The notes under the pieces were generated by a model, which was not told where the DNA came from, did no database searches, and saw only the letters and a list, made by a program, of their open reading frames with translations. Source: Altibacter sp. HG106 (GTDB lineage: Bacteria; Bacteroidota; Bacteroidia; Flavobacteriales; Flavobacteriaceae). From it: 64,000 bases of DNA. The DNA lies in NCBI RefSeq assembly GCF_028561755.1, contig NZ_JAQQTD010000008.1, forward strand, positions 1 through 64,000, written 5' to 3'. The translations under genes and the position numbers were made by a program. Each line of letters starts with the position of its first letter. Within the stretch, counting starts at the first letter, position 1. Of this stretch, positions 1 through 64,000 are shown piece after piece.

Positions 1-1245
1 ACATATCCGATGGTCTCGTCAACATCTGTACATCCATCACCGTTCTCATCATTGAACGTTCCTACTTTCACAATCGCGATCAATGGCTCTTGACATAGCG
101 TAGTAACGGTTGGATCGTCTCCTGTTACTTCTGACTCGTCTGAAAGATCATCTACTACTGTTCCATCAGGTGCAGTACCTACCGCTGTGGCTTGGTTCTC
201 TACCTCACCGGCATCAATATCATCCTGTGTGACGGTATAGCTTCCGGTGTATTCCCAAGTCTCTGTAACATCTAGTTCCCCATCGCCATCGGTATCTCCG
301 GTTGGTCCAGTGATCGTAGCGATCATTGGGTCGGTTACCGCAACGTTACTCAAGGAAACATTTCCTTCGTTCGTCACTGTGAATACATATCCGATGGTCT
401 CGTCAACATCTGTACAACCATCACCGTTCTCATCATTGAACGTTCCCACTTTTACAATGGCGATCAATGGCTCTTGACATAGCGTAGTAACGGTTGGATC
501 GTCTCCTGTTACTTCAGATTCGTCTGAAAGATCGTCTACTACCGTTCCATCAGGAGCAGTACCTACTGCTGTTGCTTGGTTTTCTACCTCGCCAGCGTCA
601 ATATCTGCCTGTGTGATTGTATAGCTTCCGGTGTATTCCCAGGTTTCAGTAACATCCAAGATTCCGTCACCATTATCATCTCCGGCTGGTCCGGTGATCG
701 TAGCGATCATTGGGTCGGTCACCGCAACGTCACTCAAGGAAACATTTCCTTCGTTCGTCACTGTGAATACATATCCGATGGTCTCGTCAACATCTGTACA
801 TCCATCACCGTTCTCATCATTGAACGTTCCTACTTTCACAATCGCGATCAATGGCTCTTGACATAGTGTGGTAACTGTTGGATCGTCTTCCGTAACTACT
901 TCGTCATCGGAAAGGTCATCTACTACCGTTCCGTCAGGATCGGTACCTTCGGCTGTAGCCTGGTTCTCTACTTGACCGTTGTCAATATCATCTTGTGTAA
1001 TGGTATAGCTTCCGGTGTATTCCCAGGTTTCGGTAATATCTAACAATCCGTTTCCATTGTCGTCACCAGTAGGTCCGGTAATCGTTGCGATCATTGGATC
1101 GGTAACGGTTACGTTACTTAGTGGCACGTTTCCTTCATTGGTTACTGTAAATGTATAGGTAATGGTTTCATCAGCATCTGTACAATTATCGCCGTTTTCG
1201 TCATTAAAGACGCCGGTTTTGACTATTGCGATAGCAGGTGCCGGA
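1..1245 (-). repeat. 128-residue DUF7507/DUF11-like repeats, period 384 bp
   Basis: The same anchor (ATTGAACG or a variant) recurs at 51, 435, 819 and 1203, an exact 384-base or 128-codon period. Each unit reads as a beta-sandwich repeat with two aspartate-rich loops of the DxDxDGxxD type ([13 protein letters not shown] and DTDGDGELD). The three left units are nearly identical at the base level. The unit nearest the Ig array has diverged more. The array continues past the window edge. Confidence 0.85.
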
Positions 1246-4200
1246 GTTTGTTCCACCAAGATATATACAGTGGCTTGATCTGTGGCACTTCCTGCAGCAT
1301 TATCGTCTTCGATGGCATATACAAACTGATCGTTTCCTGTAAATCCAGCATTTGGAGTATAGGTAAAGCTTCCATCAGTATTGATAGTTACCGTACCATT
1401 GGTTGGTCCGCTTACCGGAGTAATCGCAACATCTACAGATTGGTTGTCTCCTTCCGGATCGGAATCGTTATCAAGTACATTACCGGTAATCGGAGTATCA
1501 ATTTCACCATAATAGGAATCGTCATTGGCTACGGTAATGTTTCCGCTGTTAGGAATCACATAGATCGTAACGGTCGCCGTATCACATAAAGCTGGAGTTG
1601 CGTTATCACAGATTGTATACTCAAACGTATCTTCACCTTCAAAGCCTGGGTTTGGAGTATAGGTGTAACTACCGTCGGGGTTCACCACTACCGTACCGTT
1701 GGTTGGATTCGTATTTGAAGTCACCACGATTGGATCACCATCCAGATCGTAATCGTTCACCAATACATTTCCTGATACAGGTACGTCCGTCTCTGTAACA
1801 TTCGTATCGTTATTGGCAATTGGTGGATCATTCTCTAAGATTGGATCATCTACTACCTCTATGGTAACGATTGCCGTATCACAGGCGATCGGAGTACCGC
1901 CGTCACAGATTTGATACTCGAAAGTATCCTCCCCTACAAAGTCGGTATTCGGAATATAAGTATACGTTCCATCAGGATTGAAGGTCAAGGTACCGTTACT
2001 TGGACCATTAACTAAAGTAAATACTTCCGTTCCTAGTGGACCGTCGTTATTATCGTCATTGGTACCTACATCACCACTTACGGGTAAATTAACAAAGGTA
2101 TCATTGATATCATCAACCGCTAGGATGTCGTTTCCTGGATCACCAACCGTTAGATATACCGTCGCTTGATCTCTCGCCTCAGGGGTTCCGTTATCGAAGA
2201 TCTCGTATACAAACTGATCGGTTCCGAAGAATCCAGCATTCGGAGTATAGGTGAACGTACCGTCTGCATTGATGGTTAATGTACCATTAATTGGTCCACT
2301 TACCGGAGTGATCGCAGTATCAACTTGCTGGGTGTCTCCTTCAGGATCATTGTCGTTATCAAGCACGTTTCCTGTGATGTCATTGCCGATAAAGCCGTTG
2401 TAGGCATCATCGTTGGCAACAGTGATGTTTCCGTTGTTCGGGATCACCTGGATGGTTACCGTAGCCGTATCACACAGCGCAGGAGTACCATTGTCACAGA
2501 TCGTATAGTCAAAGGTGTCTTCTCCTTCAAAACCTGGGTTCGGAGTATAGGTATAGCTTCCGTCAGGGTTCACCACTACCGTACCATTGGTTGGATCGGT
2601 ATTGTCTGTTACCGTGATTGTATCTCCATCAGGATCAAAATCGTTTACCAGTACGTTTCCATTTACAGGAGTATCAACTTCCGTAGTGTTCGTATCGGCA
2701 TTGGCTACTGGTGGTTCGTTATCAGGACCACCTACTGGCAATACTTCGATATAAACGATCGCCGTATCACAAGCTACAGGAGTACCACCATCACAGATCT
2801 GATACTCAAAGGTATCTTCTCCTTCATAGTCGGTATTCGGAGTATAGGTGTAGGTTCCATCAGGATTGAAGGTCAAGGTACCGTTAGTTGGACCATTTAC
2901 GAGTGTGAACACTTCTGAACCTGCCGGTCCATCTGGGTTCTCGTCATTGGTCGCAACGCTTCCGCTTACCGGAAGGTTTACATAGGTATCATTGATATCA
3001 TCAACCGCTAGGATGTCGTTTCCTGGGTCACCAACCGTTAGGTATACCGTCGCTTGATCTCTCGCCTCAGGGGTTCCATTATCGAAGATCTCGTATACAA
3101 ACTGATCGGTTCCGAAGAATCCAGCATTCGGAGTATAGGTGAACGTACCATCAGCATTGATCGTTAAGGTACCATTGCTTGGTCCACTTACCGGAGTGAT
3201 CGCAGTATCAACTTGCTGATCGTCTCCTTCAGGATCATTGTCGTTATCAAGCACGTTTCCTGTGATGTCCATTCCGATAAAGCCATTGTAAGCGTCATCG
3301 TTGGCCACTGTGATGTTTCCGTTGTTCGGGATCACCTGGATGGTAACCGTAGCCGTATCACACAGCGCAGGAGTTCCATTGTCACAGATCGTATAGTCAA
3401 AGGTGTCTTCTCCTTCAAAACCTGGGTTCGGAGTATAGGTATAGCTTCCGTCAGGGTTCACCACTACCGTACCATTGGTTGGATCGGTATTGTCTGTTAC
3501 CGTGATTGTATCTCCATCAGGATCAAAATCGTTTACCAGTACGTTTCCATTTACAGGAGTATCAACTTCCGTAGTGTTCGTATCGGCATTGGCTACTGGT
3601 GGTTCGTTATCAGGACCACCTACTGGCAATACTTCGATATAAACGATCGCCGTATCACAAGCTACAGGAGTACCACCATCACAGATCTGATACTCAAAGG
3701 TATCTTCTCCTTCATAGTCGGTATTCGGAGTATAGGTGTAGGTTCCATCAGGATTGAAGGTCAAGGTACCGTTAGTTGGACCATTTACGAGTGTGAACAC
3801 TTCTGAACCTGCCGGTCCATCTGGGTTCTCGTCATTGGTCGCAACGCTTCCGCTTACCGGAAGGTTTACATAGGTATCGTTGATATCATCAACCGCTAGG
3901 ATGTCGTTTCCTGGGTCTTGAACGGTCAAGTACACAGTAGCTCTAGCTCTTGCGACTGGAGAACCATCATCAAAAATTTCATACACGAATTGATCCGTTC
4001 CTAGGAAACCAGCATTTGGTGTATAGGTGAACGTACCATCAGCATTAATCGTGAGCGTACCGTTAGTTGGTCCACTTACCGGAGTGATTGCCGTATCAAC
4101 CTGCTGGGTATCTCCTTCAGGATCGCTATCATTGTCCAGTACATTACCAGTAATATCATTTCCAGGGAATCCGAAGTAAGAATCATCATTCGCTACGGTA

Positions 4201-7200
4201 ATATTGGCTACATCATCCACAATAGTGATGGTTACCATGGCAGTATCACACAACGCAGGCGTTCCGTTATCACAAATTGTGTACATGAAGGTGTCCTTAC
4301 CGATGTATCCCACCGGAGGTGTGTACGTATAGATACCCGTTGTCGGATCGATTGTTACGGTTACCCCTTCCGCAGTTGTTACTGTAGTTGTTGTCACAGT
4401 GATTGGGTCACCGTCTGGATCATAATCATTTACAAGCACATTGCCTGTTACCGGAGTGTCCACTTCCGTAGTGTTAGTATCGGCATTGGCTACCGGAGGA
4501 TCATTATCAGGATCACCTACTGGGAAGATTTCGATAAAGACTGTTGCGGTATCGGTTGCTAGCGGATTACCGTCATCTTCGATGGCATATTCGAAAGAAT
4601 CTTCACCCACATAATCTGTAGGTGGTGTATAGGTATAGTTTCCGTCTGGACTGATCGTAACTACTACTCCTTGAACGGAAGTTACCGTTGTTGTAGTTAC
4701 CGTTTGTGTATCTCCTTCAGCATCTATATCATTGGTCAGAACATTTCCGCTTATCGGAATATTTACAAACGTATCATTAATATCATTTCGAGCATTGGTG
4801 GTATTCCCCTCCAATCCAATAGTTAGCACCACAGTAGCTCTGTCTCTAGCAACTGGATCTCCATTATCAAAAATTTCATACACGAAAGAATCCGGACCTA
4901 CATAGTCGGTATTCGGTGTGTATGTGAACGAACCATCTGCATTGATGACAAGTGTACCATTTCCAGGACCACTCACCGGGGTAATTGCAGTATCTACCTG
5001 TTGGTCGTTTCCTTCAGGATCGAAATCATTGTCAAGTACGTTTCCGGTCACCGGGTTATTGATGTAGGCGAAATACGCATCATCATTAGCCACAGTAATA
5101 TTTTGATTGTCATCGCGAATAGTAATGGTTACAACAGCCGTATCACAAAGTGAAGGTGTTCCATCATCACAAATAGTATATTCAAAGGTATCAACACCCA
5201 CGTAGCCTGCCGGCGGTGTGTAGGTGTACACCCCTGTGGTAGGATCGATCGAAACCGTTACTCCTTGAGTGGTAGTTACCGTTGGAGTCGATACGGTAAT
5301 AGGATCGAAATCAGGATCAAAGTCGTTTACAAGCACGTTACCCGTTACCGGAGTATCCACTTCGGTAGTATTGGTATCGGCATTGGCGATCGGGGGATCA
5401 TTCCCCGGATCTCCTAGTTGCTCCACTTCAATATAAACCGTAGCGGTATCGGTAGCTTGTGGGTTACCATCATCAACAATGGTATATTGGAAAGAATCTT
5501 CTCCCACATAATCTGTTGGAGGCGTATAGGTATAGGCGCCTGTTGTGGCATCGATTGTTACCGTTACTCCCTGAACAGTTGTTACGGTTGTCGTAGTTAC
5601 CGTTTGTGTATCTCCTTCGAAGTCAACATCATTGGTTAACACGTTACCGTTGACCGGAATGTTCACAAAGGTATTATTGATATCATCAATAGCATCTGTC
5701 GTGTTTGAAATTCCGCCTACCGTGATGTATACAGTAGCTCGATCTCTAGCCGGATCTACATTGTCATCAACTACTTCATATACAAAAGAATCAGTTCCTG
5801 CGTATCCTGCATTCGGAGTGTAGGTAAAGGAACCATCAGGATTTATCACCAACGTACCATTACTTGGCCCGCTTACTGGAGATACAGCAGTATCTACTGT
5901 TTGATTGTCTCCCTCTGGATCTGAATCATTATCCAGCACATTTCCAGTTACGGCAACATCAGGCAACGTATTGTAAGCATCGTCATTCGCCACCGTTATA
6001 TTACGGTCATCTTCATAAATGGTGATCGTTACAACAGCCGTATCACATAAAGATGGTGTTCCATCATCACAAATGGTGTATTCAAAGGTATCAATACCTG
6101 TATATCCCGCGGGAGGCGTGTAGGTGTACACCCCTGTAGTAGGATCGATGCTCACGGTAACACCTTGAGCGGTGGTTACCGATGTTGTGGTTACTGTAAT
6201 AGTATCCGCATCCGGATCGAAATCGTTTACTAAGACGTTTCCGGCTACCGGAGTATCCACTTCCGTAGTATTGGTGTCGGCATTCGCAACCGGCGGCTCA
6301 TTTTGAGGTCCGCTTGGCGGAATAACTTCAATGTATACAGTCGCTGTATCGGTAGCTTGTGGATTTCCGTCGTCTACAATTGTGTATTCAAAAGAATCTG
6401 ATCCTTGATAACTTGTTGGTGGTGTATAGGTATACGCACCTGTCGTTGGATCGATCGTTACAGTTACTCCTTGCGCAGTAGTTACTGTTGTTGTCGTTAC
6501 TGTTTGCGTATCACCCTCAAAATCAATATCGTTGGTCAATACATTTCCGTCAACAGCAACGTTGGTAAAGGTATTATTAATATCATCTATCGCATCCGTA
6601 CAGTTTGCAAGAATGGTTACGGTTACTGAATCGTTACACGCGTTACCATCAACCACGGTAATGGTATAGGTACCTTCCGTTAGATCCGTAAACGTTCCTG
6701 AAGCCTGTGGGGTTCCACCGTCTAACGCATAAAGATACGGTGGTGTTCCTCCTGTAGCTTCCACGGTTATACTACCAGGCACTCCACAAAGCACGTCGGT
6801 TTGAGATGTAATCGCTAAGGATAAGGCAGCATCTGGTTGTTGTACGGTAGCGCTATCTGTTAACGTACAACCATTCACATCTGTAATCGTCACAGAGTAT
6901 GTTCCAGCAGGAATTCCGCTTAAATCTTCAGTCGTCGCTCCATTACTCCACAAGAAGGAATACGGAGAAGTACCTCCGGAGACGGTAAGATCTAAGGATC
7001 CGGTGCTATCTCCAAAACACGGTACGTTATTCACGGCAATACCTGAACTTAAGGCATTTGGCTCATTCACCGTAGCGGTAGCGGTAGCTGTACACAACGT
7101 AACATTATCGGTCACGGTTACCTGATACGTACCTGCCGTTAGACCTGTAATTGTCTGAGTGGTTTCCCCGGTTGGCGACCAAGAATAACTGAAGTCACCC

Positions 7201-10200
7201 GAACCACCAGTCACATTCGCCGTAGCGGTACCGTCTGCATCTCCAAAACAAGTTGCAGGCGTGGTATTGGCTTGTACAGAAAGATTTCGACACGTTCCAG
7301 GATTCACAACAGCATCATCAGAAGCCGTACATCCGTTCGCATCAGTTACGGTGACGGTATAAGTGCCTGCACTTAATCCTGTAATCGTTTGCGTGATCTC
7401 TCCAGTGGGAGTCCAAGAATAAGTGTAAGGCGGAGTTCCACCGCTTGGATTGGCCGTGGCGGTACCATCACCTGTGGAAGGTCCACTTTCGTCTGTAGCC
7501 GTAGCCGTTACATTAAGAGCATTGGCCGGCTCGGTAATCGTAATACTTTGTTCTACTGGAAGACATAAGGTTCCGTCAATGGTTACGCTTACCGTATACA
7601 CCCCTGCTTCCAGACCCGTAATGGTGCTCGAAGTTACTCCAGCATCAATTTGAGGTGGTAGCGTGTTCCAGGTGAAGGTAAAGGTTGCACCAGGATTAGC
7701 TACAGAACTTGCGCTAACGGTAGCACTTCCTGTTTCGTCTCCGGTACATAGCACATCGGTCACATCATCAACACTGATTACGGCATCACAATCGTTGAAA
7801 CAGTCGATCGCAACACTTTGTTCCAGCATACATCCGTTCGCATCTGTTACGGTCACGGTATGTGTTCCTACTGGTAATCCTGTAGCGGTTGCCGTGGTCT
7901 GACTTCCGGCGCTAGCACTCCATTGATACGTATAAGGCTCTGTACCTCCTGAGGGATTGGCGGTAGCTTGTCCATTCACACATAGTCCTGAAAGCGTTGC
8001 ATTTTGTTTGGTAATAATAATACTTATGGGTTCTGGTTCTCCAACGGAAATGTTGTTCTGTACAACTTCACAATTGTTGGCATCCGTTACCGTCACGCTG
8101 TAGGTTCCGGCTGGAATGTCGGTTATATCTTCTGTGGTCGCTCCATTACTCCAATTGAAGGTGAATGGCGCTGTTCCGCCACTAATCGTTACATCAATAG
8201 ATCCGGAAGCTTCCCCAGCACATAAGGCATCTTGAGGAACCACCGATGCAATCGCTAAATCACATTCAAAACAGTTGGCAGTAACCGTTACTCCGCCTGA
8301 AACGATCCAAGATTGTCCGTTTACGGTTTGACCGTTCTGACCATTTCTGCTGTCGACGGTAATCGTTACCTGATTGGCGGTACCCGGTACATTAACCAGT
8401 GATAATTCTGGAATTGCCAAACAGCAATCTCCGCCTGGAAGTGAGCCATCAGCTCCATAAAGGATAACTTGTTCGCTTACGCCTCCAGCTTCAGCGCGCA
8501 CCAATACATAGCGTCCGTCATTTGTTAATTCCGAAAGTGGCACTTCAACCGTCATGTCTCTTGGCCCGTCATCGGTAGGAATGTCAAGAGAGAATACTTC
8601 AATAGTGTTGTTACCTTGTAGATCTACAAATTTTCCTGCGGAAGCAGAAGCATCCGTCGTATTTCGGAAAGCGTGTACTACGATAGATTGTAGATTACAT
8701 TCCTTAATATTATTGGTATAGGTTACGAAGCTCGTACTTCCATTGATAAGTCCGCGGTAGTACCATTCGTTTGAAGATCCTGTTACCAGATTTCTGTCTA
8801 AGGTATATGGGTTCCCCATATCATCCTCGATCTGAATGGTTGGTCCTGGATTGTTATTATCGTAGATAATTTCAACCACATATTGGTAAACAGTTCCTGG
8901 ATTTGGAATGTTTACGGTGGAAGACGTTTGGCAATTTGCATTGTACCCATATAGATCTACCTCCATACCGGTTTCACAGTCAAATAACCACTCATCGTCA
9001 AAACAGGTGATTTCTACTGTTTCTTTCTTAAAACAACCTGTGTTATTATCGGTAACGGTTACCGTGTAAGTTCCTTCGGAAAGTCCCGAAATAGTAGGCG
9101 TAGTTTGCCCACCCGGACTCCATAAGTAAGAGAAACTACCGGTTCCGCCACTAGCAGAAGCTGTTGCCGTCCCATCGGCACAACCCTGACTCGTAGTTGC
9201 ATTTTCTTTTTGTGTCGTAACGCTAATCAAATCTGGTAAGTGAAGCGTCTCAGTCGCAGTTTCGGTAGGAAGCGCACATCCCGCACCATAGGTGCCGTCA
9301 TAAGCCAGTTCAGCGCGGAAATCTCCAGTGAAATCCTGACTTCCTGTATAATTGAAGGTTCCGGATGCCTGATTTGAAGTTCCTACCAAGACATCATTCA
9401 GAAAGAATTCCCAAGAGTAATCATCACTATTGGACACACAGCCCACCTGATCAACCGTTACTCCGTATGCAATACTGTCATCACAATCGACGCGTGAAAT
9501 TTCAGCGTCCAATTCAGGACAAGGCACACATATTTCAGGATTGTTGAACGGTATTTCCTGAATTTGACAATCTGAATCTTGATAGCGCACCCGTGCAAAT
9601 CCAGAATCTTGAATACCACACGCATCTGGCGGTGGCGCTTGAATGGTATACGTTAACGTTATGGTCTCATCCTTTAGTTGCTCGACAAACCAAGAAAGAA
9701 GGTCGCCGCTAAAAGAGGCATTACCCTTGCTGGCATTTAATGAGCCGGGTACGTAGACAAATCCAGAAGCCAAGGTATTGGTTACTAATGCTTCCCCAGG
9801 AATCTGGGTCGCGGCATTGGCCAACTGTCCTAATATCGTATTGTAAATTCCAGAAAGGTCTGCACCTGTTTCCGTAGTAAATAATCCCGAATTTTGAATT
9901 TGGTCGATAGTGTTCGTAGCCACTGTTTGCTGCTGACCACTAATCGCACCAAACAATCCTACACTAAAAATACTTTGTGTATAGGTTACTCCGCCAACTG
10001 TCGTTGTTTGTGCATTGATACCTGCTTGGATTGCATTTTGTTGACAAATTGTTCCGCTACCTGTATTACTACAAGCATTTCCGCTATTGTCTCGGTTGGC
10101 AACCCCATCTGTAAGTAAAACGATACTTCTGTTGGTATTACAGTCAAAAGTACCGTTGTGTATTAATTCATTATCTGCACGCACCAAACCACTTTGAATA

Positions 10201-10652
10201 TTGGTATTTCCTCCCGTGGTGATGGCATTGATCGCATTGATAACCGCCTGCTCGCCTGAGCTTCCCGTGAGTCCGATGTTTAAAGTAGAGCTTTCCGCAT
10301 AACTCACGATCGCCACCCGGTTCAATCCGGTTGGGTTGTTATCGAAGAGATTTTGAACGAACTCGATCGCAGCATCCTTCGCATAGTCGATAGGCTCCGG
10401 AAACGGACCATCGTCCATACTTCCTGAACGGTCGATAATCAGAACCACTTCAGAAGGTACGGTAGGTGGATTACCAATTAGTTCCAAGGTAACATCAAAC
10501 TGGTTACAAGTGGTTGGATCTTCAGTTACCGTTCGATTGATAACAACCTCTTGCGCGAAAAGTGTATTCGCTGAGAAAAGAAACGCCATGGCGATCAGCG
10601 CCTGGAAAAATCGTTCTTTTAATATGGTTTGGTTAAGTAAAAATCGTTTCAT
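1..10652 (-). CDS. Giant vWA/SprB/Ig-repeat surface adhesin, C-terminal part outside window
   Basis: The frame is open from an ATG at 10652 to the left edge (over 3,550 codons), so the C terminus is missing. The first 34 residues form a signal peptide ending LFAQ. A vWA domain follows (about residues 66-275) with the MIDAS motif DRSGS at 74-78. Next come a DUF11-like segment to about residue 375, one SprB-type repeat, an unassigned domain of about 240 residues, and seven more SprB-type repeats ([13 protein letters not shown] signature). The rest is an array of cadherin-like Ig domains (GNVLxNDxDPxGD) and then 128-residue DUF7507/DUF11-like repeats. Known SprB-type proteins are exported by the type IX system and work in gliding or attachment, and their sorting domain is C-terminal, here out of sight. 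A surface adhesin role is inference. The TATCTTTG box at 11285-11292 probably serves this gene together with the small gene 44 bases upstream. Confidence 0.9.
1246..6600 (-). repeat. Array of about 18 cadherin-like Ig domains in six super-repeats
   Basis: Translated in the adhesin frame, this part is a run of about 98-residue domains with the signatures GNVLx[11 protein letters not shown] and DxFxYxxxD, as in bacterial Ig-like (Big_9/VCBS-like) domains. Three domain subtypes alternate A-B-C, giving a super-repeat of about 888 bases. About six super-repeats fit in the span. The subtypes differ in their linkers: A begins with a [10 protein letters not shown]-type segment, B contains TICD and ends in a short acidic linker, and C contains NDSDPEGD. 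Confidence 0.8.
2103..3878 (-). repeat. Two tandem 888-bp adhesin repeats with 503 bp exact identity
   Basis: Bases 2488-2990 and 3376-3878 are identical over 503 positions when compared by eye, offset by exactly 888 bases (296 codons). The remaining part of the two units differs at roughly one position in twenty. Other super-repeats of the array are clearly more diverged. This points to recent duplication or gene conversion. Confidence 0.85.
6605..8275 (-). repeat. Seven SprB-type repeats in the adhesin
   Basis: Seven consecutive units of about 75-88 residues carry the SprB repeat pattern: an early Cys, GGTxPYTYxWS, T-G-L-x-A-G-T-Y and VTVTDxxxC. Most have two cysteines per unit, which could form a disulfide. 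An eighth unit lies apart at about 9000-9225, separated by a non-repeated domain. The last unit (towards 6605) lacks the usual WS and reads YLYALDGG. Confidence 0.8.
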
Positions 10653-10696
10653 AAAATATGTTTTAGGTTAAAACCTATTTTTTATCTATATATCTT

Positions 10697-11200
10697 TTAT
10701 CCTTCTGAAGGATCAGGAACAAATACTTTAAGCAATGCTGTGGCAGAAGAGTTTCGGCATCCTTGCGGAGTGGCCTTTACTTGAATGCAGCTCCAAACAT
10801 TATACGGTGTACCTTGCGGCGCCGTAGCCTGCACTAAAAATCGGTGCGTCGCATTCGCTTTGAGCGTAACGGTATTTTCAGACATTGCTCGTTGCGCAGA
10901 TTCCTTGAAAGCAACATCCAGGGTTACGTTTGGTCGACTACTTCTTCGCGTGTCATTGCCGCAGTATTCCGTAGCAAACTCTGTGGAAAGGGTGTAGGTT
11001 GCTGTACTGGAAGAAGTGTTCGTTAACACTACCCAAAAGTGAGCTCCGTCCTCATCGGCCGAGCGCGTGTCTCTATTCTTTTCAACTGTGAGTGTGCTCG
11101 AACAATTTTGCGCATAAACGCTAGAACTTCCTATCAGGAGGAAGAGAAAAATTACCGCAATAGTATATGGCTTCAACATACGTATAAGGGTTGTGTACAT
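10697..11200 (-). CDS. Small secreted protein upstream of the adhesin, function unknown
   Basis: A protein of about 167 residues with a clear N-terminal signal peptide (hydrophobic IAVIFLFLLIGSSS, cleavage near VYAQ). The mature part is beta-rich, has four cysteines (NCSS, EYCG, WSCI, QGCR) and reads like a small Ig- or NEW3-like sandwich. I do not recognise a named family. An upstream ATG at 11287 is excluded because it lies inside the probable promoter. Starts at 11200 and 11179 both fit. The stop is 44 bases before the adhesin start on the same strand, so the two probably form an operon and this protein may be an adhesin partner (inference). Confidence 0.65.
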   Translation of the reverse strand: MYTTLIRMLKPYTIAVIFLFLLIGSSSVYAQNCSSTLTVEKNRDTRSADEDGAHFWVVLTNTSSSTATYTLSTEFATEYCGNDTRRSSRPNVTLDVAFKESAQRAMSENTVTLKANATHRFLVQATAPQGTPYNVWSCIQVKATPQGCRNSSATALLKVFVPDPSEG

Positions 11201-11284
11201 ATCGTGCTTTTTTGTCGTAAATAATTGAAAATGCCCCAACTGCATTTTTTGTCTTTCACAAGGGAAATCTCCCGTTGTTTTACC

Positions 11285-11292
11285 CAAAGATA
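11285..11292 (-). promoter_or_regulatory. TATCTTTG -7 box for the adhesin operon
   Basis: Reads TATCTTTG on the minus strand, the Bacteroidota -7 consensus TAnnTTTG. No TTG at the ideal 19-21 base distance is seen; the nearest candidates are 8 and 25 bases upstream. A start of transcription near 11278 leaves a leader of about 80-100 bases. Confidence 0.55.
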
Positions 11293-11669
11293 CGTAGGAA
11301 CAATTGTTAAAGATTTACAAAAACCCAACTATTAGTTGAACTGTGATAAATATTCGTTGAACTACACGATTTAACGGAAATAAACGCTATTTTTTGTAGG
11401 AATTTAGAATACGTATAAACACGTATAGCGTTAATTTTAAAGGCTTGACAATGGTTATGCTTGTGGGAATGATTTTTAATTTACGAGGTTCCCAATGGCG
11501 ATAATACCGATCGTAAATGACCGCTGACCCGGCAGAAAATTCCTTCAAATATTCTCATAAATTGTAGGAAGTTTATTCCATTTTAAAAGTAAGGGAAATA
11601 CTTACTATCAGTAAGGGCTTCAGCACCATACTTTTGATAAAATTTGTTTCAGAGCTTCGTCACGAGCCG
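11293..11669. other. Long divergent spacer between the adhesin operon and prfC
   Basis: This AT-rich stretch without a gene separates two divergent promoters. It holds the GTTGAACT direct repeat described separately, a 13-base palindrome CAACTATTAGTTG (11326-11338) and a loose ATACG...CGTAT inverted repeat near 11408-11430. No convincing open frame or RNA gene was seen. Confidence 0.5.
11333..11364. promoter_or_regulatory. Possible LytTR-type operator: GTTGAACT direct repeat
   Basis: GTTGAACT occurs at 11335-11342 and again at 11356-11363, an exact 21-base offset that places both on the same face of the helix. LytTR regulators are known to bind GTT-centred 9-base direct repeats spaced by about 12 bases, which gives the same 21-base period. 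Flanks match that consensus only in part. The site lies about 55-85 bases upstream of the inferred adhesin-operon start, a usual place for an activator. Confidence 0.35.
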
Positions 11670-11677
11670 TATCTTTG
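11670..11677 (+). promoter_or_regulatory. TATCTTTG -7 box for prfC
   Basis: TATCTTTG ends 20 bases before the prfC ATG. A TTTG at 11643-11646 lies 23 bases upstream, slightly wider than the usual spacing. The leader would be very short and has no Shine-Dalgarno sequence. Confidence 0.55.
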
Positions 11678-11697
11678 TCCAAAGATTTTAAACTACC

Positions 11698-13296
11698 ATG
11701 TCGCTAAAAAAAGAGATTCAACGCAGAAAAACCTTCGGAATTATTTCGCACCCCGATGCCGGGAAAACAACCCTTACTGAAAAATTACTACTATTTGGGG
11801 GTGCTATTCAAGAAGCGGGCGCTGTGAAAAGCAATAAAATCAAGAAAGGGGCTACATCCGACTTTATGGAAATTGAGCGGCAACGTGGTATTTCCGTGGC
11901 AACTTCTGTCTTAGCGTTTGAATACAAAGACATCAAAATAAACATTTTAGACACTCCGGGGCACAAAGACTTCGCCGAAGATACGTTTAGAACCTTGACG
12001 GCTGTAGATAGCGTCATCGTGGTGATTGACGTTGCCAAAGGGGTCGAGGCACAAACCGAGAAACTTGTAGAGGTTTGCCGAATGCGGAAAATTCCGATTA
12101 TCGTATTTATCAACAAATTAGACCGTGAAGGGAAAGATGCCTTCGATCTTTTGGATGAAATTGAACAAAAACTTAACCTTACCGTTACTCCCTTAAGTTT
12201 TCCAATTGGAATGGGATACGATTTTAAAGGCATTTACAATCTTTGGGAAAAGAATGTCAATCTTTTTAGTGGCACCAAGCGAAAGCAGATCGAAGAAACC
12301 ATTAAAATTGAAGACCTTCAAAACCCAGAACTTGATGACCTCGTGGGAAGCAAGGCAGCGGAAACCTTACGGGAAGAGCTTGAGATCGTTACCGAGGTGT
12401 ACCCCGACTTTAACCGAGAAGAATACCTTAAAGCCGAGCTACAACCTGTCTTTTTTGGCTCAGCCTTGAACAACTTTGGGGTTCGAGAATTGCTGGATTG
12501 CTTTATTGACATTGCTCCTGCACCCCGTCCTAAAGAAAGCGACACTCGCGTGGTACGACCCGACGAGCAGGACTTCACTGGCTTTGTCTTTAAGATCCAC
12601 GCGAACATGGATCCCAGGCATCGGGACCGATTGGCCTTCGTCAAGATCGTTTCAGGTACCTTCGAGCGTAACACACCTTATTTACACGTACGTCACAATA
12701 AAAAGCTGAAATTCTCTTCTCCTAATGCCTTCTTTGCGGAAAAGAAAGAGATCGTGGATATTTCGTACGCAGGAGATATTGTGGGACTGCATGATACGGG
12801 AAATTTTAAAATCGGAGATACACTCACCGAAGGCGAAGAAATGATGTATAAAGGCATCCCTAGCTTTTCTCCAGAACACTTTAAGTACATCAACAATGCC
12901 GACCCAATGAAAAGCAAGCAGCTTGAAAAGGGCATCGATCAATTAATGGATGAAGGAGTGGCCCAATTATTTATTCTAGAGCTAAACGGGCGTAAGGTAA
13001 TTGGTACTGTGGGAGCCTTGCAGTTTGAAGTAATTCAGTACCGACTCGAACACGAGTATGGCGCAAAGTGCTCGTATGAAGCACTCAATGTCCATAAAGC
13101 CTGTTGGGTAGATCCAAAAGACTCTAAGAGCGAAGAATTCGCTGATTTCAAACGAGTGAAAGCAAAATATTTAGCGAAGGACAAACGCGGACAGTTAGTT
13201 TTTCTGGCCGACAGCGCTTTTACGCTGCAAATGACACAGCAAAAATATCCGAACATTCACTTTCACTTTGTTAGTGAATTTGAGTCCGTATCATAA
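11698..13296 (+). CDS. prfC: Peptide chain release factor 3
   Basis: This is the translational GTPase RF3, which removes RF1/RF2 from the ribosome after peptide release. Length is 532 residues, normal for the family. The P-loop SHPDAGKT is at 17-24, switch II DTPGHKDF at 85-92 and the guanine-specificity motif NKLD at 139-142. The SHPDAGKT form of G1 separates RF3 from EF-G. The start codon follows a TATCTTTG promoter box by 20 bases. The gene stands alone, facing right between the divergent adhesin operon and the convergent rpoBC-DUF3467 unit, and ends at a strong terminator shared by both directions. Confidence 0.96.
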   Translation: MSLKKEIQRRKTFGIISHPDAGKTTLTEKLLLFGGAIQEAGAVKSNKIKKGATSDFMEIERQRGISVATSVLAFEYKDIKINILDTPGHKDFAEDTFRTLTAVDSVIVVIDVAKGVEAQTEKLVEVCRMRKIPIIVFINKLDREGKDAFDLLDEIEQKLNLTVTPLSFPIGMGYDFKGIYNLWEKNVNLFSGTKRKQIEETIKIEDLQNPELDDLVGSKAAETLREELEIVTEVYPDFNREEYLKAELQPVFFGSALNNFGVRELLDCFIDIAPAPRPKESDTRVVRPDEQDFTGFVFKIHANMDPRHRDRLAFVKIVSGTFERNTPYLHVRHNKKLKFSSPNAFFAEKKEIVDISYAGDIVGLHDTGNFKIGDTLTEGEEMMYKGIPSFSPEHFKYINNADPMKSKQLEKGIDQLMDEGVAQLFILELNGRKVIGTVGALQFEVIQYRLEHEYGAKCSYEALNVHKACWVDPKDSKSEEFADFKRVKAKYLAKDKRGQLVFLADSAFTLQMTQQKYPNIHFHFVSEFESVS

Positions 13297-13327
13297 AAAA
13301 ACCCGCCTAACTGGCGGGTTTCTTTTT
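13295..13327. terminator. Bidirectional terminator between prfC and the DUF3467 gene
   Basis: An 8-bp perfect stem, AACCCGCC and GGCGGGTT, with a 5-base loop (13300-13320), has A's on the left and T's on the right. It can therefore end transcription of both convergent genes. Confidence 0.9.
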
Positions 13328-13328
13328 T

Positions 13329-13649
13329 CTACGCTTCTCCCGTAGGTCCAAAATTAATGGGGATGGGAGGTTGCTGATAATCTTTAATCTCTCCATGTGC
13401 GCTTTCAAACCGTTGCACATTATCGTGTAGCGCCTTTAAAAAGCGTTTGGCATGCTGTGGCGTCAAGATGATTCTGGACTTCACTTGGCTTTTCGGCACT
13501 CCGGGCATGATGTTGACAAAATCAACAACGAACTCAGATTGTGAATGATTTATGATCGCCAGGTTGCTGTATTGGCCTTGCGCAATCGCCTCTCCTAGTT
13601 CAATATTAATCTGTCCTTGTTTCTGTTTCTTTTTAGAATCCTCTGCCAT
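13329..13649 (-). CDS. DUF3467 family protein
   Basis: A 106-residue soluble protein with a charged N terminus (many Lys and Gln) and a compact core including INHSQSEFVVDFVNIMPG and LTPQHAKRFLKAL. This is the DUF3467 pattern, common in Bacteroidota and without an established function that I know of. It follows rpoC on the same strand by 47 bases, but a strong terminator lies between them, so it is probably expressed by read-through or from a promoter not seen. The family name is recognised from sequence; a role linked to transcription is only suggested by position. Confidence 0.8.
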   Translation of the reverse strand: MAEDSKKKQKQGQINIELGEAIAQGQYSNLAIINHSQSEFVVDFVNIMPGVPKSQVKSRIILTPQHAKRFLKALHDNVQRFESAHGEIKDYQQPPIPINFGPTGEA

Positions 13650-13660
13650 ACTATCAAATT

Positions 13661-13691
13661 AAAAAAGTTGCGCTCCCTTAGGAGCGCAACT
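13661..13691 (-). terminator. Terminator after rpoC
   Basis: An 11-bp perfect stem, AGTTGCGCTCC and its complement, with a 4-base loop is followed on the minus strand by six T's. It sits directly after the rpoC stop codon. Confidence 0.9.
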
Positions 13692-13696
13692 ATCGA

Positions 13697-16600
13697 TTAG
13701 TTATAATTTACTTCTTGCTTTTCGCGCGTCATTTCTTCCAGCTCCTCCTTGCTTCCTACGATAATTGTATCGTAATCACGCATTCCGGTTCCGGCAGGAA
13801 TCTTATGACCCACAATCACATTCTCTTTCAATCCTTCGAGCTCATCGATCTTACCGCTTACTGCAGCCTCGTTTAATACCTTCGTAGTTTCCTGGAAGGA
13901 GGCAGCCGAAATAAACGACTTGGTTTGAAGTGACGCTCGTGTAATTCCTTGTAGAATTGGAGTTGCGGTAGCATTTACCGCATCCCTGGCTTCTACCAAC
14001 GCTTTATCGGAACGACGTAACTGAGAATTCTCGTCACGAAGATCACGTGGCGTGATGATCTGACCCTCTTTTAAGGTTTCTGAATCACCTGCGCTTGTTA
14101 CCACTTTCATTCCGAAGAGCTTATCATTTTCTTCGATGAAGTCATATTTATGCACCAATTGATTCTCCAAGAAGGTAGTATCTCCCGGATCCTGGATCTG
14201 AACTTTACGCATCATTTGACGTACGACTACCTCAAAGTGCTTATCATTAATCTTCACCCCTTGCAAACGGTATACCTCTTGAACTTCATTCACAAGGTAT
14301 TGTTGTACCGCTGAAGGTCCTTTGATCTTCAGGATATCGGTAGGTGTAATCGCTCCATCAGAAAGCGGCATACCGGCTCGTACGTAGTCGTTCTCCTGAA
14401 CCAAAATCTGATTCGAAAGTTTTACTAAGTACTTCTTCACCTCGCCTAATTTCGACTCGACGATAATTTCACGGTTACCACGCTTAATTTTTCCGAAGGA
14501 AACTACCCCATCGATCTCACTTACAACTGCTGGGTTCGAAGGGTTACGCGCTTCAAATAGTTCGGTTACTCGTGGCAGACCCCCAGTAATATCACCGGCT
14601 TTAGCCGACTTACGCGGAATCTTGACCAAGATCTTACCGATCTTGATCTTTTCGTCATCTTCCACCATCAAGTGAGCCCCCACCGGAAGGTTATAAGAAC
14701 GAATCACTTCGTCTTTCTTCCCTAGGATGTGTAGGGTTGGGATTTTCTTCTTATCTCGAGATTCTGAAATTACTTTCTCCTGGAAACCCGTTTGTTCATC
14801 AATTTCCACCTGATAGGTAATTCCTTGCTCGATATTTTCAAATTTCACTTTTCCGGCGAATTCTGAAATAATTACACCGTTGTAAGGATCCCACTGACAT
14901 ACTACTTCGCCCTCTTTCACTTTTTGCCCATCTTTGATGAACAAAGTAGCTCCGTAAGGAATGTTGTTATTACTTAAGGTAATTCCGGTTTTCTCATCGA
15001 TCACCTTCACTTCCGACGTACGAGAAATCACGATATCCACCGCGTTTCCTTCCGCGTCTTCTCCCTTTACAGTTTTCAGGTCTTCGATCTCGGCCTTACC
15101 ACTGTATTTTAAAATCAGTTTGTTCTCTTCGGAAATGTTTCCGGCAATACCTCCCACGTGGAACGTACGAAGCGTCAACTGTGTTCCCGGCTCTCCAATA
15201 GATTGCGCGGCAACAACTCCAACGGCCTCTCCTCGCTGCACCATTTTATTGGTAGCCAGGTTTCGACCGTAACACATCGAACAAATACCCTTTTTCGCCT
15301 CACAGGTCAAGGCAGATCGCACTTCAATACTATCTACGGCAGAATCACCAATTCTCTTGGCGACAGCTTCCGTAATATGGTCTCCGGCACTTACCAATAA
15401 ATCTTTCGTAAGCGGATCGTACACATCGTTCAAAGAGGTACGACCTACGATTCGGTCTTCTAATTTTTCGACTACTTCTTCGTTCTTCTTCAAGGCAGAG
15501 ACTTCAATTCCGCGTAGCGTTCCACAGTCTACCTCGTTGATGATCACATCTTGAGAAACATCTACCAATCGACGTGTTAGGTATCCTGCATCCGCCGTTT
15601 TCAATGCGGTATCGGCAAGACCCTTACGCGCACCGTGCGTTGAGATAAAGTATTCGAGAATGGAGAGTCCTTCTTTAAAGTTAGAAAGAATCGGGTTCTC
15701 AATAATTTCTCCTCCACCGGAGTTCGATTTTTTCGGCTTCGCCATCAATCCACGCATACCGGTAAGCTGACGAATCTGTTCTTTCGAACCACGCGCTCCG
15801 GAATCAAGCATCATATACACCGAGTTGAAACCTTGTTGGTCTTCGCGAATACGCTTCATCGACAATTCGGTCAATTCAGCATTCGTCGCTGTCCAGATAT
15901 CAATCACCTGATTGTAACGTTCGTTGTTGGTGATCAATCCCATGTTATAGTTGGCGATAATACCATCTACCTGCTCGTTGGCAGAATCGATCATGGTTTG
16001 TTTTTCCGAAGGAATAATAATATCCCCTAAGCTGAAGGACAATCCACCTTCGAAAGCGAACTTATATCCAAGGCCTTTGATCTCATCTAGGAAATTCGCA
16101 GTTTCCGGTACTGAAGTTACTTTCAAAATATCGCCAATGATGTCACGAAGCGACTTTTTTGTCAATACTTCATTGATGAACCCGGCATTTTCTGGCACGT
16201 AGTCGTTGAACAACACACGGCCCAGGGTCGTGGTGATCAATTGTGGCACCAACTCACCTTCTTCATTAAAATCTTTTGCGCGAATCTTGATCTCAGCATT
16301 CAGGTCTACGCGCTCTTCGTTATAGGCGATAATGGCTTCTTCGGAAGAGTAGAACGTAAGGCCTTCTCCTTTTACCTGATGGTCTTTAGTGGATTTGCGC
16401 AACTTGGTCATGTAGTACAGTCCCAATACCATATCCTGAGACGGTACCGCTACCGGTGATCCGTTTGCAGGGTTTAGGATATTGTGCGACGCCAACATCA
16501 ACAGTTGTGCTTCCAATATCGCTTCCGGTCCTAATGGAAGGTGTACCGCCATCTGGTCCCCGTCAAAGTCGGCGTTGAATGCCGTACATACCAACGGGTG

Positions 16601-17995
16601 TAACTGGATTGCTTTACCTTCAATTAACTTGGGCTGGAAGGCCTGAATACCCAAACGGTGCAACGTTGGAGCACGGTTCAGTAATACAGGGTGTCCTTTC
16701 AGTACATTTTCAAGAATGTCCCAAACTACCGGTTCTTTTTTATCGATAATCTTTTTCGCTGATTTTACCGTTTTCACGATGCCACGCTCGATAAGCTTAC
16801 GGATCACAAATGGTTTGTACAGCTCTGCGGCCATGTCTTTCGGAAGACCACATTCGTATAATTTTAGTTCAGGTCCTACAACGATTACTGAACGTGCTGA
16901 ATAATCCACACGTTTACCGAGTAGGTTCTGACGGAAACGTCCTTGCTTTCCTTTCAAGGAATCAGAAAGTGATTTCAACGGACGGTTACTGTCGGTTTTT
17001 ACTGCGGAAGACTTACGGGTATTATCAAATAACGAGTCTACCGATTCCTGAAGCATACGCTTTTCGTTACGCAAGATTACTTCCGGAGCTTTGATCTCCA
17101 TCAATCGCTTCAGACGGTTGTTACGAATAATCACACGACGGTACAGGTCGTTTAAGTCGGATGTCGCAAATCGACCCCCATCCAATGGTACCAATGGACG
17201 CAATTCCGGCGGAATTACAGGAACCACTTTCATGATCATCCATTCTGGATTGTTCTCCCGATTGTTGTTCGCTTCACGAAGAGCTTCCACTACTTGAAGA
17301 CGCTTCAAGGCTTCTGTCTTACGTTGTTTCGACGTTTCGTTGTTGGCTTTGTGACGCAACTCGAATGATAAGGCATCGAGGTCAATTCGCTTCAACAATT
17401 CAATCAAACACTCGGCCCCCATCTTCGCGATGAACTTGTTCGGGTCGCTATCTTCCAAGTACATGTTTTCTTGCGGAAGGCTATCAAGTACGTTCAAGTA
17501 TTCTTCTTCCGTCAAGAATTCCATTTTGTTCAAGGGCTCGCCTTCTTCATTCTTTGCGATCCCCGGCTGAATTACTACGTAGCGTTCGTAGTAGATGATC
17601 ATGTCTAATTTCTTAGACGGCAATCCTAATAAGTATCCGATTTTATTCGGAAGGCTTCGGAAATACCAAATATGTGCGACAGGAACTACTAAGTTAATGT
17701 GCCCCACGCGGTCGCGACGTACTTTCTTTTCGGTCACTTCTACCCCACATCGGTCACACACAATCCCTTTATAGCGGATACGTTTATATTTACCACAGGC
17801 ACATTCGTAATCCTTTACAGGACCAAAAATACGTTCACAGAAAAGTCCGTCACGCTCCGGCTTGTGCGTACGGTAATTGATCGTTTCCGGCTTCAACACT
17901 TCTCCTCGAGATTCTGCCAAAATAGATTCGGGAGAGGCCAAACCAATAGAAATCTTGTTGAATTTCTGTACTGTGTTTTCTTTATTTCTTGCCAT
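13697..17995 (-). CDS. rpoC: DNA-directed RNA polymerase subunit beta'
   Basis: The 1,432-residue beta' subunit holds the catalytic magnesium of RNA polymerase. The invariant NADFDGD motif lies at about residues 470-476. The N-terminal zinc site (CACG ... CDRCG) is at about 65-85 and the second zinc site ([11 protein letters not shown]) is near 890-910. Length and the lack of large lineage inserts fit Bacteroidota. The gene follows rpoB by 82 bases, a gap that contains two short hairpins. It is the last gene of the secE-nusG-rplKAJL-rpoBC run and ends at a strong terminator. Confidence 0.98.
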
Positions 17996-18029
17996 AATGC
18001 TGTAAAAATCTTTAAATGTTGTTACGGGT

Positions 18030-18071
18030 GAGGCCTAGCCTCGTGGAATGCGATGCCCCGCTTTCGCGGGG
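18030..18071 (-). other. Two hairpins in the rpoB-rpoC spacer
   Basis: On the transcribed strand CCCCGC and GCGGGG enclose a GAAA (GNRA) tetraloop at 18056-18071. A second hairpin, GAGGC and GCCTC with a 3-base loop, lies at 18030-18042. Neither is followed by a T run, so they are not terminators. A role in mRNA processing or stability is inference. Confidence 0.5.
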
Positions 18072-18077
18072 GATCTT

Positions 18078-21000
18078 TTATTCCTCTAATCGAATATCCA
18101 AACCAAGTCCTTTCAATTCGTGCATCAACACGTTGAAAGATTCTGGTAATCCGGGTTCCGGCATGGCTTCTCCTTTTACGATACTCTCGTAAGTCTTGGC
18201 CCGGCCGATCACGTCATCCGATTTAACCGTCAATATTTCACGCAGGGTACTGGAAGCTCCATAAGCCTCAAGTGCCCAAACCTCCATCTCACCAAAACGC
18301 TGACCACCAAATTGGGCTTTACCACCTAATGGTTGCTGCGTAATCAATGAGTACGGTCCGATAGAACGGGCGTGCATCTTATCATCTACCATGTGGCCCA
18401 GTTTCAGCATGTAGATCACACCTACGGTGGCAGGTTGATCGAAGCGTTTTCCGGTACCTCCATCGTAGAGGTGTGTGTGTCCGAAACGTGGAATTCCGGC
18501 ATCATCTGTTAGTTCGTTGATCTGATCGATAGTGGCACCGTCAAAAATTGGCGTCGCAAATTTGCGTCCTAATTTTTGTCCGGCCCAACCGAGTACCGTT
18601 TCGTAAATCTGACCGATGTTCATACGAGAAGGTACCCCAAGTGGATTCAATACGATGTCTACTGGTGTTCCATCCTCCAAGAACGGCATGTCTTCTTCAC
18701 GAACAATACGTGCAACGATACCTTTGTTACCGTGACGACCCGCCATCTTATCTCCTACTTTTAGCTTACGCTTTTTGGCGATATACACTTTGGCAAGTTT
18801 CAAGATTCCGGAAGGAAGTTCATCTCCAACAGAAATCGTGAATTTCTCACGGCGCAAGTTTCCTTGCAGATCATTTTCTTTAATTCGGTAGTTGTGCATC
18901 AAGTCGGCTACCATCGCATTTAAGTCGTCATCTGTCGTCCAGGTTCCGCCTGTTAAGTGCGTGTAGTCGTCTACGGCGTTCAACATTTTAAGTGTGTATT
19001 TCTTTCCTTTCGGGAAGACTACTTCACCTAAATCGTTGGTAACACCTTGTGCTGTTTTTCCGCCAATGATAGCAAACAGTTTTTCTACCAGGACATCTTT
19101 TAGGGCTTCGAATTTACTTTCGTATTTCAATTCAAGCTCTGCAATGTCTTCTTTATCTTTTGCTCGTTTGCGCTTGTCTTTGATCGCACGCGCAAAGAGT
19201 TTTTTATCAATTACGACGCCGCGTAGTGATGGGGATGCTTTTAAGGAGGCATCTTTCACATCTCCCGCTTTGTCCCCAAAGATGGCGCGAAGTAATTTCT
19301 CTTCCGGCGTTGGATCACTTTCTCCTTTCGGTGTGATCTTACCAATTAAGATATCTCCAGGCTTTACTTCGGCCCCCACACGAATCATTCCGTGTTCGTC
19401 AAGGTCTTTGGTTGCTTCTTCGGAAACGTTTGGAATATCATTCGTCAATTCTTCGTTTCCAAGTTTGGTATCACGTACTTCAAGCGCGTATTCGTCGATG
19501 TGAATAGACGTAAAGATATCTTCACGTACCACTTTTTCAGAAATCACGATCGCATCCTCAAAGTTGTATCCTTTCCAAGGCATGAAGGCTACCTTCATGT
19601 TACGGCCTAGTGCCAGTTCCCCGGCTTCCGTAGCATACCCCTGACATAACACCTGACCTCTTTTTACGCGATCTCCCTTGCTTACAATAGGCTTTAGGTT
19701 GATCGAGGTACTTTGGTTTGTCTTTCGGAACTTGATCAAATCGTAGGATTTGCTATCACTGTCGAAGCTCACCATACGCTCTTCCTCCGTACGGTCGTAC
19801 TTAATGGTGATCATATTGGCATCTACATACTCTACTTCTCCATCCCCTTCCGCATTGATCAATACTCGAGAATCGGACGCTACCTGACGTTCCAAGCCGG
19901 TTCCTACGATCGGAGAATCCGCTCGCAATAGTGGTACCGCCTGACGCATCATGTTACTTCCCATCAAGGCACGGTTCGCATCATCGTGTTCCAAGAAAGG
20001 AATCAAGGAAGCTGAAATCGACGCGATCTGGTTCGGCGCTACGTCGGCATAATTCACTTGCGTTGGCTCTACCACCGGGAAGTCGCCCTCCTCACGTGCA
20101 ATAACACGATCGGTATCGATAGTTCCATCTTTTTTCAATGGAATATTCGCCTGCGCGATGAGTTTTTCTTCTTCTTCTTCCGCAGAAAGGTAGATCGGTT
20201 CGTTTTTGATATCGATCTTTCCTTCTTCCACCTTACGATACGGGGTTTCAATAAATCCGAGATTGTTCACTTTAGCGTAAACGGAAAGCGAAGAAATCAA
20301 ACCAATGTTAGGTCCTTCCGGCGTTTCAATCGGACACAATCTTCCGTAGTGCGTGTAATGAACGTCACGAACCTCAAAGCCGGCACGTTCACGAGATAAA
20401 CCTCCAGGCCCTAATGCCGACAAACGACGCTTGTGCGTAATTTCTGCCAGTGGATTGGTTTGATCCATGAACTGCGATAGCTGGTTCGTTCCGAAGAACG
20501 AATTGATCACAGAAGACAAGGTCTTGGCGTTAATCAGATCGATAGGCGTAAACACTTCGTTATCACGAACGTTCATACGCTCGCGAATGGTACGCGCCAT
20601 ACGGGCCAGTCCGACACCAAATTGCGAAGACAACTGCTCTCCCACGGTACGCACACGACGGTTACTCAAGTGGTCGATATCATCGATCTCTGCTTTGGAG
20701 TTGATCAGCTCAATTAAATATTTTACGATGGTAATGATATCTTCTTTGGTAAGCACTTGCTTATCCATATCGATATCAAGACCTAATTTTTTGTTCATTC
20801 GGTACCGACCTACTTCACCAAGTTTGTAACGTTGGTCGCTAAAAAATAACTTGTTGATAATACCACGCGCCGTCTCTTCATCTGGCGGCTCTGCATTACG
20901 CAACTGACGGTAAATGTGTTCTACCGCTTCTTTTTCGGAGTTGGTAGGATCCTTTTGCAAGGTGTTGTGGATAATAGCGTAGTCTGCTAATTGGTTATCC

Positions 21001-21890
21001 TCCTTGTGTAATAAGATCGTTTTGGTTCCTGAATCTAAGATTTCTTCGATGTGTTCTTTTTCCAACACGGTATCACGATCTAAGATGATCTCGTTACGCT
21101 CAATAGAAACCACTTCTCCGGTATCTTCATCCACGAAATCTTCGTGCCATGTCTTCAACACACGAGCGGCCAGCTTACGCCCCATGTATCGCTTTAAGCC
21201 CGTTTTAGTGGCTTTAATTTCTTCCGCCAGGTCAAAGATCTCCAGGATATCTTTATCGCGTTCAAAACCAATAGCACGGAATAAAGTCGTTACCGGAAGC
21301 TTCTTTTTACGATCGATATACGCGTACATCACACTGTTGATGTCGGTTGCGAATTCAATCCAAGAACCTTTGAATGGGATCACACGCGCAGAATATAATT
21401 TTGTTCCATTGGCGTGGAAGGATTGTCCGAAGAATACTCCGGGAGAACGGTGCAACTGAGACACGACCACACGTTCGGCTCCGTTAACAACGAACGAACC
21501 GCTCTGGGTCATGTAAGGAATGGTTCCTAGGTACACATCCTGTACGATGGTTTCAAAGTCTTCATGCTCCTCATCGGTACAGTATAATTTTAAACGAGCC
21601 TTTAAGGGCACGCTGTAGGTCAACCCGCGTTCGATACACTCTTGAATGGAGTAGCGTGGTGGGTCAACAAAATAGTCTAAAAACTCTAAGACGAATTGGT
21701 TACGGGTATCAGTAATAGGGAAATTCTCCATGAAGGTTTTGTAGAGCCCTTCATCACTTCTTTCTTCTGATTTGGTTTCCAACTGGAAAAAATCCTGGAA
21801 GGATTTTACTTGGATGTCCAAAAAGTCGGGATACTCCGGCTTGTTTTGTACAGAGGAAAAATTCAATCTTTCAGTTTGCGTTGCTGACAT
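18078..21890 (-). CDS. rpoB: DNA-directed RNA polymerase subunit beta
   Basis: The 1,270-residue beta subunit of RNA polymerase. Recognisable parts are the rifampicin-pocket region ([18 protein letters not shown] and [17 protein letters not shown]), the [19 protein letters not shown] block, and the C-terminal [18 protein letters not shown] segment that packs on beta'. The rifampicin-pocket residues look like wild type. The start ATG at 21890 is followed by [12 protein letters not shown] and gives normal length. A 135-base spacer with two alternative hairpins lies between rplL and this gene. Confidence 0.98.
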
Positions 21891-21965
21891 CTATGGACGG
21901 AATTTTAATTAAAAAAACTATGAATGCGTACATCGAAAATGATAGAACCTTTATATACGCAAAAT

Positions 21966-22012
21966 GGTTTAGGTCTAATCTGCTTCGAGAAAAGACCTAA
22001 ACCGTAAGGTTT
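21966..22012 (-). promoter_or_regulatory. Mutually exclusive hairpins between rplL and rpoB
   Basis: A perfect 10-bp inverted repeat, GGTTTAGGTC and GACCTAAACC (21966-21975 and 21994-22003), encloses 18 bases. The 5' arm on the transcript also pairs with AAACC at 22008-22012 to make a 5-bp hairpin with a 4-base loop. The two folds cannot coexist. The position matches where other bacteria carry the rplL-rpoB attenuator and processing site. Function here is inference. Confidence 0.5.
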
Positions 22013-22025
22013 GGGCTAGCCGGGC

Positions 22026-22403
22026 TTATTTAAGCTCAACCTCAGCTCCAGCTTCTTCTAACTGAGCTTTTAGTGCTTCAGCTTCGTCTTTAGAAACACC
22101 TTCTTTAATTGGAGAAGGAGCTCCATCAACTAGCGCTTTTGCATCCTTAAGACCTTGTCCAGTCAATTCTTTCACAAGTTTTACAACTGCTAATTTAGAA
22201 CCACCTGGAGCGGTAAGGATTACGTCGAATTCGGTTTGCTCGTCGGCTTCGTCACCTCCACCAGCGGCAGCACCACCAGCAACAGCAACAGCTGCAGCAG
22301 CGGGCTCAATACCGTATTCTTCTTTTAGGATATCGGCCAACTCATTAACTTCTTTTACTGTTAGGTTAACCAATTGTTCTGCGAAATCTTTTAAATCTGC
22401 CAT
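22026..22403 (-). CDS. rplL: 50S ribosomal protein bL12 (L7/L12)
   Basis: A 125-residue acidic stalk protein that recruits translation factors to the ribosome. It has the N-terminal dimerisation helix pair, an Ala/Gly-rich hinge ([15 protein letters not shown]) and the C-terminal domain with the conserved [19 protein letters not shown] segment. It follows rplJ by 55 bases, in the usual rplJ-rplL order, and precedes rpoB. Confidence 0.97.
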
Positions 22404-22458
22404 TTTCTATCGTTTTAAAAAAATTGTTGTTTTTATATAAATTAATTAGTGCAATATG

Positions 22459-22980
22459 CTATCCTTCCTTTTCGGAAAGGGTTTTAAGAATACCAGCGAT
22501 GGTACCTCCACCAGACTTAAGGGCGGAAATAACATTCTTAGCAGGCGATTGAAGTAATCCGATGATGTCTCCGATAACTTCTTCTTTGGATTTGATCTCT
22601 GAAAGGGTATCCAACTTGTCGTCTCCTACGAAGATGGCCTCTTCAATAAAGGCACCTTTTAGGATCGGACGATCCGATTTCTTTCTGAATTCCTTGATCA
22701 CTTTCGCCGGAGCGTTTCCGGTTTCAGAAACCATTAACGAGGTGTTCCCTTTAAGTACTTCAGACAAATTGCCAAAGTCCTTTTCGGTACTATCCATTGC
22801 TTTCGCCAATAGCGTATTCTTAACAACGTTCAACTTTACACCGGCTTTGAAACAAGCGCGACGCAATCTGGTTGTTGTTCCTGCATCAAGACCCGAAATA
22901 TCAGCCAAATACACGATATTGTTCTCGTTCAGCTGCGCAGTCAAATCTTGAATTACTTGGGCTTTTTCTTCTCTTGTCAT
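22459..22980 (-). CDS. rplJ: 50S ribosomal protein uL10
   Basis: A 173-residue stalk-base protein that anchors L7/L12 dimers. The N-terminal MTREEKAQVIQDL and the TRLRRACFKAGV and VVKNTLLAKA motifs are typical. It begins only 12 bases after rplA ends, so there is no long leader for the classical L10 autoregulatory RNA. If autoregulation exists it must work in another way or within rplA. Confidence 0.96.
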   Translation of the reverse strand: MTREEKAQVIQDLTAQLNENNIVYLADISGLDAGTTTRLRRACFKAGVKLNVVKNTLLAKAMDSTEKDFGNLSEVLKGNTSLMVSETGNAPAKVIKEFRKKSDRPILKGAFIEEAIFVGDDKLDTLSEIKSKEEVIGDIIGLLQSPAKNVISALKSGGGTIAGILKTLSEKEG

Positions 22981-22992
22981 AATTTCTTGATA

Positions 22993-23688
22993 TTACTGCT
23001 CGGTAAATCTTTTGGTGTCGATTTCAACGCTAGGACTCATCGTACTAGACATAAAAATACTTTTGATATAGACACCTTTTGCAGCCTGAGGCTTCAATTT
23101 TACCAGGGTCGTTAATAATTCTCTTGCGTTTCCGGCGATCTTTTCAGCATCAAATGACGCTTTTCCGATTGCCGCGTGAACGATTCCGGTCTTATCCACT
23201 TTAAAGTCGATTTTACCTGCTTTCACATCAGAAACTGCTTTAGCAACGTCCATTGTTACCGTACCGGTCTTGGGGTTAGGCATTAATCCACGAGGTCCTA
23301 AAATGCGTCCTAGTGGTCCTAATTTACCCATCACACTCGGCATGGTTACGATGACGTCGACATCGGTCCATCCTCCTTTGATTTTATCGAGGTATTCGTC
23401 TAAACCAACATAATCTGCACCTGCTTCTTTAGCTTCCGCTTCCTTATCGGGCGTTACTAAAGCCAATACTTTTACGTCTTTTCCCGTTCCGTGTGGAAGG
23501 GTTACCACACCACGCACCATTTGGTTCGCTTTTCGTGGGTCAACGTTTAATCGTACGGCTAGGTCTACAGAGGCATCGAAATTTACGTTGGTAACTTCTT
23601 TAATTAAAGCAGAGGCTTCCGCTACCGTATAGGTTTTATCCTCTACTTTCAGCATCGCTTCTTTTTGCTTTTTTGTTAATCTTGCCAT
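22993..23688 (-). CDS. rplA: 50S ribosomal protein uL1
   Basis: A 231-residue L1 stalk protein that binds 23S rRNA and helps release E-site tRNA. The motif [20 protein letters not shown] is diagnostic. It lies 20 bases after rplK in the standard rplK-rplA order. Confidence 0.97.
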
Positions 23689-23708
23689 TGTATAGATTCT
23701 TTTCTAGA

Positions 23709-24146
23709 TTAAAAAGGTGCAGCACCTTTTACTTTCACTCCCATTGAACGTGCAGTACCGGCTACCATTTTCATAGCAGACTCAACGGTAAATGCATTTA
23801 AATCGGGCATTTTGTCTTCAGCAATTGCACGAACCTGATCCCAAGAAATGGTCGCCACTTTACGTGCGTGAGGTTCACCAGAACCTTTCTTCACTTTGGC
23901 AGCTTCCAAAATCTGCACTGCTGCGGGAGGTGTTTTAATGACGAAGTCAAACGACTTATCCTTGTACACCGTAATCACAACAGGAAGTACTTTACCTTGC
24001 TTATCTTGAGTTCGGCCGTTAAATTGCTTACAGAACTCCATGATATTAACACCGGCAGCACCTAAAGCGGGTCCAACTGGAGGGGACGGATTCGCCGCAC
24101 CACCACGAACTTGCAACTTTACTACTTTATCTACTTCTTTTGCCAT
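23709..24146 (-). CDS. rplK: 50S ribosomal protein uL11
   Basis: A 145-residue protein of the GTPase-associated centre. It carries the N-terminal proline-rich [20 protein letters not shown] motif and the C-terminal RNA-binding domain ending ARSMGVKV. It follows nusG by 68 bases. Confidence 0.97.
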
Positions 24147-24214
24147 TGTTTAAATTTTACTGCGATTTTTCCTTATGTGGAAGCTAAAGAAAAAACCTAT
24201 TTATAGCGTAACAA

Positions 24215-24769
24215 TTATATTTTCTCTACTTGCATGTAACTTAACTCCAGCGGAGTTTTTCTTCCGAAGATCTTCACCATCACCTCAAGCTTGCGCTTTT
24301 CTTCATTGATCTTCTCTACGGAACCGTTAAAGCCGTTGAACGGTCCATCGATTACCTTTACTGTTTCTCCAATCACATACGGTATGTTTACGTTCTCGTC
24401 CTTCACCGCAAGTTCATCGACTTTACCGAGCATTCGATTCACCTCTGATTGTCGCAACGGAACAGGATCGCCTCCTTTAGTTTCTCCTAAGAAGCCAATC
24501 ACCCCATTGATCGATTTAATAATATGTGGTATCTCACCAGCCAGACTTGCTTGAATCATGATATATCCGGGAAAGTAAACACGTTCTTTATTTACCTTTT
24601 TCCCGTTTCGGATCTGCACTACTTTTTCGGTAGGCACCAACACTTGTTCAATGTAGTCTTCCAGCTCCAATCGGGTAATTTCGGTTTCGATATAAGATTT
24701 AATCTTATTCTCCTGCCCGCTTACCGAACGAACCACATACCAATTTTTTGTACTCTTCGTTTCAGCCAT
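24215..24769 (-). CDS. nusG: Transcription termination/antitermination factor NusG
   Basis: A 184-residue elongation factor that binds RNA polymerase through its NGN domain (KNWYVVRSVSGQENKIKSYI) and couples to ribosome or Rho through a C-terminal KOW domain (VIDGPFNGFNGSVEKIN). It lies 11 bases after secE, the usual pairing. Confidence 0.96.
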   Translation of the reverse strand: MAETKSTKNWYVVRSVSGQENKIKSYIETEITRLELEDYIEQVLVPTEKVVQIRNGKKVNKERVYFPGYIMIQASLAGEIPHIIKSINGVIGFLGETKGGDPVPLRQSEVNRMLGKVDELAVKDENVNIPYVIGETVKVIDGPFNGFNGSVEKINEEKRKLEVMVKIFGRKTPLELSYMQVEKI

Positions 24770-24780
24770 CTCTCTCCAGA

Positions 24781-24969
24781 TTACGATTTAATCCAATCGA
24801 AGTACAGTCCGATCAATTTGCTGAAAACCGTATCTACACCCCAGATAGCCAAGGCCAACACTACTGAAAATGCTGCCACCACAACGGTAAGACGTTGCGC
24901 TTCTGCCCAGCTAGGCCAAGTAACATGGTTTTTCAACTCGTTGTATGATTCTTTGATGTAGTCTACCAT
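24781..24969 (-). CDS. secE: Preprotein translocase subunit SecE
   Basis: A 62-residue single-span membrane protein of the SecYEG channel. The amphipathic motif ESYNELKNHVTWPSWAEAQ precedes one hydrophobic helix (VVVAAFSVVLALAIWGV). The short one-helix form is normal outside gammaproteobacteria. It lies between tRNA-Trp and nusG. Confidence 0.95.
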   Translation of the reverse strand: MVDYIKESYNELKNHVTWPSWAEAQRLTVVVAAFSVVLALAIWGVDTVFSKLIGLYFDWIKS

Positions 24970-25004
24970 TGTAAAAATATTTTATTCGGATTTTAATCTC
25001 CTAG

Positions 25005-25077
25005 CACGGGTTGAGAGACTCGAACTCCCGACACCTGGTTTTGGAGACCAGTGCTCTACCAACTGAGCTAAACCCGT
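25005..25077 (-). tRNA. tRNA-Trp (CCA anticodon)
   Basis: A 73-base cloverleaf. The acceptor pairs ACGGGTT with AACCCGT, the anticodon stem-loop is CTGGT-CTCCAAA-ACCAG with anticodon CCA, and the T loop is GTTCGAG. The 3' CCA is not encoded. It lies between tuf and secE, as in many bacteria. Confidence 0.97.
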
Positions 25078-25128
25078 AAACCAACACGATCAACGATCAT
25101 GTTTTTTATATTATTAGGAGGCTTCATC

Positions 25129-25146
25129 TTGGTAGCACGCTACCAA
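25129..25146 (-). other. 18-bp palindrome in the tuf to tRNA-Trp spacer
   Basis: TTGGTAGC and GCTACCAA flank a 2-base centre. The same 160-base spacer also holds an imperfect long hairpin (AAGTC/AAGG arms, about 25183-25224). Without a T run, a processing signal or protein site is likelier than a terminator. Confidence 0.45.
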
Positions 25147-25238
25147 CGCTGTGCCGCCTGTTACAGAAACCCCTTAAACAAAAGTCAAGGCATCCTGCGA
25201 ATGCAAGACACCTTAAGACTTTTATATAGTACCTGTAA

Positions 25239-26426
25239 TTAGTCTAGGATTTCAGTTACCTGTCCTGCACCCACTGTTCTACCACCTTCACGGATAGCGA
25301 AACGCAATCCTACATTCAAGGCGATAGGCTGGATAAGGTCTACGGTAATTGTAAGGTTATCACCTGGCATTACCATTTCAACTCCGTCAGGTAAGTTGAT
25401 GTTTCCTGTTACGTCAGTCGTACGTACGTAGAACTGCGGACGGTAGTTATCGTGGAATGGTGTGTGACGACCACCTTCTTCTTTCTTAAGGATATACACC
25501 TCAGCTTTAAACTTAGCGTGTGGTGTTACAGAACCAGGCTTGGTAATTACCATACCACGCTTAATGTCTGTTTTTTCAATACCACGAAGTAAGATACCTA
25601 CGTTATCTCCAGCTTCTCCACGGTCAAGGATCTTACGGAACATCTCTACTCCGGTGATCGTTGAGGTAAGCTTTTCAGCACCCATACCGATAATTTCTAC
25701 AGGGTCTCCAGTGTTTGCAACACCTGTTTCGATACGACCGGTTGCAACCGTACCACGACCTGTAATAGAGAATACATCTTCGATAGGCATCAAGAAAGGC
25801 TTGTCTACTTCACGAGTTGGCTCTTCGATCCAAGAGTCTACTGCCTCCATTAATTCAAGTACAGTATCTACCCATTTTTGCTCACCGTTCAAAGCACCAA
25901 GTGCAGAACCAGCGATCACTGGACCGTTATCTCCATCATACTCATAGAAAGAAAGCAAGTCACGGATTTCCATCTCAACAAGCTCTAAAAGCTCCTCATC
26001 ATCTACCATGTCTACTTTGTTCATGAACACAACGATACGAGGAATTCCAACCTGGCGTCCTAAAAGGATGTGCTCACGCGTTTGTGGCATAGGTCCATCC
26101 GTCGCAGCAACAACAAGAATCGCACCGTCCATCTGAGCAGCACCTGTTACCATGTTCTTTACATAGTCGGCGTGACCAGGACAGTCTACGTGTGCGTAGT
26201 GACGGTTCTGAGTTTGATATTCAACGTGTGAAGAGTTGATCGTAATCCCTCTTTCTTTTTCCTCAGGTGCGTTATCGATTTGATCGAAAGAACGTGCTTC
26301 TGAATAACCGGCATCTGCCAATACCTTAGTAATGGCAGCTGTCAATGTAGTTTTACCGTGGTCTACGTGTCCAATAGTCCCCACGTTCAAGTGAGGCTTC
26401 GACCGATCGAATGTTTCTTTAGCCAT
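25239..26426 (-). CDS. tuf: Elongation factor Tu
   Basis: A 395-residue GTPase that delivers aminoacyl-tRNA to the ribosome. The P-loop GHVDHGKT is at 19-26, followed by DCPGHADY and NKVDMVDD. Length is normal. The gene lies directly after tRNA-Gly and tRNA-Thr on the same strand and before tRNA-Trp, and is probably co-transcribed from the promoter at 26755-26786. The leader has no Shine-Dalgarno sequence. Confidence 0.98.
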
Positions 26427-26480
26427 TTTGTATTAATTTAATCTTAGTTATAATTTAGTGTTCTATTTATTACATCGTTG

Positions 26481-26552
26481 AGCCAATGAGGGGATTTGAA
26501 CCCCTGACCTCTTCCTTACCAAGGAAACGCTCTACCCCTGAGCTACACCGGC
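26481..26552 (-). tRNA. tRNA-Thr (GGT anticodon)
   Basis: A 72-base cloverleaf. The acceptor GCCGGTG pairs with CATTGGC, including two G-T pairs. The anticodon loop TTGGTAA gives GGT, and the T arm is GGGGTTCAAATCCCC. It lies 54 bases before tuf. Confidence 0.96.
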
Positions 26553-26610
26553 GTAAAGATTGTTCTTTCTCTGTTTGAGAAGAAGCCGTTGTTCGTAAAA
26601 ACAACCTTAG

Positions 26611-26683
26611 AGCGGGAGACCGGGTTCGAACCGGCGACATTCAGCTTGGAAGGCTGACGCTCTACCAACTGAGCTACTCCCGC
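26611..26683 (-). tRNA. tRNA-Gly (TCC anticodon)
   Basis: A 73-base cloverleaf. The acceptor GCGGGAG pairs with CTCCCGC and the anticodon loop CTTCCAA gives TCC. It is the first gene after the strong promoter at 26755-26786. Confidence 0.96.
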
Positions 26684-26754
26684 ATTTTATCCTGATTCCT
26701 CAAGAAAGGTTTTTCAATATGTCAAAATGATGTGTACAACATCAAAAAGGCGTG

Positions 26755-26786
26755 CAAAGATAGCGATATTCAACTAGGTTTCAAAA
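26755..26786 (-). promoter_or_regulatory. Strong promoter for tRNA-Gly, tRNA-Thr and tuf
   Basis: On the minus strand TTTTG (26786-26782) is followed by 19 bases and then TATCTTTG (26762-26755). This is a full match to the Bacteroidota -33/-7 arrangement. It lies 72 bases before tRNA-Gly, inside the tRNA cluster. Confidence 0.8.
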
Positions 26787-26856
26787 TTCTAATGCAGAAT
26801 AATATAGAACCAAGGCACTTATCTCAAAGTGCATCCATACTTGCACCGCACTTTTA

Positions 26857-26940
26857 GGATTACCTCGCTATGCTAGGTGATCCTGGATTGGTGACCCAAT
26901 CCAAAGAATTTTCAATCAAAGCCTTACAAAAGCGAGCTTT
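26857..26940 (-). repeat. 84-bp structured repeat, copy 2
   Basis: This copy nearly matches the one at 26972-27055; the few differences lie in one hairpin loop. On the minus strand it has AAAGC-TC-GCTTT, then GGATTGG-GTCA-CCAATCC, then GGAT.ACC...GGT.ATCC. It lies between tRNA-Tyr and tRNA-Gly. Confidence 0.85.
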
Positions 26941-26971
26941 CATTTGCTTATCAATATTCAAGGAACATCAT

Positions 26972-27055
26972 GGATTACCTCGTTACACTCGGTGATCCTG
27001 GATTGGTGACCCAATCCAAAGAATTTTCAATCAAAGCCTTACAAAAGCGAGCTTT
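26972..27055 (-). repeat. 84-bp structured repeat, copy 1
   Basis: Direct repeat of 26857-26940 with a 115-base period. On the transcript it is the first copy after tRNA-Tyr. The inner helix reads GT-GTA-AC here and GC-ATA-GC in the other copy, a compensatory change that supports RNA structure. Confidence 0.85.
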
Positions 27056-27080
27056 TGACAGCTTCTTCGAAAATTCTTGG

Positions 27081-27163
27081 TGGGGAGAGCAGGATTCGAA
27101 CCTGCGAAGTTAAAAAACAACAGATTTACAGTCTGTCCTCGTTGGCCGCTTGAGTATCTCCCC
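27081..27163 (-). tRNA. tRNA-Tyr (GTA anticodon)
   Basis: An 83-base class II tRNA. The acceptor GGGGAGA pairs with TCTCCCC, the anticodon stem-loop ACAGA-CTGTAAA-TCTGT gives GTA, and there is a variable arm. The CCA end is not encoded. Confidence 0.96.
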
Positions 27164-27210
27164 TAAGCCTTTCAATATTAAAAAAGAACGTTTAAATGCT
27201 CTTAAAAAAG

Positions 27211-27284
27211 AGCCGATGAAGGGACTCGAACCCCCGACCCCGAGATTACAAATCACGTGCTCTAGCCAGCTGAGCTACATCGGC
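27211..27284 (-). tRNA. tRNA-Thr (TGT anticodon)
   Basis: A 74-base cloverleaf. The acceptor GCCGATG pairs with CATCGGC and the loop TTTGTAA gives TGT. The anticodon stem CGTGA/TCTCG contains one T-T mismatch in the middle. This is the first tRNA of the Thr-Tyr-Gly-Thr series. Confidence 0.95.
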
Positions 27285-27317
27285 CGTTACGTCCTTTTCT
27301 ATGTGAACTTTTCAGCA

Positions 27318-27345
27318 TAAAAAAGTCCGCTATTTCTAACGGACT
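27318..27345 (-). terminator. Terminator after hpf
   Basis: On the minus strand AGTCCGTTA pairs with TAGCGGACT (one G-T pair) around a GAAA tetraloop and is followed by six T's. It separates hpf from the tRNA cluster. Confidence 0.8.
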
Positions 27346-27346
27346 G

Positions 27347-27354
27347 CAAATGTA
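27347..27354 (-). promoter_or_regulatory. Candidate TACATTTG promoter box for tRNA-Thr/tRNA-Tyr
   Basis: TACATTTG fits TAnnTTTG and is the only candidate box seen between hpf and tRNA-Thr. It lies one base upstream of the hpf terminator stem, so transcripts would begin within that hairpin. No well-placed TTG was found upstream. Confidence 0.4.
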
Positions 27355-27396
27355 TGTAAATATTTTATTCTAAAAAATTTTTTCAATAAAATTTCA

Positions 27397-27699
27397 TTAG
27401 GCATGTGCCCTTTGTTTTTGTTTTCGTTTTTTCAGTTGTCGTTCGAGCGATTGAATGCATTCATCTGTAGCGGCTTCAAAGGTTTTCGCCTCTTTCTTAC
27501 AAATCAGATCTCCGCCAGGAATACTGATTAAAATTTCTGTGTGCTTGTTCTCTTTTTCGCTGGTCTTCTGAACTTTCAGAAATACATCGGCAAAAATAAT
27601 TCGGTCGTAAAATTGTTCCAGTTTGGAAAGTCTTTTTTCAATGAATTGAACGAGTTTGACATCCGCTGCAAAATTTGGGGCTTGCACATTTACTTTCAT
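27397..27699 (-). CDS. hpf: Ribosome hibernation-promoting factor, short form
   Basis: A 100-residue HPF/RaiA-type protein that binds the decoding region of idle ribosomes. The N-terminal VQAPNFAADVKLVQFIEKRL and the basic C-terminal tail (QLKKRKQKQRAHA) fit the short family members, which lack a dimerisation domain. It follows xerC by 23 bases and is probably part of an rpsU-xerC-hpf unit, so a ribosome protein and a hibernation factor share regulation (inference). Confidence 0.92.
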   Translation of the reverse strand: MKVNVQAPNFAADVKLVQFIEKRLSKLEQFYDRIIFADVFLKVQKTSEKENKHTEILISIPGGDLICKKEAKTFEAATDECIQSLERQLKKRKQKQRAHA

Positions 27700-27722
27700 A
27701 CGCGAAGATTTAGGTTACTGAT

Positions 27723-28613
27723 TTATTTTGAATTCCTAGGGTGCGCATCCTGATAGACCTGCTTTAACTTTGCTATACTATTGTGTGTATAGACCTGTGT
27801 CGCAGCCAGACTGGTATGCCCTAGTAGTTCTTTGACCGCTGTTAGATCAGCACCTTCATTCAACAGGTGGGTTGCGAAGGAATGCCGAAGAATATGCGGA
27901 CTTCTTTTTACTTTCACTGAGGTCTTACTAAAATAATTATTTATCACGCGATACACAAGTGTTTCGTAGACTTTTACCCCTTTTTCTGTAAGAAACAAAT
28001 AAGCATCATCCACAATATCAGGAAGTTGTTGTCGTTCTCGAAGATAACGCTCGATGGTTTCCGCTACGGAAGGAAGCAAAGGTATCAATCGCTCTTTATT
28101 CCGTTTTCCTAACACTTTGATCGTTCGATTTTCCAGAGAAATAGCGCTTCGTTTCAAATGTACCAGTTCGGCCCGTCGCATCCCGGAAGCATAAAACAGC
28201 TCGACCATCAGCTTGTTCCGGGTGCCCTCAAACCCTTCTTCCTCATTTAGCAAGGCTATTACAGCTTCAATCTCTTGTTGTGAAAAGGGTATTTGAACTT
28301 TTTTTTTGGTTTTTAATGCCTTATGCTGAAGCAGTGGATTGACATCCATTTGCTTGGTCTTCAGCAAAAACTTAAAATACGCTTGCAGCGATGATATTTT
28401 ACGATTAACGCTTCGGTTGGAAACTCCCGCCTCGACCAACTGCACCATCCATTGGCGAATGATCGAATACGATACTTCATTGAGGTTTTCATACCCGTAT
28501 TCTTCCGAAGCAAAGGCGGCAAACTCAGAAAGATCTTTGAGGTAGGCCGTAAGGGTATGTTTACTGTATTTTTTCTCTAGTGAAAGGTATTCATGGAAGT
28601 CGGTATAGGACAT
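27723..28613 (-). CDS. xerC: Tyrosine recombinase XerC/XerD
   Basis: A 296-residue site-specific recombinase that resolves chromosome dimers at dif. The N-terminal SAM-like core-binding domain spans about 1-90. Catalytic residues are all present: R146 (GMRRAEL), K170, H240 and R243 (SPHILRHSF), H266 (LLGHTS) and Y275 (ATQVYTH). Whether it is XerC or XerD cannot be settled from one gene. It is part of rpsU-xerC-hpf; the T run of the rpsU terminator directly abuts its start codon. Confidence 0.9.
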   Translation of the reverse strand: MSYTDFHEYLSLEKKYSKHTLTAYLKDLSEFAAFASEEYGYENLNEVSYSIIRQWMVQLVEAGVSNRSVNRKISSLQAYFKFLLKTKQMDVNPLLQHKALKTKKKVQIPFSQQEIEAVIALLNEEEGFEGTRNKLMVELFYASGMRRAELVHLKRSAISLENRTIKVLGKRNKERLIPLLPSVAETIERYLRERQQLPDIVDDAYLFLTEKGVKVYETLVYRVINNYFSKTSVKVKRSPHILRHSFATHLLNEGADLTAVKELLGHTSLAATQVYTHNSIAKLKQVYQDAHPRNSK

Positions 28614-28653
28614 AAAAAAACCGTTGGTATGTAAAGATACAAAACCAACGGTT
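28614..28653 (-). terminator. Terminator between rpsU and xerC
   Basis: AACCGTTGGT and ACCAACGGTT form a perfect 10-bp stem (28644-28653 with 28619-28628) with a 15-base loop. A T run of seven follows on the minus strand and ends one base before the xerC ATG. Confidence 0.8.
28631..28638 (-). promoter_or_regulatory. Candidate TATCTTTA box in the terminator loop, for xerC
   Basis: TATCTTTA matches TAnnTTTG except for the last base and lies wholly in the loop of the rpsU terminator hairpin. Transcription would start near 28624, within the 3' arm, leaving a leader of about 11 bases for xerC. Confidence 0.35.
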
Positions 28654-28677
28654 AGTATATGATATCAAAACAAACGT

Positions 28678-28872
28678 TTAGATCTCTTCCTGATCACGTA
28701 AGGTCTGAATATATTTTGCTTTTTCCACTTCCTTTCTGCGCTTTACAGATGGTTTCGTGAACTGCTGGCGACTGCGCAACTGGCGCATGGTCCCGGTACG
28801 GTCAAATTTACGCTTGAAACGCTTCAGGGCTCTGTCGATATTTTCTCCGTCTTTAACTGGTATAATTAACAT
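28678..28872 (-). CDS. rpsU: 30S ribosomal protein bS21
   Basis: A 64-residue basic ribosomal protein (MLIIPVKDGENIDRALKRFK). The start at 28872 is chosen over an ATG 11 codons upstream because family members begin MLIIPVKDG, because a Shine-Dalgarno sequence lies seven bases before it, and because the upstream ATG would lie at or before the transcription start. In Bacteroidota bS21 is known to help hide the anti-Shine-Dalgarno sequence on the 30S, and its own mRNA keeps a strong Shine-Dalgarno for feedback control. The sequence here matches that pattern. Confidence 0.95.
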   Translation of the reverse strand: MLIIPVKDGENIDRALKRFKRKFDRTGTMRQLRSRQQFTKPSVKRRKEVEKAKYIQTLRDQEEI

Positions 28873-28879
28873 AGTGTCA

Positions 28880-28888
28880 TCACCTCCT
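28880..28888 (-). promoter_or_regulatory. Strong Shine-Dalgarno of rpsU
   Basis: AGGAGGTGA stands seven bases before the rpsU ATG. It is a nearly full complement of the 16S tail. Leaders of prfC, tuf, rplL and rpoB in this window show nothing like it. Confidence 0.9.
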
Positions 28889-28902
28889 CTCTTTTGGGAC
28901 GG

Positions 28903-28910
28903 CAAAGATA
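28903..28910 (-). promoter_or_regulatory. TATCTTTG box for rpsU
   Basis: A consensus TATCTTTG on the minus strand. A transcription start near 28896 gives a leader of about 25 bases that is nearly filled by the Shine-Dalgarno sequence. No TTG at ideal spacing is seen. Confidence 0.6.
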
Positions 28911-28950
28911 CAAACTTAAAATCAATAAAATAACGACAGTGTATAAAAAA

Positions 28951-30381
28951 TTACTCTTTGAACAACGTAGCGCGTCGCGTGAGGTCCTGAATTAACTTCT
29001 CTTCTTCTTCACTTTCCAACAACACATTGTAATTCTTCCAGAAGCGTTCGTTGTAGGGCCGACTCGAAAAAATGTCTGCTGACCAGTCTTGTTGACGTGT
29101 TTTCATGACTTGTGTTGAATCACTAATAATTTCCGTAAACAAGATCTCTTGTACCGTATAATAAAACTGCTCTTCTCGCGCATTCTTTACAGCCCGCTCG
29201 TCTTTAGGTTGGTCTGAAGAACGATCACCAACCTTGACTAGCTTGGGCGTTTCGTAATAAATATAACTCGGATACATTTTATCGTTATACTCACGATACG
29301 TCATAACCAACTTATGATTCACCAGAGTGTCGAACAAACTTTTGCTTCTGCTGCGCTGTGCCTTCGAGGCAGCGATGAGTTCATACTCTACCTTCTTAAT
29401 GGCGAAGTTGTCCCAGTAAATATACATCCAACCCTGGGCTTCAAATCCTTCGTTATAGACACCGGGGGTGTTCAGGCCAATGTAATCTTCGCTTTTAGAT
29501 ATTTTTATTTTATACAATTTACGATCGTTTTCCACTAAGATAGTATCTAAGGTAAACTGATGGGTTTTCAGCACATCTTTTCCCAATAGCGCGCGTGACG
29601 CATTTGCGTTTCGCACCAAATTCAACTTACCTTTGAAAAGACGATCGAGTCCGTTGATACGGCGGTCGTTCCATCGAATAGCTTCCACGAGGGAAGCGGT
29701 TTCTATGGTATCCCGGTCTAATTTCTTCGAACGCAAATCCAGATCGTTTCCGCGGTATTTCAGATAAGCGGAATACGAAAACAAGCTATCGACATCACGC
29801 AAGTCATAACTCTTTCTGATTTCATCTACATTAACCTTTAGGTTGTCTTCGGCGCCAGAGGCATAGCTGGAATCATAGAGTGTCAAGGCACTTTCAATGA
29901 GCCATTTGAACTGCCGTTTGTTCCGCTCCTTATGTCGTAAGAATCCTTTTTGAAGATACGGTTCCTCTGGCAGGTTGTCGGGCAACTCCTCTATGGCGCG
30001 CAATACAATTTCGTTACCGGTTTTAGGGCGCGTTTCGGCCACCACCAACACTTCATCTAAGGAGGCTATGTCTTCTTCCAGAAAAATATCCATGCTCTCT
30101 TCAAACGCACCCACTGTGGTCTTAAAACTCTTATACCCAATGGAGGAAATAATCAAGGTATCGTTTTCAAGCGTTCGCGGAACCGTCAAGGAAAAATTCC
30201 CGTCGGCATTACTAATCGTACCGATCGTCGTGTTTTTTACGTATACACTGGCGTTTTCAATGGGCATATAGGTAAGAAAATCGACTACCTTACTTTTCAA
30301 TTCGATTTGCGCTTGCGCGGCAACGCTTGCACCGACAAAAAACAAGATCAGGAGAAAACGGGAAAGGTGATTGGGGTTCAT
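28951..30381 (-). CDS. CarboxypepD_reg-like domain protein, exported
   Basis: A 476-residue protein with a signal peptide (LSRFLLILFFVGASVAAQAQ). A carboxypeptidase-type regulatory beta-sandwich follows at about residues 26-110 (TTIGTISNADGNFSLTVP, SSIGYKS). The long C-terminal part has no family I can name, though it resembles conserved Bacteroidota outer-membrane or periplasmic proteins. Such regulatory domains often occur in TonB-linked proteins, but no TonB barrel is seen here. It follows the acyl-CoA dehydrogenase by 20 bases on the same strand. Confidence 0.75.
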   Translation of the reverse strand: MNPNHLSRFLLILFFVGASVAAQAQIELKSKVVDFLTYMPIENASVYVKNTTIGTISNADGNFSLTVPRTLENDTLIISSIGYKSFKTTVGAFEESMDIFLEEDIASLDEVLVVAETRPKTGNEIVLRAIEELPDNLPEEPYLQKGFLRHKERNKRQFKWLIESALTLYDSSYASGAEDNLKVNVDEIRKSYDLRDVDSLFSYSAYLKYRGNDLDLRSKKLDRDTIETASLVEAIRWNDRRINGLDRLFKGKLNLVRNANASRALLGKDVLKTHQFTLDTILVENDRKLYKIKISKSEDYIGLNTPGVYNEGFEAQGWMYIYWDNFAIKKVEYELIAASKAQRSRSKSLFDTLVNHKLVMTYREYNDKMYPSYIYYETPKLVKVGDRSSDQPKDERAVKNAREEQFYYTVQEILFTEIISDSTQVMKTRQQDWSADIFSSRPYNERFWKNYNVLLESEEEEKLIQDLTRRATLFKE

Positions 30382-30401
30382 GGTTGTTACGTTTTAGGAA
30401 G

Positions 30402-31568
30402 TTAGGTGGCCGGTTTGTACTCCTTGCCGTCAATGACCATTTTCGCAATGATTTCCCGCAAGATCTCTGAGGTGCCCCCACCAATAGGCCCTAGCCTGCT
30501 ATCACGCAGTAAACGCGCCATAGGATACTCTTCCATATACCCGTAACCGCCCAATAACTGCAAACAATCGTAAGCAACCTCATCGGCTACTTTGGTTGAG
30601 ATTAGTTTCGACATGGTAGCCTCCTTCACGACGTAATTTCCTTCCTTCATTTGTTGTGCCACCGCGTAATTAAAGGTTTTGCACACTTCGGTTTCGGCGC
30701 TCATTTGTGCTACTTTATGACGCAAGGCTTGAAACTTGTCGATCGTTTTACCAAAGGCACTGCGTTCTTTCATATAGCCAATAGCGTATTCAATGGCCCA
30801 TTCGCTTCGAGCATGGGCATTGATACCCATGATCAATCGTTCTAGCGCGAAGTGTTGCATGATATACGCGAACCCTTGGTTTTCTTCCCCCATTAGGTTT
30901 TCCACTGGGATCTTTACATTATCAAAGGCAATTTCACCGGTGTCGCTAGCGCGCCATCCTAGCTTATCTAATTTTGTCGACGTAATTCCGTCGGCCTCCC
31001 GATCTACTACAAAAATGCTGATGCCTTTATTGCCGAGCTCGGGCTTGGTTTTCGCCGCCACGATCAGATAGTCGCTGTAAACTCCGTTGGTGATAAACGT
31101 CTTGGAGCCATTCAAAATATAATGATCTCCTTCCTTCACAGCCGTAGAACGCATGCCGCTTACATCGCTACCGCCAAAGGGCTCGGTAATGCACAAACAC
31201 CCAATCATCTCTCCAGAGATACTCGGACTCAAATATTTTTTCTTTTGTTTCTCATTACCTTCCTTATTCAAATGTGTCATTGCCAGATACGCGTGTGCCC
31301 ACATGGCGGCTGCGAAGCCTCCACTATTGATTTTTTGAAGTTCTTCTAAGAAGATCACCATGTAAAAGATATCCAAATCTAGTCCTCCATAGGTTTCAGG
31401 ATATGAAATTCCGAAGTAGCCCATCTCCCCCATCTTTTTCCAAACGGAACGATCGATAGTTCCGGTTTCTTCCCAGGTTTCAATATGGGGCACTACTTCT
31501 TTCTTTAAGAAATCTTGAAAACTCTTTCTGAAAAATTCGTGCTCTTCGGTAAAATAAGTACTATTCAT
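30402..31568 (-). CDS. Acyl-CoA dehydrogenase
   Basis: A 388-residue flavoenzyme that introduces a trans-2 double bond into acyl-CoA in fatty-acid or branched-chain breakdown. The order of N-terminal helical, beta (CLCITEPFGGSDVSGM) and C-terminal helical domains is clear. Other markers are the FAD and substrate segments (RSAFGKTIDKFQALRHK) and the C-terminal LLGGYGYMEEYPMARLLRD with GGTSEI. Chain-length preference cannot be read from the sequence. It lies 36 bases after the helix-hairpin-helix gene. Confidence 0.92.
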   Translation of the reverse strand: MNSTYFTEEHEFFRKSFQDFLKKEVVPHIETWEETGTIDRSVWKKMGEMGYFGISYPETYGGLDLDIFYMVIFLEELQKINSGGFAAAMWAHAYLAMTHLNKEGNEKQKKKYLSPSISGEMIGCLCITEPFGGSDVSGMRSTAVKEGDHYILNGSKTFITNGVYSDYLIVAAKTKPELGNKGISIFVVDREADGITSTKLDKLGWRASDTGEIAFDNVKIPVENLMGEENQGFAYIMQHFALERLIMGINAHARSEWAIEYAIGYMKERSAFGKTIDKFQALRHKVAQMSAETEVCKTFNYAVAQQMKEGNYVVKEATMSKLISTKVADEVAYDCLQLLGGYGYMEEYPMARLLRDSRLGPIGGGTSEILREIIAKMVIDGKEYKPAT

Positions 31569-31604
31569 AGCTATTCTTTGGGATTATGTCGTCGCTGCGG
31601 ACGA

Positions 31605-32474
31605 TTATTCAACAGACAAATATAATTGAAATACCCTTAATTGTCGGGCGGTCAAGCCTTCAATTTTATCCAACTCGGATAGGTCGCTAATCTCCTCACG
31701 CAGCTTACGGAACTCCCATACCGTTTTGGCCGTTTCAAACGAAATACCTGGTAAGGTGGCAAGGTCGGAAGCAGAAGCTGTATTGATATTTATCTTCGGA
31801 AGGGGTTTGGGGTCTTTCACCGTAAAACGCCTCAACACGTTGTTCACAACAGTATCATTCAATCCCCAGACCAGATACAATTGCCGCTCATCCGAAAATC
31901 CGCCAAGGCGTTCGCGAAATTCAATAATTCGTTTGCTAAAGGCAGGACCTATTCCGTACACTTCTTGTAACTGTGCTGTCGTCGCGCTGTTCAGGTCCAA
32001 ACGTTGATGTACCGGAATTTCAGTAGTATGATATTTTTTTACGGAAGTACGCCGCCGTTGGTTTACCCATTCAGGAAACTTGAAATAAGGTCGCAAAGTT
32101 TCTAGCAATGAGTCGGAAACTCCTGTCACCATCTGGAAATCGGATGCCGAATGAATCCATTTATCTTGCTTTCGGAACGCTTGCAGCCGATCCCAGGCTT
32201 CTGGTGACACGCCTAACACATACGCCCGGTAATCGGTCATGAAGTTCGGGTTGAACGGATAGATTTTTGGCGCCTTCTCTTTCTGTGCGACCCAACGTAG
32301 TGAATCTAATTCCTGTAGGGCTCGTTGTATTTCCGGCGACTCCGTTGTTAGAATGGGTTCCGACTCAAAGGAAGCGAAGGCCAGAAAGACCATGAGTCCT
32401 ATTAGGAGTACCACCAAAAACAACATCCCACGCTGCTGTCCTCTGGGGAGCAGCATGTGGGATGAAGGTTTCAT
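31605..32474 (-). CDS. Helix-hairpin-helix (ComEA-like) membrane-anchored protein
   Basis: A 289-residue protein with one N-terminal membrane span (MLFLVVLLIGLMVFLAF, about 16-33) and at least two ComEA-type helix-hairpin-helix modules in the second half (LDLNSATTAQLQEVYGIGP and ININTASASDLATLPGIS). ComEA proteins bind DNA during uptake. This one is longer than ComEA, and a role in competence is not certain. It lies 14 bases after the alanine symporter gene and may be co-transcribed with it. Confidence 0.8.
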   Translation of the reverse strand: MKPSSHMLLPRGQQRGMLFLVVLLIGLMVFLAFASFESEPILTTESPEIQRALQELDSLRWVAQKEKAPKIYPFNPNFMTDYRAYVLGVSPEAWDRLQAFRKQDKWIHSASDFQMVTGVSDSLLETLRPYFKFPEWVNQRRRTSVKKYHTTEIPVHQRLDLNSATTAQLQEVYGIGPAFSKRIIEFRERLGGFSDERQLYLVWGLNDTVVNNVLRRFTVKDPKPLPKININTASASDLATLPGISFETAKTVWEFRKLREEISDLSELDKIEGLTARQLRVFQLYLSVE

Positions 32475-32488
32475 ATGTTTATCTTGTT

Positions 32489-34114
32489 TTAGAGGTGTTT
32501 GTTGACATCGTCGGCGCCATCGCTAATCGCATCGGCTTTCTTCCGGATGGCATTCATATACTTGTTCAATTCCTTTCGCACGATAGGCGTCAATAGAATT
32601 ACCCCGATAATATTAGGAACTACCATCGCAAATATCATAGCGTCCGAGAAGTCAATTACAGATCCTAAACTAATGGATGCACCGATGATCACAAAAATCA
32701 GGAACAATACTTTGTACACCATATCGGTCACTCGTCCACGACCAAAAAGGTATTTCCATCCCTGCATTCCGTAGTAAGACCAGGATATCATGGTGGAGAA
32801 GGCAAACAGGATTACCGCTACGGTCAAAATAATAGAGAAATGTGGAATCACCGTATCGAATGCCGAGGCTGTAATTTCAACACCTTCGGTTATCGGGGTT
32901 CCGTATTCTAAGAACCCTGCGTCGTAATTGGTAATGATGATGACCAGCGCCGTCATCGTACAAATAACAACGGTATCTACAAACGGTTCAAGCAAGGCAA
33001 CAATTCCTTCGGAAGCAGGGTATTTGGTACGCACTGCAGAGTGTGCAATAGCCGCCGATCCAACTCCGGCTTCGTTGGAGAAGGCTCCCCTACGAATACC
33101 TTGAATCATCACGCCAATAAGTCCCCCCGCAATTCCAAGTCCGGAAAACGCACCTTCAAAGATCAATCCAAAGGCGTCATCGATAGCCGTATAGTTGGCA
33201 CCTAAAATGATAAGCGCTGCCAACACGTAGATTCCCGCCATGAAGGGTACAATCTTTTCAGTAACCGAAGCAATACGCTTAATTCCTCCAATGATAACAA
33301 CAGCTACAAGTACGGCCATCACAATTCCGAAGTACATCCCCGCATTGTCGTTTTGAAAGTCGAATAATTCTACAAACTGGGCAGCCGCCTGATTGGCCTG
33401 GAACATATTTCCACCACCAAACGACCCTCCTATCACGAAGATAGCAAAGAGTATCGCGAGCACTTTCCCTAGTCCGCCTGCACCTTTTTCTCCCAATCCT
33501 TTTTTCAAATAGTACATAGGTCCGCCATACACCGTTCCATCTTCACCTACATCGCGATATTTAACCCCGAGTGTACATTCTGCGAACTTCGAAGCCATTC
33601 CCAAAAGTCCCGCAACGATCATCCAGAAGGTTGCTCCCGGGCCTCCAATAGACAAGGCCACCGCCACTCCGGCAATATTCCCTAACCCAACGGTAGCCGA
33701 TAAGGCTGCCGTGAGCGCCTGAAAGTGGGATACTTCACCATCGGCGCTATCATCGCGAATGGTTTCAATAATATTTTCCCCTTCGTTGGGGGTTTGATCT
33801 CCGTAGAGCGTATCTACACCGTGTTTTTCAATGTCTTCATATTTTCCCTGAACCACCTTAATAGCCGTCAAAAACCCGGTAAAGTTGATCAGCTTAAAGT
33901 AAATGGTAAAGTATAGCGCACCTCCTATGAGAACGATAAGTACCCATGGAATTTGAAACTCTTCAGAAAAAGGAATTTCATAAAAGATCGCCTCTACGAA
34001 CCAACCGGTGTAATCGCTAAAAACGGCGTCAATTTTTTCTGAGGTAGAAACCTCTTGTGCAAATGTCAGTAAGGGAGAAAGTAATGCTACAAGTGAGAGA
34101 AGAAATTTCTTCAT
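32489..34114 (-). CDS. Sodium:alanine symporter (AGCS family)
   Basis: A 541-residue inner-membrane carrier taking up alanine or glycine with sodium. Family markers are TIYFKLINF, the ALSATVGLGNIAGVA block, and GIRRGAFSNEAGVGSAAIAHSA, which is very characteristic. About eleven hydrophobic helices are visible. The first 20 residues resemble a signal peptide (ending TFAQ), an extension often seen in Bacteroidota members. A TATTTTTTG-like sequence at 34159-34167 could be its promoter, but it is off consensus by one base in spacing. Confidence 0.92.
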   Translation of the reverse strand: MKKFLLSLVALLSPLLTFAQEVSTSEKIDAVFSDYTGWFVEAIFYEIPFSEEFQIPWVLIVLIGGALYFTIYFKLINFTGFLTAIKVVQGKYEDIEKHGVDTLYGDQTPNEGENIIETIRDDSADGEVSHFQALTAALSATVGLGNIAGVAVALSIGGPGATFWMIVAGLLGMASKFAECTLGVKYRDVGEDGTVYGGPMYYLKKGLGEKGAGGLGKVLAILFAIFVIGGSFGGGNMFQANQAAAQFVELFDFQNDNAGMYFGIVMAVLVAVVIIGGIKRIASVTEKIVPFMAGIYVLAALIILGANYTAIDDAFGLIFEGAFSGLGIAGGLIGVMIQGIRRGAFSNEAGVGSAAIAHSAVRTKYPASEGIVALLEPFVDTVVICTMTALVIIITNYDAGFLEYGTPITEGVEITASAFDTVIPHFSIILTVAVILFAFSTMISWSYYGMQGWKYLFGRGRVTDMVYKVLFLIFVIIGASISLGSVIDFSDAMIFAMVVPNIIGVILLTPIVRKELNKYMNAIRKKADAISDGADDVNKHL

Positions 34115-34210
34115 AGAATGTTTCAGTTTTGGAATTGGTTATCAAGGAAGGCAAGATGCAAAAAATAGTGGGCGTTTTCAAATTTTACCCGTTAAAAATT
34201 TAACATTTTG

Positions 34211-35224
34211 TTAAACATTGTATTGCATCTTCAAATTCTTTATTTGATTGGGACGTCCAATTAAAATAAGCTTCGAATCCTTTCGAACTATCAACGACGG
34301 CTCGGGATTAACTATATAATTTCCATCAGGTGATTTATACCCGATAATAGAACATCCGGTTTTTTTGCGAACATCCAAATCTTGAATCGCCATCTCCTTT
34401 CCGTGCGGGCACATTTTTTCAAAGGGTATTTGTTCTACATTGATACTGTCCTGCACGCCGGATACCGAAAGATTGTCTAAGAATTCCACCAGGTCGGGCG
34501 TAACGACTAAGTTAGCCATATGGTCTCCCCCAATTTTATCGGGCAAGATCACATTATCGGCTCCAGCCAGTTTCAGCTTTTGAAAACTGGTATCTTCCGT
34601 GGCCCGGCTAATGATCTTTAGTTTTGGATTGATTTGTCGTGCCGAAAGCACAATAAAAAGGTTATCGGCATCGCTGGGAAGCGCACAAATAAGGGAGTCT
34701 GCACGTTCGATACCGGCTTCCTTTAAGACGTCGTCTTCGATGGCGTTCCCTACCACAAAGAGTAAATCGTTATCGTCATCGCTGCGATCGGCCAAATCTT
34801 CGTCCATTTCGATGATTACGAAGTCCTTTTTGTAATCCTGAAGTTTTTGAACGGCTTGTTTACCATTGCGTCCATAGCCACATACCACTACATGCTGGCG
34901 TAAGGAATCGATCTTTTCTTTCACTTTTTTGCGTTTAAAGTTTCCAATTTCATTTTTGCTCAAGACGTATTCTGTAATAACCTTGATGGCGTAACCCACA
35001 ATAAAGATACTCGTTATGATCAAAATAGAGGTAAAGATCTTATCGGCGGTGCTTAAGGGCTGTACTTCCTTAAATCCAACGGTGGTCACCGTTATGATGG
35101 TCATGTAAATAGCATCGATCCACGAATATCCAGACAGCCATTTGAAGCCCATGGATCCCGCCAAAAAGACCAGTAACAATAGCGCAATGGCGCCCGTAAT
35201 GCGTGATCGAAAGATTCGTTTCAT
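34211..35224 (-). CDS. Potassium channel with RCK (TrkA) domain
   Basis: A 337-residue channel subunit. Two membrane helices (about 10-27 and 61-85) flank a pore loop with the filter TTVGF at 47-51, where Phe replaces the more usual Tyr. A Rossmann RCK_N domain (VVCGYGRNGKQAVQKL) and a C-terminal RCK_C domain follow. The plan matches MthK-type ligand-gated potassium channels. The start codon overlaps the PspC stop codon by four bases (ATGA), so the two genes are translationally coupled. Confidence 0.9.
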   Translation of the reverse strand: MKRIFRSRITGAIALLLLVFLAGSMGFKWLSGYSWIDAIYMTIITVTTVGFKEVQPLSTADKIFTSILIITSIFIVGYAIKVITEYVLSKNEIGNFKRKKVKEKIDSLRQHVVVCGYGRNGKQAVQKLQDYKKDFVIIEMDEDLADRSDDDNDLLFVVGNAIEDDVLKEAGIERADSLICALPSDADNLFIVLSARQINPKLKIISRATEDTSFQKLKLAGADNVILPDKIGGDHMANLVVTPDLVEFLDNLSVSGVQDSINVEQIPFEKMCPHGKEMAIQDLDVRKKTGCSIIGYKSPDGNYIVNPEPSLIVRKDSKLILIGRPNQIKNLKMQYNV

Positions 35225-35451
35225 AGATCAAAAACCGAAGTTCGTTTGGTGTAGATAAGATCTTTTAAACGCAGCCAAAAGGCCAAGGTAAGATACACCG
35301 CGAAACCCACACCTAGCGTTGCAAAAGAAACATAAATAAAAAACAGACGAACATTCTTCGCGCGCATCCCCAGACGTTCTGCGAGGCGAGAACACACGTA
35401 ATAGCCGCGTTTTTCCCAATAATGCCGAATGCGATATACCATGGTAAGCAT
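35221..35451 (-). CDS. PspC domain protein
   Basis: A 76-residue small membrane protein with the PspC fold: a short cytoplasmic part (YYVCSRLAERLGMRAKNVRL) and one hydrophobic helix (FFIYVSFATLGVGFAVYLTLAFW). PspC proteins sense envelope stress in some bacteria. The start may be three codons further in (35442). It overlaps the potassium-channel gene by four bases and follows the DUF2851 gene by 18, which suggests an operon. Confidence 0.85.
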   Translation of the reverse strand: MLTMVYRIRHYWEKRGYYVCSRLAERLGMRAKNVRLFFIYVSFATLGVGFAVYLTLAFWLRLKDLIYTKRTSVFDL

Positions 35452-35469
35452 ACTGCAAAGTACTATTTT

Positions 35470-36747
35470 TTATGCAGTAATCAATGCGTTTCCTACCGCA
35501 CAGTCCAGACATCTTTTTTTATCGCAATAGCGCGTTTTTAATTGTAGTAGCGCCTGACTTTCAACAGCGGTTCCGGCCTTCTTCCGAAGCTGCGCAAAGC
35601 GCTGTACCACACTATTTTTTTCGGGGGAAAGCTCTTCAAGAAATGAGAGGAGCGCGTCTCCCGCTTCATTCCCAAAACGTTGTTGATAACAGAACCGCAG
35701 GGGGGCTATCGTATTGATCAATAGTAAGGAACGGAAGGATATGGACGTCACCTTTTTCCGAGGCTTGGACGACGTTCCAAATTGATAGTGTGTATCCCAA
35801 TATTCACTTGCTGTCGCAAGCAGAAGTTTTATGGCTTCGGAAGGAGTTGTTGCCTCCATAAGTTCAGCAAACAGCCTGCCTTTTCGAGTGTATAAATCGG
35901 CTAATTGGGCCAATCGAAGAGTTGGAAAATTGGCCGGGCGCAATCGAAAGAATTGAGGAGTAATAATCCCTTCCGAAGTGATTCTGAATTTTCGTTTTTG
36001 GTAGGTATACGCTTCCGACAGCGCGACTACATAAGGATCTTCGGAAGGCAACGCTAATAATCCCGACTGCCCAAAAAATAACGCCTCTAATTCAAAAGAA
36101 GAAACCGCACATTTCTGAAGCACCGAAAAAGGTATCGACCTTGCGATGGATTGAAAGGCAGCGCCATTTAAATTTAACCCGAAGTTGGCGCACAGCATTT
36201 GAAACAACACCGCTTCCCAGTGGTTGTGATGTGTTTTGAGCTGTGCTTCGATGCGCTTGGATTTTTCTTCCATTCGCTCCAGGAATAATCGTTCTAACCA
36301 TGCTTTCCAGCGTACAGATGCCACGGTGGGTAACATTTCTTCACAGGGAATCCAACGACGTGGCTCCTCCAATAAATCGAGGTATTTTCTTAGGATGGAG
36401 GGGTTAACAAAATCAGTGAGCACTACCGTAGGGATCACCGAATTGTCTTCACGAAAAATTTCGACATCATGCTCCCATACCACATGCAATATGACAGTGT
36501 CGTAAGCGGCATCTTGTTGGTGTTGATGCTGGTACCAATACGAGCTTTTCACGTGAATTTCTACGGTGCCAGCCCACAGCGTCTCACCCAAGCGGAGGTG
36601 CGCGTTGAAAAAATCGGGGCCGGCCTGCTGATTGTGAATTCCGGGATAGATCACTTGCAGCGAAATTCCTTCTGAAGTACACAACCGGGACGTTTCAAAT
36701 TTTTGGTATTTCCATAAAAAATGAAGGAACTCTTCTGGTATTCTCAT
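35470..36747 (-). CDS. DUF2851 family protein
   Basis: A soluble protein of about 425 residues with the DUF2851 pattern: IPEEFLHFLWKYQKF at the start, then NQQAGPDFFNAHL, GTVEIHVKSSYW and HVVWEHD. The chain ends in a Cys cluster (CDKKRCLDCAVG). The GPDFFNA/EIH segment resembles a nuclease-like core, but no function is established. The start at 36747 (MRIPEEF) is chosen because family members begin there; an ATG at 36780 is possible. It follows the DUF202 gene by about 40 bases. Confidence 0.8.
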   Translation of the reverse strand: MRIPEEFLHFLWKYQKFETSRLCTSEGISLQVIYPGIHNQQAGPDFFNAHLRLGETLWAGTVEIHVKSSYWYQHQHQQDAAYDTVILHVVWEHDVEIFREDNSVIPTVVLTDFVNPSILRKYLDLLEEPRRWIPCEEMLPTVASVRWKAWLERLFLERMEEKSKRIEAQLKTHHNHWEAVLFQMLCANFGLNLNGAAFQSIARSIPFSVLQKCAVSSFELEALFFGQSGLLALPSEDPYVVALSEAYTYQKRKFRITSEGIITPQFFRLRPANFPTLRLAQLADLYTRKGRLFAELMEATTPSEAIKLLLATASEYWDTHYQFGTSSKPRKKVTSISFRSLLLINTIAPLRFCYQQRFGNEAGDALLSFLEELSPEKNSVVQRFAQLRKKAGTAVESQALLQLKTRYCDKKRCLDCAVGNALITA

Positions 36748-36785
36748 AGGTTCGAAACGGGGAGTCGTTTCACGAAACAAGTAAC

Positions 36786-37136
36786 CTAAACCGATTCACC
36801 GGATCCCGAAGGGTCTTCTGTAATAGTATCGGTAAACAAAATACGATTCCACTTATGCAAGCGGCGTGACAGCGACACGTAGCGAACAATTCCAACCATA
36901 AGAAATATCACACACACTACTAAGGCCACATATCCCAACCACTGAATTTGCTTAAATTCCTCTAATTGCAATAACGCCAATCCCCCCAAAAGTAAATATA
37001 AGGAAGCTCGAATATAGGCCAAAAGAGTACGTTCATTGGCAAGTTTGGTACGTTCTAAAGCCAAGATCTCACGCGTATTTACCGGCACCGGTTTGGTGCG
37101 CAAATACTTAAAGAGTTTTTTCGCTTGACGTTTCAT
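36786..37136 (-). CDS. DUF202 family membrane protein
   Basis: A 116-residue protein with the DUF202 signature (LALERTKLANERTLLAYIRASL) and two hydrophobic helices (SLYLLLGGLALLQL and WLGYVALVVCVIFLMVGIV). The N terminus is basic and cytoplasmic. Members are small inner-membrane proteins of unclear role. It precedes the DUF2851 gene on the same strand and follows a terminator. Confidence 0.85.
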   Translation of the reverse strand: MKRQAKKLFKYLRTKPVPVNTREILALERTKLANERTLLAYIRASLYLLLGGLALLQLEEFKQIQWLGYVALVVCVIFLMVGIVRYVSLSRRLHKWNRILFTDTITEDPSGSGESV

Positions 37137-37149
37137 TCATTTAAAAGTA

Positions 37150-37173
37150 CAAAAAATCCCGCCGAGGCGGGAT
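37150..37173 (-). terminator. Terminator after the cystathionine beta-synthase gene
   Basis: ATCCCGC and GCGGGAT form a 7-bp stem with a 4-base loop (37156-37173). It is followed by six T's on the minus strand, directly downstream of the stop codon at 37183. Confidence 0.85.
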
Positions 37174-37182
37174 GCTATTTTT

Positions 37183-38541
37183 TTAAAGTGAACTGATGAT
37201 ATCGTGTTTTGTGATAATATGATATTTGTCATCCCCTAAATGCACCAAGACCGCATTGTTTTCTTTGTGGATCAATTTGCTCACCTCTTCAATGGAGGTG
37301 GATTTTTCCACAATAGGAAACGGCTCATGCATTACTTCTTTGATGGGAAGGTCTGCAACATTCTTATCGGCTAAATAGCGTCGTAGCAAATCGGTTTCGT
37401 CCAACGCTCCAACGATACCATTAGTATCTTCCACAGGAATTTGAGAGATCTTATATTTCTTCATCCGCTCGATGGCATGGGAAACTAATTCACCAACCTT
37501 CACCGTAACAAGTGGTTTGTCTTTATGATTGTTGATCAAATCTTCGGCATGTACAACCTTGTCTTCAATAAATCCGCGCTCTCGCATCCAGTCGTCGTTG
37601 AACATCTTCCCGACGTATCGACTTCCATGATCATGAAATAAAACCACCACCACATCGTCTTCAGAAAAATGCTCCTTTAATTGTAACACACCTTTGATGG
37701 CCGCTCCGGCGGAATTCCCTAAGAACATTCCTTCTTCTTTGGAGAGCTTTTGTGTGTAGATGGCCGCATCTTTATCGGTTACTTTCGTAAATCCATCAAT
37801 AATATCGAAATTTACATTGGCCGGTAGGATGTCTTCGCCAATTCCTTCAGTGATGTACGAATAGATTTCGTTCTCATCAAACTCACCAGTTTCGTGGTAT
37901 TTTTTAAAAACACTTCCATAGGTATCGACACCCCAAACCTTTACGTTCGGGTTTTGTTCTTTTAAATACTTCCCTACGCCGCTGATGGTACCTCCGGTAC
38001 CTACTCCCACTACAAAATGGGTGACTTTTCCTTCGGTCTGCTTCCAGATCTCGGGACCGGTACTTTCGTAATGCGCCTTGGTATTGCTAGGGTTGTCATA
38101 CTGGTTCACGTACCAGCTGTTGGGTGTTTCTTCGGCTAGTCGTTTGGACACCGAGTAATACGAACGCGGATCATCCGGTTCTACATCGGTTGGGCACACC
38201 ACCACTTTACTTCCCACAGCTCGAAGGATGTCCATTTTTTCCTTACTTTGCTTATCGCTCATCACGCACACCAATTTGTATCCTTTTACGATCGCTGCGA
38301 GCGCGAGACCCATTCCGGTATTTCCAGAGGTCCCTTCAATAATGGTACCCCCAGGTTTTAGTCGGCCATCCGCTTCTGCATCTTCGATCATTTGCAGCGC
38401 CATTCGGTCTTTCACCGAATTTCCGGGATTAAAGGTTTCGTATTTAGCCAACACCAAACAAGGTAATTCTTTGGTAAGGGCATTCATTTTCACCAAAGGA
38501 GTATTTCCTATGGTTCCTAAGATATTTTCAGCGTATTCCAT
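37183..38541 (-). CDS. Cystathionine beta-synthase-type PLP enzyme with CBS pair
   Basis: A 452-residue enzyme of the cysteine synthase fold with a C-terminal pair of CBS domains (about 335-452). The PLP lysine lies in NPGNSVKDRMAL and the phosphate loop in GTSGNTGMG. The CBS pair suggests cystathionine beta-synthase (serine plus homocysteine) with allosteric control, though O-acetylserine use cannot be excluded. The start at 38541 is preferred over an ATG at 38562 because the latter lies at the promoter box and before the likely transcription start. Confidence 0.88.
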   Translation of the reverse strand: MEYAENILGTIGNTPLVKMNALTKELPCLVLAKYETFNPGNSVKDRMALQMIEDAEADGRLKPGGTIIEGTSGNTGMGLALAAIVKGYKLVCVMSDKQSKEKMDILRAVGSKVVVCPTDVEPDDPRSYYSVSKRLAEETPNSWYVNQYDNPSNTKAHYESTGPEIWKQTEGKVTHFVVGVGTGGTISGVGKYLKEQNPNVKVWGVDTYGSVFKKYHETGEFDENEIYSYITEGIGEDILPANVNFDIIDGFTKVTDKDAAIYTQKLSKEEGMFLGNSAGAAIKGVLQLKEHFSEDDVVVVLFHDHGSRYVGKMFNDDWMRERGFIEDKVVHAEDLINNHKDKPLVTVKVGELVSHAIERMKKYKISQIPVEDTNGIVGALDETDLLRRYLADKNVADLPIKEVMHEPFPIVEKSTSIEEVSKLIHKENNAVLVHLGDDKYHIITKHDIISSL

Positions 38542-38559
38542 TCTGTAAATTTGCGGGCG

Positions 38560-38590
38560 CAAAGATACCGCTATTTCCTATGGTCTGCAA
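38560..38590 (-). promoter_or_regulatory. Promoter of the cystathionine beta-synthase gene
   Basis: On the minus strand TTG (38590-38588), a 20-base spacer and TATCTTTG (38567-38560) form a full Bacteroidota promoter. Transcription would start near 38553, just before the chosen ATG. Confidence 0.75.
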
Positions 38591-38630
38591 GTTCAAGAAG
38601 TGCAATTAACCTTTCCGTAGAGCGATCAAC

Positions 38631-39866
38631 CTACTCGAAACGAATGGCTTTCACAGGAGATATTTTTGAAATGATAAACGAGGGTATCAGCAACATCAGC
38701 AAGCACAACACGAAGGTGCCCGCATTGAGCAGCAAGACATAACTCACATCCAAATAAACCGGAGCTTCGGTTACGTAATAAGTATCAGGATCGAGCGGAA
38801 AGAACTTTCCGTATTTCTGAAGAAGTAATAAACCGATACCAATTACATTTCCCCAGAACAGCCCAACTCCAATAAGATACATGGCATTGTACAAAAACAC
38901 TTTCCGAATACTCCAGTCGGAACTGCCCAAAGCCTTTAAGATTCCGATCATTTGAGTACGTTCCAAGATAAGGACTAACAAGGCGGTGATCATGTTGATT
39001 CCTGCCACCAGAATCATTATACCGATAATGAGCGCGATGTTGAAGTCGAAAAGATCGAGCCATTCAAAAATCGAATAGTATTTATCCCGGATGGTTTGCA
39101 TATCGAGGTCGCTTCCCGTCTCGTTATATACCTTCATACCAATTTCGCCCACGCGGTCAAAATCATCCACCAGCAATTCGAAGGCCCCAATTTGGTCATC
39201 CTCCCATCGGTTCAACAATTGAATATGCCGCAAGTCTCCAATCACAAATTGCTCATCAAATTCTTGGAATCCGCTGCTATAGATCCCTACAATATCAAAG
39301 CCACGACTGCGTATCTTATTCGAAGATTCTTCATCAAAAAAATGCGTTGTTATGCGATCTCCCAATTGCAGTTGAAGTCGGTTTGCCAGATAAGACGACA
39401 GTAATACCTCGTTCGAAATCGCTCCGGAATAGTCCGGCAGCGTTCCTTCCACCAAAAAGTCTTCAAAAGCATCCCAGTGATAGTCTGTGGCCACTCCTTT
39501 CAAGACAATGCCTTCGAAGTCGGTTTCTGTTCTGATGACGCCTCCTTTAAGTGCCATCACCTGAATGTGTGTTACTTCCGGTACGGCGGTGAAGTCGGGA
39601 TAAAAATCTTGCTCCCTGGAAATCGGAATTTGCGAATCGTTCGAAAAATTGGTGTCGTAATTTGAAATGATGATGTCTCCTTGAAAGGCCGAAACCTTTT
39701 CCCGAATCTTTTTTTGTAAGCCCACTCCCGTCGCTATAGAAATCAGCATCATAATCAACCCTAACGCAATTGCGACGATCGCAATTTTTATAATTGGGGC
39801 TGAAACGCTACTTTTATATTCCTTGGCTGCAATGATGCGCCGGGCGATAAAATATTCGAAATTCAC
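38631..39866 (-). CDS. ABC transporter permease, LolC/LolE-FtsX-like
   Basis: A protein of about 411 residues with one N-terminal helix (IKIAIVAIALGLIMMLISIATG), a periplasmic MacB-type domain and three C-terminal helices. The segment GIMILVAGINMITALLVLILERTQMIGILKALGSS is typical of LolC/LolE, the permeases that release lipoproteins to the outer membrane. No ATPase gene adjoins it. The GTG start at 39866 (NFEYFIARRI) is chosen because the family begins there and because a TATTTTTG box lies 28 bases upstream, beyond which the ATG at 39926 would fall. Confidence 0.85.
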   Translation of the reverse strand: MNFEYFIARRIIAAKEYKSSVSAPIIKIAIVAIALGLIMMLISIATGVGLQKKIREKVSAFQGDIIISNYDTNFSNDSQIPISREQDFYPDFTAVPEVTHIQVMALKGGVIRTETDFEGIVLKGVATDYHWDAFEDFLVEGTLPDYSGAISNEVLLSSYLANRLQLQLGDRITTHFFDEESSNKIRSRGFDIVGIYSSGFQEFDEQFVIGDLRHIQLLNRWEDDQIGAFELLVDDFDRVGEIGMKVYNETGSDLDMQTIRDKYYSIFEWLDLFDFNIALIIGIMILVAGINMITALLVLILERTQMIGILKALGSSDWSIRKVFLYNAMYLIGVGLFWGNVIGIGLLLLQKYGKFFPLDPDTYYVTEAPVYLDVSYVLLLNAGTFVLCLLMLLIPSFIISKISPVKAIRFE

Positions 39867-39876
39867 TAGGCTGTTT

Positions 39877-41142
39877 ATGCACGTTACGTCACTCAAAAAT
39901 ACATTATTAATTCTAGTTCTCGGCATCTGTTTTTCCTGCGGAAGTCAGAATAAGGAGGCTTCTGAAAATTCACAAGATCCTGAAAACGCTTCTGAAATTC
40001 CTTCGGAAACTTCCGAATCCACCCAGCAGCTCATTCTTGGCGCCGATCAACCTGAAGCGTACCTGCCCCTGTTGCGCGGGAAAGCGGTGGCGCTCGTGGC
40101 CAACCCAACTTCACAAAAAACGGTAGCAACCGAACCGAACGGGAAGGGAATTCACTTGGTAGATTTTTTCCTTTCGAAAGACATTGCATTGAAAACCGTT
40201 TTCGCACCCGAACACGGTTTTCGTGGAACCGCTGATGCCGGCGAGCATGTAAAAGACGGCATAGACACCAAAACGGGCCTGCCTATCTTTTCACTTCATG
40301 GCAAGAACAAGAAGCCAACTCCAGACCAACTCAATGGAATTGACATTGTGGTCTTCGACATTCAAGATGTGGGGGTTCGGTTCTACACCTATATCTCTAC
40401 CCTTCATTATGTAATGGAAGCATGCGCTGAAGCGAACATCCCGGTGGTAGTACTCGACAGACCCAATCCTAATGGCCACTATGTAGACGGCCCTATGATG
40501 GAGCCCCAGCACACCAACTTTTTGGGAATGCATCCCGTTCCCCTGGTCCATGGAATGACGATTGGAGAATATGCAACAATGATCAATGGTGAGGGTTGGT
40601 TGGCCAATAATAACAAAGTGAATCTTACGGTAATTGCTATGGAGGGCTATACTCATGATAAGGTGTATTCCCTTCCTATCAAGCCCTCTCCAAATTTGCC
40701 TAATGACACCGCCATTACGCTCTATCCCAGCCTCGGACTACTGGAAGGAACCACGGTAAATGCCGGTCGTGGCACCGATATGCAATTTCAGGTTTTCGGG
40801 GCGCCCGAATTACCCAAGGCGCAATATCCATTTGAGTACACCCCGCAACCGAATGAAGGGGCGAAATATCCCAAGCAGCAAGGCAAGAAGTGCCACGGAA
40901 TTGATCTTCGGAATACCGAACGAATGAATAGAGTAGATCTTTCATGGATCATCGAAGCGTATCGATCGCATGCTGCGCCTAAAAGCTTTTTCAATACCAA
41001 AAATTTTACCGCCCACGCCGGAACGGAACTCCTTCAGAAACAGATTGAAGACGGACTTACTTTTCGGGAAATACGCAAGACCTGGCTAAAAGATTTAGAA
41101 GCTTTTAAAAAAGTAAGAGAACGTTACTTATTGTATCCGTAG
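39877..41142 (+). CDS. NamZ-type exo-beta-N-acetylmuramidase (DUF1343), lipoprotein
   Basis: A 421-residue protein with a lipoprotein-like signal (LLILVLGICFSC). The body matches DUF1343/NamZ: APEHGFRG, VVFDIQDVGVRFYTYISTL, VVLDRPNPNG, PSPNLPN and LGLLEGTTVNAGRGTD. Characterised NamZ enzymes remove N-acetylmuramic acid from peptidoglycan ends during recycling, and the Glu of PEHG is the likely catalytic residue (inference). The ATG at 39877 lies only 10 bases from the divergent GTG of the permease gene. It converges with the YkgJ gene with one base between stop codons. Confidence 0.88.
   Translation: MHVTSLKNTLLILVLGICFSCGSQNKEASENSQDPENASEIPSETSESTQQLILGADQPEAYLPLLRGKAVALVANPTSQKTVATEPNGKGIHLVDFFLSKDIALKTVFAPEHGFRGTADAGEHVKDGIDTKTGLPIFSLHGKNKKPTPDQLNGIDIVVFDIQDVGVRFYTYISTLHYVMEACAEANIPVVVLDRPNPNGHYVDGPMMEPQHTNFLGMHPVPLVHGMTIGEYATMINGEGWLANNNKVNLTVIAMEGYTHDKVYSLPIKPSPNLPNDTAITLYPSLGLLEGTTVNAGRGTDMQFQVFGAPELPKAQYPFEYTPQPNEGAKYPKQQGKKCHGIDLRNTERMNRVDLSWIIEAYRSHAAPKSFFNTKNFTAHAGTELLQKQIEDGLTFREIRKTWLKDLEAFKKVRERYLLYP
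39894..39901 (-). promoter_or_regulatory. TATTTTTG box of the LolC-like gene, inside namZ
   Basis: TATTTTTG on the minus strand, within the first codons of the divergent NamZ-type gene. The inferred transcription start near 39887 supports the GTG start at 39866. Confidence 0.5.
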
Positions 41143-41143
41143 C

Positions 41144-41641
41144 CTACGAAATTCGCTCGCGCAACGATTCTACTATGGTAAAAGCAGCCGGGCAAATCGC
41201 CACATTTTTTAGGGTAAGATGCGATATCTGCTGAAATTTTTTTCGATCGGTATGTGGAAATTCACGACACGCTTTTGGGCGTACTTCGTAGATACTGCAG
41301 TAGTTATCTGCGCCCAGAAATGGACAGGGCACCGATTGCAGCACATAATCGTTCTCTTCATCAAGCCGTAAATATTGTTCGATAAACTGACTGGGTTTGA
41401 GTCGGAAGGCTTTTGCAATACGTTCAATATCTCGATCGGTGAATAACGGTCCCGTCGTTTTACAGCAATTAGCACACAACAAACAATCGGTTCTTTCAAA
41501 CGTTTCCGTATGTAATTCTTGCATCAGGGTATCCAAATGCTTCGGAGGGTTCTTCTTGAGTTTCCGAAAAAACTTCTTGTGAACCGGCCGTTTTTCAGCA
41601 GCGCGTTGTGGTAATTGTTCGAGTATCGATTTCATGCTCAT
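41144..41641 (-). CDS. YkgJ-family cysteine cluster protein
   Basis: A 165-residue protein with the YkgJ-type metal cluster: CLLCANCC near residue 51, then CPFLGADNYCSIYEVRPKAC and a late Cys. These proteins bind zinc or an iron-sulfur cluster, and their function is mostly unknown. The start at 41641 (MSMKSILEQL) is preferred over a longer reading at 41689 that adds hydrophobic residues not typical of the family. The true start may also be at 41635. Confidence 0.85.
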   Translation of the reverse strand: MSMKSILEQLPQRAAEKRPVHKKFFRKLKKNPPKHLDTLMQELHTETFERTDCLLCANCCKTTGPLFTDRDIERIAKAFRLKPSQFIEQYLRLDEENDYVLQSVPCPFLGADNYCSIYEVRPKACREFPHTDRKKFQQISHLTLKNVAICPAAFTIVESLRERIS

Positions 41642-41748
41642 AAATAATACTTCCGCAAAGAAACAAAAAAGGAATGGGTGCGTTTTCAATACGACGCCAT
41701 AATTACGACGTACGCCTAGAGTTTACTATATTTACAAAAAAATTGACG

Positions 41749-42531
41749 ATGACATTTCCCAAATTCCTGCTCCTGATGCTATCCGCAGCAGTACTTATTA
41801 CTTCCTGTAAGGACGATGATAATAATGATACGCCGCCACAGGAAGATCCAACCGCAGAAAATAAAAAAGCCCTAGGGGAATCTGCAGAAGACCTATTAGC
41901 TAATGAAACCTATGACAGGATGGTCGTAGAGTTTGTTTATTCGGAAGGGTTCCGCCCTATGCAAGAAACCATCGATGGATTTCAAACCTTTTTGCAAAAC
42001 CGACTCAACAAACCAGGCGGGGTGGTATTCGTGGAAACCGTCATCGACCCACCTCCTGGAGCCCCTTATAATAGTACCGAAATTCGTGAGATCGAAGAAG
42101 CGAACCGAACTCAGTTTACGACCGATGACACCATCGCGGTGTATGTTTTCTTTTCGGACGGAAGTTCGTTTGGTGATAGCAGTAACTCGGTGACCTTAGG
42201 CACCGCCTATCGTAACACGTCTATGGTGGTCTATGAAAAAACGCTGCGCGATATTAGTAGTTCAACCACCCTACCCGTGTTGGAGGCAACTACCTTGCAT
42301 CATGAAATGGGACACATCCTGGGACTTGTGAATATTTCCGAAGACGATATCCATACCGAACACGAAGATGAGTTTAGAGCGAAGCATTGCTTCGTCGAAG
42401 AATGTTTGATGTATTTTGACGCCTCTGGTCTCACTAAAAGTGAGGTAGCACGCTTTCTAGAGCGCCGCGCACAGGCACCTAATTTTGATCCGTTGTGTAT
42501 CGAGGATCTTCAGGCTAAGGGTGGAAAATAA
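41749..42531 (+). CDS. Lipoprotein metalloprotease with HExxHxxGxxN motif
   Basis: A 260-residue lipoprotein (signal ending LITSC, Cys at 20, then an acidic DDDNNDT stretch). A zinc motif HEMGHILGLVN begins at residue 185. The first two His and the Glu match HExxHxxG metzincin-like enzymes. The usual third ligand (His or Asp) is Asn195. Several Cys residues follow (HCFVEEC, LCIEDL). Flavobacterial membrane metalloproteases of this type exist, but the substrate is unknown. A TATATTTA box at 41727-41734 may drive it. Its stop codon abuts that of the convergent amidohydrolase with no base between. Confidence 0.78.
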   Translation: MTFPKFLLLMLSAAVLITSCKDDDNNDTPPQEDPTAENKKALGESAEDLLANETYDRMVVEFVYSEGFRPMQETIDGFQTFLQNRLNKPGGVVFVETVIDPPPGAPYNSTEIREIEEANRTQFTTDDTIAVYVFFSDGSSFGDSSNSVTLGTAYRNTSMVVYEKTLRDISSSTTLPVLEATTLHHEMGHILGLVNISEDDIHTEHEDEFRAKHCFVEECLMYFDASGLTKSEVARFLERRAQAPNFDPLCIEDLQAKGGK

Positions 42532-44184
42532 TTATTCCTGCAAAGAGCCTTCCGCTTCAACTTCATAGACTTTCTCCCCGTTGATGAAGGTGGCCAACAC
42601 CTTTATCTTTGGAATGCTATCTACAGGAATTTCCATGATGTCGCGATCAAGCACCACAAAATCAGCTACTTTTCCGGTTTCAATCGTTCCCTTTTGGTTC
42701 TCCTCGAAATTAGAGTACGCTGCCCACTGGGTCATTCCACGGAGCGTCTGCTCTCGTGTTAGGGCATCTTGCATCTGAAAACCATCTTCCGGGTACTGCT
42801 CGAGATCTTTTCGCGCTACAGCGGCGTAAAAGGTGTACATAGGATTGACCTGTTCTACCGGGAAATCGGTTCCCAAGACAAGCTTTCCCGCGGCCTCCAA
42901 TAAGGTTTTATAGGCATAGGCTCCCGACATACGTTCGGTACCTAGTCGATCTTCGGCCCAGTACATATCACTGGTAGCATGCGTAGGTTGTACCGAAGGA
43001 ATGATGTTTCCGGAGAAATCCTCAAAATTCTCGGGTGAGATCACTTGAGCGTGCTCAACCTTCCATCGCGCGTCTTGTTGATTGGCCAAGGCATTTTTAT
43101 AGACTCGCAACACAGAAACATTCGCAGAGTCGCCAATAGCGTGTGTATTCATCTGGAAACCCGCCGCTTCTATTCGGTCGGCTAAGACTTGCAATGAGTC
43201 TTCCCTGGTGATCATCGCCCCGTAATGGCCCGACAGATCTGAGTACGGCGCCCGCAAGGCAGCACCTCTGGAGCCTAACGCACCATCTCCGTAGACTTTT
43301 ACACTGCGCACGGTTAAGCGTTCGGTAATGTACGGACCTTGCGCTAAGTAGTGATCCAGGTTTTCGGGGGTATTACTTACCATGGCATAGACGCGTAGTT
43401 TCATGGCACCAGATTGTTGCAAACTATCGATCAATTCAATAATACTTCTGTCGAGTCCGGCATCATTTACCGTAGTTAACCCAAGGGCTATACAATTCGC
43501 TTCAGCGTCCTTCAAGGCGTTTATGTTATAGACGGTATCGGACCGGGGTATGATGTTTCGAACTAGGGCCATCGGACTGTCAATCAGGATACCAGAGGGC
43601 TCCCCATTTTCCATCACTACTTCACCGCCATCCACTATTGTTTCCGAAGTGATACCCGCTTGTTCTAAAACTATCGAATTTACCCATAAGGCATGTCCAT
43701 CAACACGCGTTAGGGCTACCGGGGTATTGGGAAACAACGAATCTAAGATTGTCTTGGTAGGATAGTTCTGTTCCTCCCAATCATTTTGATCCCAGCCTCG
43801 CCCTAAAATAAAGTCGGTTTTCTTCTCTTTCTGAAAGGCCACAACGCGATCTAACACTTCCTCCAGGCTCTGAGTGCCCGTAAGATCAACCTGCTGTTTG
43901 GTAACCCCTAAATTATAGAGATGTGCGTGAGCATCAATAAGGCCGGGAACGATGGACATTCCTTGGGCGTCATACGTTTCGGCAATAGCATATTTTAGTT
44001 CCAATTCAGGTTTGATACCTATCTCCAGAATCTTTCCATCGCGTACAACAAAAGCATCTGCAAGATCGAACGCTTCATTGACAGTATAAACACGTGCGTT
44101 CTTCACGAGTAAGTCGGCAGACTGCTTTTCAGGAACACAAGAAAACAGCAAGAGGGACACAAATACGAAGGAGAAAAATTTCAT
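42532..44184 (-). CDS. Amidohydrolase family lipoprotein, YtcJ-like
   Basis: A 550-residue protein with a lipoprotein signal (SLLLFSC, Cys at 16). The metal-binding start of the TIM barrel is DAHAHLYNLG, with later KVEHAQ, NTHAIGDS and a conserved GTDFPVE. The pattern is that of YtcJ-type amidohydrolases (Amidohydro_3), which in well-studied cases act on amides, formamides or related bonds. The substrate cannot be read here. It is likely exposed to the periplasm or surface because of the lipid anchor. Confidence 0.85.
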   Translation of the reverse strand: MKFFSFVFVSLLLFSCVPEKQSADLLVKNARVYTVNEAFDLADAFVVRDGKILEIGIKPELELKYAIAETYDAQGMSIVPGLIDAHAHLYNLGVTKQQVDLTGTQSLEEVLDRVVAFQKEKKTDFILGRGWDQNDWEEQNYPTKTILDSLFPNTPVALTRVDGHALWVNSIVLEQAGITSETIVDGGEVVMENGEPSGILIDSPMALVRNIIPRSDTVYNINALKDAEANCIALGLTTVNDAGLDRSIIELIDSLQQSGAMKLRVYAMVSNTPENLDHYLAQGPYITERLTVRSVKVYGDGALGSRGAALRAPYSDLSGHYGAMITREDSLQVLADRIEAAGFQMNTHAIGDSANVSVLRVYKNALANQQDARWKVEHAQVISPENFEDFSGNIIPSVQPTHATSDMYWAEDRLGTERMSGAYAYKTLLEAAGKLVLGTDFPVEQVNPMYTFYAAVARKDLEQYPEDGFQMQDALTREQTLRGMTQWAAYSNFEENQKGTIETGKVADFVVLDRDIMEIPVDSIPKIKVLATFINGEKVYEVEAEGSLQE

Positions 44185-44204
44185 AAGCGTTGGTTTCAGA
44201 TGCT

Positions 44205-44238
44205 AAAAATAAAAAACATCTGTCGGTGACAGATGTTT
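44205..44238 (-). terminator. Terminator after the VOC gene
   Basis: AAACATCTGTC and GACAGATGTTT form an 11-bp perfect stem with a 3-base loop (44214-44238). T-rich sequence follows on the minus strand, between the VOC gene and the amidohydrolase start. Confidence 0.85.
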
Positions 44239-44265
44239 CTTGATAAAAATTCTTACGGAAACGAA

Positions 44266-44670
44266 TTAGTTCAGCGGGGCATTTACCATCCACTGTACGC
44301 CATATTTGTCCTTACAACGTCCAAACATAGCATCCCAATGCACCTCGTCATATTGCTGTAATACCTGACCGCCTTGCGATAGCTTCTCGAACAACTGTTG
44401 TCCTTCGTCGCGATTTTGCGTATTGATGCTCATTTGTACTTGATTTCCTTCGTTAATCGGCGTATCGGGTGCGGCATCATAGGCCATGATTTGAAAGCCA
44501 TTCGACTTTAATTCGGCGTGTTGTAATTTATTACGATAATTGTCCGGGATATCCATAGGTGCCTTTTCGTAGGTTTGTTTGTTGACGATATCGCCACCAA
44601 GGCATTCCTGATAAAAGGACAAGGCTTCTTGACAGTTTCCGCGGAAGGTTAAATAAGGTTGGACTTTCAT
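44266..44670 (-). CDS. VOC family protein, PhnB-like
   Basis: A 134-residue protein of the glyoxalase/bleomycin-resistance (VOC) fold. MKVQPYLTFRGNCQEALSFY and a C-terminal RCKDKYGVQWMVN are typical of PhnB-type members. Such proteins are metal-dependent enzymes or binding proteins of varied function, and no substrate is suggested by neighbours. It is monocistronic, with a strong terminator behind it. Confidence 0.88.
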   Translation of the reverse strand: MKVQPYLTFRGNCQEALSFYQECLGGDIVNKQTYEKAPMDIPDNYRNKLQHAELKSNGFQIMAYDAAPDTPINEGNQVQMSINTQNRDEGQQLFEKLSQGGQVLQQYDEVHWDAMFGRCKDKYGVQWMVNAPLN

Positions 44671-44770
44671 AGCTTCTAGTTTTTAAAATTGTCTTGATAC
44701 AAGATACTCTGAAGCCCAGAGAAATTCCGTTAACAAACGTTATTTTGTTCTTAACAGATTGATAAACTCC

Positions 44771-46522
44771 TTACCAATCAAATTTATAGGTAGCGCCTAG
44801 CAAGCCTTGGATGCTCTGCACCGGAAACTGAGCCCACTTTTGATAATTACCGCCTACCAGATTACTTCCTTTGAGGAAGATATTGAGGCGGTCATTCACT
44901 TTATATCCCACATGCGCATTGGCATCTACGTAGCCATCGAGGGTAATTGTCATAGGCGGTCCGGAAGCTCCTGTAGTATCCTGGAACAGGTCAAAACGCT
45001 GTCCTACATAGAAAATCGAAGCCCCCGCATAGATCTGTTCAGTGACGTTGAAGTTAGAGAACAGGGTCGCTTGAAGTTCGGGTAAATTCCAGGCTTCGGC
45101 TTGATTGGTGGTACTGTATTGTTGGTATTCGGCGTTCACGCCCAAAGAAAAATCATTAGATACTTGCACCTGAAGTTCTCCAAAAAGTGAGAAGGTATTG
45201 ATGTCGTCATAGACCACTCCAAACGAATTTCCGTTTTCGTACCCTTCGAAGGAAGTAGAAGACCCTTTATACGGGTTCAGCTGAAAGAGCGCTCTATTTT
45301 CTTGCGAGCGATAGCCCCCACGAACATTATATCCCACTGCATTTGATAACTTCCCTTTCAACCCTACAAAACCATCTACCAATTCGTTTGTGGGTGCTAT
45401 GAATAAGGTAGGTGATACAAACGGATTATCTTCTTTGAACTGATAAAAGCTATTTTGTCGCAACCCACCATCGGCACCGGCATACGCCACCAAGATCTCA
45501 TCAACCAACCGATAGGACGCCTGAATGCGTGGATAGATAAAAAAATCTGTCTCACTGCGTTCTGTATCCAGTCCTACCACAGCGGCCGCCCCAAGCGCTA
45601 CGGTGAGATCGTCGTTAGTGTAAACCCAGGCGGGAGCCACTCCGGCAATGAGTATTCCATAGGGAAGTGCTTCGGTATTGGCATAATTTCGTTCAAAAGA
45701 GCCCGTCAGGTAATCGACCTCTCCCGTGATCTTCAACTCGAATTCAGACAACGGAAACTGAAATTGAGGCTGCGCGCTCACGCGAAATTCGGAGGAAGAA
45801 AAAGCGTCACTCACATATTGCAGCTTGGCGGTCATTTTTTCAAAGAATGAATCTTCTACGGAAAGCATTCCGCCCACCTGTGCTCCCAAATAGGTTTGCT
45901 GTGGTTCGATGCCTGCGATGGTTTCTGCCGTAAACGGAATCCTAGCGTCTGGCAGTCCGTACCAGTTATACAGCTCATGCGACACCCCTGCCTCTATGCG
46001 GTATGCAAGATCTTGTTGCCTGCTGTTATAATACCCATCTAAAGACGTATTGTAAAATTTATTCTCCAGCAGCACACCGTCGATGTCTCCCTGCGCCGAA
46101 TTGTGTCGAAAGAAAAATCCGGCTTGGTCGGTTCTGCTCAGTTCGAAATTGCTGAATAATTCCCCCAGTATAGTGGTGTAATTTCCAAAGCCTAAGGTGG
46201 CGTAATTGTCGTAAAGCTTCATTGGCTTTGCCTTTTCCACGGTTTCTGCTTTTCCCTTGGCCGGGGTAAAGGTAGACGCCACAGGCACCGAAAAAATTGA
46301 ATATTCTACGGCTTTCTTTTGGGTGGTCACCGAATCATTCAATACTGGTGTCTCCTTTACTTTAAAAGCATCCGAAATGGTGGGTGTGTACGGTTTCACC
46401 ACGGTGACAACTTCTGTATCGAGATCATCATCCTCCTCCTGAGCGAGCGCAGAGAAGGTTCCGAAGCATACAAAAACCAGAAACAAGAAAAAAGGTAATA
46501 GGTTTCGAGGGTATAGCATCAT
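44771..46522 (-). CDS. TonB-dependent receptor-like outer-membrane beta-barrel
   Basis: About 583 residues with a signal peptide (FFLFLVFVCFGTFSALAQ) and an acidic stretch (EEDDDLDTE). A TonB-box-like VVTVVKPYTPTISDAFKV follows. The rest alternates short beta strands and turns to a C-terminal Trp (LLGATYKFDW), as in outer-membrane barrels. There is no clear plug domain and the chain is shorter than classical TonB receptors. An upstream ATG at 46546 is possible. It follows the TPR gene closely and is likely co-transcribed with it. Confidence 0.75.
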   Translation of the reverse strand: MMLYPRNLLPFFLFLVFVCFGTFSALAQEEDDDLDTEVVTVVKPYTPTISDAFKVKETPVLNDSVTTQKKAVEYSIFSVPVASTFTPAKGKAETVEKAKPMKLYDNYATLGFGNYTTILGELFSNFELSRTDQAGFFFRHNSAQGDIDGVLLENKFYNTSLDGYYNSRQQDLAYRIEAGVSHELYNWYGLPDARIPFTAETIAGIEPQQTYLGAQVGGMLSVEDSFFEKMTAKLQYVSDAFSSSEFRVSAQPQFQFPLSEFELKITGEVDYLTGSFERNYANTEALPYGILIAGVAPAWVYTNDDLTVALGAAAVVGLDTERSETDFFIYPRIQASYRLVDEILVAYAGADGGLRQNSFYQFKEDNPFVSPTLFIAPTNELVDGFVGLKGKLSNAVGYNVRGGYRSQENRALFQLNPYKGSSTSFEGYENGNSFGVVYDDINTFSLFGELQVQVSNDFSLGVNAEYQQYSTTNQAEAWNLPELQATLFSNFNVTEQIYAGASIFYVGQRFDLFQDTTGASGPPMTITLDGYVDANAHVGYKVNDRLNIFLKGSNLVGGNYQKWAQFPVQSIQGLLGATYKFDW

Positions 46523-46561
46523 TGCGTACTTAATTTGATTGAGCATTGGGTTTGAAGGAGG

Positions 46562-49500
46562 TTAGTCGTTTCCATCGGTTTCTACGGAAGCATTCGTTTT
46601 CGCCTCGTTGGCTTTGATCACCTCCAATTCGGCTTTGGCCTCATTGACCACTTCGGTAAATTCTGCGAAATTGGTGATCACGCTTTCTAGAATGTAGGTA
46701 GCCTGATAAGCGTCGCCTAAGGCATAGAAGTTCTTGGCCATCAAGATTAATCCTTTGGCACCATAGCGTTTGTAGGCGGCAAAATCTTTTGCCAGGCGTT
46801 GTACCGAAGCATTCGAAGCTTCGTAGGCTTGTTCTTTGTGTTTAAAGTAGGCGTCGTAGTACAAGGCCTCGGCTGCCAGCGCGCCCGTGGCGATGGTACT
46901 CACCGCTGCGTACGCCGACTTAGCGCGGGGCTCATCGCCTGTTTTGATAGCCGATCGTGCAATAATTACCTGCGCATCACTTTTAATAGTATTATCTATT
47001 TTGCCATTCTCAAGAACCTTCTCGGCATACTGCACGGCTTCTTGATATTGTTTCAATTCGAAGCTCGCCTTCATACTGTTGGTCTGAGCGAAGATGATGT
47101 TCTGCGGAAAATCGGCTTCCACTTCCAAACGCTTCAGGTATTGAAGCGATTTTTCGTAGTTCTTCTGGCCCAGGTACAATTCGGACACCCGTGCCAACGC
47201 TTGTTCGGTGAACTCACTACGTTCTTGATTCACCACATATTCGTAATGCGGGATCGCTTCCGCGGAAGCATTTTCAGCAAATAACAATTGCGCCAAATAG
47301 AAATGCGCTTGTAAAGCGTGTCGCCCATTTGGGAAGTCATTGAGGTAGGTGGCAAATCGCTTTTTTGCCAATTGCGATTTATTCTCCAAATACGGTTGCT
47401 CGGCTGCTTGATACGCCGCGTCATCCAGTTCGTTATCGGCTACTTCCACAAAATCAAGGGTCGCGACCCAATTGGCGTATTCGTCTACACGCCCTTGATC
47501 GATATAGATAATCTTGGCCGAAGAAACCGCTTGTAACGCTTCGGAAGTCCCCGGAAAATCGGCCGCTACTTTTTTAAAGATTTGTAGGGCTTCATTGCTT
47601 CGATTTGTATTGTCGAAGATAAGCGCTTTTTTCAAGAGCCCTTTAGACACATAACTGCTTTTAGGATGCTGACGTACTAAAGCGTCATAGGTGGAAACCG
47701 CCGTGGCATTCTCGTCCAGCGCAACATAGGTATTGCCCAATTCATATAAGGCGTCATCGCGATAAATGGAATTGGGGTAGGCGCCTCCAAAGGCCTTTAA
47801 ACCGTCTACTTTTTGATCGATCCGATCGACAAATCCATAACTGATGGCCTTCTGAAAAGCCGCGTAATCGGCATCGGTAGTTCCCGATTCGATGGCCGCG
47901 TTGTATTGCTCGAGTGCAGGCCAATACTGACTCGTAACAAAGTAACTATCCCCCAAACGAACATAGGCATCATTCTTTCGAGGCCCTTGGGGAGCGGTGT
48001 TCGTGAACGTTTTAAAATGTGAAATAGCTTCTGGGTAGTTCTTCAGTTTGAATTGTGTATATCCAAGATGATAGTGCGTATGCGAATACTCGGGGGTAGA
48101 TTGTGCCTTGGGCAATTGAAGAAACTGTTTATAACCCAATAATGCCTCTTCAAAACGAGCCTTAAGGTAGTCGCTTTCAGCCTTCCAATAGGTGGCTCGA
48201 GCCGTATATAAATCTTCTCTGGGTTCGCTCAATGATTTTTCGAACAAGGTCACCGCCTCATCATATGCCCCCTCATTATAAAGTTCCATGCCACGAAGGA
48301 AAGTCACTTTTTGATAGGCAAGTTTATTTTCAAAGCGCTTATTATTTTCGAGCAATTCGATAGCGCCCGCATAGTTTTTGGAAGATATATAACTGTCGAT
48401 TAACAAGCTTTCCAGCGCATCGTTATTGGCATTGTCGGGATAGGCCTCCATAAACGATTGAAGTACTTGCGGAACGGGTTGATAGCTATTCCCAATATCG
48501 TAGCTCAGTTTGGCATAATTCAACCAGGCATCCTCTTTTATTTCCGCAGAGAAATCCATTTCAGAAGCATTTTTAAACGCATTCAATGCCTGTTGTTTCT
48601 GATCGAGTTTCAAATAGCTCTCCGCCAAATGGTAATAGGCATTTTGCGCTACCGAATTATTGCCGTCGATAATTTTGTTGAATTCACTGATCGCTTTCTG
48701 GAAGTCTCCCTGTTTATAGAAAGCATAACCCAGTTGATAGTAATCGGTATTGTTCCATTTTCCGCGGCGCCCTTTGTATTCTTGAAGAAAAGGAATGGCT
48801 TGGGAATATTGTTCCAGATTAAAATGACTTTCGCCGATTATTTTCGCCAACTCACTGCGTTCTCTGGGGTTGCTGCTGTCGTATTGTTCCATAGCCATGT
48901 CAATGGCTTTCTGAAAATTACCCAACTTGAAGTTCATATCGGCCTGATAATAGCTTAAGCCTTCTGCATACCGCTCTTGATCCTGAACCTCATCAAACAA
49001 TTGCGTAGCTTCCTGATAATCGTCTCCTTCGTAGGCGATAAACCCTAAATAGTATTTTGCTTGTGACCCGTATTGTTGAGAGGTACTTACGCGATTGAAA
49101 TAATTCTTGGCTTCATTGTAGCGTTTGCTTGTAAAATACGCATAGCCATTGTTGAAATCGAACCGTTCTCGTTCCGCACGGGAGAGTCCGGAAGGATCGA
49201 TCTTATCATACCACTTACGCGCGTAGGCGTAGCGTCCATTCTCGAAATAATAATGAGCTACATTAAGGTACGCGTCATTGCGTTTGATACTGGTGGGATA
49301 CTCGGCGACAAATTCTTCCATGAGCGCATCGGCATTCTGTTGATTGAACCGAACGGCACAATTGGCAATATAGTACGCGCAATCCCCCTCTACCGTCATA
49401 TCGGTAGCCGATTGCTTGACTTGCGTAAATAAGGATTGTGCGGCCAAGAATTGTTGGTTATTATACAATTCGATGGCTTTATTATAGAGCGCGAGTTCGT

Positions 49501-49582
49501 TGGTAAAGGCCGCCGTCTGCTGGGCAATGGTAGATAGGGAAAATAGCCCAAAAAAGGCTAAGGTAATGAGGTTTTTGTTCAT
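46562..49582 (-). CDS. Large exported TPR protein
   Basis: A protein of about 1,006 residues with a signal peptide (LITLAFFGLFSLSTIAQQ) and tetratricopeptide repeats through nearly its whole length. Examples are YYQLGYAFYKQGDFQKAISEF, YYHLAESYLKLDQKQQALNAF and AYVRLGDSYFVTSQYWPALEQY. It is probably periplasmic or outer-membrane associated and acts by protein binding. The start at 49582 begins the signal peptide; a TATTTTTA box at 49605-49612 lies just upstream and would exclude an earlier ATG at 49639. The downstream gene encodes a barrel, so a joint envelope role is plausible. Confidence 0.85.
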   Translation of the reverse strand: MNKNLITLAFFGLFSLSTIAQQTAAFTNELALYNKAIELYNNQQFLAAQSLFTQVKQSATDMTVEGDCAYYIANCAVRFNQQNADALMEEFVAEYPTSIKRNDAYLNVAHYYFENGRYAYARKWYDKIDPSGLSRAERERFDFNNGYAYFTSKRYNEAKNYFNRVSTSQQYGSQAKYYLGFIAYEGDDYQEATQLFDEVQDQERYAEGLSYYQADMNFKLGNFQKAIDMAMEQYDSSNPRERSELAKIIGESHFNLEQYSQAIPFLQEYKGRRGKWNNTDYYQLGYAFYKQGDFQKAISEFNKIIDGNNSVAQNAYYHLAESYLKLDQKQQALNAFKNASEMDFSAEIKEDAWLNYAKLSYDIGNSYQPVPQVLQSFMEAYPDNANNDALESLLIDSYISSKNYAGAIELLENNKRFENKLAYQKVTFLRGMELYNEGAYDEAVTLFEKSLSEPREDLYTARATYWKAESDYLKARFEEALLGYKQFLQLPKAQSTPEYSHTHYHLGYTQFKLKNYPEAISHFKTFTNTAPQGPRKNDAYVRLGDSYFVTSQYWPALEQYNAAIESGTTDADYAAFQKAISYGFVDRIDQKVDGLKAFGGAYPNSIYRDDALYELGNTYVALDENATAVSTYDALVRQHPKSSYVSKGLLKKALIFDNTNRSNEALQIFKKVAADFPGTSEALQAVSSAKIIYIDQGRVDEYANWVATLDFVEVADNELDDAAYQAAEQPYLENKSQLAKKRFATYLNDFPNGRHALQAHFYLAQLLFAENASAEAIPHYEYVVNQERSEFTEQALARVSELYLGQKNYEKSLQYLKRLEVEADFPQNIIFAQTNSMKASFELKQYQEAVQYAEKVLENGKIDNTIKSDAQVIIARSAIKTGDEPRAKSAYAAVSTIATGALAAEALYYDAYFKHKEQAYEASNASVQRLAKDFAAYKRYGAKGLILMAKNFYALGDAYQATYILESVITNFAEFTEVVNEAKAELEVIKANEAKTNASVETDGND

Positions 49583-49749
49583 GCGATTCAGGTTTAAACG
49601 CGTATAAAAATACGAGAAACTCTCGGGATAATAACGCAAGAATACGGCGTTAATTATATTTCTTCGGAAGCTTTCGAACGGAATTCCAGATCTGAGATAC
49701 CATCCGTCGCTTTTTCGTACCTTTCGATTTCAATAATAATTTCTTCGCT

Positions 49750-50217
49750 ATGAAAAAGTGGCTTTTTTTATCATTGGTTGTGCTTATCTCGGTTCAGTGT
49801 TCTGCGCAGCGAAATAATGGCTCGGCCATCAAAGAATATCAAGGCAAAGTGGGCATAGGTACGAACACGCCCGATGCCTTATTAACTGTCAAAGGAACAA
49901 TCCACACTAGGGAAGTCCTTGTAGATTTGGAAGGAGCTGTGGCGCCCGATTACGTTTTTGAAGCCTATACTTCGGGAGTGAGCAAACGCAAGCCTGATTA
50001 TGAACGATTGTCTTTAAAAGCGCTTGCCGCCTATATCCGTTCGGAAGGGCATTTACCAAAGGTTCCTTCGGCGCGGGAACTGGAAGAAGAAGGCATCGCG
50101 CTAAAGCAATTCAACCTGTTACTTTTAGAAAAAATTGAAGAACTCACCTTGTATACTCTAGAGCAGCAGCAGGAAATTGATGCCTTGCGAGAAAAACTTT
50201 CCAAGCTTGAGGAATAA
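49750..50217 (+). CDS. Exported tail-fibre-like C-terminal module protein
   Basis: A 155-residue protein with a signal peptide (KKWLFLSLVVLISVQCSAQ). The motif VGIGTNTPDALLTVKGTIHTREV and the end HLPKVPSARELEEEG ... LLLEKIEELTLYTLEQQQEID match a module that closes many large Bacteroidota secreted proteins. Here it stands nearly alone after the signal. The C-terminal third is a coiled coil. Function is unknown. It lies divergent from the TPR gene and directly upstream of ftsE. The only promoter-like sequence is a weak TACCTTTC at 49718-49725. Confidence 0.72.
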   Translation: MKKWLFLSLVVLISVQCSAQRNNGSAIKEYQGKVGIGTNTPDALLTVKGTIHTREVLVDLEGAVAPDYVFEAYTSGVSKRKPDYERLSLKALAAYIRSEGHLPKVPSARELEEEGIALKQFNLLLLEKIEELTLYTLEQQQEIDALREKLSKLEE

Positions 50218-50220
50218 CCC

Positions 50221-50228
50221 TATTTTTG
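50221..50228 (+). promoter_or_regulatory. TATTTTTG box for ftsE
   Basis: TATTTTTG fits TAnnTTTG. The start of transcription would be near 50235, which supports the ATG at 50253 rather than an earlier one. No TTG at ideal distance is seen. Confidence 0.45.
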
Positions 50229-50252
50229 GTACGTTCTATATCAAAACAATTT

Positions 50253-50939
50253 ATGACCTCCGAAACCGTATTGCAGCTCAAAGACGCTTCTATTTTTCAG
50301 CGTGAGAACCTCATCCTATCCGACGTTTCTGTTTCCGTAGAAAAAGGCGAATTTGTCTATCTCATCGGTAAAACGGGTACTGGGAAGAGTAGCTTTATGA
50401 AAACGCTATACGGCGATTTACCGCTTCAGAAGGGTGAAGGTACCATTGTAGGCTTTGATCTCGCTACCTTAAAAGAAAAAGAAATTCCTTTTTTAAGACG
50501 AAAATTGGGAGTGGTCTTTCAAGATTTTTTGCTATTGAATGACCGTACGGTTCATGACAATCTAAAGTTTGTGCTTACCGCTACCGGTTGGAAAGACAAA
50601 AGTGAGATGGCGGCCCGAATTGAAACTGTATTAGACAAGGTTGGAATGAAGACCAAAAGCTTTAAATTTCCCTATCAACTGTCGGGAGGAGAGCAGCAGC
50701 GCATCGCAATTGCCCGAGCGTTGTTAAACGATCCCGAACTGATCCTGGCCGATGAGCCCACGGGAAACCTCGATCCACAAACGAGTGTTGAAGTAATGGA
50801 GGTACTACAAGAGATCAATAAGAACGGTAATACTATCCTTATGGCCACTCACGATTATGCCCTACTGCTGAAATATCCTTCAAAGACCTTAAAGTGCGAC
50901 GAAAATCAGATTTTTGAAGTGGTTCAAAAAAGTGTTTAA
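50253..50939 (+). CDS. ftsE: Cell-division ATP-binding protein FtsE
   Basis: A 228-residue ABC ATPase. The Walker A GKTGTGKS is at 39-46, the signature LSGGEQQR at 143-150 and Walker [13 protein letters not shown] near 163-174. Sequence and length fit FtsE, which with FtsX controls cell-wall hydrolases during division. No ftsX gene adjoins it. LolD-type or MacB-type ATPases are close relatives, so assignment rests on overall likeness. Its TAA overlaps the stop of the convergent subtilase gene in a shared TTAA. Confidence 0.82.
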
Positions 50940-52588
50940 GGGACTTCCGTAAGGATGCTTGAATCCCGCAATCGCAGGTCGCATTGCTTTTGTAATTCGG
51001 GATCAATAGCAATTCGTATTTTTCCCGCTGCGTTAGGCCTGAGCACCGTATTTCGTCCAATAACGATTTTCTTTCGGGCGGTCAAGGCAAGTTGTGAAGC
51101 TTCCGTAAACGTCTGATTTCTCAGATGCACCCTCTTAGAAAGCGCGGTAATCTTAAACTTCCAACGCGAAAACTGTTGGTTTTCGATAACCGTTTCTTCG
51201 GAAGGGGTGAGTAAGGTGTAGACCATCTCCACAGCGCGACCGGTATGCAACATACCGGCACCATAATTTCCTTTGAAAGGTTTATTTACTTTTAAGTGAT
51301 CGATATTGGTGGACGTCATTTTCAAGATGCTTTCCACCTCGTCTACCGGAAGGCAGGGCGCTAACGAAAACATGAGTCCGATAGTACCCGTCACAAAAGG
51401 CGCAGAAGTGGACGTACCTTGATAGGTATGCTGTTCTACAATCGAATCGGTCACAAATCTTGAAAACCTGAAGACACCCACAGAAGGCGCTAACAAATCG
51501 ACTTCTGGATTCAACGTGGCAATAGATTCGGTATACAGCTGAAGGTCGTTATTGATATCGTGATCAATGAACCCAGCGGTTCTGCTCACGTAACCGCTTA
51601 TGTTTTCAACATAAGGATTTCCCGAAGGCTCGTAACGAATATTATCCTGAGGGCTTTCGTATTTATACATGCCCGAAGATACCGAGATCACATGTTCATA
51701 AGACGCAGGGTAATAGAATTTTCGACCTTGTGTTTTTGTCCAATTGCGATTTCCAGCACCAGCTACGATGATGGTTCCGTTGCGAAACATTTTATTGATG
51801 GAATCTTGAGCCGACTCGTGATACATAGAACTTACCCAGCTACAGTTGATGACAGGAACGCCCGCTTTAGACAATTCCATGAGTTGCTCATAATGCCTAA
51901 AATCTCCGTGATTTGTCGCATAGATGCTGCAATCATAGCAAAGCCCCGGTACGCCATATCCATTATCGCCTTGTGCTGCCGCTATGGCGGCCACACCAGA
52001 TCCATGACCATTGGCAAAAACCGCTTTTCTAAACACCGTGGTTTTTCCTTTGAATTCTAAGTTTGTGGTATCCACTACTGCATCTGCGATACCCACGGCC
52101 ACATCTGCTTCGCCTGTGGTATAGTACCACGCTTGTGGGAGTCCGAGATAATCTAAGTAATCATTATTGAAGTTCAATCCTGTATTGGCTCCTAAAATAC
52201 TGGTACTTCCGTAGTCGTTAGGCTCAAAGATCCGTCGTTCCCCGAGTGGAATCAGTGAACCCGATTCAAAGTATTGCGGATATTTTTCTATTAATTCTGA
52301 CAGCAACCCTTGCTCCTTCGCACGAACAAAAAATGTGCGGTGTAACGCCTTAGGGCCGGCATTCTTTGCGGTTCTTCGGAAGGTATGGATGTTATAAGCA
52401 TCTAAGGTTGCTTGCAGGCGTGGGTCGGGCACCTTGATGCGAAGTGCCCCCTGGCTACGGATCACCTCAGGTTGCCAAAGGCTATCGGTAGTTCTTAGAT
52501 AAAACCAAGTTTCCTCCTGGGCTTCCACCCATCCCCAAAACAATAAGCAACAGGCCAATAAAAAATAGACACGCTTTCTCATACGCAT
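50936..52588 (-). CDS. S8 family subtilisin-like serine protease, exported
   Basis: A 550-residue protein with a signal peptide (VYFLLACCLLFWGWVEAQ). The catalytic triad is D169 (GIADAVVD), H195 (NGHGSGVAA) and S393 (GTSTSAP), with oxyanion Asn280 (AGAGN). The usual DTG/DSG at the Asp is DAV here. The His-containing stretch is followed by a Cys pair (LCYDCS) that may form a disulfide. The region before the catalytic domain may act as a propeptide. The last 100 residues are beta-rich, as in many exported Bacteroidota proteins. The substrate is unknown. Confidence 0.88.
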   Translation of the reverse strand: MRMRKRVYFLLACCLLFWGWVEAQEETWFYLRTTDSLWQPEVIRSQGALRIKVPDPRLQATLDAYNIHTFRRTAKNAGPKALHRTFFVRAKEQGLLSELIEKYPQYFESGSLIPLGERRIFEPNDYGSTSILGANTGLNFNNDYLDYLGLPQAWYYTTGEADVAVGIADAVVDTTNLEFKGKTTVFRKAVFANGHGSGVAAIAAAQGDNGYGVPGLCYDCSIYATNHGDFRHYEQLMELSKAGVPVINCSWVSSMYHESAQDSINKMFRNGTIIVAGAGNRNWTKTQGRKFYYPASYEHVISVSSGMYKYESPQDNIRYEPSGNPYVENISGYVSRTAGFIDHDINNDLQLYTESIATLNPEVDLLAPSVGVFRFSRFVTDSIVEQHTYQGTSTSAPFVTGTIGLMFSLAPCLPVDEVESILKMTSTNIDHLKVNKPFKGNYGAGMLHTGRAVEMVYTLLTPSEETVIENQQFSRWKFKITALSKRVHLRNQTFTEASQLALTARKKIVIGRNTVLRPNAAGKIRIAIDPELQKQCDLRLRDSSILTEVP

Positions 52589-52627
52589 TCAAGGTAGTAA
52601 AATTTTAGGCACTTAAACCGACTTCCG

Positions 52628-52635
52628 TATCTTTA
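52628..52635 (+). promoter_or_regulatory. TATCTTTA box for the first glycosyltransferase
   Basis: TATCTTTA differs from the consensus only at the last base and lies 24 bases before the ATG at 52660. Confidence 0.4.
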
Positions 52636-52659
52636 GCCTCAGAAATTAGAAACCGACCC

Positions 52660-53550
52660 ATGCTTTCTATCCTGATTCCTGTTTATAATTACGATGTAGC
52701 ACCCTTGCTTCAGCGCCTGTATCAGGAAGTAATAGCACTTTCAGAACCCATTGAAGTCGTCCTTCGGGAAGATGGATCGACAGAATTTTTAACTTCAAAT
52801 GCCACGGCGGCCGAAACATATGCTGTACGCTACTCGGTTTCAGAAAGCAACAACGGACGGACGCAAACGAGACAGTGGTTGGCCAAACATGCCACCCACC
52901 AAAACTTACTCTTTCTGGATGCCGATGTACTTCCCTCTCAACCTGATTTTATTGAGCGCTATCTTTCCGTAGCACATAAAAAGCATGCAGATGTTATTTT
53001 CGGTGGAATTTCCTATTCGGAAGTCCCCAAAAAGAAAAACCATGAGTTGCGATGGACCTTCGGAACCCAACGAGAAGCCCGGAAGGCAGTAGAACGCGAA
53101 GCGTATCCGTATTTTATTATTTCTCAAAATCTCTGCATCGCCAAAGCGCTGTTTCTGAAGATCAATGACTTTGAACAGGAAGGCTACGGACTCGACAATG
53201 TGTTTTCGTACCGACTGAAACAACAAAATGCTTCGGTGATCCATATTGATAATACCGTGTGTCACTTCGGACTCGAAACGAATACGCTTTTTTTATCTAA
53301 AAGCCTCAACGCCATAGAAACACTGGTTCATTACGAAGCGGCTCAGAAGATTCCCACTAACTTCACGCGCTTACAACAAGGGTATACATCGCTAAGAAAA
53401 CGCGGTTTTATTTGGTTTTTTTTAACAGTTTTTCGTATTTTTAAATCAACGATTGAGCGCAACCTGTTGTCTAGCCAACCCAAGATGTCTTGGTTCGACC
53501 TGTATCGGCTCTATCACTATGCGAAGCTAAAAAGAATCAAGCGTGCCTAA
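52660..53550 (+). CDS. Family 2 glycosyltransferase
   Basis: A 296-residue GT-A enzyme of surface glycan synthesis. It opens MLSILIPVYNYD and has the metal-binding DxD in LFLDADVLPSQPDF; REDGST is the nucleotide-sugar segment. A second acidic motif lies in GYGLDNVF. No membrane helix is obvious, so it probably works at the inner face of the membrane. It overlaps the next transferase gene by eight bases, and the pair is translationally coupled. Confidence 0.88.
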   Translation: MLSILIPVYNYDVAPLLQRLYQEVIALSEPIEVVLREDGSTEFLTSNATAAETYAVRYSVSESNNGRTQTRQWLAKHATHQNLLFLDADVLPSQPDFIERYLSVAHKKHADVIFGGISYSEVPKKKNHELRWTFGTQREARKAVEREAYPYFIISQNLCIAKALFLKINDFEQEGYGLDNVFSYRLKQQNASVIHIDNTVCHFGLETNTLFLSKSLNAIETLVHYEAAQKIPTNFTRLQQGYTSLRKRGFIWFFLTVFRIFKSTIERNLLSSQPKMSWFDLYRLYHYAKLKRIKRA

Positions 53551-54475
53551 ATTTTCCGTGGTTATTTCGGTATACAACAAAGAGCGTTACATTGGTAACA
53601 CGCTCAAAAGTGTACTTTCACAAACGGTATCCGACATTGAAGTAGTGGTTCTTAACGACGGTTCTACCGATGGCAGTGAAGCAGTCATCAAATCTTATCT
53701 ACTAGACGAACGTATTCGCTATTTTTCTGAACCCAATCGCGGGGCCGGAGCCGCGCGTAATTTTGTGATTGAAAAGGCCGACGCACCCTATATTGCCTTA
53801 TTGGACGCCGATGATGTGTGGGCACCTACTTATTTGGAAGAACAACTGCGTCTTATTGAAAAGTATCCGCAGCACAGTGTATTCGCCACGAATAGTCAAT
53901 TGTACCAACGGGGACGCATTCTTAAGAGGGAGTATTCGATTCCTATTGAACACAGCGACGACATGGTGGTCAATTTTTTTAGCGCGAGTTATATTCACTC
54001 CATTATGAATAGTTCTAGCTGTGTGCTTCACCAACGCGTTTTTGACGCAGTGGGATTATACAATCCTTCCATAAAAAGCGGACAGGACACCGATTTATTC
54101 ATTCGCATTGGGCTGCAGTATTCTGTAGTATTTAGTCCGAAGATCTGCGTTACGGTCATTCGCAACGCCAATAGCCTCTCTCAGCGCACCAAAACACTTG
54201 CTGAAAAGGCATCTTTTGAAGCTTATGAAGAGGCTGAAAAAACACATCCCGCATTAAAGAAGTTTTTAGACCTCAATCGCTATTCCCTGTGTTTGCTGGC
54301 AAAAATGGGCGGCGATGTAGAGGGGTTTCTCAATATGGCGCGGAAAATCAGTTTAGACAACCTCAACAAAAAGCAACGGTTCTTATTGAAGCAACCGAGT
54401 CCGTATCTGCGGTATTTGTTTAAGATGAAAGAAGGCTTGGATAGTATCGGCTTGCGATTAACGGCCTTTAAATGA
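53543..54475 (+). CDS. Family 2 glycosyltransferase, GTG start
   Basis: A 310-residue GT-A enzyme with FSVVISVYNKERYIGNTLKS, NDGSTDGSE and the metal motif LLDADDVW. It starts at GTG 53543, inside the end of the previous gene. The donor and acceptor sugars cannot be told from the sequence. It converges with the cupin gene and the coding ends overlap by 18 bases. Confidence 0.9.
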   Translation: MPKFSVVISVYNKERYIGNTLKSVLSQTVSDIEVVVLNDGSTDGSEAVIKSYLLDERIRYFSEPNRGAGAARNFVIEKADAPYIALLDADDVWAPTYLEEQLRLIEKYPQHSVFATNSQLYQRGRILKREYSIPIEHSDDMVVNFFSASYIHSIMNSSSCVLHQRVFDAVGLYNPSIKSGQDTDLFIRIGLQYSVVFSPKICVTVIRNANSLSQRTKTLAEKASFEAYEEAEKTHPALKKFLDLNRYSLCLLAKMGGDVEGFLNMARKISLDNLNKKQRFLLKQPSPYLRYLFKMKEGLDSIGLRLTAFK

Positions 54476-54871
54476 CAAAAACTCTTTGTATTCCCGAAGG
54501 TAATCTCCTTCTTCAAATACGCCGCTTGAAACCACCAGGCAAACAGAACCCGACGAAAAATTTTCCAGCTCTCGCCAAATTCCGGTAGGGATTAACAAAC
54601 CTTTGTTTGGTTTATTTAACTGCACCTTTTTGGTTGTCTTCCCATCGTCCAATTTTACTTCAAAACTTCCGCTAAGCGCCACGAGAAACTCTAATTGTTC
54701 TTTGTGCGCATGACCGCCGCGATGGGCATCACTAGGCACATCATATAAATAATAAACACGCTGTATGGCAAACGGCAGCACGTCTTTTTCGATCACGGAA
54801 AGGTTCCCTCTGGGGTCTGTGATCTTCGGAATGTCAATAAGTTGGCAATCGTCAAGCTGAGTTTGGTCCAT
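54458..54871 (-). CDS. Cupin sugar 3,4-ketoisomerase, FdtA/QdtA-like
   Basis: A 137-residue single-domain cupin. KITDPRGNLSVIEKDVLPF and the metal-binding HRGGHAHKEQ are hallmarks of enzymes such as FdtA that turn a 4-keto-6-deoxy nucleotide sugar into its 3-keto isomer before amination. The start at 54871 (MDQTQLDD) is chosen because family members begin near there; a longer frame to 54970 adds unrelated sequence from the overlapping upstream gene. It overlaps that gene by 20 bases. With the aminotransferase at 60662 it could make a 3-aminosugar. Confidence 0.82.
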   Translation of the reverse strand: MDQTQLDDCQLIDIPKITDPRGNLSVIEKDVLPFAIQRVYYLYDVPSDAHRGGHAHKEQLEFLVALSGSFEVKLDDGKTTKKVQLNKPNKGLLIPTGIWRELENFSSGSVCLVVSSGVFEEGDYLREYKEFLSFKGR

Positions 54872-55973
54872 GTAGTAGTAATTTTGTCCAGGTCGCCGCC
54901 ACATTTTCAGGTGCATACCGAGCGAGTGATGGAGCGGCATTCTTTTGAAGCGCGTTGCGAAGGGATGCATTCAAGGCAACCTGTCGCAATGCTTCAGCAA
55001 ATAAAGATACTTCCCTTTTCGGAATCAACAAGCCATTTTTTTGATGTTCCATAATTTCAGAAGGTCCTGATGGAATGTCTAAACTTACCACCGGTACGCC
55101 TAGTGAAAGCGCCTCTAAAAGTACCATCGGAAAGCCTTCGTACCTACTCGTTAGCGTAACGCACAAAGCCCTTTGAACAATAGGAAACGGATTGGGCATG
55201 GCCGGTAAGAACTGAATCCAATCCTTTAATTGTTGTTTTGCCACCTCCAATTGCAACTGCGGCACACTGGGCCCATCTCCCATCAACACAAGCGAAATTC
55301 CGTCTTTATGTAGTTGCGAAGCCGCATAACTTTCTATTAGAAATTGATAGTCCTTTACGGCATCATGCATGCGACCATAAGCTAAAATATACGGCGCGTT
55401 GTCTATTGTAGCAGGTTCTTTCGCGGCGACCTTCCAATGCGGGTTCACCGCATTTGGAATGCATTGAAGGTTTCGTAATTGAAGGGTTTCAGAAAGCCTC
55501 TCTTTGATCGCTTCGGAAACCGTTACGGTCGCCCAATTGGTTTGATACAAGGCCTTAAATCGATCTGGTGTTTTTCCGAAGTAGGTCTCCAAAAAGTGAC
55601 TATGAACCACGTAAATGGTTTGCACCGAACGGTACACAAACTTTTTATAAAACCATTCGCGATAGAAGTGGTTTTTCGCCCGGTGATCGATAACGAAAGA
55701 AATCTGATGGTTCTTCAGATAGGCTTTCAAGATACGCATCCGTCGGTACCGTTTTAGCAGACTATCATTTCCCTTTTTATAAGCGCCGAGGTTTAGGAGG
55801 CTCCCGGCATACTCAAATTTGATGTCATCGTTTAACACCGCTACATGCACTTCAAAGCCTTCCGCAGCTAACAACTGTGATAGATGCGCGCAACTGCGAT
55901 CGGAACCACCCGTTCCCAACGAAATAGACACCAGACATACGGCAGGTTTTTTAGAAGTCGCTGTTGGCGTCAT
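54852..55973 (-). CDS. Family 4 glycosyltransferase
   Basis: A 373-residue GT-B enzyme. Its N-terminal acceptor domain begins VCLVSISLGTGGSDRSCAHL, with a glycine-rich loop, and the C-terminal donor domain holds SRYEGFPMVLLEALSLGVPVV, which includes the EX7E motif. It probably adds one sugar to the growing surface glycan. It is co-directional with, and overlaps, the cupin gene, so both are likely expressed together from the TATCTTTG box at 56003-56010. Confidence 0.9.
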   Translation of the reverse strand: MTPTATSKKPAVCLVSISLGTGGSDRSCAHLSQLLAAEGFEVHVAVLNDDIKFEYAGSLLNLGAYKKGNDSLLKRYRRMRILKAYLKNHQISFVIDHRAKNHFYREWFYKKFVYRSVQTIYVVHSHFLETYFGKTPDRFKALYQTNWATVTVSEAIKERLSETLQLRNLQCIPNAVNPHWKVAAKEPATIDNAPYILAYGRMHDAVKDYQFLIESYAASQLHKDGISLVLMGDGPSVPQLQLEVAKQQLKDWIQFLPAMPNPFPIVQRALCVTLTSRYEGFPMVLLEALSLGVPVVSLDIPSGPSEIMEHQKNGLLIPKREVSLFAEALRQVALNASLRNALQKNAAPSLARYAPENVAATWTKLLLHGPNSA

Positions 55974-55982
55974 TTATAATTG

Positions 55983-55990
55983 TATTTTTG
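55983..55990 (+). promoter_or_regulatory. TATTTTTG box for the rightward glycosyltransferase
   Basis: TATTTTTG lies 28 bases before the ATG at 56019. It is 12 bases from the opposite-facing box at 56003-56010. Confidence 0.45.
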
Positions 55991-56002
55991 GCAAAGCACG
56001 AC

Positions 56003-56010
56003 CAAAGATA
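56003..56010 (-). promoter_or_regulatory. TATCTTTG box for the leftward glycosyltransferase and cupin genes
   Basis: TATCTTTG on the minus strand, 29 bases before the ATG at 55973. Together with the box at 55983-55990 it forms a tight divergent pair. Confidence 0.5.
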
Positions 56011-56018
56011 GCGTATTT

Positions 56019-57164
56019 ATGAAGATCCTGTTGATAGGGGAATACAGCCGACTCCATAACAGCCTCAAGGAAGGATTACAGGAATTGGGCCATGAAGTTT
56101 GTTTGGTTGCTACGGGAGATTATTTCAAAAAATTTCCTGCAGATATTTTACTCACTCCCAAGTATCAGGAAGGCTGGGGACATCGTTGGAAGGTGTTCGT
56201 GTATCGTTGCTTCGGAATAGATCTTCGCTCCAAAAACCTGTCTAAACAATTAAAGCAGCACGCAGCCGCCCTAAAGGGGTATGATGTGGTGCAGCTGATC
56301 AATGAATGCCCCATGGGAATGCAACCGAAGGATTTTCTTCCGTGGGTGTCATTTTTTAAAGAACACAATCGCTCGCTCTTCCTCTTGTCCTGCGGAACCG
56401 ATCACCTCAGCGTGAAATACGCTTTTCAGAAGAAATTTAGATATTCTATACTAACGCCCTATTTTGAAGGCAAAGTGTCTGAGAAAGCGATGGCTCCCGC
56501 CTTGAAATACCTTTCCGAAGCACATGAAAAGCACTATCAAAAGGTTGTGAAACAGGTTGATGGCGTGATCGCTTCCGATTTGGATTACCACATTCCGTGG
56601 AAAGGACATCCAAAATATCTGGGCATGGTTCCTAACCCGGTGAACGTAGAAAAATTGGCCTTTTCGTTTCCTACATCCCTAGAGCCTATTGTTATTTTTC
56701 ACGGCATCAACCGAGGTAACTATTTTAAGAAAGGAAATGATCTTTTTGAAGCTGCGCTCGATCGCTTGCGCGTCAAAAACCTTCCCATAGAAATCGTTAC
56801 CGTAGAAAACCTGCCGTACACCGAGTATATTATGAAATATCGCAAAGCGCATATTTTGCTAGACCAGGTATATGCCTACGATCAAGGCTACAATGCGTTG
56901 GAAGCCATGGCACAAGGAAAAGTGGTACTTACCGGAGCCGAACACGAATGGCGCGATTATTACGGGTTAGCAGAACATACCGTTGTGGTAAACGCGCTTC
57001 CGGATGTAGATGCCTTATGCGATACCCTACAGCAGCTTATCGCATCACCACAGCAATTAGAGCATACAGCCAAACAAGCCAGGAAATTTATAGAGCAGGA
57101 ACATCACTATGTACGCTCGGCGGAAAGGTATCTTTGGCTGTGGCAACAGCGATCAGATAATTAA
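56019..57164 (+). CDS. Glycosyltransferase, GT1/GT4-like
   Basis: A 381-residue protein starting MKILLIGEYSRLHNSLKEGL, as GT-B glycosyltransferases do. The C-terminal part has a donor-domain-like run (YAYDQGYNALEAMAQGKVVL) with a Glu in the usual place of the EX7E motif. The family is probably GT4 or a close relative, with weaker matches than its neighbours. It converges with the acyltransferase gene, whose coding end it overlaps by 12 bases. The start is chosen from the TATTTTTG box upstream, which rules out the earlier ATG at 55980. Confidence 0.78.
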   Translation: MKILLIGEYSRLHNSLKEGLQELGHEVCLVATGDYFKKFPADILLTPKYQEGWGHRWKVFVYRCFGIDLRSKNLSKQLKQHAAALKGYDVVQLINECPMGMQPKDFLPWVSFFKEHNRSLFLLSCGTDHLSVKYAFQKKFRYSILTPYFEGKVSEKAMAPALKYLSEAHEKHYQKVVKQVDGVIASDLDYHIPWKGHPKYLGMVPNPVNVEKLAFSFPTSLEPIVIFHGINRGNYFKKGNDLFEAALDRLRVKNLPIEIVTVENLPYTEYIMKYRKAHILLDQVYAYDQGYNALEAMAQGKVVLTGAEHEWRDYYGLAEHTVVVNALPDVDALCDTLQQLIASPQQLEHTAKQARKFIEQEHHYVRSAERYLWLWQQRSDN

Positions 57165-57896
57165 ATATTTCTCTAAACGCGCCTGTTCTGCCTCCCAGTC
57201 GCGAGCGATATGCTGTTTTAGCAACTGAGCGGGTATTCCGCCGATCAGGATCTGTTCGCCGAGATCGGTATAATCTTTTGTACAAAGGGTGTTGGAAGCA
57301 ATAGTACATTGGTTGGGCGTTACCGTGCCGCGCATGATGGTTACCCGATTGCTGATAAAATTATAGTCACCTAACCGTATGGGCGCGGTCATAGCGAAGC
57401 GTTCACTCGTTTGCGTGTCGTATAATTGATGAAAATTGGTATCTATCAATTGACATTCTGAGCCCATTCGGGCATAGGCTCCCATCACGATTCGATCTTT
57501 ACAAATTACTTTCCCATGGGAAGCGATAGAAGCGAGATGACCCATTTCAAAATAAGCCCCTTCACCAACATGTAGAAAATAGTCCTTTCCGAATTGCACA
57601 TGGCCCTTACAAACAAATTCGCCCTTTAGAAAGATCTCTGCTGTACCTTTGGATTGGGTGACCAACTCGTAGGGTTGTCCGAAGCCTATCATCCCCTTTT
57701 TGATAGGAGCATCGATGGTGATCCGTCCGGAAAGCGAGGTAAAGTGTACCTTTCCGTAGATATAGACGGGAAGCTTGCGAGCAATCTTTTTCGGAAATAG
57801 TTTGTAATTGATCTGATACGTTTTGATCCAATTGACCTTGCGAAAGAAGTTCCACTTCCGCTTCCAGGTTCGGTATATTGCTTTGATTCCTTCCAT
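57153..57896 (-). CDS. Hexapeptide-repeat acyltransferase
   Basis: A 247-residue left-handed beta-helix acyltransferase. The repeats are irregular (GKVICKDRIVMGAYARMGSECQL, APIRLGDYNFISNRVTIMRG). IGGIPAQLLK near the end is the typical cap. The start at 57896 forms a TAATG overlap with the stop codon of the flippase gene, so the genes are translationally coupled. It probably acetylates a sugar of the surface glycan. It could serve as the N-acyltransferase of the 3-aminosugar, but O-acetylation is equally possible. Confidence 0.8.
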   Translation of the reverse strand: MEGIKAIYRTWKRKWNFFRKVNWIKTYQINYKLFPKKIARKLPVYIYGKVHFTSLSGRITIDAPIKKGMIGFGQPYELVTQSKGTAEIFLKGEFVCKGHVQFGKDYFLHVGEGAYFEMGHLASIASHGKVICKDRIVMGAYARMGSECQLIDTNFHQLYDTQTSERFAMTAPIRLGDYNFISNRVTIMRGTVTPNQCTIASNTLCTKDYTDLGEQILIGGIPAQLLKQHIARDWEAEQARLEKYLII

Positions 57897-59386
57897 TATT
57901 TGTTTCGGCCTAAGTACGATCGTATCCACGTTCGCAGCTTGATCTTCCTATCCAGAAAATAGATGGAATATCCACTAGCTATTAGGATCAACAATACGTG
58001 TGCAAAGTATCGCCAAAATGTGTTTTCAACGAAAGATACTAAAAATGCCACGACACAGAGCACTACGCTTCCGAAGAATATTCCGGAGAAACCCGACGGA
58101 AAATAAAACTGATAGCGCCAACGTGTGATGAGGAACATTCCCACGGCATGAAGGCTGTAATGCACAATAAAACTGATGCCCAAGCCTACAAACCCCCAGT
58201 AGTAATACCCAAGCAGGTTCAAGCCAAGCAGTAATGCATTAAAGCCGATCGCTGTTTTGATGAACAGTCGGGAATCTCCTTTCGCGATAATGATATACCC
58301 CATCGACCAGGAGACGGCTCGCAACAGCATGGCCAGTATGCCCCACCGGACAAAGGTGGCGGTAGGATCAAAGGCGTCTGAGTACAACACGTTTATGATG
58401 AAAGGAGCAAAGGCGGTAAACACCACCACGATGGGAACCAACAAAAGAACGGCGATATAGGCCTGTTCAAATACTGTTTGACGAATTCGAAGGATATCAT
58501 CGGAAAGCGCAGAAAGTCTTGGAAAGTAATCGGTGGCCATGGCAGTGAATACCATTCCCACATAGGTATTTAAAATTACGATACCGGCATTGTAGAAGCC
58601 AACTTCGGCGGTACCACTTTGATAACTGATGAAGATCTGAAGTAAGTAGGTAGTTAGCAAGGCAATGAGACCGCTTACGCTAAGGGTCACTCCCAGCCCG
58701 ATCATGCCCTTTCCTTCCTGTAGTGCCACGGCATTGCTCACGCGGGTCTTTGGAAGCGAAATCCTTTCAGAAAAATACAGCGTAACGATCAGGCTAATCG
58801 CGGATGCAATGATAATAACAGGGACAATAGCGTCAATTCCGTAGAAATAATACAACGGAATGGTAAGTGCCAGCGCGATGAAATTACCTAAGACGTTCGC
58901 CTTGGCTAAGGGCGCGTGCTTTTGCAACCCTTGTAAAATGGCCAATCTACTTTTTGTTAGTTGGGTAAAAAGTACCGCCAGGGCCAGCCATCGAATGGGC
59001 GTTGTGAAGGTATCTGCATCAAACGCCCATTGGCTAAACCAAGGGGCACCAATAATCATAATGAGCATTCCTATCACAATCGTTCCCCAAACGAGTCGTT
59101 TTAAAATGGCTGCTTGCCTACTCACCGCTTCCTCGCCCTCATTCTTCTTAGCGTAACTTAATTCTTTAACGGCACTTTTGTCGAGTCCCAACTGAGTGCC
59201 GCTATTCACCAGGTATAGGGTACTGTTTAGAAGTCCTAAGATCCCCATGCCCGACGGACCGATGAGTACGGCCACAAATTTAGAGCGCGCTAACGAGATC
59301 AGAATATTAACTACCTGCACCCCGCCAAAGAGCGAGGTGGCTTTTAATACCTTTCGAAACCCGTTATCTACGTGCTGCTTCTTCAT
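57896..59386 (-). CDS. Polysaccharide flippase 2 (Wzx/MATE-like)
   Basis: A 496-residue inner-membrane protein with about 12-14 hydrophobic helices. It has features of O-antigen translocases (LARSKFVAVLIGPSGMGILGLLN, GTQLGLDKSAVKELSYA). It should move lipid-linked sugar units across the inner membrane. It overlaps the preceding flippase gene by 23 bases and is coupled to the acyltransferase through TAATG. Two flippases in a row are unusual. Confidence 0.85.
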   Translation of the reverse strand: MKKQHVDNGFRKVLKATSLFGGVQVVNILISLARSKFVAVLIGPSGMGILGLLNSTLYLVNSGTQLGLDKSAVKELSYAKKNEGEEAVSRQAAILKRLVWGTIVIGMLIMIIGAPWFSQWAFDADTFTTPIRWLALAVLFTQLTKSRLAILQGLQKHAPLAKANVLGNFIALALTIPLYYFYGIDAIVPVIIIASAISLIVTLYFSERISLPKTRVSNAVALQEGKGMIGLGVTLSVSGLIALLTTYLLQIFISYQSGTAEVGFYNAGIVILNTYVGMVFTAMATDYFPRLSALSDDILRIRQTVFEQAYIAVLLLVPIVVVFTAFAPFIINVLYSDAFDPTATFVRWGILAMLLRAVSWSMGYIIIAKGDSRLFIKTAIGFNALLLGLNLLGYYYWGFVGLGISFIVHYSLHAVGMFLITRWRYQFYFPSGFSGIFFGSVVLCVVAFLVSFVENTFWRYFAHVLLILIASGYSIYFLDRKIKLRTWIRSYLGRNK

Positions 59387-60665
59387 CTACTTGTTTGCGT
59401 TTGTAATAACGAATGACTAAAAAGAGAACCAGCAAAAAGACGGCTATATATCGAATTAAGTGGGCTATTACCACACCTTCCAGTCCGTATACATCAGTGA
59501 GTGTATAGGCCAGTATGTAGAATGCGGCCAGCGAAAAGGCTTCGGAAAAAATAAAGGTTCGCACCATCTTTTTCGCAATAAACTGATGCACGATCACCAA
59601 CGACGCGAGACGAATGAAATCTCCTAGGAGCTGCCACTTAAACAACTCGGTGAGACCCTCGAACCCAGGGTAAATTAAACTCACTACAAACTCGCGAAAA
59701 ATGTACACCAGGATCATTCCCACCCCAAACAATGGAAGCAAGGTTTTGTATATGGACACCAGTTCTTTTTTAAAGCCTTGAGACGATTTGATAGCGGCGA
59801 ACTTCGGAATGACATACAGGGTGAACAGTGCAGTGGAAAATACCATATAGTTTTTCGAAATATTGGTCATCGCCGTCCAGATCCCCGCATCGTTCTGAGT
59901 GATCTTAGTCTCGATCATGCTTCTAACATCGATCTCCACATAATTTAGCAATACCGTTGAGAAAAGTGACATGGCCGAAAATGCTAACAAACTCTTCGCC
60001 ATAGGGGCTTTCAATCGCAGTTTTGAGAACTGCACGTACTCCCGCAATACTTTCAGAAAAATAAACAGCAGTACGGCAATCTGAATAATGGGCGTGAGCG
60101 CAATAGCGATGAGTGCGCCGTCGATATTGTACTGAAGCAAACAAAAGATCATGAGGACCGCGGTCATCAAATAAGCGATCAAATCGATTTTCGCAAAATT
60201 CTTATAGGCCGATAGGCCATTCACCACGCCGTGGAACACCCGCTGCACGGCAATAAATGGTACCATCACCGCCACAAACTTGATGACATAGGCGAGTCTA
60301 TTATCATAGAACAGGCGTTCGCTCAAGAAATCGGCCCCAAAATACAAGATGATAGCACTTCCAATACTTCCCAAGATCACAAAAACCCAGGTGGTCGAAA
60401 ATAGTTTCTGTAATTGGGCTTTGTCTTCTTTGTATTCAGCTAAATACTTGATCACTCCGTTGAATGTTCCCAGAGAAGTGATGGAGGTGAGCATCTGAAT
60501 CAGATTACGGAGGGACCCAATTTGAGCGATCCCTACTTCTCCTACCCACTGTGCTAATAACCGTTGAATAAATAATGAAACCAACAGGCGTATGCTAATC
60601 ACTCCCGCATTCAAGGAGGTCATTTTGAGCAAGAGGTTTTGTTGTATGAACTTCGGAATTCTCAC
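59364..60665 (-). CDS. Polysaccharide flippase 1 (Wzx-like)
   Basis: A 433-residue inner-membrane protein, about 12 helices. [21 protein letters not shown] and the [20 protein letters not shown] segment match WzxE-like O-antigen translocases. The C-terminal end is basic ([14 protein letters not shown]). It differs clearly from flippase 2, so this is not a recent duplication. Its start overlaps the aminotransferase stop by four bases (ATGA). Confidence 0.85.
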
Positions 60666-61765
60666 GTAAAGCTATTTACTGCTTCGATAATGTGTTGTGC
60701 TTCAGAATCGGTGAGCATCGGACTCATAGGTAAACTCACCACCTCTTCGTGTATCTTCTCCGTCACCGGAAACGTCAACGAATGAAATTGCGGCATTGCC
60801 TGCTGTCGATGTGGCGGTATGGGATAATGAATTAAAGTGCCCACACCTTTTTCCTTCAAGTGATGGATAAAGCGTTCGCGCTCCTTCACGCGCACCACGA
60901 ACAAATGAAAGACATGCCTTTCCCACTCGGTCACTGTGGGAAGCACTACGAGTGGATTGTTCATGTTGGCCAAATAGGTCTTGGCGAGGACTCGGCGCTT
61001 TTCGTTTTGAGCGTCTAATGACGGCAATTTTTCTAATAAAAAATACGCCTGTAGTTCGTCCAAGCGTGAATTCCCGCCGGGAAGCTCATTGACGTATTTC
61101 GACGACGCGCCGTAATTGCGCAGCAGGGTAATCACTTCTGCCAGGGCGGCGTCGTTCGTGGTAACCGCGCCGGCATCGCCCAAGGCCCCTAAATTCTTCG
61201 TAGGATAAAAACTGAAACCCGCTGCATGCCCCAGATTTCCCGCCCTGATACCTTCGGAAGTCTTAGCTCCGTGTGCCTGAGCCGCATCTTCAATAACCAA
61301 CAGCTCAAATTTTTCGGCAAGGGTGTTTAGGGGTTCTATAGGCGCCAGTTGCCCATAAAGATGCACGGGCATAATTGCCTTTGTTTTCCCGTTGATTGCG
61401 GCCGCTACCGCATCCAGGTTGAAGTTGTAGGTAGTCGCTTCGGCTTCCACCAACACCGGCACCATGCCCGCCTGTTGAATGGCTAAAATGGTGGCGATGT
61501 ACGTATTGGATGCAACAATCACCTCATCACCTTCCGACAGCCTGCCCAACACTTTATATCCTTCTAAGATGAGACGCAAGGCTTCCAGTCCGTTGCCCGT
61601 ACCGATGGCAAACTTAGTTCCGCAGTACGCAGCGTAGTCGGTTTCAAAGTCGTTCACGGCCGTTCCCAGAATATAGTATCCTGAATCTAAAAAGCTTCGA
61701 AACTTCTTTTGAAAAGCGGCTTCGAAGGGCTGGTTTAATTTCTTAAGATCGAGAAACGGAATCAC
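60662..61765 (-). CDS. DegT/DnrJ/EryC1-family sugar aminotransferase
   Basis: A 367-residue PLP enzyme that aminates keto sugars. The PLP lysine is K190 in [17 protein letters not shown], with D160 and Q163 in IEDAAQAHG contacting the cofactor. [19 protein letters not shown] and the C-terminal LIHYPIPPH are typical. FdtB/QdtB act in the Fuc3N/Qui3N pathway and fit with the cupin ketoisomerase at 54458. The regiochemistry is inferred from the neighbour, not seen in the chain. It overlaps both neighbours by ATGA. Confidence 0.88.
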
Positions 61766-62763
61766 GTAGTGACGGGCTTTAGTTGGTCGTATTTGTTTGT
61801 TGCAATGCGGTAATTATCTGCGGTGAAACTTCGGGCACCACAGGTTTCTTTCCAAAAGATGAGACCGGTATTCAGTGCCTTTCCGTCGTTTTCGCTAGAA
61901 ATATTAAAATCGAAATAGCGTCTTCCCTCCTTCCAATGATTGATACAGAAATCATACGCCAAATCGAGACTTCCGTAGGCATTTTTACTGGCCTTTCCGG
62001 AAACATACTGTGGATGGACGGTGGTTTTGGTCAGGAACACCGTAGTTCCTGCCACCAGTTCATCCCCTTTATAAACGCTTACTTGTTTGATATTATTGGG
62101 AAAGCGATGCGCTAATAAGCGAATTTCATCCAGACTATGGACGGGTGTTACCTCATGTTTTCTTTTGAGGTTGGGGATGAGTACTTCGTTCCAAAAGCCT
62201 TCAAAGTTTTGATCTACCCGTACCGTTAATTCATTGCGTTTTGCTTTGTTCAAGCCTTCTCTTCGGTTCTTCTGAAAGGGCAGCTGATGTTGATAATCGA
62301 TGACCATCAGCACGTCTTTCTTGGTCAATTCGGCTCCGGCACGATACAGAATATACTCTAATTCATCGCTGGGAAGGCTATGATAGAATGTGGGCGGAAG
62401 TTTAACAGACCAATGAGTGATGCCGTGGTTGTGAAGAAAATGAAGCATCGCTTGCACCGCTTCCCAGACGTCAAAGAGTTTTGCCTGCTCTTGCAACACC
62501 ATGCCCCCGTAGGTAAGTCCGAGATGCGAATAGAGTTCATGACCCTCTTGGTGTGCGGGAACAACTGCAAACAGGCTGCCTTTACGATAGATGCACAGCG
62601 AAAAGTCTTCAAACCGATGGCTGTGATAATCCATAAAATTTCGATGGAAGAGAAAAGTGGCGTTTTTAGCGGTTCCAATAAAGTCGTTCCAATCGTCTGA
62701 AAGCTTCGGCTGATAGCGAATCACTTGAAATTGAGAGAGGATGTCTTCTTCAGGTTGGCCCAC
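61762..62763 (-). CDS. GNAT/FemAB-like N-acyltransferase
   Basis: A 333-residue protein. The second half resembles FemAB-type acyltransferases (double GNAT fold): [26 protein letters not shown] and [24 protein letters not shown]. It is the first gene of a tightly overlapping operon with the aminotransferase, so it may acylate the amino group that enzyme creates (inference). A weak TAGCTTTA box at 62787-62794 is the only promoter candidate in the 130-base spacer upstream. Confidence 0.75.
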
Positions 62764-62895
62764 GGAATACGATCGATTAGTAGTTGTAAAGCTAAAATTA
62801 TTTTTACTTATATACAGAGAACCACTTCAAAATATAGCACGCGCACTGCTCGCTTTTGTAATATCAGACCACTTATAGAGATATTCCGAAGCACA

Positions 62896-64000
62896 TTATT
62901 CGTCGTTAGTAACAGCTTCTAATGTGATCGCTCCCTTTTCATCGATATAGGTATAACAACCGTTAGGCGCTCCTTCGTTCAGAATTACAAAGCTTCTATC
63001 GGGTTGGAGCTGTTCGATCAAGGCAGGGTTTTCTGAGAGTTCCGCAAAAATAATTCGAAACAGGTTCACTGAAGAGCGAAACTCCCCGTCCCATTTGGGT
63101 TCGATCGCATCAGGCCAGTGAATGGCCAGCAGACTACTAAACATGGAGTATATTAAGTCGCGGTCTTGCGTTTTGCGATAGATCTGTCGCGTGTATTCCA
63201 TGCCTACAAAACCGCCATGATCGGCAGAAATAATAATAAGCGCCTGAGGATCTTTATCCAGAATGAGGGACACGATTTCTTTAAGCTTCTCGTTGGCATC
63301 TGCCAGTTTTACAAACCATTTCTCCTTTTCTTTTGTGATTCCTTCAGAGGCTTCTTGAGCAGTAGCAATATGTCCCGGGTCAAAAATTTCAATAAAGAAA
63401 AATTGGGGTTGGTCCTCTTGCCTGGTATCCATCCATTTCAGTAGGGGCACCGTCAATTCCCGTCGCTTTCCGAGACCAGTTCCTACATACGAGATATCGT
63501 TGTAATCAAAGTTACAATGGTCGTATCCTAAGGTAGGGCGATTCAGCAGCAAATAAGGGCGTTCCAGCAGCAAATGGGTCTCGTAATTATTGTTTTTTAA
63601 AATTCGCAGCACAGCATTGTCGGTGACAACGAGGTCTCTCAAATGCACCCCTTCGTTAAAGCTTTCCCCACGGTTGTAATAATGGTGCTTCATGGCGAAC
63701 ATAGAGGTATTCGATGTGAGCGTGGAGGGATAATTGCTTCGGAAATTGGGGTAGTACTTCATGCTTTTGGAAGCAAAATACGAGGTCATTTCCGAAGGGT
63801 CCGCATCGTAATAACCACGGCGTAATTCAGAAGGATTTACATAACCATCCGGCTGAATAAAGTAAATGTTGGGAGTATGCGTTAACATAGTTTCCTCAAT
63901 CGCATCAGGCTGAGACAACCAATCGGTGGCGAAGTTCTTGTGTTTTAGCACTTCAGGAACCAAGGTTATGAGTCCGATTCCCGCTAAAATAAATTGAATA
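62896..64000 (-). CDS. Membrane-anchored sulfatase-like enzyme, 5' end outside window
   Basis: The frame stays open to the right edge, where the first visible codons encode a hydrophobic helix (FILAGIGLITLVPEVL), so the gene starts outside and probably has a membrane domain. The soluble part has the alkaline-phosphatase/sulfatase core: YFIQPDGYVNPSELRR with a metal Asp, TLTSNTSMFAM in the nucleophile region, and IIISADHGGFVG with the conserved Asp-His pair. Family members transfer phosphoethanolamine, phosphoglycerol or sulfate groups to envelope glycans. The exact reaction is unknown. Confidence 0.78.
   Translation of the reverse strand, partial: IQFILAGIGLITLVPEVLKHKNFATDWLSQPDAIEETMLTHTPNIYFIQPDGYVNPSELRRGYYDADPSEMTSYFASKSMKYYPNFRSNYPSTLTSNTSMFAMKHHYYNRGESFNEGVHLRDLVVTDNAVLRILKNNNYETHLLLERPYLLLNRPTLGYDHCNFDYNDISYVGTGLGKRRELTVPLLKWMDTRQEDQPQFFFIEIFDPGHIATAQEASEGITKEKEKWFVKLADANEKLKEIVSLILDKDPQALIIISADHGGFVGMEYTRQIYRKTQDRDLIYSMFSSLLAIHWPDAIEPKWDGEFRSSVNLFRIIFAELSENPALIEQLQPDRSFVILNEGAPNGCYTYIDEKGAITLEAVTNDE

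Follow-up and report, generated by a model that had tools for sequence, protein, structure and literature searches.

Structured elements that immediately follow tRNA genes in Bacteroidota, with a full and a partial copy between tRNA-Tyr and tRNA-Gly in Altibacter sp. HG106

The two near-identical copies found between a tRNA-Tyr and a tRNA-Gly gene in Altibacter sp. HG106 belong to a family of structured elements located directly 3' of tRNA genes in Bacteroidota, one copy being a full member and the other a partial duplicate. As judged from sequence comparison, the family is shown to lie in sense orientation behind tRNA genes (and one tmRNA gene), its three-helix fold is shown to be under compensatory selection, and the presence or absence of a terminator is shown to depend on whether further tRNA genes follow. 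The element is apparently uncatalogued. We read it, with moderate confidence, as a transcribed, structured and processed tRNA trailer with a putative role in processing or stability, and rank this reading first, ahead of remnants of integration events in second and a two-way transcriptional insulator in third place.

The window, that is the whole stretch of 64,000 nucleotides that was analysed, carries on its minus strand the gene order tRNA-Thr(TGT), tRNA-Tyr(GTA), a 394-nt spacer, tRNA-Gly(TCC), tRNA-Thr(GGT) and tuf (Table 1). A first-pass annotation, made from the sequence of the window, had described two near-identical 84-base units 115 bases apart in the spacer, and the comparison of the two copies (26857-26940 and 26972-27055; 95% identity, 4 differences, start-to-start distance 115) confirms this. 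On the transcribed strand, the 278 nt adjoining tRNA-Tyr fold with a z of -5.8 relative to shuffled sequences, and 0 of 200 shuffles fold as well. The pair was also said to precede the tuf promoter; a promoter-like site of the Bacteroidota-type consensus does lie between the element and tRNA-Gly, upstream of Gly-Thr-tuf. The copy pair occurs a single time in its own genome, where a single 84-nt unit has no other full-length match.

Table 1. Features of the tRNA-Tyr to tuf region of the window
Feature	Position	Strand	Basis
tRNA-Tyr(GTA); the element begins directly at its 3' end	27078..27163	-	ARAGORN, Rfam
Unit 1, the full element (type I; P1-P2-P3 lacking a terminator)	26972..27077	-	fold; covariance-model match
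P1, long hairpin from the first base after the encoded tRNA-Tyr CCA	27020..27077	-	fold, arm-pairing test
P1 core GTCAAAAGCTCGCTTTTGTAA: apical stem and GU/UAA internal loop; most conserved stretch	27039..27059	-	
P2 hairpin	26999..27018	-	fold, aligned copies
P3 hairpin GGATCACC-GA-GTGTAAC-GA-GGTAATCC, GA/GA internal loop	26972..26998	-	fold, aligned copies
Unit 2, partial duplicate: 3' half of P1, P2, P3	26857..26940	-	repeat comparison, fold
Promoter-like TTG-N19-TATCTTTG, between element and tRNA-Gly, upstream of Gly-Thr-tuf	26755..26784	-	pattern only
tRNA-Gly(TCC)	26610..26683	-	tRNA gene call
EF-Tu (tuf) reading frame	25239-26426	-	identified by eye from translation

The full element is 106 nt long, running from 27077 down to 26972 on the minus strand, and folds into three hairpins, P1, P2 and P3. 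This corrects the earlier assignment of three hairpins to each 84-base unit: in the proximal copy the element is longer than that unit, and the distal copy has lost the outer 5' arm of P1 (P1 duplex -4.8 versus -14.1 kcal/mol in the proximal copy), so that only P2 and P3 are intact there. P1 is a long hairpin with the core GUCAAAAGCUNGCUUUUGUAA, which itself contains TTTT; in 40 of 48 loci a gap of 0-2 nt separates it from the tRNA. Its outer arms differ between genera with compensation, and the stem of P2 diverges widely among genera, the changes being paired. All four differences between the window copies fall within P3, as had been claimed for a single hairpin, but their compensatory nature holds for one pair only: two of them form a true pair exchange (C-G versus U-A), another lies in the loop and a G to T change breaks the GA/GA internal loop of the distal copy. 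At eight loci with multiple copies, the P1 duplex averages -12.8 in first units (n=8) and -6.1 in later units (n=11), with a later unit of locus L150 (-10.3) as an exception, and hence later units are mostly partial duplicates.

Since compensation within the window amounts to this single pair, the evidence for selection on the fold comes mainly from relatives. In an alignment-free test on 37 genera (one locus per genus, 37 of 48 loci used), pairing between the 16 nt that follow tRNA-Tyr and the downstream arm of the same locus averages -9.4 kcal/mol, compared with -4.5 kcal/mol for swapped arms, and 0 of 20000 permutations matched the own arms. When 60 copies (59 distinct) were aligned to the model, 95.5% of the cells were standard pairs and 21 of 27 pairs showed double changes, counts that are biased towards the structure to which the copies had been fitted; none of the five measures was equalled by a shuffle, and pairing drops to 35-53% in slid registers. 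The non-Watson-Crick cells comprise 83 G-U and 13 A-C, compared with 125 and 72 expected from column composition alone. This predominance of G-U over A-C fits a single-stranded sense form, for instance RNA, better than a two-strand cruciform. The arm-swap test, the aligned copies and the G-U and A-C counts thus bear out the proposals that the fold is kept by selection and, in the case of the last, that the transcribed strand is the one that folds.

A first look at 40 genomes yielded 24 loci besides the window with both tRNA-Tyr and tRNA-Gly, 22 of which have a plain spacer of 9-95 nt, one (G007) a clear copy and one (G013) a diverged copy. A covariance model, R1, was built from three copies and run at a cut-off of E<=0.01, the E-values being rough, on 397 genomes from 237 genera of the family, inferred to be Flavobacteriaceae. 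It gave 89 matches in 63 genomes and 52 genera, and at the same cut-off 334 of the 397 genomes had no match to this type I model. The absence of type I matches from these 334 genomes and the short spacer in 22 of the 24 first-look relatives show that the element is dispensable. Individual checks covered 71 of the matches, the other 18 being tandem neighbours or loci seen in earlier comparisons; 69 of the 71 lie behind a same-strand tRNA. The element of unit 1 is conserved behind tRNA-Tyr in relatives, and all 30 of the best R1 loci sit directly behind this tRNA on the same strand. The 41 weaker loci are found behind tRNA-Tyr (20), behind Pro, Ser, Leu, Arg, Ala or Val tRNAs (19) and at contig ends (2). 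With a further model, R2, at least 9 of 395 genomes of a phylum sample were matched among 10 candidates scored per genome, including one genome outside the family, G557, behind tRNA-Arg and tRNA-Met; being a tRNA-Tyr-type model restricted to 10 candidates per genome, R2 understates the wider family.

An unselected scan of public genomes, one per species, used the 21-nt P1 core GTCAAAAGCTNGCTTTTGTAA and ignored tRNAs. It recovered at least 119 stretches; with one viral stretch added, 125 matches were listed. Carriers among the public genomes include Wocania arenilitoris, Gelidibacter algens, Robiginitalea myxolifaciens and Altibacter lentus. In named genomes, 108 of the 124 matches listed lie within 200 nt downstream of a same-strand tRNA, compared with 201 of 5950 random positions, genomes of one genus not being independent samples in these counts. 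Among the matches listed, none has only an opposite-strand tRNA within range, 5 are near a contig edge and 12 lie elsewhere (the viral one included). Inspection of these 17 by eye revealed a truncated tRNA or a tRNA/tmRNA 3'-end remnant at about 10, and four second units; L286 is ambiguous, and L203 and L299 show no tRNA link. Distances from core to tRNA among the matches listed cluster at 20-24 nt (type I, see below) and 40-54 nt (type II). The 80 record titles among the core matches listed are nearly all from Bacteroidota (Flavobacteriales, Chitinophagaceae, Crocinitomicaceae, Bacteroidales), the others being one Lactococcus and one Eubacteriaceae record. In the former (L255, Lactococcus reticulitermitis), which is outside Bacteroidota, a P1-like hairpin lies 16 nt behind tRNA-Arg(ACG) and is followed by another tRNA; it may reflect transfer, contamination or convergence. 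The sole viral-contig match listed (L307, IMG/VR) lies behind the 3' half of a tRNA-Pro, resembling the end of a prophage integrated there; a search of phage records for the element gave no match.

The family comes in two forms. Type I, found behind tRNA-Tyr, consists of P1-P2-P3, and the intrinsic terminator, a GC-rich hairpin with a T tract, is absent from this form, the window copy included. In type II, found behind most other tRNAs, a closing helix, P0, encloses a terminator hairpin, P1 and a small hairpin, and P3 follows; here P1 takes in the T tract of the terminator. Among 60 distinct type II loci, 57 have a sense terminator and 41 an antisense terminator-like hairpin, the latter versus 5 of 60 shuffled controls, and the flanks of P0 and P1 pair beyond every permutation, those of P0 also within tRNA type. 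The two forms differ in what follows them: at 78 distinct loci with enough downstream sequence, all 49 terminator-bearing elements lack a same-strand tRNA in the next 600 nt, whereas 27 of the 29 terminator-less elements have one, 26 of these 27 being tRNA-Tyr loci and one the tRNA-Arg locus of the Lactococcus record, so that tRNA-Tyr accounts for almost all of this side of the correlation. Inspection by eye showed that three elements behind tRNA-Pro(TGG), each closely followed by a tRNA (L126, L140, L152), are also terminator-less, and the terminator is present at L131, L132, L144 and L148. Since the terminator is absent where further tRNA genes follow, the type I form appears to sit where read-through is needed. 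A P3 and a type II-like fold were also seen behind a tmRNA gene (L172, genome G214).

An RNA-processing role, already suggested by the first-pass annotation, is the leading interpretation. Behind tRNA-Tyr, the element would lie inside or at the end of the tRNA transcript and be transcribed within the pre-tRNA. P1, starting so close to the tRNA end, would stack on or follow the acceptor stem and probably sets 3'-end cutting, with a predicted cut at the tRNA/P1 boundary. The released trailer of approximately 100-300 nt would be either stable, as is E. coli RtT, or degraded. The conserved P1 core and the GA/GA loop of P3 are most easily read as a putative site where a single RNA-binding or processing factor docks. 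Where the tRNA is terminal, this core is built into an intrinsic, often two-way, terminator; the tandem second copy would be a by-product of local duplication. Against the trailer reading count the dispensability of the element, the tRNA 3'-end copies next to P3, the predominance of tRNA-Tyr on one side of the terminator correlation, the use of a structure-fitted alignment for the pair counts, and the type II part beyond the terminator, which would be transcribed only on read-through. More tentatively, and with rather less confidence than for the trailer itself, we hypothesize that the elements constitute an undescribed, phylum-wide and modular class of tRNA-trailer RNAs on tRNA and tmRNA genes, in which a dedicated factor reads the core, coupling 3'-end maturation, trailer release or read-through, and the terminator is present only at unit ends. 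tRNA 3' trailers are usually regarded as short throw-away sequence. An element that compensatory evolution maintains right behind many different tRNA genes of a major phylum hints instead at a step of tRNA maturation or transcription that has gone unrecognised, or else at an unusual kind of genetic element associated with tRNA 3' ends. With its sharp core motif, and with forms that do and do not carry a terminator, it lends itself to direct testing, and the family could enter Rfam.

Scans of the window and the element loci with Rfam 15 found no family that covers the element, Flavo-1 included, and no RtT match at E<=5 in the window and 16 element loci. Nor did full-text searches, which covered mainly the main texts of freely accessible papers, bring up a paper on such an element in Bacteroidota. 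The RtT RNA of the tyrT operon was reportedly described by Bosl and Kersten in 1991, and the tyrT repeats carry a copy of the tRNA 3' end. This E. coli RNA is the nearest described system and occupies a similar place (PMC4986893). Co-oriented tRNA genes flank the window copy, a position that would fit an operon transcript, and tRNA 3'-end copies like those of the tyrT repeats occur here at other tRNAs. The element differs in following many tRNA species and in having a three-hairpin fold and a core shared across a phylum. In the archaeon Methanopyrus kandleri, a palindrome at a fixed distance likewise stands behind many tRNA genes of one genome and has been suggested as a 3'-maturation signal; it is a single short palindrome of other sequence and was called M. 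kandleri-specific. Intrinsic bidirectional terminators are similar in that type II elements look like two opposed terminators, whereas the element has a conserved core, P3 and a terminator-free form inside operons. The Flavo-1 motif (RF01705) is likewise a structured element of Flavobacteriaceae with unclear function, and is described as having no fixed orientation relative to transcripts (PMC2864571, PMC9723704); it gave no Rfam match at the element loci.

The strongest competitor of the trailer reading, although in our view unlikely, is that the elements derive from site-specific integration at the 3' ends of tRNAs, as remnants or as cassettes, units of tRNA 3' end, hairpins and P3 being moved in trans by an integrase; the units are too short to encode one. 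Tandem arrays would then be stacked insertions flanked by tRNA 3'-end copies. Downstream copies of the cognate tRNA 3' end (score >=12) occur in 24 of 346 tRNA flanks, compared with 3 flanks in which any of about 19 non-cognate queries per flank has such a copy and with 0 of 343 upstream flanks. Several arrays have the copy abutting the AATCC or TCC at the close of P3. These copies next to P3 suggest events at the DNA level, and junctions at AATCC speak for integration. Further in its favour, the targets include tmRNA, a classic integration site, and where an element has no tRNA gene in front of it, a tRNA 3' end often stands there (L165 and several core matches). Such orphans are, however, also expected if islands or prophages split a tRNA and displaced its end together with the trailer. 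Integration also sits poorly with a tRNA-Tyr element that keeps a single orthologous site across 37 genera while changing in a compensatory way, with window copies that have no tRNA 3'-end copy evident beside them, and with a single viral contig, adjoining a tRNA-Pro 3' half, among the matches listed.

Less probable again is that the element is an insulator, a two-way intrinsic terminator closing tRNA units in both directions, with P1 arising merely from complementary T tracts. The sense and antisense terminators of type II and the pairing of the P0 and P1 arms beyond permutation are what it would predict, but neither the window copy nor the other tRNA-Tyr elements carry a terminator, and the conserved P1 core, the GU/UAA loop and P3 are left unexplained. 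An attenuator of the downstream Gly-Thr-tuf genes, as the first-pass annotation had also suggested, is very improbable, although the element lies upstream of tuf and its two units can pair with each other in alternative ways, since it is also found after tRNA-Pro, Ser, Leu, Arg, Val and Phe, among others, and after one tmRNA, with unrelated downstream genes, the tRNA-Tyr form has no terminator and the promoter-like site lies after the element. Just as improbable is an ordinary dispersed palindromic (REP-like) repeat: P3 alone is amplified in some genomes (L094; G101) and resembles common Bacteroidota hairpins, but in its own genome P3 (<=3 mismatches) occurs four times, always behind tRNA-Tyr or tRNA-Ser, and a check of 21 P3 loci placed 19 after a tRNA, one after a tmRNA and one after a tRNA-end remnant. 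Many copies scattered between unrelated genes with random changes, which would mark a simple repeat, were seen neither in the own genome nor among the listed core matches of public genomes. The earlier suggestion of a small family of genomic repeats therefore survives as to a family, and not as to ordinary repeats, the core matches listed being nearly confined to tRNA 3' flanks and P3 occurring, in its own genome, only behind tRNA-Tyr and tRNA-Ser.

Several flanks contain further repeats. Tandem tRNA 3'-end copies in which a hairpin of the type TTTATCCTGAGC..GTCGAAGG replaces the T loop were seen in the 3' flanks of tRNA-Thr and tRNA-Gly (L022, L101, L104, L111, L116, L129), and tandem degenerate tRNA-Pro-like arrays with hairpins inserted in several loops lie between tRNA-Ser(GCT) and tRNA-Pro(TGG) (L125, L126). 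At L086, the element is separated from tRNA-Tyr by an insert that includes a broken copy of the 3' half of this tRNA, and it thus still begins immediately behind a tRNA 3' end. In the own genome, cognate tRNA 3'-end copies are located 105-325 nt downstream of the genes for Phe (L061), Pro-GGG (L077), Arg-ACG (L083), Met (L073), Val-GAC (L071) and Arg-TCT (L059). On the minus strand of the window, a 296-aa frame (27723-28613) that by eye resembles a XerC/D-type tyrosine recombinase lies just upstream of a small frame (27397-27699) and the tRNA operon. Finally, several draft assemblies (G001:C12, G005:C13, G015:C335, G020:C20, G025:C122, G029:C17) break in or next to the tRNA-Tyr gene or the spacer, perhaps due to repeat arrays there.
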